Shown: positions 1 through 24,654 of the stretch, one piece after another
Numbering within the stretch: position 1 is the stretch's first letter
Layout: every line of letters starts with the position of its first letter
IMG/VR virus record: IMGVR_UViG_3300032236_001226
Span: 1-24,654 of that record
Reading direction: 5' to 3' (one strand)
Source: a virus
Length of the DNA stretch: 24,654 nucleotides
The notes under the pieces: model-generated
What the model was told of the DNA's origin: nothing
The model's input: only the letters and a program-made list of their open reading frames with translations
Database searches by the model: none
Translations under genes and position numbers: made by a program

Positions 1-296
1 TCTTCCTCCTCTTCCCACTCGGTTACTAGTTCTTGGGCAACCAGCCATTCTAGCACATCATACTCTTCTACGTCAACTCCGCCCCAAGGCTTGGCCCAGA
101 ATGCATCCCAGACTTGTTTTAAATCTACACCTGTAGGGACCTGAACATCTCCCCATGTGCTCTGGCCTGCATCAATCTCTTCAAATACATTTGAGATAGT
201 ATCCCACATCCACAGCATAGGAAGATTAATGGACGGGGTGCTAGAGATTTGATCCAATATCTCAGTATACTTCTTGAACACTTCATCTTTATCCAT
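1..296 (-). CDS. hypothetical acidic protein, C-terminus beyond window
   Basis: An open frame begins with ATG at 296 and stays open to the window edge, so at least 98 residues are present and the C-terminus is missing. The product is acidic and tryptophan-rich (MLWMWDT, WDAFWAKPWGG, EWEEEE near the edge). I recognise no family. It is the last visible gene of the 1724-to-1 minus-strand unit. Its ATG overlaps the stop of the preceding zinc-ribbon gene by 8 nt, which implies translational coupling. Confidence 0.75.
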   Translation of the reverse strand, partial: MDKDEVFKKYTEILDQISSTPSINLPMLWMWDTISNVFEEIDAGQSTWGDVQVPTGVDLKQVWDAFWAKPWGGVDVEEYDVLEWLVAQELVTEWEEEE

Positions 297-552
297 TATT
301 TGCTCCAAACTTTGCTAGGATGTGTTTTAATACTTCTACTTGGCCTTCAATGTATTCAATATCATCAGAGTCAAATTCCATATTCTTCTCATAGACTTCA
401 TGATTCAATTCATCTACTAGTTCTTTTACATATGAGAGGATATCATTGCGACCATTGGTCTCCCCGCAGTCCCCGCAATAGTTCTCTTCAGCGTCGCTGT
501 AGGGCACAGAGGCCCCACAGCCGTTGCACCAAGATTCGTCACGCATTCCCAT
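289..552 (-). CDS. small acidic zinc-ribbon protein
   Basis: The protein has 87 residues. The N-terminus carries two CxxC knuckles (CNGC at 9-12 and CGDC at 26-29), a minimal zinc ribbon. The rest is acidic and predicted helical (ILSYVKELVDELNHEVYEKN onward). The start is fixed by a TAATG overlap with the stop of the upstream gene. Zinc binding is inferred from the cysteine spacing; the partner and role are unknown. It may be an adaptor that binds a host protein or nucleic acid. Confidence 0.8.
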   Translation of the reverse strand: MGMRDESWCNGCGASVPYSDAEENYCGDCGETNGRNDILSYVKELVDELNHEVYEKNMEFDSDDIEYIEGQVEVLKHILAKFGANNG

Positions 553-833
553 TAGAGGTGACCGTCCCTTCGGTTCTCCTTAACAACACTTTGTTCAAAA
601 GCAATAGCGTAGGTCAAGGCATACAGTTCTGCATATGCTTCCGTGACACCCTCCCAGTAACGTCGCTCCATGCTGTCCATAGCCTCATCAGAGGCGTCCT
701 CGTCTTCAATGGCACGTTCTAGTTGTTGTTCAGCGTCAAGCATTAAGCCCTTAAGATGTCCGTGCATGATGTCTGCACCGTCCATTCCTAGAGCAACTAA
801 TTTTGCTAGATATGGGTCTAACTGAGTATCCAT
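552..833 (-). CDS. hypothetical helical acidic protein
   Basis: The protein has 93 residues (MDTQLDPYLAKLVALG...). I place the start at 833 because its ATG overlaps the upstream stop as TAATG, with GGAG about 8 nt before it. An in-frame ATG farther upstream would add 18 residues that read through the neighbour's end. The sequence is mostly helix-forming, rich in Glu, Asp and Ala. No known domain is recognised. It lies in the unit running from 1724 to the left edge. Confidence 0.78.
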   Translation of the reverse strand: MDTQLDPYLAKLVALGMDGADIMHGHLKGLMLDAEQQLERAIEDEDASDEAMDSMERRYWEGVTEAYAELYALTYAIAFEQSVVKENRRDGHL

Positions 834-1531
834 TATGCATTCTCCTTTTGTTGGGTGGTGTCTGATTCTAGCATATGGGTCTGACATTGTGCTCGGTCTT
901 CGTCCATTGGTTCACCCCAGCCACAACTTGGACACATATCAAATTCACATGTATCACAGAATGGTGGTTCACCTAGTTCTTCATAGTCGCACTCTTTGCA
1001 CTTCCAGTTGTATTCGGAACCTTCTATCCGTTCACCACGCAAATACTCGTGCTCTCCACCCCAGCCTGTTTCTTCTTCATAAGATAATGTAAAAAGAATG
1101 TCGGGATATTGAGATGATAGATTAGTTAATGCTTCATCAGGAATTCCCCATGCTGTATTAAAATGATAATACACTGAAGCAGTTGCTTCATCTTCGGTAT
1201 CTTCCATATATGTTTCAGGATACTTATCTTCATCAGATACAGCAACATCCCACTTTGCACCCCAGTTACGTAAATTCCAGTTATACCAAGAATTGTCGTT
1301 ACCTCGGTCTTCAAATGACGGTTGCTTCCTATAGGCCTCAAGGTCGGTGGGACCAATGATGTTTCTAAAACTAAATACAGGATTAGAATACTTAGTCTCT
1401 TTAATACTATAGGCTAAGTCACCAGTTGCTTCAATATAATCAACAAAAGGTGTGTTTAATTGGTCTTTCATCTTCTTGATAGAAGCATGTGGACCCTGTG
1501 CAGTTAATCCATTGTATACCCAGTTTGGCAT
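833..1531 (-). CDS. YubB/Api92-like ferredoxin-like protein with C-terminal zinc ribbon
   Basis: The protein has 232 residues. The N-terminus MPNWVYNGLTAQG is the hallmark of the YubB/Api92-like ferredoxin-fold family found on phages and plasmids (general family MPNWC.N.L...G). The fold should span about residues 1-165, including the WGAKWD segment. The C-terminus adds a metal-binding tail with several CxxC pairs (CKEC, CDTC, CPSC), an addition not usual for the short family members. Function is unknown in the family. The leader carries GAAAGAAAG before the ATG. It follows the 55-residue gene at 1557-1724 in the same unit. Confidence 0.82.
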   Translation of the reverse strand: MPNWVYNGLTAQGPHASIKKMKDQLNTPFVDYIEATGDLAYSIKETKYSNPVFSFRNIIGPTDLEAYRKQPSFEDRGNDNSWYNWNLRNWGAKWDVAVSDEDKYPETYMEDTEDEATASVYYHFNTAWGIPDEALTNLSSQYPDILFTLSYEEETGWGGEHEYLRGERIEGSEYNWKCKECDYEELGEPPFCDTCEFDMCPSCGWGEPMDEDRAQCQTHMLESDTTQQKENA

Positions 1532-1556
1532 AGTTCTTTCTTTCTACTAGTTGGGA

Positions 1557-1724
1557 TTATTCAGAGACTTGGATAATGTTGTCTTGCTTTAGGTCTTGAT
1601 AAGTGATTTCCCACTTGTCAAGGGGAGTATCAGCAGAGATACGCTCTGCTTCCTCGGCACTAGAGGCTTCTACATCTAGGCAGTAAGATATAACTTGTGT
1701 GTTGTAGACTTCGTACTTTGGCAT
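1557..1724 (-). CDS. hypothetical small protein, first gene of its unit
   Basis: The protein has 55 residues (MPKYEVYNTQVISYCLD...). The N-terminal beta strand followed by an SSAEEAERIS helix resembles small phage proteins that begin with a YxVxxT strand and a DAxxAA helix, but no function is known. The promoter copy at 1754-1777 lies about 30 nt upstream, and GATAGGAT serves as a ribosome-binding site. It heads the transcription unit that continues to the left window edge. Confidence 0.72.
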   Translation of the reverse strand: MPKYEVYNTQVISYCLDVEASSAEEAERISADTPLDKWEITYQDLKQDNIIQVSE

Positions 1725-1753
1725 TGGTATCCTATCGTTGAGTTGATATGCCT

Positions 1754-1777
1754 ATTGTATCAGTAGGCACTGACATT
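1754..1777 (-). promoter_or_regulatory. 24-bp TGTCAG promoter, copy 1
   Basis: Read on the minus strand: AATGTCAGT, six bases, TGA, then TACAAT. A TTGACC lies 18 nt before the -10, so this copy also has a fair -35. The element overlaps the 3' end of the 1760-1999 gene and drives the 1557-1724 unit. Confidence 0.75.
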
Positions 1778-1999
1778 GGTCAAGGCGGCGGGAGTGGAGA
1801 TATTATCCTCCTCAAATTGTCTATGATAAGTTGATAGTAAATGCACAGTATAATCCTCTTCCATAGCATTACACCATTTATGGACTTCAATCATATGATC
1901 AAATTCAGTGATATATTGCCCAGACTCATCATAGATCTCAAATGAATTAATTCCACCTGGTGAGACTGAATAATCTATTTCATATACAGTTAGTGTCAT
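1760..1999 (-). CDS. hypothetical protein, leaderless
   Basis: The protein has 79 residues (MTLTVYEIDYSVSPGG...). It looks like a small alpha/beta protein with an acidic middle (YDESGQYITEFDHMIEVHKWC). No family is recognised. There is no ribosome-binding site; the ATG is the predicted first transcribed base of the TTGACC/TAGTAT promoter at 2006-2034. The gene forms its own transcription unit, and its last codons overlap the promoter of the next unit. Confidence 0.72.
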   Translation of the reverse strand: MTLTVYEIDYSVSPGGINSFEIYDESGQYITEFDHMIEVHKWCNAMEEDYTVHLLSTYHRQFEEDNISTPAALTNVSAY

Positions 2000-2005
2000 G
2001 TCGTA

Positions 2006-2034
2006 ATACTATCAAAAAAATCCAATTTGGTCAA
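2006..2034 (-). promoter_or_regulatory. leaderless sigma70-type promoter
   Basis: Minus strand TTGACC at 2034-2029, a 17-bp spacer, TAGTAT at 2011-2006, six bases, then the ATG at 1999. With the usual +1 seven bases past the -10, transcription starts on the A of ATG. It lacks the TGTCAG element of the other promoters. Confidence 0.65.
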
Positions 2035-2053
2035 CAAATAAAATTGATCTCCA

Positions 2054-2099
2054 GGGTGATTTTCATCACATCGTAAGGGTGATTTTGATCATGTCGTAA
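2054..2099. repeat. two tandem 23-bp direct repeats
   Basis: Copies at 2054-2076 and 2077-2099 both start GGGTGATTTT and end CGTAA; they differ at only a few central positions. They lie 20-65 bp upstream of the -35 of the leaderless promoter (minus sense), so they may bind a regulator. The ATCACATCGTAA part recurs in the gaps at 5404 and 6739. Confidence 0.7.
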
Positions 2100-2128
2100 A
2101 TGTCCGATTTGTCTACCCGCGCCCGCAT

Positions 2129-2146
2129 CCCACTTTGTCAAGTGGG
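2129..2146. other. perfect hairpin after the 2161-2337 gene
   Basis: CCCACTT, a four-base loop, AAGTGGG. It sits just past the stop of the minus-strand unit ending at 2161 and next to a GC-rich stretch (GCGCCCGC). There is no T-run on the minus side, so a terminator or protein-binding role is only a guess. Confidence 0.5.
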
Positions 2147-2160
2147 ACACGACTGGTTAT

Positions 2161-2337
2161 TTAATCAAAATATCCTTCTGCCCAAAGACCTTGCAAAAAG
2201 TCATTTGTTTTTAATAACCAATGAACAAGTGGATCTCTATCTACATATTCAATATCTGAATTTCTAATATAGAATAGCTTGGCATCATGAACGGCATTAC
2301 TCATTTCATTTATATCATCTATTGTGTAGCCCAACAT
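2161..2337 (-). CDS. hypothetical protein
   Basis: The protein has 58 residues (MLGYTIDDINEMSNAVHDAK...). It is mainly helical with a tryptophan-containing C-terminus (LVHWLLKTNDFLQGLWAEGYFD). The start is set by a TAATG overlap with the preceding gene's stop. It is the last gene of the four-gene unit starting at 2897. No family is recognised. Confidence 0.7.
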   Translation of the reverse strand: MLGYTIDDINEMSNAVHDAKLFYIRNSDIEYVDRDPLVHWLLKTNDFLQGLWAEGYFD

Positions 2338-2486
2338 TATGCCACCTCATATTCGTGTAGGTAATTTAATACAGTATGGATAATACAGTCACAGTCCCCG
2401 CCCATGTTATCTATAAAATCCACATGTCCGAAGTTGTCCTCATAGATGGTGTTAATTACTTTATCAAACACTTCTACTGTTGTCAT
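2337..2486 (-). CDS. hypothetical acidic small protein
   Basis: The protein has 49 residues (MTTVEVFDKVINTIYEDN...). It contains a GGDCDC motif about two-thirds along and ends HEYEVA. It overlaps the upstream gene by 4 nt (ATGA) and the downstream gene by 1 nt (TAATG), so translation should be coupled throughout. The two nearby cysteines are the only distinctive residues. Function unknown. Confidence 0.7.
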   Translation of the reverse strand: MTTVEVFDKVINTIYEDNFGHVDFIDNMGGDCDCIIHTVLNYLHEYEVA

Positions 2487-2824
2487 ACTAGAACCTCCAC
2501 GAACTCGTCAATTGTAAATGTCATTTGACCAACCTTGACTGTGTTAGTAACTAAGTTAATTACTTTTCTTTCATACTCTTCTTCGTGTGTGATATCTGAA
2601 CCAATGTAGATACCGTAGCCTGTTTCTGAATCTCTACCGTGCTTGGTTAGCTGGTCAATTACAATACGAACAAAATATGTTTCATCATTTATTCTTGGCA
2701 TTGCTGCGGAAATTGCTCGTTGAAAAATTACTACTGAGTCTTCTCCGTCCCAATGAGAATAAACATTTATGTTTTGTTCAGGGTTATCAGTTGTTACGAT
2801 TGTATAATTAGTTCGTGCTCCCAT
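2483..2824 (-). CDS. hypothetical phage protein, MGxR...HWDG type
   Basis: The protein has 113 residues. The start MGARTNYTIV and the VYSHWDGEDS segment at about residues 21-30 resemble a widespread group of small phage proteins opening with MGxR and carrying an H-[WS]-D-G motif; their function is unknown. The start lies 1 nt after the stop of the 23-codon membrane peptide gene, so it is probably translated by coupling from that leaderless gene. It is the longest gene of its unit. Confidence 0.78.
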   Translation of the reverse strand: MGARTNYTIVTTDNPEQNINVYSHWDGEDSVVIFQRAISAAMPRINDETYFVRIVIDQLTKHGRDSETGYGIYIGSDITHEEEYERKVINLVTNTVKVGQMTFTIDEFVEVLV

Positions 2825-2825
2825 T

Positions 2826-2897
2826 TTATATCATCATTCCAATCGCAAATATAATAGCAAGGGCAAGAGGTATAAATACATATAATACTAAGTCCAT
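2826..2897 (-). CDS. 23-residue membrane microprotein, leaderless
   Basis: The frame of 23 residues is almost wholly hydrophobic (MDLVLYVFIPLALAII, then FAIGMMI), one predicted transmembrane helix. Its ATG lies exactly at the predicted +1 of the promoter at 2904-2932, and its stop is 1 nt from the ATG of the 113-residue gene. Both facts argue that it is translated. It could act at the host membrane, or serve chiefly as a leader that couples translation into the next gene. Confidence 0.6.
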   Translation of the reverse strand: MDLVLYVFIPLALAIIFAIGMMI

Positions 2898-2903
2898 GTC
2901 GCT

Positions 2904-2932
2904 ATCCTATTCTATTTTCTAGTTTCTGTCAA
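2904..2932 (-). promoter_or_regulatory. leaderless sigma70-type promoter
   Basis: Minus strand TTGACA at 2932-2927, a 17-bp spacer, TAGGAT at 2909-2904, six bases, then ATG at 2897. This is the same geometry as the promoter at 2006-2034, with a consensus -35. Confidence 0.68.
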
Positions 2933-2943
2933 GAGGTAAAGTA

Positions 2944-2970
2944 GGAGGTGGGAACTTTAACCCCACCTCC
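2944..2970 (-). terminator. strong hairpin ending the 2985-3404 unit
   Basis: A perfect 9-bp stem, GGAGGTGGG with CCCACCTCC, around a 9-nt loop, 15 nt past the stop at 2985. The minus-strand downstream sequence is TACTTTACC, so the U-tract is short. It separates this unit from the promoter at 2904-2932. Confidence 0.62.
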
Positions 2971-2984
2971 CAAAGAGTATCTAG

Positions 2985-3404
2985 TTAGAGATACTTAGCG
3001 ATAGACTTCATGGTTGAGGCATTAACTGTTTCCTCATCTGTCATCTTTAGGATAGACAAGGCGTTTGAGATTTCCTGCACAATCTCGTTATATGAGTGGC
3101 GATGGATTTGCTCAAAGTCCCGCTCAGGTTGAGCAGGGAAATCCTTGCCCTTAGTATCAACATCAAAGTCAATGTTAAGAGAGTGATTCCAAGAGCGATA
3201 GTTGGTTCGGAAGTTTTCTGCCTTGTCAATGTTGTCCAAAGCATACTGAGTTAAAGACTTATTCCAAGCCCGAAGGTCTTGCTGGAACTTTGCCTCTAGT
3301 TGGTCTTGATTTACATAGTCATTTTTGACCTGTTCCAACTTTGCTTCCAAAGCGGCGATTACCTTAGATGTTGCCACCTTTACTGTGATAGAACGACTTG
3401 CCAT
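2985..3404 (-). CDS. hypothetical helical protein
   Basis: The protein has 139 residues (MASRSITVKVATSKVIAALE...). After a short beta start it is mostly helical and rich in Gln, Asn and Lys, with possible coiled-coil stretches at about residues 12-60. It ends MKSIAKYL. No known family is recognised with confidence. It is a single-gene unit with the TGTCAG promoter at 3443-3466, AAAAGGAAA as ribosome-binding site, and a hairpin terminator at 2944-2970. Confidence 0.78.
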   Translation of the reverse strand: MASRSITVKVATSKVIAALEAKLEQVKNDYVNQDQLEAKFQQDLRAWNKSLTQYALDNIDKAENFRTNYRSWNHSLNIDFDVDTKGKDFPAQPERDFEQIHRHSYNEIVQEISNALSILKMTDEETVNASTMKSIAKYL

Positions 3405-3442
3405 GTTTTTATTTCCTTTTCTGTTGTCGGGTTAGTGGGTTT

Positions 3443-3466
3443 ATTATAGCAGGGGGTACTGACATT
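3443..3466 (-). promoter_or_regulatory. 24-bp TGTCAG promoter, copy 2
   Basis: AATGTCAGT, six bases, TGC, TATAAT on the minus strand. No good -35 hexamer is present. The first bases coincide with the TAA stop of the 3465-3734 gene. Drives 2985-3404. Confidence 0.75.
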
Positions 3467-3734
3467 ACTTGCGGCGGGTTTGGATAGGTCTATTAGTCCT
3501 AGCATACTGAACCTCAAACTTAGGTACATCACCCTTGATTGGTTTAGTTATACTAGAATTAACTATCTTACCCTGAAATGCAACCATCATCTTTGCTAGT
3601 TTCATTTCATCTGCACAGGTTAACTCAACCTGTAAGTCATTTAAGACTTCATATTCTACGCCATATTGCATGGCTTTACCCAACCCATAGCCCATTTGGG
3701 CTTGGGTGGGAACTTGTAGTGTGATAACTGCCAT
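3465..3734 (-). CDS. hypothetical basic-tailed protein
   Basis: The protein has 89 residues (MAVITLQVPTQAQMGYGLG...). It has an alpha/beta look and a basic C-terminus (TNRPIQTRRK) that could bind nucleic acid. The start overlaps the stop of the 3734-3976 gene as TAATG. Its own stop codon lies inside the next unit's promoter. Function unknown. Confidence 0.76.
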   Translation of the reverse strand: MAVITLQVPTQAQMGYGLGKAMQYGVEYEVLNDLQVELTCADEMKLAKMMVAFQGKIVNSSITKPIKGDVPKFEVQYARTNRPIQTRRK

Positions 3735-3976
3735 TATGCTTCCTCCTCGGGTTCACAATGTGGGTCGTCTATATCTGAACCGCACTCTTGGCAATATTCA
3801 TTTTCCAAATCTACATCTATGGATTGCACATCTGCAAAGTGTGCATAGTCCTCATACCACCAGCCCATTTCCTCGGCTTGTGCTTCGCTATCTGCTTCTA
3901 CTGTGAAGTCATAAGTAACTTCTACACGAACCCGATAGTTGTTTGGGTATTCTAGTGTTGCTTCTGGTTGTGGCAT
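3734..3976 (-). CDS. hypothetical acidic protein with C-terminal cysteines
   Basis: The protein has 80 residues. A beta-rich N-terminus (YRVRVEVTYDFTVEADSEAQ) precedes an acidic tail with CQEC and a further C (EYCQECGSDIDDPHCEPEEEA region), a possible partial zinc site. The leader contains CGAAAGGAT before ATG. First gene of a two-gene unit from the promoter at 4003-4026. Function unknown. Confidence 0.76.
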   Translation of the reverse strand: MPQPEATLEYPNNYRVRVEVTYDFTVEADSEAQAEEMGWWYEDYAHFADVQSIDVDLENEYCQECGSDIDDPHCEPEEEA

Positions 3977-4002
3977 TTAGTTATCCTTTCGTTTAGGAGA
4001 TT

Positions 4003-4026
4003 ATTGTACCACCCCCCACTGACACT
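4003..4026 (-). promoter_or_regulatory. 24-bp TGTCAG promoter, copy 3
   Basis: AGTGTCAGT, six G, TGG, TACAAT on the minus strand, with TTGATG 18 nt before the -10. Drives 3976 to 3465. Confidence 0.72.
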
Positions 4027-4042
4027 CATCAAGATATTATTC

Positions 4043-4120
4043 GGCGTGTCGCCCAGGTTTTGCCCAAATCCCAGAGATTTAAAACACATTCGTAACGACA
4101 CGCCCGATGGGGCGCGGCAC
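4043..4120. repeat. intergenic composite repeat, site B
   Basis: Contains GGCGTGTCG at 4043-4051 and its inverse CGACACGCC at 4096-4104, about 45 bp apart, followed by GATGGGGCGCGGC. The second copy is preceded by CATTCGTAA. It lies between the tRNA and the promoter at 4003-4026; no gene is seen here. Confidence 0.7.
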
Positions 4121-4127
4121 ATTTTTG

Positions 4128-4202
4128 CGATGCGTACGGGACTTGAACCCGTGATCTCTACAGTGACAGTGTAGTGAATTAACCAAGCTATTCTAACGCA
4201 CC
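4128..4202 (-). tRNA. tRNA-Asp (GUC)
   Basis: A complete cloverleaf of 75 nt on the minus strand. Acceptor GGTGCGT pairs with ACGCATC (one G-T pair). The D stem is GAAT/ATTC with loop AGCTTGGTTA. The anticodon stem is CTACA/TGTAG with loop CTGTCAC, giving anticodon GTC (Asp). The variable loop is AGATC. The T stem is ACGGG/CCCGT with loop TTCAAGT. The discriminator is G and the following bases are CAA, so CCA is not encoded. It lies 43 nt after the DUF932 gene stop and is probably co-transcribed with it and cut out by host RNases. Confidence 0.93.
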
Positions 4203-4209
4203 TAATAGG

Positions 4210-4234
4210 TGAGCAGTTTATACACTTGCTCAGG
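4210..4234 (-). other. TGAGCA hairpin between DUF932 gene and tRNA
   Basis: On the minus strand CCTGAGCAAGT, a loop, ACTGCTCA; a 6-bp stem extended past a one-base bulge. Similar CCTGAGCAAG hairpins follow genes at 9415 and 9901. It may mark a 3' end or a processing point for the tRNA. No T-run follows. Confidence 0.5.
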
Positions 4235-4245
4235 TGTTGCGAATT

Positions 4246-5286
4246 TTATTTCGCTAGTGCTAAGACTTGCTTAACAATTTTATTTTTTTCTGCTGTGATA
4301 ACAGGGTCAAAGCCACTTGCACCTGCCATAAGTGTATCGCTATTTCCCTTGCGGGCTGTGCGATAATAATCTAGGCGTTCGGTGAGAGCGTTTACAACGC
4401 CCCATGCTGTGCCCTTGATATTAGCATTGGTAGGAGAATTGTGGTACAACTCATCAAGCAGGACAACTTTATTCTCCCACTTTTTGATAGAACCCTTTTT
4501 ATCCTGCTCAGGCTTAGGATATAACTTGTTAATAATTTGAGAGAACTTAGCGTCCGAAACCTCAAGAGCGAACAACTCTTGTGCCTCTTTCTCAAATTCA
4601 TCAGCGTATGCGAATGTCAAACCTAGAGCCTCACGAGCCGCCGCAATTTTTCCGTCCACAGTCTGGGTGTGACGAATCTTGAAAGATTGCTTAGCCTTTC
4701 GCATTGCAAGGTTAAGAGTATTTTGGCACATCACACGAACAGGTGTGATAGCAGACTGAACAGCAACAGAACCATCGTGTGAGGTATAAACAACTAAATA
4801 AAGATTAGTTGTGTCGTTAGCACCGCTAGGGTCAAGCACGATTGTGCGGGGAATTGACATTGTGCCAAATACAACACGCCCATTCTTTAGAGAACCAGCA
4901 GATTCCCAATAGACATCTTGATTGCCGTCATGGAGATTATCAGCGAATGAAAATAAATCTTCATTCTGAACTGTCTTATAGCGAGAGCCTACAACAGACA
5001 GCACATCTTTTTGTCCTGCTGTATAAGGATTGTCACGAGTAACGAGAAAATTCTCGTTTACAGTTGTGTAGTTGTCTGGCAATAAATCACTAACAGATTC
5101 TAGTGATACATTCCAATTTGATAACTTAGCACCATCAAGCATTTGTGCGGTAGTTACATTTTCATCTTTAGCAAAAACCTTATTTGCAAAAGAGTGCCAC
5201 GCAGGATTGGTGCGTGTTGCAACAGCGAGTGAAACTTCACCAGACTCAACTTCTGAGCGGTGAACTTGTGACATGACATTGGTCAT
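4246..5286 (-). CDS. DUF932 / TIGR03299-like phage protein
   Basis: The protein has 346 residues. The N-terminal part (TRTNPAWHSFANKVFAKDENVTTAQML, then LSNWNVSLESV) and the middle (YKTVQNEDLFSFADNL, RVVFGTMSIPR, TNLYLVVYTSHDGS, TPVRVMCQNTLNLAM) match the DUF932 family, also known as phage/plasmid-like protein TIGR03299. Members are widespread in phages and plasmids; their role is unestablished and often guessed to be DNA-related. Full length for the family. The start has GAAAGGAAAT upstream. Driven by the promoter at 5314-5337, with the tRNA downstream. Confidence 0.9.
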   Translation of the reverse strand: MTNVMSQVHRSEVESGEVSLAVATRTNPAWHSFANKVFAKDENVTTAQMLDGAKLSNWNVSLESVSDLLPDNYTTVNENFLVTRDNPYTAGQKDVLSVVGSRYKTVQNEDLFSFADNLHDGNQDVYWESAGSLKNGRVVFGTMSIPRTIVLDPSGANDTTNLYLVVYTSHDGSVAVQSAITPVRVMCQNTLNLAMRKAKQSFKIRHTQTVDGKIAAAREALGLTFAYADEFEKEAQELFALEVSDAKFSQIINKLYPKPEQDKKGSIKKWENKVVLLDELYHNSPTNANIKGTAWGVVNALTERLDYYRTARKGNSDTLMAGASGFDPVITAEKNKIVKQVLALAK

Positions 5287-5313
5287 ATGGATTTCCTTTC
5301 GTTAAGTACCCTT

Positions 5314-5337
5314 ATTCTAGCAGACAGGGGTGACATT
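5314..5337 (-). promoter_or_regulatory. 24-bp TGTCAG promoter, copy 4
   Basis: AATGTCACC, six bases, TGC, TAGAAT on the minus strand; a TAGACC lies 18 nt before the -10. Drives the DUF932 gene and probably the tRNA. Confidence 0.72.
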
Positions 5338-5370
5338 GGTCTATTCATAACTAATAAAACATTCAAATAT

Positions 5371-5440
5371 TTGTCCGATATGTCCGAATTTTGAGAGTGA
5401 TAAATATCACATCGTAACGACACGCCCGAGCGGGCGCGGC
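5371..5440. repeat. intergenic composite repeat, site C
   Basis: Two TGTCCGA units near 5371-5390, then ATATCACATCGTAA (5405-5418) running into CGACACGCCCGAGCGGGCGC. The last part forms a CGCCC/GGGCG hairpin with loop GAGC. It is nearly identical to sites D and G. It lies between the 5573-5869 gene and the DUF932 promoter. Confidence 0.75.
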
Positions 5441-5512
5441 ACACGATCTGCGATCTGTCAAGCTATTTTTTATTTTTAAATAAATAAAATATTTTTGCAA
5501 TAATTGAAAGTA

Positions 5513-5547
5513 GGACCGTATAACACCACAAAGAAATTATACGGCCC
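5513..5547 (-). other. long hairpin after the 5573-5869 gene
   Basis: An 11-bp stem, GGGCCGTATAA with TTATACGGTCC on the minus strand (one G-T pair), and a 13-nt loop. It begins 26 nt after the stop. The following TACTTTC is not a proper U-run, so it could be a 3'-end stabiliser or a terminator. The rest of 5338-5572 holds AT-rich sequence and repeat site C, no gene. Confidence 0.55.
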
Positions 5548-5572
5548 AACATATTTAACCCCCCAGTTAAAT

Positions 5573-5869
5573 TTAAATTAAAGCGTCTTCATCATAGTCT
5601 GATTCAGTGCACCAGGGCTCAAGGTGATGAGCTTCAATAATTGCATATGCGGGTGCAGTTGTTTCACCACGCCATGAAATACCTTCAGGCAATTCAATTT
5701 GGCGATATAGGTCGTCTTCCCAATATGCGTCAATTGCATCCATGCAAGGCTCCACCATTGAAGTTGGTACGGGCGGATAATGATTCGCCCGTAGGTGCAT
5801 TGCAATTGCTCCAGCCATATCAAGGCCTAGAGTGCCGTCCGCCAATTCAGTTGCCATATTAAGCCCCAT
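5573..5869 (-). CDS. hypothetical actinophage-type protein, NHYPPVP family
   Basis: The protein has 98 residues. The segment AIAMHLRANHYPPVPTSMV, then PCMDAIDAYWED..., LPEGISWRG and AYAIIEAHHLEPW are typical of a small protein family I associate with actinobacteriophages, of unknown function. An alternative start four codons in (MATELAD) is possible; both have only weak ribosome-binding sites. It is the last gene of the 6416-to-5573 unit. Confidence 0.78.
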   Translation of the reverse strand: MGLNMATELADGTLGLDMAGAIAMHLRANHYPPVPTSMVEPCMDAIDAYWEDDLYRQIELPEGISWRGETTAPAYAIIEAHHLEPWCTESDYDEDALI

Positions 5870-5871
5870 TA

Positions 5872-6132
5872 TTATCCCACCAATTCTAGAACGGCATGAG
5901 AAGCATGCTCGTTGATTTCAGTTAACTTTTCTACGATATACTCTCGGGTCAAAGTATCTCCAACCAAAGAAGCGATAGCCCCACGATTCATAGTTACAAA
6001 AGCCCCTTCAGGTAATGAAAGAATTCGTGAAAGAAGCGGGGATTGTGGAGAGACTAGAGATACAAACTCTACTCCCTCATAGGTAAATGGATAAGATAGC
6101 CAGCCAGTAGTATCTAGGTCATGAGTTTTCAT
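5872..6132 (-). CDS. hypothetical protein
   Basis: The protein has 86 residues (MKTHDLDTTGWLSYPFTYEG...). It is predicted alpha/beta and ends HASHAVLELVG. Its start overlaps the upstream stop as TAATG. Two bases separate its stop from the start of the next gene. No family is recognised. Confidence 0.76.
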   Translation of the reverse strand: MKTHDLDTTGWLSYPFTYEGVEFVSLVSPQSPLLSRILSLPEGAFVTMNRGAIASLVGDTLTREYIVEKLTEINEHASHAVLELVG

Positions 6133-6416
6133 TAGTTATTTTCTCCTTCTATTAGTTGGGCAATTTCATCAAGTTCACGGATTTCGTCAACCATAGTGTT
6201 AAAGTCGTTATCTTCCATGATTGCGAAAGTAACGGCAGTTGCGGTGGTGCTTGCTAGGATAGCAGAATACTCAAACATGAGTTCGGCAATTCTATCAAGT
6301 TTTTCAGGTGAACCCTCTGCGAGTTCCCATGCGATTTCACGAGCCTTGGACATTACGCTAAAGTCGGTAACTGAGTTACCAGTTGCTTCTTGGATTTTCA
6401 TAGCGGTTGCTATCAT
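6132..6416 (-). CDS. hypothetical helical protein
   Basis: The protein has 94 residues, mostly helical, with an alanine-rich centre (YSAILASTTATAVTFAIMED) that is mildly hydrophobic but interrupted by threonines. The C-terminus is acidic (DEIRELDEIAQLIEGENN). The leader carries CGAAAGG before ATG. First gene of a three-gene unit from the promoter at 6450-6473. Function unknown. Confidence 0.76.
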   Translation of the reverse strand: MIATAMKIQEATGNSVTDFSVMSKAREIAWELAEGSPEKLDRIAELMFEYSAILASTTATAVTFAIMEDNDFNTMVDEIRELDEIAQLIEGENN

Positions 6417-6449
6417 TAGTTAGCCTTTCGTTGTTGGGTTAATAGGGTT

Positions 6450-6473
6450 ATTATAGCAGGCAGGACTGACATT
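6450..6473 (-). promoter_or_regulatory. 24-bp TGTCAG promoter, copy 5
   Basis: AATGTCAGT, six bases, TGC, TATAAT. Its first bases overlap the TAA stop of the 6472-6657 gene, the same arrangement as at 3465. Drives 6416 to 5573. Confidence 0.75.
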
Positions 6474-6657
6474 AGACGAGACGGAAATACGCCTCATCTT
6501 GAGCCAATTCTGCTTCAGCAGTCTTTTCAGACATAGAGATATAATGCTCCCAGCATAGGGTCGGGATGTCTAGGATTGTGTACTCACCATAAGCACACAT
6601 AGAACACATATCCTCATCTGAGAATATGTCATTAAGTGACATGAATTTATCGTTCAT
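6472..6657 (-). CDS. small zinc-finger-like protein
   Basis: The protein has 61 residues from MNDKFMSLND. I chose the ATG at 6657 because CGAAAGGAC precedes it and the promoter at 6682-6705 lies just upstream; a longer frame would run through that promoter. The metal site is C-x2-C, 14 residues, C-x2-H (CSMC ... CWEH). Function unknown. Confidence 0.76.
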   Translation of the reverse strand: MNDKFMSLNDIFSDEDMCSMCAYGEYTILDIPTLCWEHYISMSEKTAEAELAQDEAYFRLV

Positions 6658-6681
6658 TAGTTGTCCTTTCGTTATGCCGTA

Positions 6682-6705
6682 ATTATAGCAGAATAGACTG
6701 ACATT
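6682..6705 (-). promoter_or_regulatory. 24-bp TGTCAG promoter, copy 6
   Basis: AATGTCAGT, six bases, TGC, TATAAT on the minus strand, followed by the leader GGCATAACGAAAGGA that recurs at other copies. No -35 hexamer. Drives 6472-6657. Confidence 0.76.
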
Positions 6706-6712
6706 CTCCACC

Positions 6713-6775
6713 CGACACGCCGAGATCACGAGAGACTAATATCACATCGTAACCGACACGCCCGAGCGGGCGCGG
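6713..6775. repeat. intergenic composite repeat, site D
   Basis: Two CGACACGCC copies (6713-6721, 6754-6762). The second is preceded by ATATCACATCGTAA and followed by the CGAGCGGGCGCGGC hairpin arm, as at site C. It lies between the 37-residue gene stop and the promoter at 6682-6705. Confidence 0.75.
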
Positions 6776-6786
6776 CCCAGCGTTAG

Positions 6787-6900
6787 CTAATTGTCAAACT
6801 TATTTTTATATTTTTGTTTGCGTGTATATTTCTTTTTATTTTTAATTGCAGTCGCAGCATTACTACGACGCAATTCTTGAATTCTCTTTACTTTTTCCAT
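6787..6900 (-). CDS. 37-residue very basic microprotein
   Basis: The frame starts MEKVKRIQELRRSNAATAI and continues with a run rich in Lys, Arg and Tyr (NKKKYTRKQKYKNKFDN). The high positive charge suggests nucleic-acid or ribosome binding. The ATG lies 4 nt after the stop of the Cys-rich gene, with AAAGG upstream. Last gene of the 7790-to-6787 unit. No homologue is recognised. Confidence 0.62.
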   Translation of the reverse strand: MEKVKRIQELRRSNAATAIKNKKKYTRKQKYKNKFDN

Positions 6901-6904
6901 CAGT

Positions 6905-6988
6905 TTACCTTTCATCTTTTTTTCTATGGACAGGACACAAAGAACAACGCCAACCGCACACTTCACTTTGGAAATCGCAACCGCACAT
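6905..6988 (-). CDS. 27-residue Cys-rich microprotein
   Basis: The sequence opens MCGCDFQSEVCGWRC and continues SLCPVHRKKDER. It has five cysteines and a histidine in the first 21 residues, spaced to bind one zinc ion. The start is fixed by TAATG overlap with the 69-residue gene; the stop lies 4 nt before the next ATG. Coupling on both sides makes translation likely. Function unknown. Confidence 0.62.
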   Translation of the reverse strand: MCGCDFQSEVCGWRCSLCPVHRKKDER

Positions 6989-7197
6989 TATCTTTCCACG
7001 ACCTTTCTATCCTTACGATAAAATATCTTTGTGTAACACTTACCGCTAGGCGTATACATATTTACAGTTGAGTATTCATCTGCAAAACCCCAGTCAATAT
7101 ATTTTGCAAACTCTTTATGTGCTTGCAATTCATCTGAATATTGGAACACATAATTTGGTGCTGTTGCTTCATCATAGGTTACAGTAATTTTATACAT
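6988..7197 (-). CDS. hypothetical small beta protein
   Basis: The protein has 69 residues (MYKITVTYDEATAPNYVFQY...). It has beta strands around a helix and a basic end (FYRKDRKVVER). GAGGAAGC serves as ribosome-binding site. It overlaps the preceding gene by 8 nt. No family is recognised. Confidence 0.75.
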   Translation of the reverse strand: MYKITVTYDEATAPNYVFQYSDELQAHKEFAKYIDWGFADEYSTVNMYTPSGKCYTKIFYRKDRKVVER

Positions 7198-7417
7198 TTG
7201 CTTCCTCTACATCTAGTCCGTATATTTCTATCATATCTTCTTGATTTTCTATTACATATTGTGCGAATTCATCACACCACTTATGCCAATCATAGAATTC
7301 ATTACCTAAGCCCCAAGCATTAAAAAATTCTAGCCAGTCATATGCGAAATCTAAAGTGCTGATATTTGCGTCAGCATAGTAATCAAAAATCTTTTGACCA
7401 TTTCCTGTTTGTGCCAT
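7190..7417 (-). CDS. hypothetical aromatic-rich acidic protein
   Basis: The protein has 75 residues, helical and rich in Trp, Tyr and Phe (FAYDWLEFFNAWGLGNEFYD, then WHKWCDEFAQYV). It is strongly acidic at the end. Two bases separate its ATG from the preceding stop, and it overlaps the next gene by 8 nt. Function unknown. Confidence 0.75.
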   Translation of the reverse strand: MAQTGNGQKIFDYYADANISTLDFAYDWLEFFNAWGLGNEFYDWHKWCDEFAQYVIENQEDMIEIYGLDVEEANV

Positions 7418-7419
7418 AA

Positions 7420-7572
7420 TTAAGCCCCCATAATTCCATCAGTAAAATCCTCGTCTGCTGAAACGCAAGAACAAGGCTCTACCGAATATTCTTCATCTGA
7501 ACCATAAAATAAAAATCCAGCACCGCCACAATCATCACAAGCAACGGCAATAATTTCTTTTAGATTATTCAT
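7420..7572 (-). CDS. small zinc-ribbon-like protein
   Basis: The protein has 50 residues (MNNLKEIIAVACDDCGGAG...). It carries CDDCGG and, after about 20 residues, CSC, a likely zinc or DnaJ-like half-knuckle. The start is set by TAATG overlap with the upstream gene. The C-terminus is acidic. Function unknown. Confidence 0.7.
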   Translation of the reverse strand: MNNLKEIIAVACDDCGGAGFLFYGSDEEYSVEPCSCVSADEDFTDGIMGA

Positions 7573-7790
7573 TAGTATTTATCCTCTCCGTCAATTCCGA
7601 CATAAATTGTTGTCCAGAAATCTGGCTTAGGAAATCCCTCGCCGTTCCAATGTGGGCGAACCTTTACGGCATAAGACAAGATACTTTTATCACGAATAAA
7701 AATATCGGTACGGCGGTCTGCGTACTGAATAAGTCCTTGACCTTGTGATGACTTTACGAATTTGCCTTCTAGGGCTTCTGAGATTAGCAT
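7572..7790 (-). CDS. hypothetical protein
   Basis: The protein has 72 residues from MLISEALEGKFVKSSQGQG. I prefer the ATG at 7790 (AGAAGGTAGC upstream, after the promoter at 7823-7846) over longer frames through the promoter. It has several beta strands (ILSYAVKVRPHWNG, WTTIYVGIDG). It is the first gene of a six-gene unit. The ATG starts just after the stop of the 38-residue gene. Confidence 0.73.
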   Translation of the reverse strand: MLISEALEGKFVKSSQGQGLIQYADRRTDIFIRDKSILSYAVKVRPHWNGEGFPKPDFWTTIYVGIDGEDKY

Positions 7791-7791
7791 A

Positions 7792-7908
7792 TTATTTGCT
7801 ACCTTCTTTCTTTGTTGTTGATATTGTAGCAGATAGCACTGACATTGCTTCTGCCTTGCTTGCTTGACGGGTGGCTTCAATGTGAGCCTTGAATTCGTCT
7901 AGGTTCAT
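7792..7908 (-). CDS. 38-residue helical microprotein
   Basis: The sequence opens MNLDEFKAHIEATRQASKAE and ends TKKEGSK; it is predicted to be one amphipathic helix with a basic tail. GAAGGTC precedes the ATG and the promoter at 7939-7962 lies upstream. Its 3' half contains the promoter of the next unit (7823-7846) in frame. Its stop lies 1 nt from the next ATG. Confidence 0.6.
   Translation of the reverse strand: MNLDEFKAHIEATRQASKAEAMSVLSATISTTKKEGSK
7823..7846 (-). promoter_or_regulatory. 24-bp TGTCAG promoter, copy 7, inside a gene
   Basis: AATGTCAGT, six bases, TGC, TACAAT. It lies inside the reading frame 7792-7908 and would drive 7790 to 6787. Confidence 0.7.
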
Positions 7909-7938
7909 TTCTGACCTTCTTTCTCTTGATATGCCCCT

Positions 7939-7962
7939 AGTATACCAAAACACACTGACATT
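7939..7962 (-). promoter_or_regulatory. 24-bp TGTCAG promoter, copy 8
   Basis: AATGTCAGT, six bases, TGG, TATACT on the minus strand. Drives the 38-residue gene. Confidence 0.73.
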
Positions 7963-7984
7963 TATCTAATCCAAAATGCACATA

Positions 7985-8062
7985 ATTCGGACATCTTTAT
8001 GTGATAAAACCCACAGTTTTTACGGCGTGTCGTACTTGACAAATCGCTGATCGGGGCGCGGC
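7985..8062. repeat. intergenic composite repeat, site E
   Basis: TCGGACATC, ATGTGA, then GGCGTGTCG at 8024-8032, TACTTGACAAATCGCTGATC and GGGGCGCGGCC. The GGCGTGTCG part is reversed relative to sites C, D and G. CTTGACA..ATCGC.GATCG also occurs, in opposite orientation, next to site C. No gene is seen. Confidence 0.68.
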
Positions 8063-8063
8063 C

Positions 8064-8092
8064 AAAATTTGCAGCTCTTACACTGCAAATCT
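8064..8092. terminator. intrinsic terminator, both directions
   Basis: A 10-bp stem (AAATTTGCAG with CTGCAAATCT, one G-T pair) and an 8-nt loop. On the minus strand it ends in TTTT, 4 nt past the stop at 8096; on the plus strand a longer T-run follows. It closes the 9017-to-8096 unit. Confidence 0.72.
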
Positions 8093-8095
8093 TTT

Positions 8096-8200
8096 TTATT
8101 TTATTTTATCTAAAATCTTTTCTAATTCTTTTAGTTGTTCTAGATTTAAGTGGTCTAGTTGAATTGCGTCTGCAAAACCAAAAATATCTTTATTCTCCAA
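8096..8200 (-). CDS. 34-residue helical microprotein, TTG start
   Basis: The sequence opens MENKDIFGFADAIQL and ends LKELEKILDKIK, a helical leucine- and lysine-rich tail. I prefer the TTG at 8200 because GGGAGG lies 6 nt before it; a longer frame would overlap the whole MTRKDY gene. It overlaps that gene's end by 11 nt. Last gene of its unit. Confidence 0.55.
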   Translation of the reverse strand: MENKDIFGFADAIQLDHLNLEQLKELEKILDKIK

Positions 8201-8381
8201 AGCAAGCCTCCCAAAACTTATCGGAATCAAAATTAGGATTATCCTTCTCAAAATAATAAATAAAGTCCTGAACCAATTCATCAAACTCCGCAACAAGTTG
8301 TGGGTGTGATTCGGAATTGTTACGCTTTAGATATGTATTAAGAATTGAAGCGGTAGCGATGTAGTCTTTACGGGTCATCAT
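8190..8381 (-). CDS. MTRKDY-family small phage protein, paralogue 1
   Basis: The protein has 63 residues. It begins MMTRKDYIATASILNTYLK and ends NPNFDSDKFWEACFGE. This MTRKDY...NP.FD...F..AC pattern belongs to a small protein family common in phages; function unknown. A second copy is at 9452-9634. The start could be either of two adjacent Met codons. It follows the 18-residue membrane peptide gene by 4 nt. Confidence 0.82.
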   Translation of the reverse strand: MMTRKDYIATASILNTYLKRNNSESHPQLVAEFDELVQDFIYYFEKDNPNFDSDKFWEACFGE

Positions 8382-8385
8382 TTAT

Positions 8386-8442
8386 TTATCCAATCAAAAA
8401 AATAGGTAGGGTTACGATTAAAAGAAAAATAGCGGTAAACAT
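8386..8442 (-). CDS. 18-residue membrane microprotein
   Basis: The whole product is MFTAIFLLIVTLPIFLIG, a single hydrophobic helix. The start overlaps the stop of the zinc-ribbon gene (TAATG) and the stop lies 4 nt before the MTRKDY gene. Position and coupling support it, but so short a frame could be only a translational bridge. Confidence 0.5.
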   Translation of the reverse strand: MFTAIFLLIVTLPIFLIG

Positions 8443-8531
8443 TACTTAACACCTTTCAGGCAATTATGACACAATACCCAAAACTTAGGGATTAGGATTG
8501 TCTTACAATTTAAGCACTTATTCTTTTTCAT
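8442..8531 (-). CDS. 29-residue zinc-ribbon microprotein
   Basis: The sequence opens MKKNKCLNCKTILIPKFW and continues VLCHNCLKGVK. Two CxxC knuckles 12 residues apart make a minimal zinc ribbon with a basic surface. It starts directly after the stop of 8532-8726 (TAAATG) and ends in a TAATG overlap. Function unknown. Confidence 0.62.
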   Translation of the reverse strand: MKKNKCLNCKTILIPKFWVLCHNCLKGVK

Positions 8532-8726
8532 TTATTTAACCACACTTTCTATAAACTCTTTTTGGGTACAAGTTAATGCTAAGATTTCTCCCGCATAATT
8601 TACAATACGAGCATTTACAATATCAAAAGCATCATTGACATTTGTAATTTCGTTGATTAGGTAACTCTCATCTAGCCAGATAAAGAGGCAACCACGATAC
8701 AATTCATTTATTAGTTTTAGTGTCAT
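8532..8726 (-). CDS. hypothetical protein
   Basis: The protein has 64 residues (MTLKLINELYRGCLFIWLDE...). It looks alpha/beta (IVNYAGEILALTCTQKEF). AAAGGTCG lies upstream. It overlaps the end of the 43-residue gene by 23 nt. No family is recognised. Confidence 0.72.
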   Translation of the reverse strand: MTLKLINELYRGCLFIWLDESYLINEITNVNDAFDIVNARIVNYAGEILALTCTQKEFIESVVK

Positions 8727-8835
8727 TTGTATAACGACCTTTCTTGATTAGTTCATCTAGTCTTTTGGCTAGAGGGTCAATTTCGCTATCTGACCAATAG
8801 TTTTCTAATTCTAGTTTTTCTACAAAATCACGCAT
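8704..8835 (-). CDS. 43-residue hypothetical protein
   Basis: The sequence opens MRDFVEKLELENYWSDSEID and ends KGRYTNDTKTNK; helical with a basic end. It starts in a TAATG overlap with the preceding gene and overlaps the next by 23 nt in another frame. No family is recognised. Confidence 0.62.
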   Translation of the reverse strand: MRDFVEKLELENYWSDSEIDPLAKRLDELIKKGRYTNDTKTNK

Positions 8836-9017
8836 TATAAGCACTCCACACAATAGCACTTAGGATTTTGACTAAAGAGATATTTAATTAAAATTGAGCG
8901 TTGATAATTGCTCAAACCATAAGTTGATTTACAACCACCATTATTATAATCGTGGATAATGCGATTTTCTAAAACCGCTGAGATATTTAGGGCTAACCCT
9001 ATATTTAGTGTAGTCAT
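8835..9017 (-). CDS. hypothetical protein with C-terminal cysteines
   Basis: The protein has 60 residues from MTTLNIGLALNISAV. The ATG at 9017 is preferred over a GTG three codons upstream because that GTG sits in the GAAAGGTGG ribosome-binding site. The segment NGGCKSTYGLSNYQRSILIK and a CYCVECL tail suggest a metal site. First gene of a six-gene unit (9017 to 8096). Confidence 0.7.
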   Translation of the reverse strand: MTTLNIGLALNISAVLENRIIHDYNNGGCKSTYGLSNYQRSILIKYLFSQNPKCYCVECL

Positions 9018-9051
9018 TTTGACCACCTTTCTTTAGTTTCTAATACTTAGT

Positions 9052-9080
9052 ATCTTAGCAGGTTATATCGGGAAAATCAA
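9052..9080 (-). promoter_or_regulatory. sigma70-type promoter with extended -10
   Basis: TTGATT, 17-bp spacer ending TGC, TAAGAT on the minus strand. It lacks the TGTCAG element. A TCGGG/CCCGA inverted repeat overlaps the -35 region. Drives 9017 to 8096. Confidence 0.6.
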
Positions 9081-9082
9081 CC

Positions 9083-9091
9083 CGACACGCC
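9083..9091. repeat. GGCGTGTCG repeat, site F
   Basis: CGACACGCC on the plus strand, between the stop at 9096 and the promoter at 9052-9080; followed on the minus strand by GGTTGAT, as at site H. Confidence 0.65.
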
Positions 9092-9095
9092 GTTA

Positions 9096-9236
9096 TTAAA
9101 GTGTAATCTGGCTCACATCTAAGCAGTTCCTGCACTCTACTGAAATCTCAGCAGGTGAGACATATTCTTGGTCTACAAGAGCGGGGGCGGAGCAGGTAGG
9201 GCAATCTACCATTTCTATATATTGCAGTGAAGTCAT
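9096..9236 (-). CDS. 46-residue zinc-ribbon protein
   Basis: The sequence opens MTSLQYIEMVDCPTCSAPAL and holds a second knuckle CRNC near the end (VECRNCLDVSQITL), a complete zinc ribbon. The ATG at 9236 has GAAAGGAAG upstream and follows the promoter at 9267-9290; longer frames would read through that promoter. Single-gene unit. Confidence 0.76.
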   Translation of the reverse strand: MTSLQYIEMVDCPTCSAPALVDQEYVSPAEISVECRNCLDVSQITL

Positions 9237-9266
9237 TTTAACTTCCTTTCTTTTCGTTATGCCACT

Positions 9267-9290
9267 ATTGTAGCAGGGGGGTCTGACATT
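9267..9290 (-). promoter_or_regulatory. 24-bp TGTCAG promoter, copy 9
   Basis: AATGTCAGA, six C, TGC, TACAAT, followed by the shared leader GGCATAACGAAA. Drives 9096-9236. Confidence 0.75.
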
Positions 9291-9312
9291 ACCCGCCAGT
9301 ATATGTGTACAA

Positions 9313-9375
9313 ATCGGACATCTTAAAATGTGAATTACAACACACGTAAAGCGACACGCCCGAGCGGGCGCGGGC
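9313..9375. repeat. intergenic composite repeat, site G
   Basis: AATCGGACATC, AATGTGA, ACACACGTAAAG, then CGACACGCC (9352-9360) and the hairpin arm CGAGCGGGCGCGGG. Same order as sites C and D. No gene lies in 9291-9451. Confidence 0.75.
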
Positions 9376-9407
9376 AAAAGTTGAACTTTCAATTAATTAT
9401 TATGGAT

Positions 9408-9442
9408 CAAAAAAGCTGGAGCAGTTTTAATTCTTGCTCAGG
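9408..9442 (-). terminator. intrinsic terminator of the 9452-9634 gene
   Basis: Minus strand CCTGAGCAAGAATTAAAACTGCTCCAGC followed by six T (written here in three parts: CCTGAGCAAG, AATTAAAAC, TGCTCCAGC). GAGCA pairs with TGCTC. It begins 10 nt after the stop. Confidence 0.7.
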
Positions 9443-9451
9443 AATTTTTTT

Positions 9452-9634
9452 TTAATTATGGTTTACAGTTTTAAAACACTCTTCCCAAAATCTATCTGAG
9501 TCAAATCTTTCGTTATCCTCCGCAAACATTTCAGCAAAATCATTTACTAAATCCTCAAACACTTCTAACTTCATTTCGCTGCCGTAAGAATTTAGAATTT
9601 CTGCTGTTGCTACATAGTCTTTTCTTGTCATCAT
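9452..9634 (-). CDS. MTRKDY-family small phage protein, paralogue 2
   Basis: The protein has 60 residues. It begins MMTRKDYVATAEILNSYG and contains DNERFDSDRFWEECF, clearly paralogous to 8190-8381 (same motifs, shorter middle). AAAGGAGAG lies upstream. It forms its own unit with a terminator at 9408-9442 and a promoter at 9684-9692. Family function unknown. Confidence 0.82.
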   Translation of the reverse strand: MMTRKDYVATAEILNSYGSEMKLEVFEDLVNDFAEMFAEDNERFDSDRFWEECFKTVNHN

Positions 9635-9672
9635 TTTTGATTTACTCTCCTTTTATTAGTAGGGCGGATTTC

Positions 9673-9692
9673 TCCGCCCATTTATTATAGCA
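9673..9692 (-). promoter_or_regulatory. extended -10 with hairpin at the transcript start
   Basis: TGC then TATAAT (9689-9684) on the minus strand; no -35 or TGTCAG. The predicted start falls at about 9677, within the hairpin GGGCGGA, loop GAAA, TCCGCCC (9662-9679). The mRNA may begin with this stem-loop, which could protect its 5' end. Confidence 0.5.
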
Positions 9693-9693
9693 T

Positions 9694-9864
9694 TTACTTT
9701 GAGGTTTTCACCATAGCAAAACGATAAGAGCCATTTGCTAGAGTTAAACCAACACGAGTTAGTTTATTGTTGATTGGTGTGAAATCACGAATACGCCCCG
9801 TGATACCTGTCTTGCTTGTTGTAAATAAATCTCCGATTTGATATGTATATCCGTTGAGTGACAT
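9694..9864 (-). CDS. small beta-barrel-like protein, paralogue A
   Basis: The protein has 56 residues (MSLNGYTYQIGDLFTTSKTG...). The pattern YQ[IV]GDLFTT.K...TG.I..., then N...V.L...G..RF, is shared with the gene just upstream at 9949-10110. Alternating beta strands with a GD turn suggest a small SH3/KOW-like barrel. AAAAGGAAAA precedes the ATG. Function unknown. Confidence 0.72.
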   Translation of the reverse strand: MSLNGYTYQIGDLFTTSKTGITGRIRDFTPINNKLTRVGLTLANGSYRFAMVKTSK

Positions 9865-9900
9865 TAGTTTTCCTTTTCTTGTTTTCTTTGTTGGGTTGGT

Positions 9901-9947
9901 TGAGCCTTTTTTAGTCTTGCTCAGGACTTTTAGCGTATCTCGCTAAA
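9901..9947 (-). other. two hairpins between the paralogue genes
   Basis: TTTAGCG/CGCTAAA with a 5-nt loop (9929-9947), directly after the stop at 9949, then a TGAGC/GCTCA stem (9901-9925) of the CCTGAGCAAG type. They could attenuate transcription into 9694-9864 or mark an RNA end. Confidence 0.5.
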
Positions 9948-9948
9948 C

Positions 9949-10110
9949 TTAGATTGTTACTGTGGTGAAGCGTTCCTCACCATCAACATCAAGAAGCACA
10001 AGTGTTGTGTTAGCGTTCTTTGGCTCTATTGCCTTGATTACGCCTGTAACCTTTGACTTCTGTGTTGTGAACAAGTCGCCTACCTGATAAGTCTTATTTG
10101 CTACTGTCAT
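9949..10110 (-). CDS. small beta-barrel-like protein, paralogue B
   Basis: The protein has 53 residues (MTVANKTYQVGDLFTTQKSK...). It shares the GDLFTT.K...TG.I core with 9694-9864 and ends EERFTTVTI. AAAAGGAAAAG lies before the ATG. First gene of a two-gene unit from the promoter at 10146-10169. Tandem duplication is the simplest origin. Function unknown. Confidence 0.72.
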   Translation of the reverse strand: MTVANKTYQVGDLFTTQKSKVTGVIKAIEPKNANTTLVLLDVDGEERFTTVTI

Positions 10111-10145
10111 TGTTTCTTTTCCTTTTCTTTGTTGTTGTTAGTTGT

Positions 10146-10169
10146 ATTCTATCACCTAGCACTGACATT
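10146..10169 (-). promoter_or_regulatory. 24-bp TGTCAG promoter, copy 10
   Basis: AATGTCAGT, six bases, TGA, TAGAAT. It starts 4 nt after the stop of the secreted-peptide gene. Drives 10110 to 9694. Confidence 0.74.
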
Positions 10170-10173
10170 GGTG

Positions 10174-10311
10174 TTAGTGCTTTTTGTGGGTGTAGAAATT
10201 ATAGTGTGTTGTATAGCCCTTGATTGGGCGGGGCTTGATGGTTTTGGCATTAGCACTAGGCATAAAAGCCCATATAACTATTACTGCCCAAATAATATGA
10301 ATATATTTCAT
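10174..10311 (-). CDS. 45-residue secreted or membrane-anchored peptide
   Basis: The first 22 residues look like a Sec signal peptide: MKYIH, a hydrophobic core IIWAVIVIWAF, then MPSANA with a good A-x-A cleavage site. The predicted mature part has 23 residues, is basic and aromatic (KTIKPRPIKGYTTHYNFY, THKKH). The ATG at 10311 overlaps the stop of the 28-residue gene as TAATG; an in-frame ATG at 10329 is an alternative. It may act in the cell envelope or on neighbours. No homologue is recognised. Confidence 0.62.
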   Translation of the reverse strand: MKYIHIIWAVIVIWAFMPSANAKTIKPRPIKGYTTHYNFYTHKKH

Positions 10312-10397
10312 TAGTCTAAGTGACCCCATTTCTTGTTATCATGGATAGTATACACTATGGCACTGACAAGCAATGTTAGTTTAATTATAGTAATCAC
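10311..10397 (-). CDS. 28-residue membrane microprotein, GTG start
   Basis: The sequence opens MITIIKLTLLVSAIVYT (one hydrophobic helix) and ends IHDNKKWGHLD. It starts with GTG overlapping the TAG of the upstream gene (TAGTG) and ends in a TAATG overlap with the secreted-peptide gene. Both couplings support it. The two neighbours may form a membrane-acting pair. Confidence 0.55.
   Translation of the reverse strand: MITIIKLTLLVSAIVYTIHDNKKWGHLD
10347..10370 (-). promoter_or_regulatory. weak 24-bp TGTCAG promoter-like match, inside a gene
   Basis: TTGTCAGT and TATACT have the standard spacing, but the TG of the extended -10 is out of place and the match lies wholly within the 28-residue coding frame. 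It could be an internal promoter for 10174-10311 or chance. Confidence 0.35.
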
Positions 10398-10543
10398 TAG
10401 AGCACCTCATCTACATCAAAATCGGCTACCTTAACGAATACATCAGGCGTATCGCTATCCTCTGCTAGTTCATCTAGCATAGATTGGTATTCATCATTTA
10501 ACTCTGACCAGCGGTCTGTATTTACTTTATCAAAACTATACAT
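10397..10543 (-). CDS. 48-residue acidic protein
   Basis: The sequence opens MYSFDKVNTDRWSELNDEYQ and is strongly acidic to its end (LAEDSDTPDVF, DFDVDEVL). AGGAAAT precedes the ATG. Such acidic small phage proteins can mimic DNA or act as inhibitors, but that is only a possibility here. First of a three-gene unit. Confidence 0.66.
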   Translation of the reverse strand: MYSFDKVNTDRWSELNDEYQSMLDELAEDSDTPDVFVKVADFDVDEVL

Positions 10544-10590
10544 TTTATTTCCTATTCTTTTTATTTCTTTTTATTTAATTTGTTACCCGT

Positions 10591-10614
10591 AGGGTATCAC
10601 ATAAGGCTGACATT
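10591..10614 (-). promoter_or_regulatory. 24-bp TGTCAG promoter, copy 12
   Basis: AATGTCAGC, six bases, TGA, TACCCT: the weakest -10 of the set. TTGAT lies just upstream of the element. Drives 10543 to 10174. Confidence 0.66.
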
Positions 10615-10621
10615 ATCAACA

Positions 10622-10646
10622 CGACACGCCGTTAGGCGGGGTGTGA
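10622..10646. repeat. GGCGTGTCG repeat, site H
   Basis: CGACACGCC at 10622-10630, then GTTA and GGCGGGGTGT, forming an imperfect hairpin. It lies between the stop at 10649 and the promoter at 10591-10614. Confidence 0.65.
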
Positions 10647-10648
10647 TG

Positions 10649-10909
10649 TTAGTCACGCAAGCCATATGTATCATTAACCATAGATTTGATTTGGATATAT
10701 TTAGCCCAGATTAAATAAGCCTCACCTTTATGAGACCACTTCTCTAGGTTATACTTTTCCATAGAGGCGATTTGATTATCATACCAAGCCTTATCATATT
10801 CAGGATTGTAAGACTTACTAGCCTTATCCATAAGTAGAGCATATTCAGCCTCTATCATTTCAGGGGTGATAGTGGCGTATTCTTTTTCCATTTGTTCTAG
10901 TGAAAACAT
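10649..10909 (-). CDS. hypothetical helical protein
   Basis: The protein has 86 residues (MFSLEQMEKEYATITPEMIE...). It is helical and rich in Lys, Glu and Tyr with WYDNQIASMEKYNLEKW and YLIWAKYIQIK segments. GAAAGGAAAAC precedes the ATG. Single-gene unit from the promoter at 10938-10961. No family is recognised. Confidence 0.75.
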   Translation of the reverse strand: MFSLEQMEKEYATITPEMIEAEYALLMDKASKSYNPEYDKAWYDNQIASMEKYNLEKWSHKGEAYLIWAKYIQIKSMVNDTYGLRD

Positions 10910-10937
10910 TTATTGTTTTCCTTTCTTTAGTAGTTTA

Positions 10938-10961
10938 ATTATATCAGGGAGGACTGACACT
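10938..10961 (-). promoter_or_regulatory. 24-bp TGTCAG promoter, copy 13
   Basis: AGTGTCAGT, six bases, TGA, TATAAT; directly after the TAG stop of 10962-11117. Drives 10649-10909. Confidence 0.75.
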
Positions 10962-11117
10962 CTAGGAGAGTGTTACCTCTAAAATAGTAGCTCGTTCAGC
11001 CACTATCTCTAAATAAAAGTTAGCGTATTCCTCGCTAACTACGGGGAGGGTACAAGTAGAGTAGTTGTCCTCACCATAGCGACCTTTAGAGTATGTTTTA
11101 TATGTTAGTGATAGCAT
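10962..11117 (-). CDS. 51-residue hypothetical protein
   Basis: The sequence opens MLSLTYKTYSKGRYGEDNYS and ends ERATILEVTLS; alpha/beta, one cysteine. AAAGGATAG lies upstream. It is the rightmost gene of the minus-strand small-gene block, with the promoter at 11152-11175. Function unknown. Confidence 0.7.
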   Translation of the reverse strand: MLSLTYKTYSKGRYGEDNYSTCTLPVVSEEYANFYLEIVAERATILEVTLS

Positions 11118-11151
11118 TTTTTATCTATCCTTTCTTTTTCCTTATGCCATA

Positions 11152-11175
11152 AGTGTAACATGGGGGACTGACATT
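11152..11175 (-). promoter_or_regulatory. 24-bp TGTCAG promoter, copy 14
   Basis: AATGTCAGT, six bases, TGT, TACACT, with TTGATA 18 nt before the -10. The leader contains GGCATAAGGAAA. Drives 10962-11117 and is the rightmost copy. Confidence 0.74.
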
Positions 11176-11342
11176 TATCAAGTCGCAAAACGGACATATG
11201 GGACAATTTGAAAAAATACTTTGTGGCGTTCATCACATTTTTAGTGGACATTTCTGGAGAAAACGGACATTTCGGGCGCACTATAATTTTTTGATTTTCA
11301 GTTTCAAATGTGAATCATCCATTTTAAAAATCCATTAACATT
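11176..11342. promoter_or_regulatory. non-coding control region with GGACAT repeats
   Basis: No gene is seen. It holds three GGACAT units followed within a few bases by GG (near 11195, 11248 and 11265), CATCACATTT, and a GGGCGCAC stretch. It separates the leftward small-gene block from the rightward gene at 11380. The GGACAT unit also occurs in sites A, C, E and G. Confidence 0.55.
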
Positions 11343-11371
11343 TTGGGTAAAAGTGATTTTTACCCTATAAT
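11343..11371 (+). promoter_or_regulatory. promoter with inverted-repeat operator
   Basis: TTGGGT, a 17-bp spacer, TATAAT. The dyad GGGTAAAA, GTGAT, TTTTACCC (11345-11365) fills the space between the two hexamers, as expected for a repressor operator. The predicted +1 is 2 nt before the ATG at 11380. Confidence 0.62.
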
Positions 11372-11379
11372 TGATCTAT

Positions 11380-11514
11380 ATGGAATCTTGTGAGAAATGT
11401 TGGCGGGATTACAAAGAAACAATTCATACCAATAAAGGTATATTTCACTACTGCGGATTACATACAAAAGAACTTAAAGAAGAGCTACAATCAAAAAACG
11501 AATCTTTTTACTAA
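11380..11514 (+). CDS. 44-residue zinc-finger protein, near-leaderless
   Basis: The sequence opens MESCEKCWRDYKETIHTN and has HYCGLH in the middle, giving C-x2-C, 17 residues, C-x2-H. The rest is a charged helix (TKELKEELQSKNESFY). There is no ribosome-binding site because the message starts about 2 nt before the ATG. It is the only small plus-strand gene here and converges on 11511-12293 with a 4-bp overlap of the two stop regions. A regulatory role is a guess. Confidence 0.68.
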   Translation: MESCEKCWRDYKETIHTNKGIFHYCGLHTKELKEELQSKNESFY

Positions 11515-12293
11515 ATTCCTAGATCAATATCGGTTATATAATAAGTTCCGTAGAAATTTTGAGCAATTCTGCGTGTCAAAATATGATAAAGAACTTGGCG
11601 GGAGACAGAAAGATCAGCAAAATCAAAGGTGTCAAGATAATCTAGTGCAATTTGAGCATCATTTTCATCTATAGCGTGCTTTCCTTGGAGCGGGGATGCA
11701 GAAATCTTGTCAAAAACCTTATTTACAATGCTTAGATCTCTTAAAATTTTGTCGGGAAACCAAGAATCTTCTCCTCTATCTTTTTTTGCTGGATAAATAT
11801 GGCACGGGGAGATAGCAAAAGAACCTTTTGTCCATGCTACATTAGGAAATTTAGTCTTAATATAAGATTCTTCTTCTTCAAACCATTCTATGAGTCTCTC
11901 AACTCGTGGATTTTCAGATTTTAGAGCATTTTTCCATCTTGTATCAGCAATATGCTGTTTTCCATTGCGATTTCTAGCTTGAGAAAAGACGGGAAGTCTA
12001 GAAACTAGATCATTTGCCTTAATTTCAACTCCATTATAAGACTTTCTCTCTATCTGATAATTAACTTCCTCTAGACAGGTTCTCTTTGGCCTAATTTTGC
12101 CCAATTCAGCTAGTTCTGAGTCTGTACATGAAAGGAGATACTCATTTTGAGTATAATGGGCTTCTAGGCCATATGTAAGATGATTTAGACCAGACTTTGG
12201 AATCATGAAAAAATACTTGTCAGTATAAATGTGACATAGATCACTTTCTATGACATAGAAAATATCTTTGCAAACATTACTAATCGGTAGCAT
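11511..12293 (-). CDS. hypothetical 260-residue protein
   Basis: I recognise no family. The N-terminal 70 residues are beta-rich and aromatic (DIFYVIESDLCHIYTDKYFF). The middle is basic and charged (VFSQARNRNGKQHIADTRWK, WFEEEESYIKTKF). The C-terminus is helical with a Tyr-rich end (QNFYGTYYITDIDLGI). It overlaps the 91-residue gene by 14 nt and is the last gene of the lysis-like minus-strand operon. Confidence 0.75.
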   Translation of the reverse strand: MLPISNVCKDIFYVIESDLCHIYTDKYFFMIPKSGLNHLTYGLEAHYTQNEYLLSCTDSELAELGKIRPKRTCLEEVNYQIERKSYNGVEIKANDLVSRLPVFSQARNRNGKQHIADTRWKNALKSENPRVERLIEWFEEEESYIKTKFPNVAWTKGSFAISPCHIYPAKKDRGEDSWFPDKILRDLSIVNKVFDKISASPLQGKHAIDENDAQIALDYLDTFDFADLSVSRQVLYHILTRRIAQNFYGTYYITDIDLGI

Positions 12294-12555
12294 TTGTCAT
12301 ATCTTCTTCAAATAGAGAGTCTTGTAGGTCAGCTTCAGCTGACTGTTTTTCATCTTCAAATATAAATGATGGGGCGGGAGCAAGAACAGTTCCCTGTTCG
12401 TGCAGAGAGGCCAATCCTTTGGCATCTGCACCTAGCTTATCCGCAATAATACTTAGCATATCATAATTACGCATAGACTGTATATACAATGCCCCTAGCA
12501 ATTCTCTTATATTCTCCAGTATGGCTGTATCTATCTCTTCCCCTAAATTACCCAC
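12280..12555 (-). CDS. hypothetical acidic helical protein
   Basis: The protein has 91 residues. The first half is helical (LGEEIDTAILENIRELLGAL, YIQSMRNYDMLSIIADKLG); the second is a flexible acidic tail (FIFEDEKQSAEADLQDSLFEED). It overlaps both neighbours (8 and 14 nt). An assembly or adaptor role would fit the shape, but there is no evidence for it. Confidence 0.75.
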   Translation of the reverse strand: MGNLGEEIDTAILENIRELLGALYIQSMRNYDMLSIIADKLGADAKGLASLHEQGTVLAPAPSFIFEDEKQSAEADLQDSLFEEDMTNATD

Positions 12556-12793
12556 CTATAATCTCCTTTGTTATATGATCCCACTTATTGCCTTCCATTC
12601 CCGCCGAATTATTTATGAGTAAATCTCCATTTTCGGCGGTATTCAAATACATCCAGGCAACAGGGCGATCTAATTCCACTTTGCCCGCATATATATGATC
12701 AAGACCAGATTTGATATGGATCAATATGGCGAAGTTTTCTTCTTTCTCATCGTGCGGCTCAATATAAGCCCGCTCTATATATACTTTTGCCAT
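12548..12793 (-). CDS. hypothetical beta-rich protein
   Basis: The protein has 81 residues (MAKVYIERAYIEPHDEKEEN...). Alternating strands (FAILIHIKSGLDHIYAGKVE) suggest a small beta protein. AGTAGGATT lies before the ATG, 29 nt after the stop of the hydrolase gene. Function unknown. Confidence 0.74.
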   Translation of the reverse strand: MAKVYIERAYIEPHDEKEENFAILIHIKSGLDHIYAGKVELDRPVAWMYLNTAENGDLLINNSAGMEGNKWDHITKEIIGG

Positions 12794-12822
12794 AATTTCT
12801 TTTTAATCCTACTTTTTTCGGC

Positions 12823-13305
12823 TCACTGATAAATTAATCGTTCAGCTAAGTCGCCAGGGGTCACAGTATGGTCAGGCATACCAGTTAAATCAATCCCAGC
12901 GTCCCTATAAGCCAATGAAACCAATTCTGAGCAGATCAGTCCGTGCTTCATGGCAAGGTGCTCAAAAAGGCGTGTGTTCGCTAAAAACTTAAGTCCAATT
13001 ATTCTGAGAAGAATATTTCCAATATCTAAGAAGCCATATGGCTGACCCACAAAATGGTGTGCTGCAGCAACAATCTTGCCCCTAGTATTATCATCAATAT
13101 TTTCATGCTGATTCCAAGCAATTTTAGGATATTGATTTGCAAGAGAAATAACTACTCCTGTCGGACGAGCCTCAATTATTTGGCCGTCACCAATATATAT
13201 GAATGCATGATTCCATCTTGAGATTGTTCCAAATTGAATTAGCTTTGCAGCCCATCCACTTGTTCTAACAACTCCGTAGTCTCCAGGCTTTGGTTCATAC
13301 GACAT
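12823..13305 (-). CDS. permuted NlpC/P60 (YiiX-like) hydrolase
   Basis: The protein has 160 residues. Motifs appear in the circularly permuted papain-like order: RWNHAFIYIG with H33, IIEARPTG with E45, and GLICSELVSLAYRDAG with C125 as probable nucleophile. The N-terminal PKPGDYGVV is also typical. Members cleave peptide or amide bonds, often in peptidoglycan or lipids. It lies two genes after a secreted transglycosylase, so a peptidoglycan endopeptidase in lysis is the likely role. No signal peptide. It overlaps the upstream gene by 11 nt. Confidence 0.82.
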   Translation of the reverse strand: MSYEPKPGDYGVVRTSGWAAKLIQFGTISRWNHAFIYIGDGQIIEARPTGVVISLANQYPKIAWNQHENIDDNTRGKIVAAAHHFVGQPYGFLDIGNILLRIIGLKFLANTRLFEHLAMKHGLICSELVSLAYRDAGIDLTGMPDHTVTPGDLAERLIYQ

Positions 13306-13540
13306 TTTCTACCTCTGTTATTCTCTGAATTAAATTTTGATAAAGTTGTAAGCCAGCGATTTGCTTATACCCACATGCTGTACAGTATAGCATGACTTTA
13401 TTATCCTTTTCGGTATGCATTAGCCAGTAAACTGCTTGTCCACCAGGAACAAAGTCGCTCTCATGATTGGGACAGGCGAGAGGTTTTACCCTGCCCGCCT
13501 GTGCCAAGTTATAGTATTTTGAAAAGACTTGAATTAGCAT
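13295..13540 (-). CDS. small zinc-ribbon-like protein
   Basis: The protein has 81 residues. A C-x2-H (CPNH, residues 23-26) and a C-x2-C (CTAC, 53-56) flank beta strands (AVYWLMHTEKDNKVMLYC), a single zinc ribbon of a type common in phage structural or lysis regions. It overlaps both neighbours (7 and 11 nt). Function unknown. Confidence 0.78.
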   Translation of the reverse strand: MLIQVFSKYYNLAQAGRVKPLACPNHESDFVPGGQAVYWLMHTEKDNKVMLYCTACGYKQIAGLQLYQNLIQRITEVENVV

Positions 13541-14223
13541 TCTAGTGCTATGTTCGCCTTCTTGAATACAGATTCAACATATTGCAAGACCGTAGGGTTG
13601 CCAGGAACATGCTTTGACCATAGTCTAACATTATTTGCACGGCTTGGTAGTAAATGTGCTGCCACTGCCTTATCCCAACTTCCATACTTCTTGTAAGATG
13701 ACTGAAGTTCAGAAATCATTCTGCTATCCTGAACCCAAGCTGGAGCCTTGCACGGATTCTTGTAACCCATGTAGTTGTTCCATGTTGATCGCATGTATTG
13801 ATAAGCTCCACATGCACTGCTTGAATAAGAGTGACGAGTATACGACCCTGCTCCACCAGTTTCCTGGGCTTTGATCGCATTCGCCAGTCTTGATATGATT
13901 ACCCGCTTGTCTACTCTTGATGCTAAATTTAGCTTTACGCTATATGCGGGCATTAAAAAATTGTTTCTAGTGGTAAGATCATTAATAAAATAAAGTGTCT
14001 TATGCTTTATCTTTACTTTATTATTAATATATTTATTATATATAATATCTTTTATATTAACTAAGTTAACATATTTATTAATATATAATATATTACTATT
14101 ATACACAATTGTTTCTGCCTGTAGTGCATTTGCGGTATTATTTCCACTAATAAATAGTGTGAGAATAGTCACACATACCATAAACCACACTGTTCTTATC
14201 CTTGTTTTGTTCTCATTGTTCAT
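13534..14223 (-). CDS. secreted lytic transglycosylase-like lysin
   Basis: The protein has 229 residues from MNNENKTRIRTVWFMV; the ATG at 14223 has a near-perfect AAGGAGGT. Residues 1-33 form a Sec signal peptide ending TANA. Residues 34-105 are an Asn/Tyr/Ile/Lys-rich stretch encoded by extremely AT-rich DNA. Residues 110-205 are lysozyme-like: AIKAQETGG with E121 as probable catalytic acid, SACGAYQYMRSTWNNYMGY, then AVAAHLLP. This fold cleaves the glycan strand of peptidoglycan. It heads the minus-strand lysis-like operon. Confidence 0.83.
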   Translation of the reverse strand: MNNENKTRIRTVWFMVCVTILTLFISGNNTANALQAETIVYNSNILYINKYVNLVNIKDIIYNKYINNKVKIKHKTLYFINDLTTRNNFLMPAYSVKLNLASRVDKRVIISRLANAIKAQETGGAGSYTRHSYSSSACGAYQYMRSTWNNYMGYKNPCKAPAWVQDSRMISELQSSYKKYGSWDKAVAAHLLPSRANNVRLWSKHVPGNPTVLQYVESVFKKANIALEC

Positions 14224-14246
14224 TTTGAACCTCCTTGAGGAAAGAG

Positions 14247-14302
14247 TAGTAAAATCTATCGTACCATGATACAATAAGAAAAACAAGCGAATAGGATAAT
14301 TT
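14247..14302. promoter_or_regulatory. divergent overlapping promoters
   Basis: Leftward: TTGTTT (14286-14281), 17-bp spacer, TACGAT (14263-14258), serving the transglycosylase operon. Rightward: extended -10 TGATACAAT (14267-14275) with +1 near 14282, serving the gene at 14303. The two overlap, so use of one may hinder the other. Confidence 0.58.
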
Positions 14303-15304
14303 GTGCTTAAAATCTCATTTACAGGTGCTCCAGAATTTATGGATCGTAATGTTGGTTTTGGTGAAGCTTCCTGGCAAATCTTTGAAGAATTTAAGAAAAA
14401 TGATTTAGAGCCGCTTGTAAAATCAAAAGAAGCAAATATTGGAATTTCATTTCACCACCCAAATAGATATACATTTGAAGACAATCAATACAAAATTGGT
14501 TATACTCCCTGGGAATCAACTGGAATTTTCCCTAGCTGGAAAAAGCCGTTAGAAAATATTCAAGAACTTTGGACAACTTCTGAATGGTGTGCTAATATGT
14601 TTGCACAGCATACCAATAAGCCTATATTTGTATATCAGCATGGAATATTGGATGATTGGATTCCTGTTAAGAGAGAACTCAATCCTTCCCGCCCTTTCAG
14701 GTTCTTGCATATTGGAGAACCATTTCATAGAAAAGATGGACAATCAGTAGTTGATGCTTTTATAGAACTATTTGGCGACGATCCAAATTACGAACTAATT
14801 TTAAAATGCACTGGAATGAACACAACTAGAATTTTTGATAAAGAGACAGGTCATGTAAAAGGTTCCCCTGGAGCATTTTATCCAAATATAAAGACTATTG
14901 AATCTATGTTGTCTACAGAGCAAATGAACGGGCTTTATGACCTATGTGATGTTTTTGTATATCCATCATGGGGTGAAGGATTTGGTTTTAACCCTTTACA
15001 AGCTATGGCAAAGGGGATTCCCGCAATTTCCACTTATGAGTGGGCTCCATACAAAAAGTATATAACTGCTCCGCTGAACTCAACTAATGTTCCTTCCCCT
15101 TGGCCGATTACTCATCCTGGCTTGATGATGAAACCAGATTATTTTCAACTGAAATTTTATATGAAAGATGTAGCTGAAAACTATGAAAAATATAGTGATC
15201 TTGCTTACACTAATTCTTTTCTTATACATAAAGATTTTAACTGGAATAAAGTTTCTAAACCAGCCATTGATAGGCTTAAAAAAATTCAAAAAGCTAATTT
15301 TTAA
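14303..15304 (+). CDS. GT4-type (GT-B fold) glycosyltransferase
   Basis: The protein has 333 residues with a GTG start and AGGAT upstream. The N-terminal domain holds ITSFTGAP-like MLKISFTGAPEFMDRNVGFG and YTPWEST, ELWTTSEWCANMF segments. The C-terminal nucleotide-sugar domain includes FLHIGEPFHRKDGQ (about 134-147) and the GEGFGFNPLQAMAKGIPAIS signature (about 224-243). It should move a sugar from a nucleotide donor; acceptor unknown (virion protein, DNA or cell surface). First gene of the rightward cluster. Confidence 0.86.
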   Translation: MLKISFTGAPEFMDRNVGFGEASWQIFEEFKKNDLEPLVKSKEANIGISFHHPNRYTFEDNQYKIGYTPWESTGIFPSWKKPLENIQELWTTSEWCANMFAQHTNKPIFVYQHGILDDWIPVKRELNPSRPFRFLHIGEPFHRKDGQSVVDAFIELFGDDPNYELILKCTGMNTTRIFDKETGHVKGSPGAFYPNIKTIESMLSTEQMNGLYDLCDVFVYPSWGEGFGFNPLQAMAKGIPAISTYEWAPYKKYITAPLNSTNVPSPWPITHPGLMMKPDYFQLKFYMKDVAENYEKYSDLAYTNSFLIHKDFNWNKVSKPAIDRLKKIQKANF

Positions 15305-15314
15305 AAAATAAATG

Positions 15315-15323
15315 TGGTACACT
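15315..15323 (+). promoter_or_regulatory. extended -10 promoter of the reductase gene
   Basis: TGG then TACACT; predicted +1 near 15330, leaving a 25-nt leader with AAGGAG. TGGTAYACTTA is shared with the fibre gene promoter at 19239. Confidence 0.55.
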
Positions 15324-15354
15324 TAATCTCTATTCTAAAAATCCAAGGAGCAAC

Positions 15355-17289
15355 ATGTCTAATACAATTGAAAATCCATACGAAAACTTTATTGCACTCT
15401 CACGCTACGCCCGCTGGCTAGAAGATGAGAATCGCCGTGAGACATGGGGTGAAACAGTAGACCGCTACTTTAACTTTATGGTTATTCAATTGCGTGAAAA
15501 ACATGGATATGTTCCAAGTGATGAGCTTCTGGCAGAACTTCGTGATGCAGTATTTAATCGCAATGTAATGCCTTCAATGCGTTCTGTTATGACCGCTGGT
15601 GCAGCATTAGAACGTGAAAATGTTTCTGGATATAATTGTGCGTTTCTTCCAGTTGATAATGCTCGTTCATTTGATGAAGCAATGTATATCCTTATGTGTG
15701 GTACTGGAGTTGGATTCTCTGTTGAGTATAAGTACATCAATAAGCTTCCCGCCCTTCCAGAAAAGCTTGAGAAGACAGATACAGTTGTAATTGTTGGAGA
15801 TTCTAAAGAAGGTTGGGCAAAAGCTTACCGTGAACTTCTAGGATTGCTATGGGCTGGACAAATTCCTCAGATTGATATCAGCAAGGTTCGCCCTTCAGGT
15901 GCACGTCTTAAAACAATGGGCGGAAGATCATCTGGTCCACAACCATTGGTAAATCTATTTGATTTTACAATTCAGGTATTTAAGGGAGCATTAGGTCGTC
16001 AATTAAAGCCAATTGAATGCCATGATATTATGTGTAAGATTGGCGAAGTTGTTGTAGTTGGTGGAGTACGCCGCTCTGCAATGATTTCACTTTCAAATAT
16101 TAACGATATTGAAATGGCACAGGCAAAGGCTGGTAATTGGTGGGAGTCAAACTCACAACGTGCACTTTCAAATAATTCTGTTGCTTATTCTCGCAAACCA
16201 GAGATGGCTCAGTTTATAGCAGAATGGAAATCACTTTATGATTCAAAGTCGGGCGAAAGAGGTATCTACAATGTGGCAGCAGCCCAAAAGCAAGCAGCCA
16301 AATATGGAAGAAGAGATCCAGATATTCACTATGGAACTAACCCTTGCTCAGAAATTATCTTACGTCCTTACCAGTTTTGTAATCTTTCAGAAGTCGTACT
16401 TCGTGAAAAAGATACAATTGAAGATGTTACAAATAAAGTACGCCTTGCATCTATTCTAGGAACATGGCAATCAACACTTACTGACTTTAAGTATATCCGT
16501 AAGATTTGGAAAGATAATACTGAAGAAGAGCGTCTGCTTGGAGTTTCACTTACTGGTCAGTTTGGTCATAAGTTCTTTTCTGGACAAGAAGGATTAGATA
16601 AGCTTGGCGATATTCTTTCTCATCTTCGTCAATGGGCAGTGGATATGAATATTGAAGAGGCAGCGAAAATTGGGATTCCCGCCTCAGCAGCAGTAACTTG
16701 TGTTAAGCCTTCAGGCACAGTATCCCAATTGGTCGGGGTGAGTTCAGGAATGCATGCATGGCATTCAGATTACTATATTCGTACAGTTCGTGGGGATAAG
16801 AAAGATCCAATTTCAAACTTCCTAAAGGATTCTGGAATTCCAACTGAAGATGATGTAATGAAGCCAAATGATACTTATGTGTTTTCATTTCCAGTAAAAG
16901 CTCCAAAGCACGCAATCACCAGAGATAAGCTTACGGCTATCCAGCAACTTGAAGTTTGGCTAACATATCAGCGTTATTGGTGTGAGCATAAGCCTTCTAT
17001 TACTGTTTCCGTAAAGGAAGATGAGTGGATGGAAGTAGGAGCATGGGTATACAAGCACTTTGATGAAGTTTCAGGAATTTCATTTCTCCCATATTCTGAG
17101 CACTCATATGTTCAGGCTCCATATCAAGAAATTGATAAAGATGCTTACGAAGAGCTATTGGCAAAAATGCCAAAATCAATTAATTGGGCTGCATTATCAA
17201 TGTATGAGCTTGAAGATACTACAACTGGAACCCAGGCATTAGCCTGTGTATCAGGTGAGTGCGAAATTGTAGATATTGGTAAGAACTGA
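15355..17289 (+). CDS. nrdJ: adenosylcobalamin-dependent ribonucleotide reductase, class II monomeric
   Basis: The protein has 644 residues. It makes deoxyribonucleotides for phage DNA synthesis using B12. Visible motifs: NVMPSMR (70-76); SGYNC with C94; GGVRRSAM (236-243); NPCSE at 329-333 with C331 as thiyl-radical cysteine and E333; FCNLSE with C342, the redox partner of C94; VKPSGTVSQL and SGMHAWHS further on; and C631/C636 (CVSGEC) near the C-terminus for reduction. The spacing matches Lactobacillus RTPR (119, 408, 419, 731/736 from memory), which is about 95 residues longer, so this is a compact form. Strong AAGGAG before the ATG. Confidence 0.92.
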   Translation: MSNTIENPYENFIALSRYARWLEDENRRETWGETVDRYFNFMVIQLREKHGYVPSDELLAELRDAVFNRNVMPSMRSVMTAGAALERENVSGYNCAFLPVDNARSFDEAMYILMCGTGVGFSVEYKYINKLPALPEKLEKTDTVVIVGDSKEGWAKAYRELLGLLWAGQIPQIDISKVRPSGARLKTMGGRSSGPQPLVNLFDFTIQVFKGALGRQLKPIECHDIMCKIGEVVVVGGVRRSAMISLSNINDIEMAQAKAGNWWESNSQRALSNNSVAYSRKPEMAQFIAEWKSLYDSKSGERGIYNVAAAQKQAAKYGRRDPDIHYGTNPCSEIILRPYQFCNLSEVVLREKDTIEDVTNKVRLASILGTWQSTLTDFKYIRKIWKDNTEEERLLGVSLTGQFGHKFFSGQEGLDKLGDILSHLRQWAVDMNIEEAAKIGIPASAAVTCVKPSGTVSQLVGVSSGMHAWHSDYYIRTVRGDKKDPISNFLKDSGIPTEDDVMKPNDTYVFSFPVKAPKHAITRDKLTAIQQLEVWLTYQRYWCEHKPSITVSVKEDEWMEVGAWVYKHFDEVSGISFLPYSEHSYVQAPYQEIDKDAYEELLAKMPKSINWAALSMYELEDTTTGTQALACVSGECEIVDIGKN

Positions 17290-17295
17290 TAAAAT
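17287..17295 (+). promoter_or_regulatory. extended -10 promoter, leaderless geometry
   Basis: TGA then TAAAAT; the predicted +1 is the A of the ATG at 17302. The TGA is also the stop codon of the reductase gene. No -35 is evident. Confidence 0.45.
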
Positions 17296-17301
17296 ACATA
17301 T

Positions 17302-17646
17302 ATGGCAATCTACGAGACTAATTATGAAATTGTTCAAGGTGATACTTGGGAAATTACAGTACCAGTAACTGACCTTTCAGGTGCTCCCGTCACAAATCTT
17401 ACTGGGTATACTTTTGATGTTCAGGTAAGAGACAAAGAAGGCGGACATATTCTTTGTGCAGAAGCAACACTTGGAAATGGAGTCACAGCAAGCTCGGGCA
17501 ACATTATAGTTTCCTTTACTCCAGATCAAACAAGTAATTTTAATTTGCCAAAATCTGTTTATCAAATTCAAGCAATTTATCCAAACCTTAAGAGAAAAAC
17601 CCTTCAGGTTGGTTGGATACAAGTTCATCCAGCAATTATCCAATAG
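17302..17646 (+). CDS. small beta-sandwich tail-type protein (BppU-N/Ig-like)
   Basis: The protein has 114 residues: YEIVQGDTWEITVPVTDLSG at the start, then NLTGYTFDVQVRDKEGG and YQIQAIYPN. A QGDT opening followed by LTGYTF and alternating strands resembles the N-terminal domain of baseplate BppU-like and related phage proteins. It may be a fibre-attachment or decoration protein. Its ATG lacks a clear ribosome-binding site. Confidence 0.6.
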   Translation: MAIYETNYEIVQGDTWEITVPVTDLSGAPVTNLTGYTFDVQVRDKEGGHILCAEATLGNGVTASSGNIIVSFTPDQTSNFNLPKSVYQIQAIYPNLKRKTLQVGWIQVHPAIIQ

Positions 17647-17656
17647 AAAGAAAAAT

Positions 17657-18670
17657 ATGAATCTAGTCCAAAAAGCTGTAGAAGCTGGTGGAAAGCTGGC
17701 TCCTCTTGTCATACATAAAAATACAACTGCTGGAACTGGACTAATGAATCCATCTATATTTATAGATGATGATGGAGATATTTTAGTAAATCTTCGCCAT
17801 ACAAACTACACACTATTTCATTCAGAAAATAATCAAATGTTTCCTTCAAGATGGGGACCATTATCATATTTACATCCAGAAAAAGATCCAAAGCTTGGAA
17901 CCACTAATTATCTTTTAAGATTAGATAAAGACCTTAAGATGATTAATCATACTGTAATTGATACTTCTGCTCTTGATGTCCCGCCCGTTTGGGAGTTTGT
18001 TGGTTTAGAAGATGCCAGATTAGTTAAGTGGGATGGAAAATATTATACTATTGGTGTGCGTCGTGATGTAAAACCAAGCGGCGAAGGTCGCATGGAACTA
18101 TGTGAAATTGAAATTGATAAAGATAATTGGATTGTTAAAGAAATATCAAGAATTCGTATACCAGCTCCAGGTGCTGATATTTCATATTGCGAAAAGAATT
18201 GGTATCCAATTATAGATAAGCCATATCATTTTGTTAAATGGACTTCTCCTACTGAAATCGTAAAAACATATCCTGAGCTTCCCGCCCGATGTGAACAAGT
18301 TTCTCTTAATAAAACAGACATACCTTTTGTAGCAGATCAAAGGGGCGGGTCACAATTGATTCCTTGGGGAGACTACTATATTTGTATAACACATGAAGTA
18401 AATCTATTTAGTAATTATTTAAGTCAAAAAGATGGATATTATAGGCACAGATTGTGCGTATGGGATAAAGAATATAATCTAATTGGTATTTCTCCAGAAA
18501 AGTTTTCCTTCTTAGATGCTAGAATTGAATTTGTAGCTGGTATTGCTGAATATGATAATAGCCTTTTAATATCATTTGGATTTCAAGATAATGCTGCTTT
18601 TGTTTTAAAAACACCAGACACAGTGGTAGATGAAATGATTCAGGAGGCATTAAATCATGGCAAGAATTGA
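17657..18670 (+). CDS. GH130/GH43-like five-bladed-propeller glycosidase or phosphorylase
   Basis: The protein has 337 residues from MNLVQKAVEAGG; the ATG at 17657 follows AGAAAG and is preferred over an upstream TTG inside the previous gene. Motifs: GLMNPSIF (28-35), NLRHTNY (45-51), FVGLEDARLVKWDGKYYT (114-131), the typical G-[IL]-E-D-x-R of GH130-type enzymes, then ADISYCEKNW. Such enzymes act on mannosides or related sugars. The partner gene downstream overlaps by 14 nt. Exact substrate unknown; a sugar-transfer role is also possible. Confidence 0.74.
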   Translation: MNLVQKAVEAGGKLAPLVIHKNTTAGTGLMNPSIFIDDDGDILVNLRHTNYTLFHSENNQMFPSRWGPLSYLHPEKDPKLGTTNYLLRLDKDLKMINHTVIDTSALDVPPVWEFVGLEDARLVKWDGKYYTIGVRRDVKPSGEGRMELCEIEIDKDNWIVKEISRIRIPAPGADISYCEKNWYPIIDKPYHFVKWTSPTEIVKTYPELPARCEQVSLNKTDIPFVADQRGGSQLIPWGDYYICITHEVNLFSNYLSQKDGYYRHRLCVWDKEYNLIGISPEKFSFLDARIEFVAGIAEYDNSLLISFGFQDNAAFVLKTPDTVVDEMIQEALNHGKN

Positions 18671-19220
18671 AGAGCTAATTGAAAATGCTTCTCACGACAT
18701 GTTTAATCCTGAGTTAAACTTTCAAATTGCACAAGAGTATGAAAGTATGGGTCAAACTGCAGCAGCAGTTTCATTTTATTTGAGAGCCGCCGAGTATGGA
18801 CATGACTCCCATCCATTAGTTGTCTATGCTTCCCTACTTAGAATGTCATTTTGCTTTGAAGATCAAACAGGTAGAGAACATACAGTTACTAATTGTTTAT
18901 TGCAAGCTATTCAATATATGCCAACAAGACCAGAAGGATATTTCTTGCTTTCCCGTTTTTATGAAAGATCTCAAAAATGGCAAGAATGTTATACATTTGC
19001 AGAGATAGGTTTGCAGAACGCAGGCAGGCTTGAAAAGCTCCCAGCCTATGTTGAATATGATGGATCTGTTTGTCTTTTATTTGAAAAAGCAGTTTCTGGA
19101 TGGTGGGTCGGGAGACAGCAAGAGTCCAAATCAATATTTAAAGACCTTCTAGAGCAAGATATACCAGACGGGTATCGTTCAACTATTGAATATAACTTAA
19201 AACTTATAGGTTCTAAATAA
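18657..19220 (+). CDS. TPR-like helical-repeat protein
   Basis: The protein has 187 residues with repeated helix pairs: NFQIAQEYESMGQTAAAVSF (about 20-39), PEGYFLLSRFYERSQKWQEC (about 91-110) and a third near the end. This resembles the TPR part often fused to glycosyltransferases (YxRAxEx...P.R.E.Y..LA.....). AGGAGG precedes the ATG and it overlaps the GH130-like gene by 14 nt, so the two products probably work together. Confidence 0.76.
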   Translation: MARIEELIENASHDMFNPELNFQIAQEYESMGQTAAAVSFYLRAAEYGHDSHPLVVYASLLRMSFCFEDQTGREHTVTNCLLQAIQYMPTRPEGYFLLSRFYERSQKWQECYTFAEIGLQNAGRLEKLPAYVEYDGSVCLLFEKAVSGWWVGRQQESKSIFKDLLEQDIPDGYRSTIEYNLKLIGSK

Positions 19221-19238
19221 CGGATTTTATAAGTATTT

Positions 19239-19247
19239 TGGTATACT
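19239..19247 (+). promoter_or_regulatory. extended -10 promoter of the fibre gene
   Basis: TGG then TATACT; predicted +1 near 19254, 3 nt before the ATG at 19257. No ribosome-binding site would be transcribed, so start would be near-leaderless. Confidence 0.48.
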
Positions 19248-19256
19248 TAGGATGTC

Positions 19257-21551
19257 ATGACAAGCAACCCTAGTAGTACGCCCAAGGGTTTTAGATACCC
19301 TATCTATTCAGATACACCAGATGTCCCTAGAGATTTAGGCAATCTGGCTTCCGACCTTGATGCATATTTAAGCGTAAATAAAGGTCCTGGTTACTTAGTC
19401 TACTCATATACCAATACAAATCTTTCAACAGGAACACAAACTTTTACTACACCAGTTGTAACAACCCCTGGCTCAACATTTAATCCCCAAGGCAGCGGTG
19501 CTTACATTGTTGGTGATCGTGTAAGAATAATCAATACTTCAAACACCTCTCAATTCCTTGAAGGAACTATTACTTCAGTTGTATCAAATACAAGTATTAC
19601 AGTAAATATATCTGTGGTAAGCGGATCTGGATCTTCTTCAACCTGGGTATTTTCTATTGCTGGATTGCAGGGCGTACAGGGTCCACAAGGAACGCAAGGT
19701 GTGCAAGGCGTACAAGGATTACAGGGTCCACAAGGAACTCAGGGCGTACAGGGAACACAAGGCATACAGGGCGTACAGGGTTTACAAGGTACTCAAGGCG
19801 TACAGGGAACACAAGGCGTACAGGGCGTACAGGGTTTACAAGGGCGTCAAGGAACGCAAGGTATACAAGGCATACAAGGACCTCAAGGAACGCAGGGTGT
19901 ACAGGGTCCACAAGGAACTCAGGGCGTACAGGGCTTACAGGGACCACAAGGCACTCAAGGAATTCAAGGTACACAAGGTGTGCAGGGAGTAGTTGGACCA
20001 GCAGGACCAGCAATTGCAATTACTCCAGTAGAAGCAGCAACTACAGGACCACTTCCAAATTCACCAACATATACGGCGGGAACACAAATAGGTGCTGATG
20101 GTGGTTATGGATATCAAGCTAAGCTTACAGCAACAACATATGGTGCATTAACAATTGATGGATATACTCCAACATTTGCAGATCTTAATGATAGAATTCT
20201 TGTTAAAGATCAAGTTGATCCAAAACAAAACGGTATTTATAATTTAATTCAAGGTGACTCAACACATTATTGGGTATTAACACGCACATCTGATTTTGAT
20301 AACTATGGAACAATTGAAGTTTCAACTGGAGTGTTTACTACAGTTTATGGTGGAACTTCAGGTTCTAATTTAGATACAACATGGATGATGGCAACACAAG
20401 ATGGCTCTGGAGTCAATGAAGGAATTGTAATTGGCACAGATCCAATAAACTGGTATAAAACAAATGGTGTTGCAATTCAGGGTATTCAGGGAACACAGGG
20501 TATTCAGGGACCGCAAGGAACTCAAGGTATTCAAGGAAACCAAGGACTACAAGGCTTTGGTTATGCACAGCTTCAAGGTGTTCAAGGCCCACAAGGTACA
20601 CAAGGCCCACAAGGCACACAGGGCGTACAAGGTACACAAGGTGTTCAAGGTATACAAGGACTCGGAACTCAAGGAATTCAGGGAATACAAGGAAATGCTT
20701 CAACTTATGCATTTGGCACTACCCCTCCATCATCCCCAGCAATTGGTCAATCATGGGTTAATACAAATGATGGAAGAACTTATGCATGGGATGGAACCGA
20801 ATGGTTTGAAACTTATGACAATTTAAGTGGAATTCAGGGTGTTCAAGGAATTCAAGGAGCTGCAACTGCAATTCCAGTAGCCACACAAGCTATTCAAGGA
20901 ATTGTATATGGCAATTCTTATGGAAGCAATATATCTTATGGGTTTAATGCAGGAAGTGACTTGACAAGCGGTTTGCAAAATGTAATTATCGGAATAAATG
21001 CAGGAACAAATTCAGGAAATGGCGTCTCTACTGGGAATAATAATATTGTTATTGGAAATTATGCACAAACATCAGGAAGCAACCAGTCTGGAGAAATAGT
21101 AATAGGAAATGGCGTTGAAGTTTTATTTAGAGTTCCAGGTGTAAATTTTATACTTTCATCAACAGGCTTACTACCCGCAAACTCTTCATCTACCGCCGCT
21201 TCTCCAGGATATATAGGTATGCCACAAAATCTTCAAAGTACATCATTTAACTTTGCAACCTACACCCTAGCATTGTCAGATATAGGAAAGCATATTTATA
21301 TAACTGGATCCGCCCCAGGAGAAACAATTTTCATTCCATCAAATGCATCTTTAGCGTTTCCAATAGGTTCAAATATAGCCGTTGTAAATATGTCAAGTGC
21401 AAATGCATCAATAGCAGTAATTAATGACAATCTTTATTTTGCAGGAACAACGGGAAATACTGGAGCAAGAACACTAGCTCCATATGGCGTAGCAACAATT
21501 CTTAAAATAGATTCAACATCATGGATAATTAGTGGAAATGGACTCTCGTAA
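19257..21551 (+). CDS. collagen-like tail fibre protein
   Basis: The protein has 764 residues. Order: N-terminal attachment-like domain (1-135, [20 protein letters not shown] then beta-rich); Gly-X-Gln collagen-like rod 1 (about 137-250, [10 protein letters not shown] repeats); a globular module (about 255-405) with [18 protein letters not shown]; rod 2 (about 407-481); a module with [21 protein letters not shown]; a short third rod near 525; a beta-helix-like part with NVIIGINAG and NNIVIGNYA repeats; and a C-terminal beta domain. Likely a trimeric receptor-binding fibre. Confidence 0.87.
19665..19994 (+). repeat. collagen-like tandem repeat, rod 1
   Basis: DNA repeats of the form CAAGGNACNCAAGGNGTNCAGGG encode Gly-X-Gln triplets. 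The 9-nt unit is degenerate at third positions, but longer blocks (27-45 nt) are nearly identical, indicating repeated recombination. Confidence 0.85.
20476..20694 (+). repeat. collagen-like tandem repeat, rod 2
   Basis: Same Gly-X-Gln coding unit as 19665-19994, interrupted by FGYAQL. It is shorter, and Ile and Pro are frequent in the X position. Confidence 0.83.
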
Positions 21552-22387
21552 TGTCTGGCATAATTCAAGGCTTTATGAACTTCATACAAGCTGGATATCG
21601 TTCATTTAGTGATACCTTCAGTAGATTAACCTCTGGGTCTCTGGGTACTTCAAGTTCTGGCGGGATGTGGAAAGCAATAAAAGGAACTTGGTACTCAAAT
21701 AATGGTACTGCAAAAACAGATGATGCAGCAAGTAATTATTCAATTGCAGCAGCACAAATGGCTAGTTCACTTGTTACGCTTACCGCCCAAAATATATCTT
21801 TGGGTACAGGAATTTCATTTTTAATTGTTGACTCAAGCAACTGGTATGCAGCCGCAGTAGTTGAAAACGATTCATACACTTATGCTTATGCATACTCAAC
21901 AATAGGATCAAGCAGCGGCTCTGGAGTTTATTATTACTACTACACAACCTCTTATACTACTTCAACTCCAGTAACTATGAATGGAGGAAAATCGTATTAT
22001 TATCATTATGGAACTGCATATACAAGAGTAGGACCAATCGCACAAACATACTACTACACAACTTATTATCCATATACAGCATATGATAATGCTCCAACTT
22101 CAGCAGCTGTTACAAATTATTTAATTAATATTTATAATTCAGTTTCAGGAACAATCACATATGTGGCACAAAGTCTTTTACCAGGAATGGCTCGTTCTTT
22201 ATCAGTTGTAATACATGGAACTTCGGCAATTGCATCAGCCTATAGCGATAATGCTCAATATAACCAGATAGGCACTGCTGTTGCTTCAATCACACCCAAT
22301 AGCAATCTTCATGGTATTATTATAGTGCCGTCGGCACAAAATCAAGGCAATACAATAGGCCAATTCAATGCCTACGTAACAGGATAG
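21551..22387 (+). CDS. tyrosine-rich LamG-like minor tail protein
   Basis: The protein has 278 residues. The N-terminal half (SFSDTFSRLTSGSLGTSSSG, then MWKAIKGTWYSNNGTAKTDD) matches the opening of LamG/concanavalin-like jelly-roll domains on phage tails. Residues about 125-185 are extremely Tyr/Thr/Ser-rich (YYYYYTTSYTTSTP, YYYTTYYPYTAYDN), splitting the domain like a long insertion. The C-terminal part resumes beta strands (LHGIIIVPSAQNQG). It starts in a TAATG overlap with the fibre gene, so the two products are probably made together. Confidence 0.72.
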   Translation: MSGIIQGFMNFIQAGYRSFSDTFSRLTSGSLGTSSSGGMWKAIKGTWYSNNGTAKTDDAASNYSIAAAQMASSLVTLTAQNISLGTGISFLIVDSSNWYAAAVVENDSYTYAYAYSTIGSSSGSGVYYYYYTTSYTTSTPVTMNGGKSYYYHYGTAYTRVGPIAQTYYYTTYYPYTAYDNAPTSAAVTNYLINIYNSVSGTITYVAQSLLPGMARSLSVVIHGTSAIASAYSDNAQYNQIGTAVASITPNSNLHGIIIVPSAQNQGNTIGQFNAYVTG

Positions 22388-22403
22388 TAGATAGGAATTT
22401 TTT

Positions 22404-23087
22404 TTGAAAATAATTCAGTTTATACCAAGTCCAAATGTTTTGCCAAATCATAAGCAACCAGTTTCAATGAAAAGGCTAGTCCCAGACTGGTATAAAAATG
22501 CAGAAAGAACATATACTGATAAGCATGGCGAAGAATTTTTAGGATTAAAAACATGTGCACCATTTTTGGATGGATTAGTAGCTGGTTATGCTTTAGTGAC
22601 ACCTGTAGATATACATGTTTTTAAAAATGAAGAAGGAAATGTAGAGTTTAATTGGGAAGATTGTGGTTTTGATATAATTGGAGAAAGAAAAGGTCAGTCA
22701 GGGGAAACAATGCCAAGACCCGCAGGCCATGAATTGAATCATTTGGTTTGGGTCTGTCAATGGGGAATTAAAACTCCAAAAAATTATAGTATATTGGTAA
22801 CTCATCCATTAAATAGATTTGATCTTCCATTTACAACAATGTCAGCAATTGTGGATAGTGAAGTATTTTTAAATTGGGGCAATATTCCGTTTTTTATTAA
22901 AAAAGATTTTACAGGAGTTATCCCAGCAGGAACGCCAATTGCACAATTAATTCCAATTAAAATAGATAAGTGGATCTACACCCAGTCCTGGAATAAAACA
23001 AAAAAGGGGCTTGAATATGGTGAAATGTCAAGAAATGGCAGAGGGGTCTATAAAAGGTTTTGGAGAAAAGAAAAGGATTATTCATAA
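22404..23087 (+). CDS. conserved phage protein of unknown function (DUF6065-like)
   Basis: The protein has 227 residues with a TTG start (MKIIQFIPSPN; AGGA about 10 nt before). Segments LVPDWYKNAERTY, LGLKTCAPFLDGLVAGYALVTPVDI, HPLNRFDLPFTTMSAIVDSE, FTGVIPAGTPIAQLIPIK and KGLEY match a family seen in many phages, which I associate with DUF6065 (number uncertain). Function unknown; its place beside glycosyltransferases suggests sugar or surface modification. Confidence 0.75.
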   Translation: MKIIQFIPSPNVLPNHKQPVSMKRLVPDWYKNAERTYTDKHGEEFLGLKTCAPFLDGLVAGYALVTPVDIHVFKNEEGNVEFNWEDCGFDIIGERKGQSGETMPRPAGHELNHLVWVCQWGIKTPKNYSILVTHPLNRFDLPFTTMSAIVDSEVFLNWGNIPFFIKKDFTGVIPAGTPIAQLIPIKIDKWIYTQSWNKTKKGLEYGEMSRNGRGVYKRFWRKEKDYS

Positions 23088-23290
23088 TGCTTAATAGAAA
23101 AAAAATTGCTGAAAGAAAAGAACAGAAAAAAAATAAAAAGATTGAGCATCATGTAGCCCCAGTTAAATATCTTATTAAGCTTGGGATTGTTGTTGACGGG
23201 GAAGTTGTAGAATCATTTGCAGTTGACTCTAGAACCCTCGCCGCATTGTTTTTAAGTAATCCAGAGTTTGTTGATCTGACAGGAAAGTAA
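23087..23290 (+). CDS. small protein with basic N-terminus
   Basis: The protein has 67 residues. The first 25 are lysine-rich (MLNRKKIAERKEQKKNKKIE), the rest a small alpha/beta domain (YLIKLGIVVDGEVVESFAVD, then a helix). Start and stop are both TAATG overlaps with the neighbours, so all three genes are translated in concert. Function unknown. Confidence 0.75.
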   Translation: MLNRKKIAERKEQKKNKKIEHHVAPVKYLIKLGIVVDGEVVESFAVDSRTLAALFLSNPEFVDLTGK

Positions 23291-24267
23291 TGTCTATCTA
23301 TATATCAATTCCAACTTTTGTTGATAATCAGCTTGAGTTTACAATCAAAGATGCAATATCTATGGCGGACAATCCAAATGATATATCAATTGGTCTTTGT
23401 TTTATGGAAATAAATAGAGAGACAGAATACACAAACTTGTTTTTTAATACAAAGATATTACCCCTAATAGAAGACAAAAGAATTAGGTTTAAGCATTTTA
23501 AGGTAGGAGAGTATGTCCCGTCAGTAGGGTTTGGAAGAAATGCAGCTTTATCAATGTATGAAGGAGAAGATTATATTCTTCAAATTGATTCTCATACAAA
23601 GTTTGAAAAAGGCTGGGACTCAAAAATAATTAAAATGTTTAAAGAAGCACTAGAAGAGACCCAAAATGAAAAAACAGTACTTACTGCCTACCTTGGAGAT
23701 TATACTCATACAAACAAAGAAGGAAGAAGCTTAAATTATAACCAACCAATAGCTAAATATCCAATTATGTTGCCAGATTTTTGGAATGAGCTTCCTATAC
23801 CAAAATGGGGAGATTTTTCTTTAAGACAACCGCCATATATGCGTGATGAACTATATCTTCCATGTATAAAATTCAATGCACAGTTTGCTTTTTCTAATAA
23901 ACTTTTTTATGATGAATATGGTTTGCCAGAAGATATAATTTTTTGGGAAGAAGAAATAGTCCAAACAATGAACTTGCTTTACTCTGGCTTCTCTTTAGTA
24001 TTTCCAAATCAAATTTTACCGTTAACCCATTTATATTTTAATGATATAAGTCACGATGTTAATGATATTAATTATAGAGTCAGCGGGGCTAATCCAAGAG
24101 ATCTAGACGGAAAAGCTTATTTTGAAGGTGTAGCTGATTCATATAATCGCTTTATTGAAGATCCAGCTAATGTTGAAAAGATTAAAAAGTTTCATAAATA
24201 CACAAGGGTTCACCCAAAATATGGTGCATTTAAAGACGGTTATATCCCAAAACAGTATAACTATTAA
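23290..24267 (+). CDS. GT60-like (GT-A fold) glycosyltransferase
   Basis: The protein has 325 residues. SIYISIPTFVDNQLEFTIKD at the start, GRNAALSMYEGEDYILQIDS with the metal-binding D100-S-H102, and WEEEIVQTMNLLYSGFSLVFP with the acidic pair match the GlcNAc-transferase (Skp1-type, GT60) family. Such enzymes add sugars to hydroxyl groups of proteins. The tyrosine- and serine-rich tail proteins next to it are plausible acceptors. Starts in a TAATG overlap. Confidence 0.85.
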   Translation: MSIYISIPTFVDNQLEFTIKDAISMADNPNDISIGLCFMEINRETEYTNLFFNTKILPLIEDKRIRFKHFKVGEYVPSVGFGRNAALSMYEGEDYILQIDSHTKFEKGWDSKIIKMFKEALEETQNEKTVLTAYLGDYTHTNKEGRSLNYNQPIAKYPIMLPDFWNELPIPKWGDFSLRQPPYMRDELYLPCIKFNAQFAFSNKLFYDEYGLPEDIIFWEEEIVQTMNLLYSGFSLVFPNQILPLTHLYFNDISHDVNDINYRVSGANPRDLDGKAYFEGVADSYNRFIEDPANVEKIKKFHKYTRVHPKYGAFKDGYIPKQYNY

Positions 24268-24291
24268 ATCTGCCAGTAATTAAATAAGTAG

Positions 24292-24297
24292 TATAAT
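24292..24297 (+). promoter_or_regulatory. -10 element of the second fibre gene
   Basis: A perfect TATAAT followed directly by AGGAG and the ATG at 24307. The predicted +1 (24304) falls 3 nt before ATG, so the AGGAG would not be transcribed unless initiation occurs farther upstream. Confidence 0.45.
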
Positions 24298-24306
24298 AGG
24301 AGCATA

Positions 24307-24654
24307 ATGGCTATCAGTTTCCCGTCCTCGCCCGCCCTAAACCAACAGTACTCTTATAATGGACGTACTTGGAAATGGAATGGCGTTGCCTGGCAATCTG
24401 TAGGAACAGCACAAGGTCTTCAGGGTACACAAGGAATCCAAGGCGTCCAAGGCACACAAGGAACTCAAGGAATTCAGGGTTTGGGTTCACAAGGAATTCA
24501 GGGCTTACAGGGAACCCAGGGTCTTCAAGGCGTACAAGGTCCCCAAGGTACACAAGGTCTACAAGGCTTGCAAGGGCCTCAAGGAACACAGGGTCTGCAG
24601 GGAGTACAAGGTCCCCAAGGTACACAAGGTTTGCAAGGTGTGCAAGGCCCACAA
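24307..24654 (+). CDS. second collagen-like fibre protein, partial
   Basis: The frame is open to the window end (116 codons seen). Residues 1-33 form a small module ([25 protein letters not shown]) like the [11 protein letters not shown] module inside the 19257 fibre. From about residue 36 a Gly-X-Gln rod runs to the edge. The shared module and repeat suggest exchange between the two fibre genes. The C-terminus lies outside the window. Confidence 0.85.
24412..24654 (+). repeat. collagen-like tandem repeat of the second fibre
   Basis: Gly-X-Gln coding repeats, continuing past the window end; Leu and Val are more common in the X position than in rod 2. Confidence 0.83.

Follow-up and report, generated by a model that had tools for sequence, protein, structure and literature searches.

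A predicted exported peptide with exchanged mature ends in uncultured freshwater phages and its possible role in superinfection exclusion

The stretch of DNA analyzed here, referred to as the window, is the 24,654-base virus record IMGVR_UViG_3300032236_001226 of IMG/VR. It carries on its minus strand a pair of small overlapping genes, B and C, the second of which encodes a predicted Sec-exported peptide. This pair recurs in a group of uncultured freshwater viruses that appear to infect Actinobacteria, and the mature end of C falls into classes that seem to have been exchanged between closely related phages. It is tentatively proposed, with a probability of about 0.36, that C has its site of action at the infected-cell surface and serves in superinfection exclusion, keeping rival phages out; its most likely place of action is outside the infected cell.

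Results

The original prediction described a three-gene unit linked by TAGTG and TAATG, and three overlapping frames, A, B and C, were indeed read directly at the coordinates that it gave, all on the minus strand. A (10397..10543) starts with ATG and encodes an acidic protein of 48 aa; its final codons contain GAGGTG, a possible ribosome-binding site for B. The start codon of B (10311..10397, minus strand) is a GTG inside TAGTG that overlaps the A stop, and the product is a 28-aa peptide, MITIIKLTLLVSAIVYTIHDNKKWGHLD, with one membrane segment according to its hydrophobicity profile. C (10174..10311, minus strand) begins with an ATG inside TAATG, overlapping the B stop, and encodes a 45-aa exported-peptide precursor composed of MKYIHIIWAVIVIWAFMPSANA followed by KTIKPRPIKGYTTHYNFYTHKKH. 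An alternative in-frame upstream ATG would extend C to 51 aa; its relatives instead use the start that overlaps the B stop. The gene overlaps suggest that translation of B and C is coupled. After C lies D (9949..10110, minus strand), a 53-aa protein that is a neighbor outside the unit. This anatomy of the B-C locus is considered near certain.

In A-type proteins of the window (10397-10543) and of loci L038, L039, L047 and L065 (L numbers designate loci, L001 being the window), the N-terminal halves are unlike, starting with MSYSFD.. or MSYTYSWE... Despite this, a DFDxDEVL-like end is kept, whose codons may also supply the following gene with a ribosome-binding site. The minus-strand genes at 9694-9864 and 9949-10110 start alike (YTYQIGDLFTTSKTG and KTYQVGDLFTTQKSK, respectively) and look like tandem paralogs. 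Elsewhere in the window, a GC-rich intergenic element containing GACACGCCCGAGCGGGCGCGG is repeated at 6734-6784 and 9332-9382, the two copies being 75% alike over 51 bases.

A promoter-like element with fixed spacing, TGTCAG-N7-TGnTAnnnT, was found in 13 exact copies in the window, against 0.03 expected from dinucleotide shuffles. All 13 copies are on the minus strand and none is on the plus strand, and a looser pattern recovered the same 13. Their first bases are at positions 886, 1775, 3464, 4024, 6471, 6703, 7844, 7960, 9288, 10167, 10612, 10959 and 11173. One exact copy (10591..10612) stands before A-B-C, and the next (10146..10167) begins 6 bases past the C stop, where it forms the edge of the exchanged piece in relatives. 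Because the three genes are bounded by two of these 13 copies, all of which share one strand, A-B-C looks like one transcription unit. The 11 related loci that were scanned contained from 1 to 10 copies each, on one strand per locus. The element looks like an extended -10 promoter combined with an activator box and would mark the leftward genes; its layout resembles that of T4 middle promoters. The location of C in an "early block", as it had been called, is accurate insofar as the gene lies in the leftward non-structural arm, while "early" follows from position only. On the plus strand, a hairpin of 10 pairs with T after it (10158-10181), overlapping both the C stop and the next promoter-like element, could terminate transcripts of that strand.

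Relatives were collected from IMG/VR by scans with A as the query, which located relatives of A encoded at 20 loci, with the DNA element after C (22 loci) and with a C alignment (24 loci). Among the collected sequences, 66 when the window is included, a C profile detected C in 58, which collapsed to 26 distinct contexts stemming from loci picked by A, by the DNA pattern or by C. In all 26 contexts, the start of C overlapped the stop of B, a hydrophobic peptide of 28-44 aa, by 1, 4, 8, 11 or 17 bases; the procedure that picked B permitted gaps or overlaps of up to 30 bases and favors hydrophobic ORFs of 24-45 aa. D followed C in 25 of the 26. An A-type gene was directly before B in 16 contexts, and elsewhere it was after C or apart. 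Considering that the B overlap was found in 26/26 contexts whereas A was directly upstream in 16/26, it was concluded that B-C is the constant pair and that A is optional, so the three-gene unit stands for its last two members only.

A sample independent of C was obtained with D as bait. Relatives of D are abundant, with 307 confirmed loci in IMG/VR, and lack a significant family match. The best 80 of these 307 loci yielded 64 distinct contexts, in which C was counted only when it had an overlapping or adjoining B and satisfied the signal-peptide rule described below. By this count, B-C was before D in 33 contexts and missing in 31 and is thus common yet not universal at the D site. Among the 31, six (L092, L095, L101, L138, L141 and L145; identified by eye) have a B-like peptide and an A-type gene but no C, two (L124 and L159) have less than 300 bases upstream, and the remainder carry other genes.

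The signal peptide of C was placed by a rule-based prediction at 10246..10311 (minus strand). It comprises 22 residues, with a short basic N-terminal part, a hydrophobic segment and then a SANA site, after which the precursor would be cut. The resulting mature part (10177..10245, minus strand), KTIKPRPIKGYTTHYNFYTHKKH, has 23 residues and a net charge of +6. A simple signal-peptide rule devised by the authors was satisfied by 26/26 distinct C relatives and, in 20 shuffled windows, by 15 of 1811 ORFs of 40-75 aa; therefore, the signal is more than a product of chance. When both samples were pooled, 42 distinct C proteins were obtained, and all of them had an [AVS]x[AG] site and a signal-type start. 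K or R follows the cleavage site in 39/42, the exceptions being L053, L083 and L091; the sites of L083 and L091 were read by eye, the script having put both too far in, and that of L039, which the first cleavage picker had set too early, was later read as ANA followed by K. Cysteine was absent from position +1 in all 42 proteins, which lack a lipobox. An export signal and a basic mature part of 22-47 residues were features of all distinct C relatives. The Sec signal, SANA cleavage site and basic mature part of the original prediction are thus borne out, and so is its notion of a phage-encoded exported peptide, which is conserved in relatives, has its own promoter-like element and belongs to the leftward non-structural arm.

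The polymorphism of the mature peptide is visible only beyond a single window. At least four classes of mature end occupy one slot between B and the promoter-like element. Class C1 (27/42) has a Cx4C loop and is typically YTYTIHR..HIxCPYxGCK; within the pattern H-x3-H-x2-C-x4-C, the first His is present in 20 of 22 C1 members and the second in 19 of 22. The window belongs to class C2, which has five members (the window, L083, L099, L116 and L118) with the end KGYT[TV]H[YF][ND]F[YF]T[HG]KKH preceded by a variable spacer; in the window, this end, IKGYTTHYNFYTHKKH, covers 16 codons at 10177..10224 on the minus strand. A GT[IV]-like segment close to the end characterizes class C3 (6/42), the pattern P.NS..W......R..R.F characterizes class C4 (3/42), and the C of L039 is an orphan outside the classes. 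The classes draw on overlapping sets of signal peptides, since near-identical starts of the type MKK..F.LVVILLLIITSPAQAR carry C3 in L082 and L087 or C4 in L013. In early alignments, the C of the window had been taken for a truncated Cx4C peptide. This reading was rejected, as the D bait brought four more members of the window's class; a targeted scan for further C2 sequences returned just these four.

Selection on the C2 end was strong. For its last 16 codons, the five sequences gave pS 0.855 and pN 0.096, a ratio of 0.11, and 73 of 111 differences were at third positions. Such strong purifying selection indicates that the C2 peptide is translated. The medians of dN/dS over the 26 contexts were 0.35 (signal), 0.36 (mature C) and 0.41 (B), and pairs with pN > pS numbered 18/325, 6/323 and 4/325, respectively; the figures for these 26 contexts are approximate, as synonymous sites are near saturation and pairs are non-independent. 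The original prediction was to be given up if the signal proved non-conserved or the frame untranslated; the signal was found to be kept, and purifying selection was detected on the coding frame.

Comparison of close phage pairs indicates that C alone has been swapped, like a cartridge. The flanks of C in L053 and L064 are 93.8% (464 bases) and 98.5% (454 bases) identical, and the C sequences are unlike. Between L039 and L051, hardly any difference is seen in the second half of B or in D, and C diverges over the whole stretch between its start and the promoter-like element. L087 and L089, with flanks of 89.5% identity over 790 bases and 92.0% over 829 bases, carry C3 and C4, and L082 and L083, with flanks of 84.8% and 86.7%, carry C3 and C2. 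L082, L083 and L089 share one identical B despite their classes being C3, C2 and C4. Across 25 contexts, the distance between mature C sequences correlated weakly with that of B (r=0.22, p=0.0025) and did not correlate with that of D (r=-0.06, p=0.71); the pairs in these tests are likewise non-independent. B is thus no class-specific partner of C. The promoter-like element marks the end of the exchanged piece, and its similarity from phage to phage could itself provide the crossing point.

The closest match to the ribonucleotide reductase (RNR) of the window was that of Streptomyces phage Mandalore (67.1% over 99%), followed by that of Coruscant (Stanwilliamsviridae; 66.4%); RNR identity to related records was 88-92% in 10/10. 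Coruscant and its relatives are the nearest named phages by RNR, and the window shares with Coruscant the glycosyltransferase-RNR order and the leftward genes alongside. The window group thus shows traits of Stanwilliamsviridae-like actinophages, namely this gene order and actinobacterial marks. It differs in that no relative of C was found in named phages and in that Coruscant, scanned over 29.9 kb, has zero copies of the promoter-like element. WhiB is described as a mark of actinobacterial phages in PMC6802176; it was present in 4/11 records, the window itself being without it. The integrase search, which covered the Phage_integrase family, found it in 0/10 related records; as the records may be fragments, gene absences are weak evidence. 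On these sequence features, the phages carrying B-C look virulent and actinobacterial.

Genes past RNR (17302-22387, and the same region in L072-L081) are strongly unlike between phages whose RNRs are 85-92% identical, and this variable region contains a candidate collagen-like tail fiber gene (19257-21551). Two candidate lysis genes are on the minus strand: one for an NlpC/P60- or YaeF-like enzyme (12823-13305) and one with a weak endolysin match (13534-14286; phrog_90, E 0.0012).

Searches for homologs of C gave no significant match in Pfam, PHROGs, NCBIfam or PADLOC or among PDB sequences. The window C had zero matches in 50,697 phage records, a C1 member had a single, chance-level match there (E=9), and two genome-contig scans detected no homologs in bacterial and archaeal genomes. 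No description of the family was found in the literature searched. Similarity to mini_HHHH was judged non-homologous: the best E was 0.00018, with 6/21 members, and when six members were rescanned, two matched at residues 5-39 (E 0.019 and 0.032), well short of the family cut-off of 40 bits. A match to a YY1 zinc-finger chain (E 0.0024, residues 42-55) was not considered homology either. An AlphaFold model of a C1 member built with 21 sequences was unreliable (mean pLDDT 59, pTM 0.20) and was set aside. By these comparisons, C is assigned to no known family, and its own family is seen in uncultured phages only.

Discussion

Superinfection exclusion had been one of the functions suggested in the original prediction, and it is the leading reading, as yet unproven. 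B-C would be a cassette with coupled translation, carried by phages that appear to be virulent and actinobacterial. C would be exported as a Sec-type precursor, trimmed after AxA, and as a small, strongly basic peptide, rich in His and Tyr and with a Cx4C loop in most relatives, it might remain at the infected-cell surface. There, it could bind a surface component or a part of the incoming phage, so that adsorption or DNA entry of rivals would be blocked. B might either hold C at the membrane or couple its translation, and the swapping of mature ends might track the surface component or the rival that needs to be blocked. The B-C overlap, the export signal, the purifying selection and the replacement of C alone speak for this proposal. 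A small basic peptide that would sit at an anionic envelope, is encoded in the non-structural arm, changes from class to class and is constant inside a class fits recognition of a variable surface component or rival.

Exclusion is also favored because many of the known proteins with this function are small and exported and have spread from phage to phage. According to PMC9586334, Llp of T5 and Cor of T1/phi80 are very small exported phage proteins with an intramolecular disulfide, to which the Cx4C motif in 27/42 C proteins may be compared; Llp has 61 residues and blocks FhuA. In contrast to C, which has an AxA site and no lipobox, Llp and Cor are lipoproteins that act on an outer-membrane receptor; C differs further in its apparently actinobacterial hosts and its coupled membrane peptide, and a PDB search found no sequence relation. 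Ltp of TP-J34, a surface lipoprotein directed against DNA injection, resembles C in being phage-encoded, variable between phages, spread by horizontal transfer and placed at a Gram-positive host surface, as C would be; according to PMC3952083, it acts on the incoming tape measure protein. However, Ltp has 142 aa, a lipid anchor, a spacer and a repeat domain and belongs to the lysogeny module of its temperate phage, none of which applies to C. The way in which C works is therefore probably nearest to that of exported exclusion proteins, yet distinct from it.

Several findings are against exclusion: C is without the lipid anchor of Llp, Cor and Ltp, L013 and L088 share RNR and a tail-region gene (distances of 0.00 and 0.02) but carry C4 and C3, C is absent from the six D contexts that retain B, and C no longer tracks the tail region when near relatives are taken out. 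A correlation of C with the tail region was dropped as support. It was r=0.18 (p=0.16, n=10) in an earlier test, r=0.42 (p=0.003, n=13) when an overly narrow gene filter was applied and r=0.29 (p=0.004, n=21; partial on RNR r=0.25, p=0.015) with near relatives included, and it was gone when L004, L037, L005 and L093 were left out (r=0.02, p=0.40, n=17). The tail-region gene used has a weak tail annotation only (phrog_3304, E 4.7e-5) and was missing in six of the 17 added loci.

A doubtful but serious alternative is that C acts on a surface or secreted component of the host, such as a wall hydrolase, a transporter, a protease or a metal-scavenging system, and thereby aids infection with no role in exclusion, the classes corresponding to host strains. 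The export of a basic, His-rich product is in line with this, and the C1 pattern H-x3-H-x2-C-x4-C would suit binding of a metal or an anionic polymer; however, this metal pattern is absent from class C2 of the window, and no host homolog or mimic appeared in the two genome scans.

It is unlikely that C diffuses between infected cells as a signal with an arbitrium-like purpose and polymorphic specificities. C is short and predicted to be secreted, its classes are discrete, and C2 combines a conserved end with a variable spacer. Polymorphic pheromones show such conserved ends, variable spacers and discrete classes. AimP, too, is short, phage-encoded, exported by Sec and conserved at its end, and C shares these traits by prediction through its signal-type start and AxA site. 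Unlike in arbitrium, no receptor gene of a known family and suitable size adjoins C, the Phage_integrase search was negative, and mature C is longer, at 22-47 aa, often with two Cys. In the neighborhood, a 260-aa ORF (11511-12293) had no match in Pfam, PHROGs or NCBIfam. Moreover, the neighbors B and D are unchanged across C classes, as the identical B of L082, L083 and L089 illustrates, so the arbitrium-like signaling to which the original prediction alluded lacks support. A related idea, which is rather unlikely, is that B-C serves in polymorphic kin recognition or signaling by virulent phages; the exchanged secreted ends would then be a class-specific mark of the infected cell, read by the phage's own kind or by rivals through a putative receptor.

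Distinctly unlikely is a bacteriocin-like antimicrobial role of C against host competitors or uninfected cells with B as the immunity peptide. C is small, basic and exported, often has a Cx4C loop and adjoins a small membrane peptide. Class IIa (pediocin-like) bacteriocins have a Cx4C loop and a YGNGV motif. They are likewise small, basic and exported, as these peptides are generally described, yet C lacks a family match, a class-specific immunity partner and the long C-terminal helix part: the type of B does not track the class of C, with which it is only weakly correlated (r=0.22), bacteriocin families were absent among the Pfam and NCBIfam matches of 21 C1 members, and YGNGV was not found in any of the 42 C sequences.

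Participation of B-C in lysis or its timing, with B as a holin-like or antiholin-like protein and C as an exported regulator, is improbable. Here, a membrane peptide is paired with an exported one, and the NlpC/YaeF-like and possible lysin genes are 2.3-4 kb away on the same strand; on the other hand, B-C is five or more genes from them and has its own promoter-like element, and exchange of C alone between like genomes would be unexpected for lysis parts. That the A, B and C frames are chance ORFs or decaying genes, as their very short length and the lack of B-C at 31/64 D contexts might suggest, is practically precluded by the pN/pS of 0.11 at the C2 end and by the overlap and signal kept in 26/26 contexts.

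Conclusions

With mature parts of 22-47 residues, the C peptides can be synthesized and tested directly. Strong purifying selection inside a class, combined with replacement of whole mature ends from one class to another, suggests that the peptides serve in recognition or in competition at the surface of the cell.
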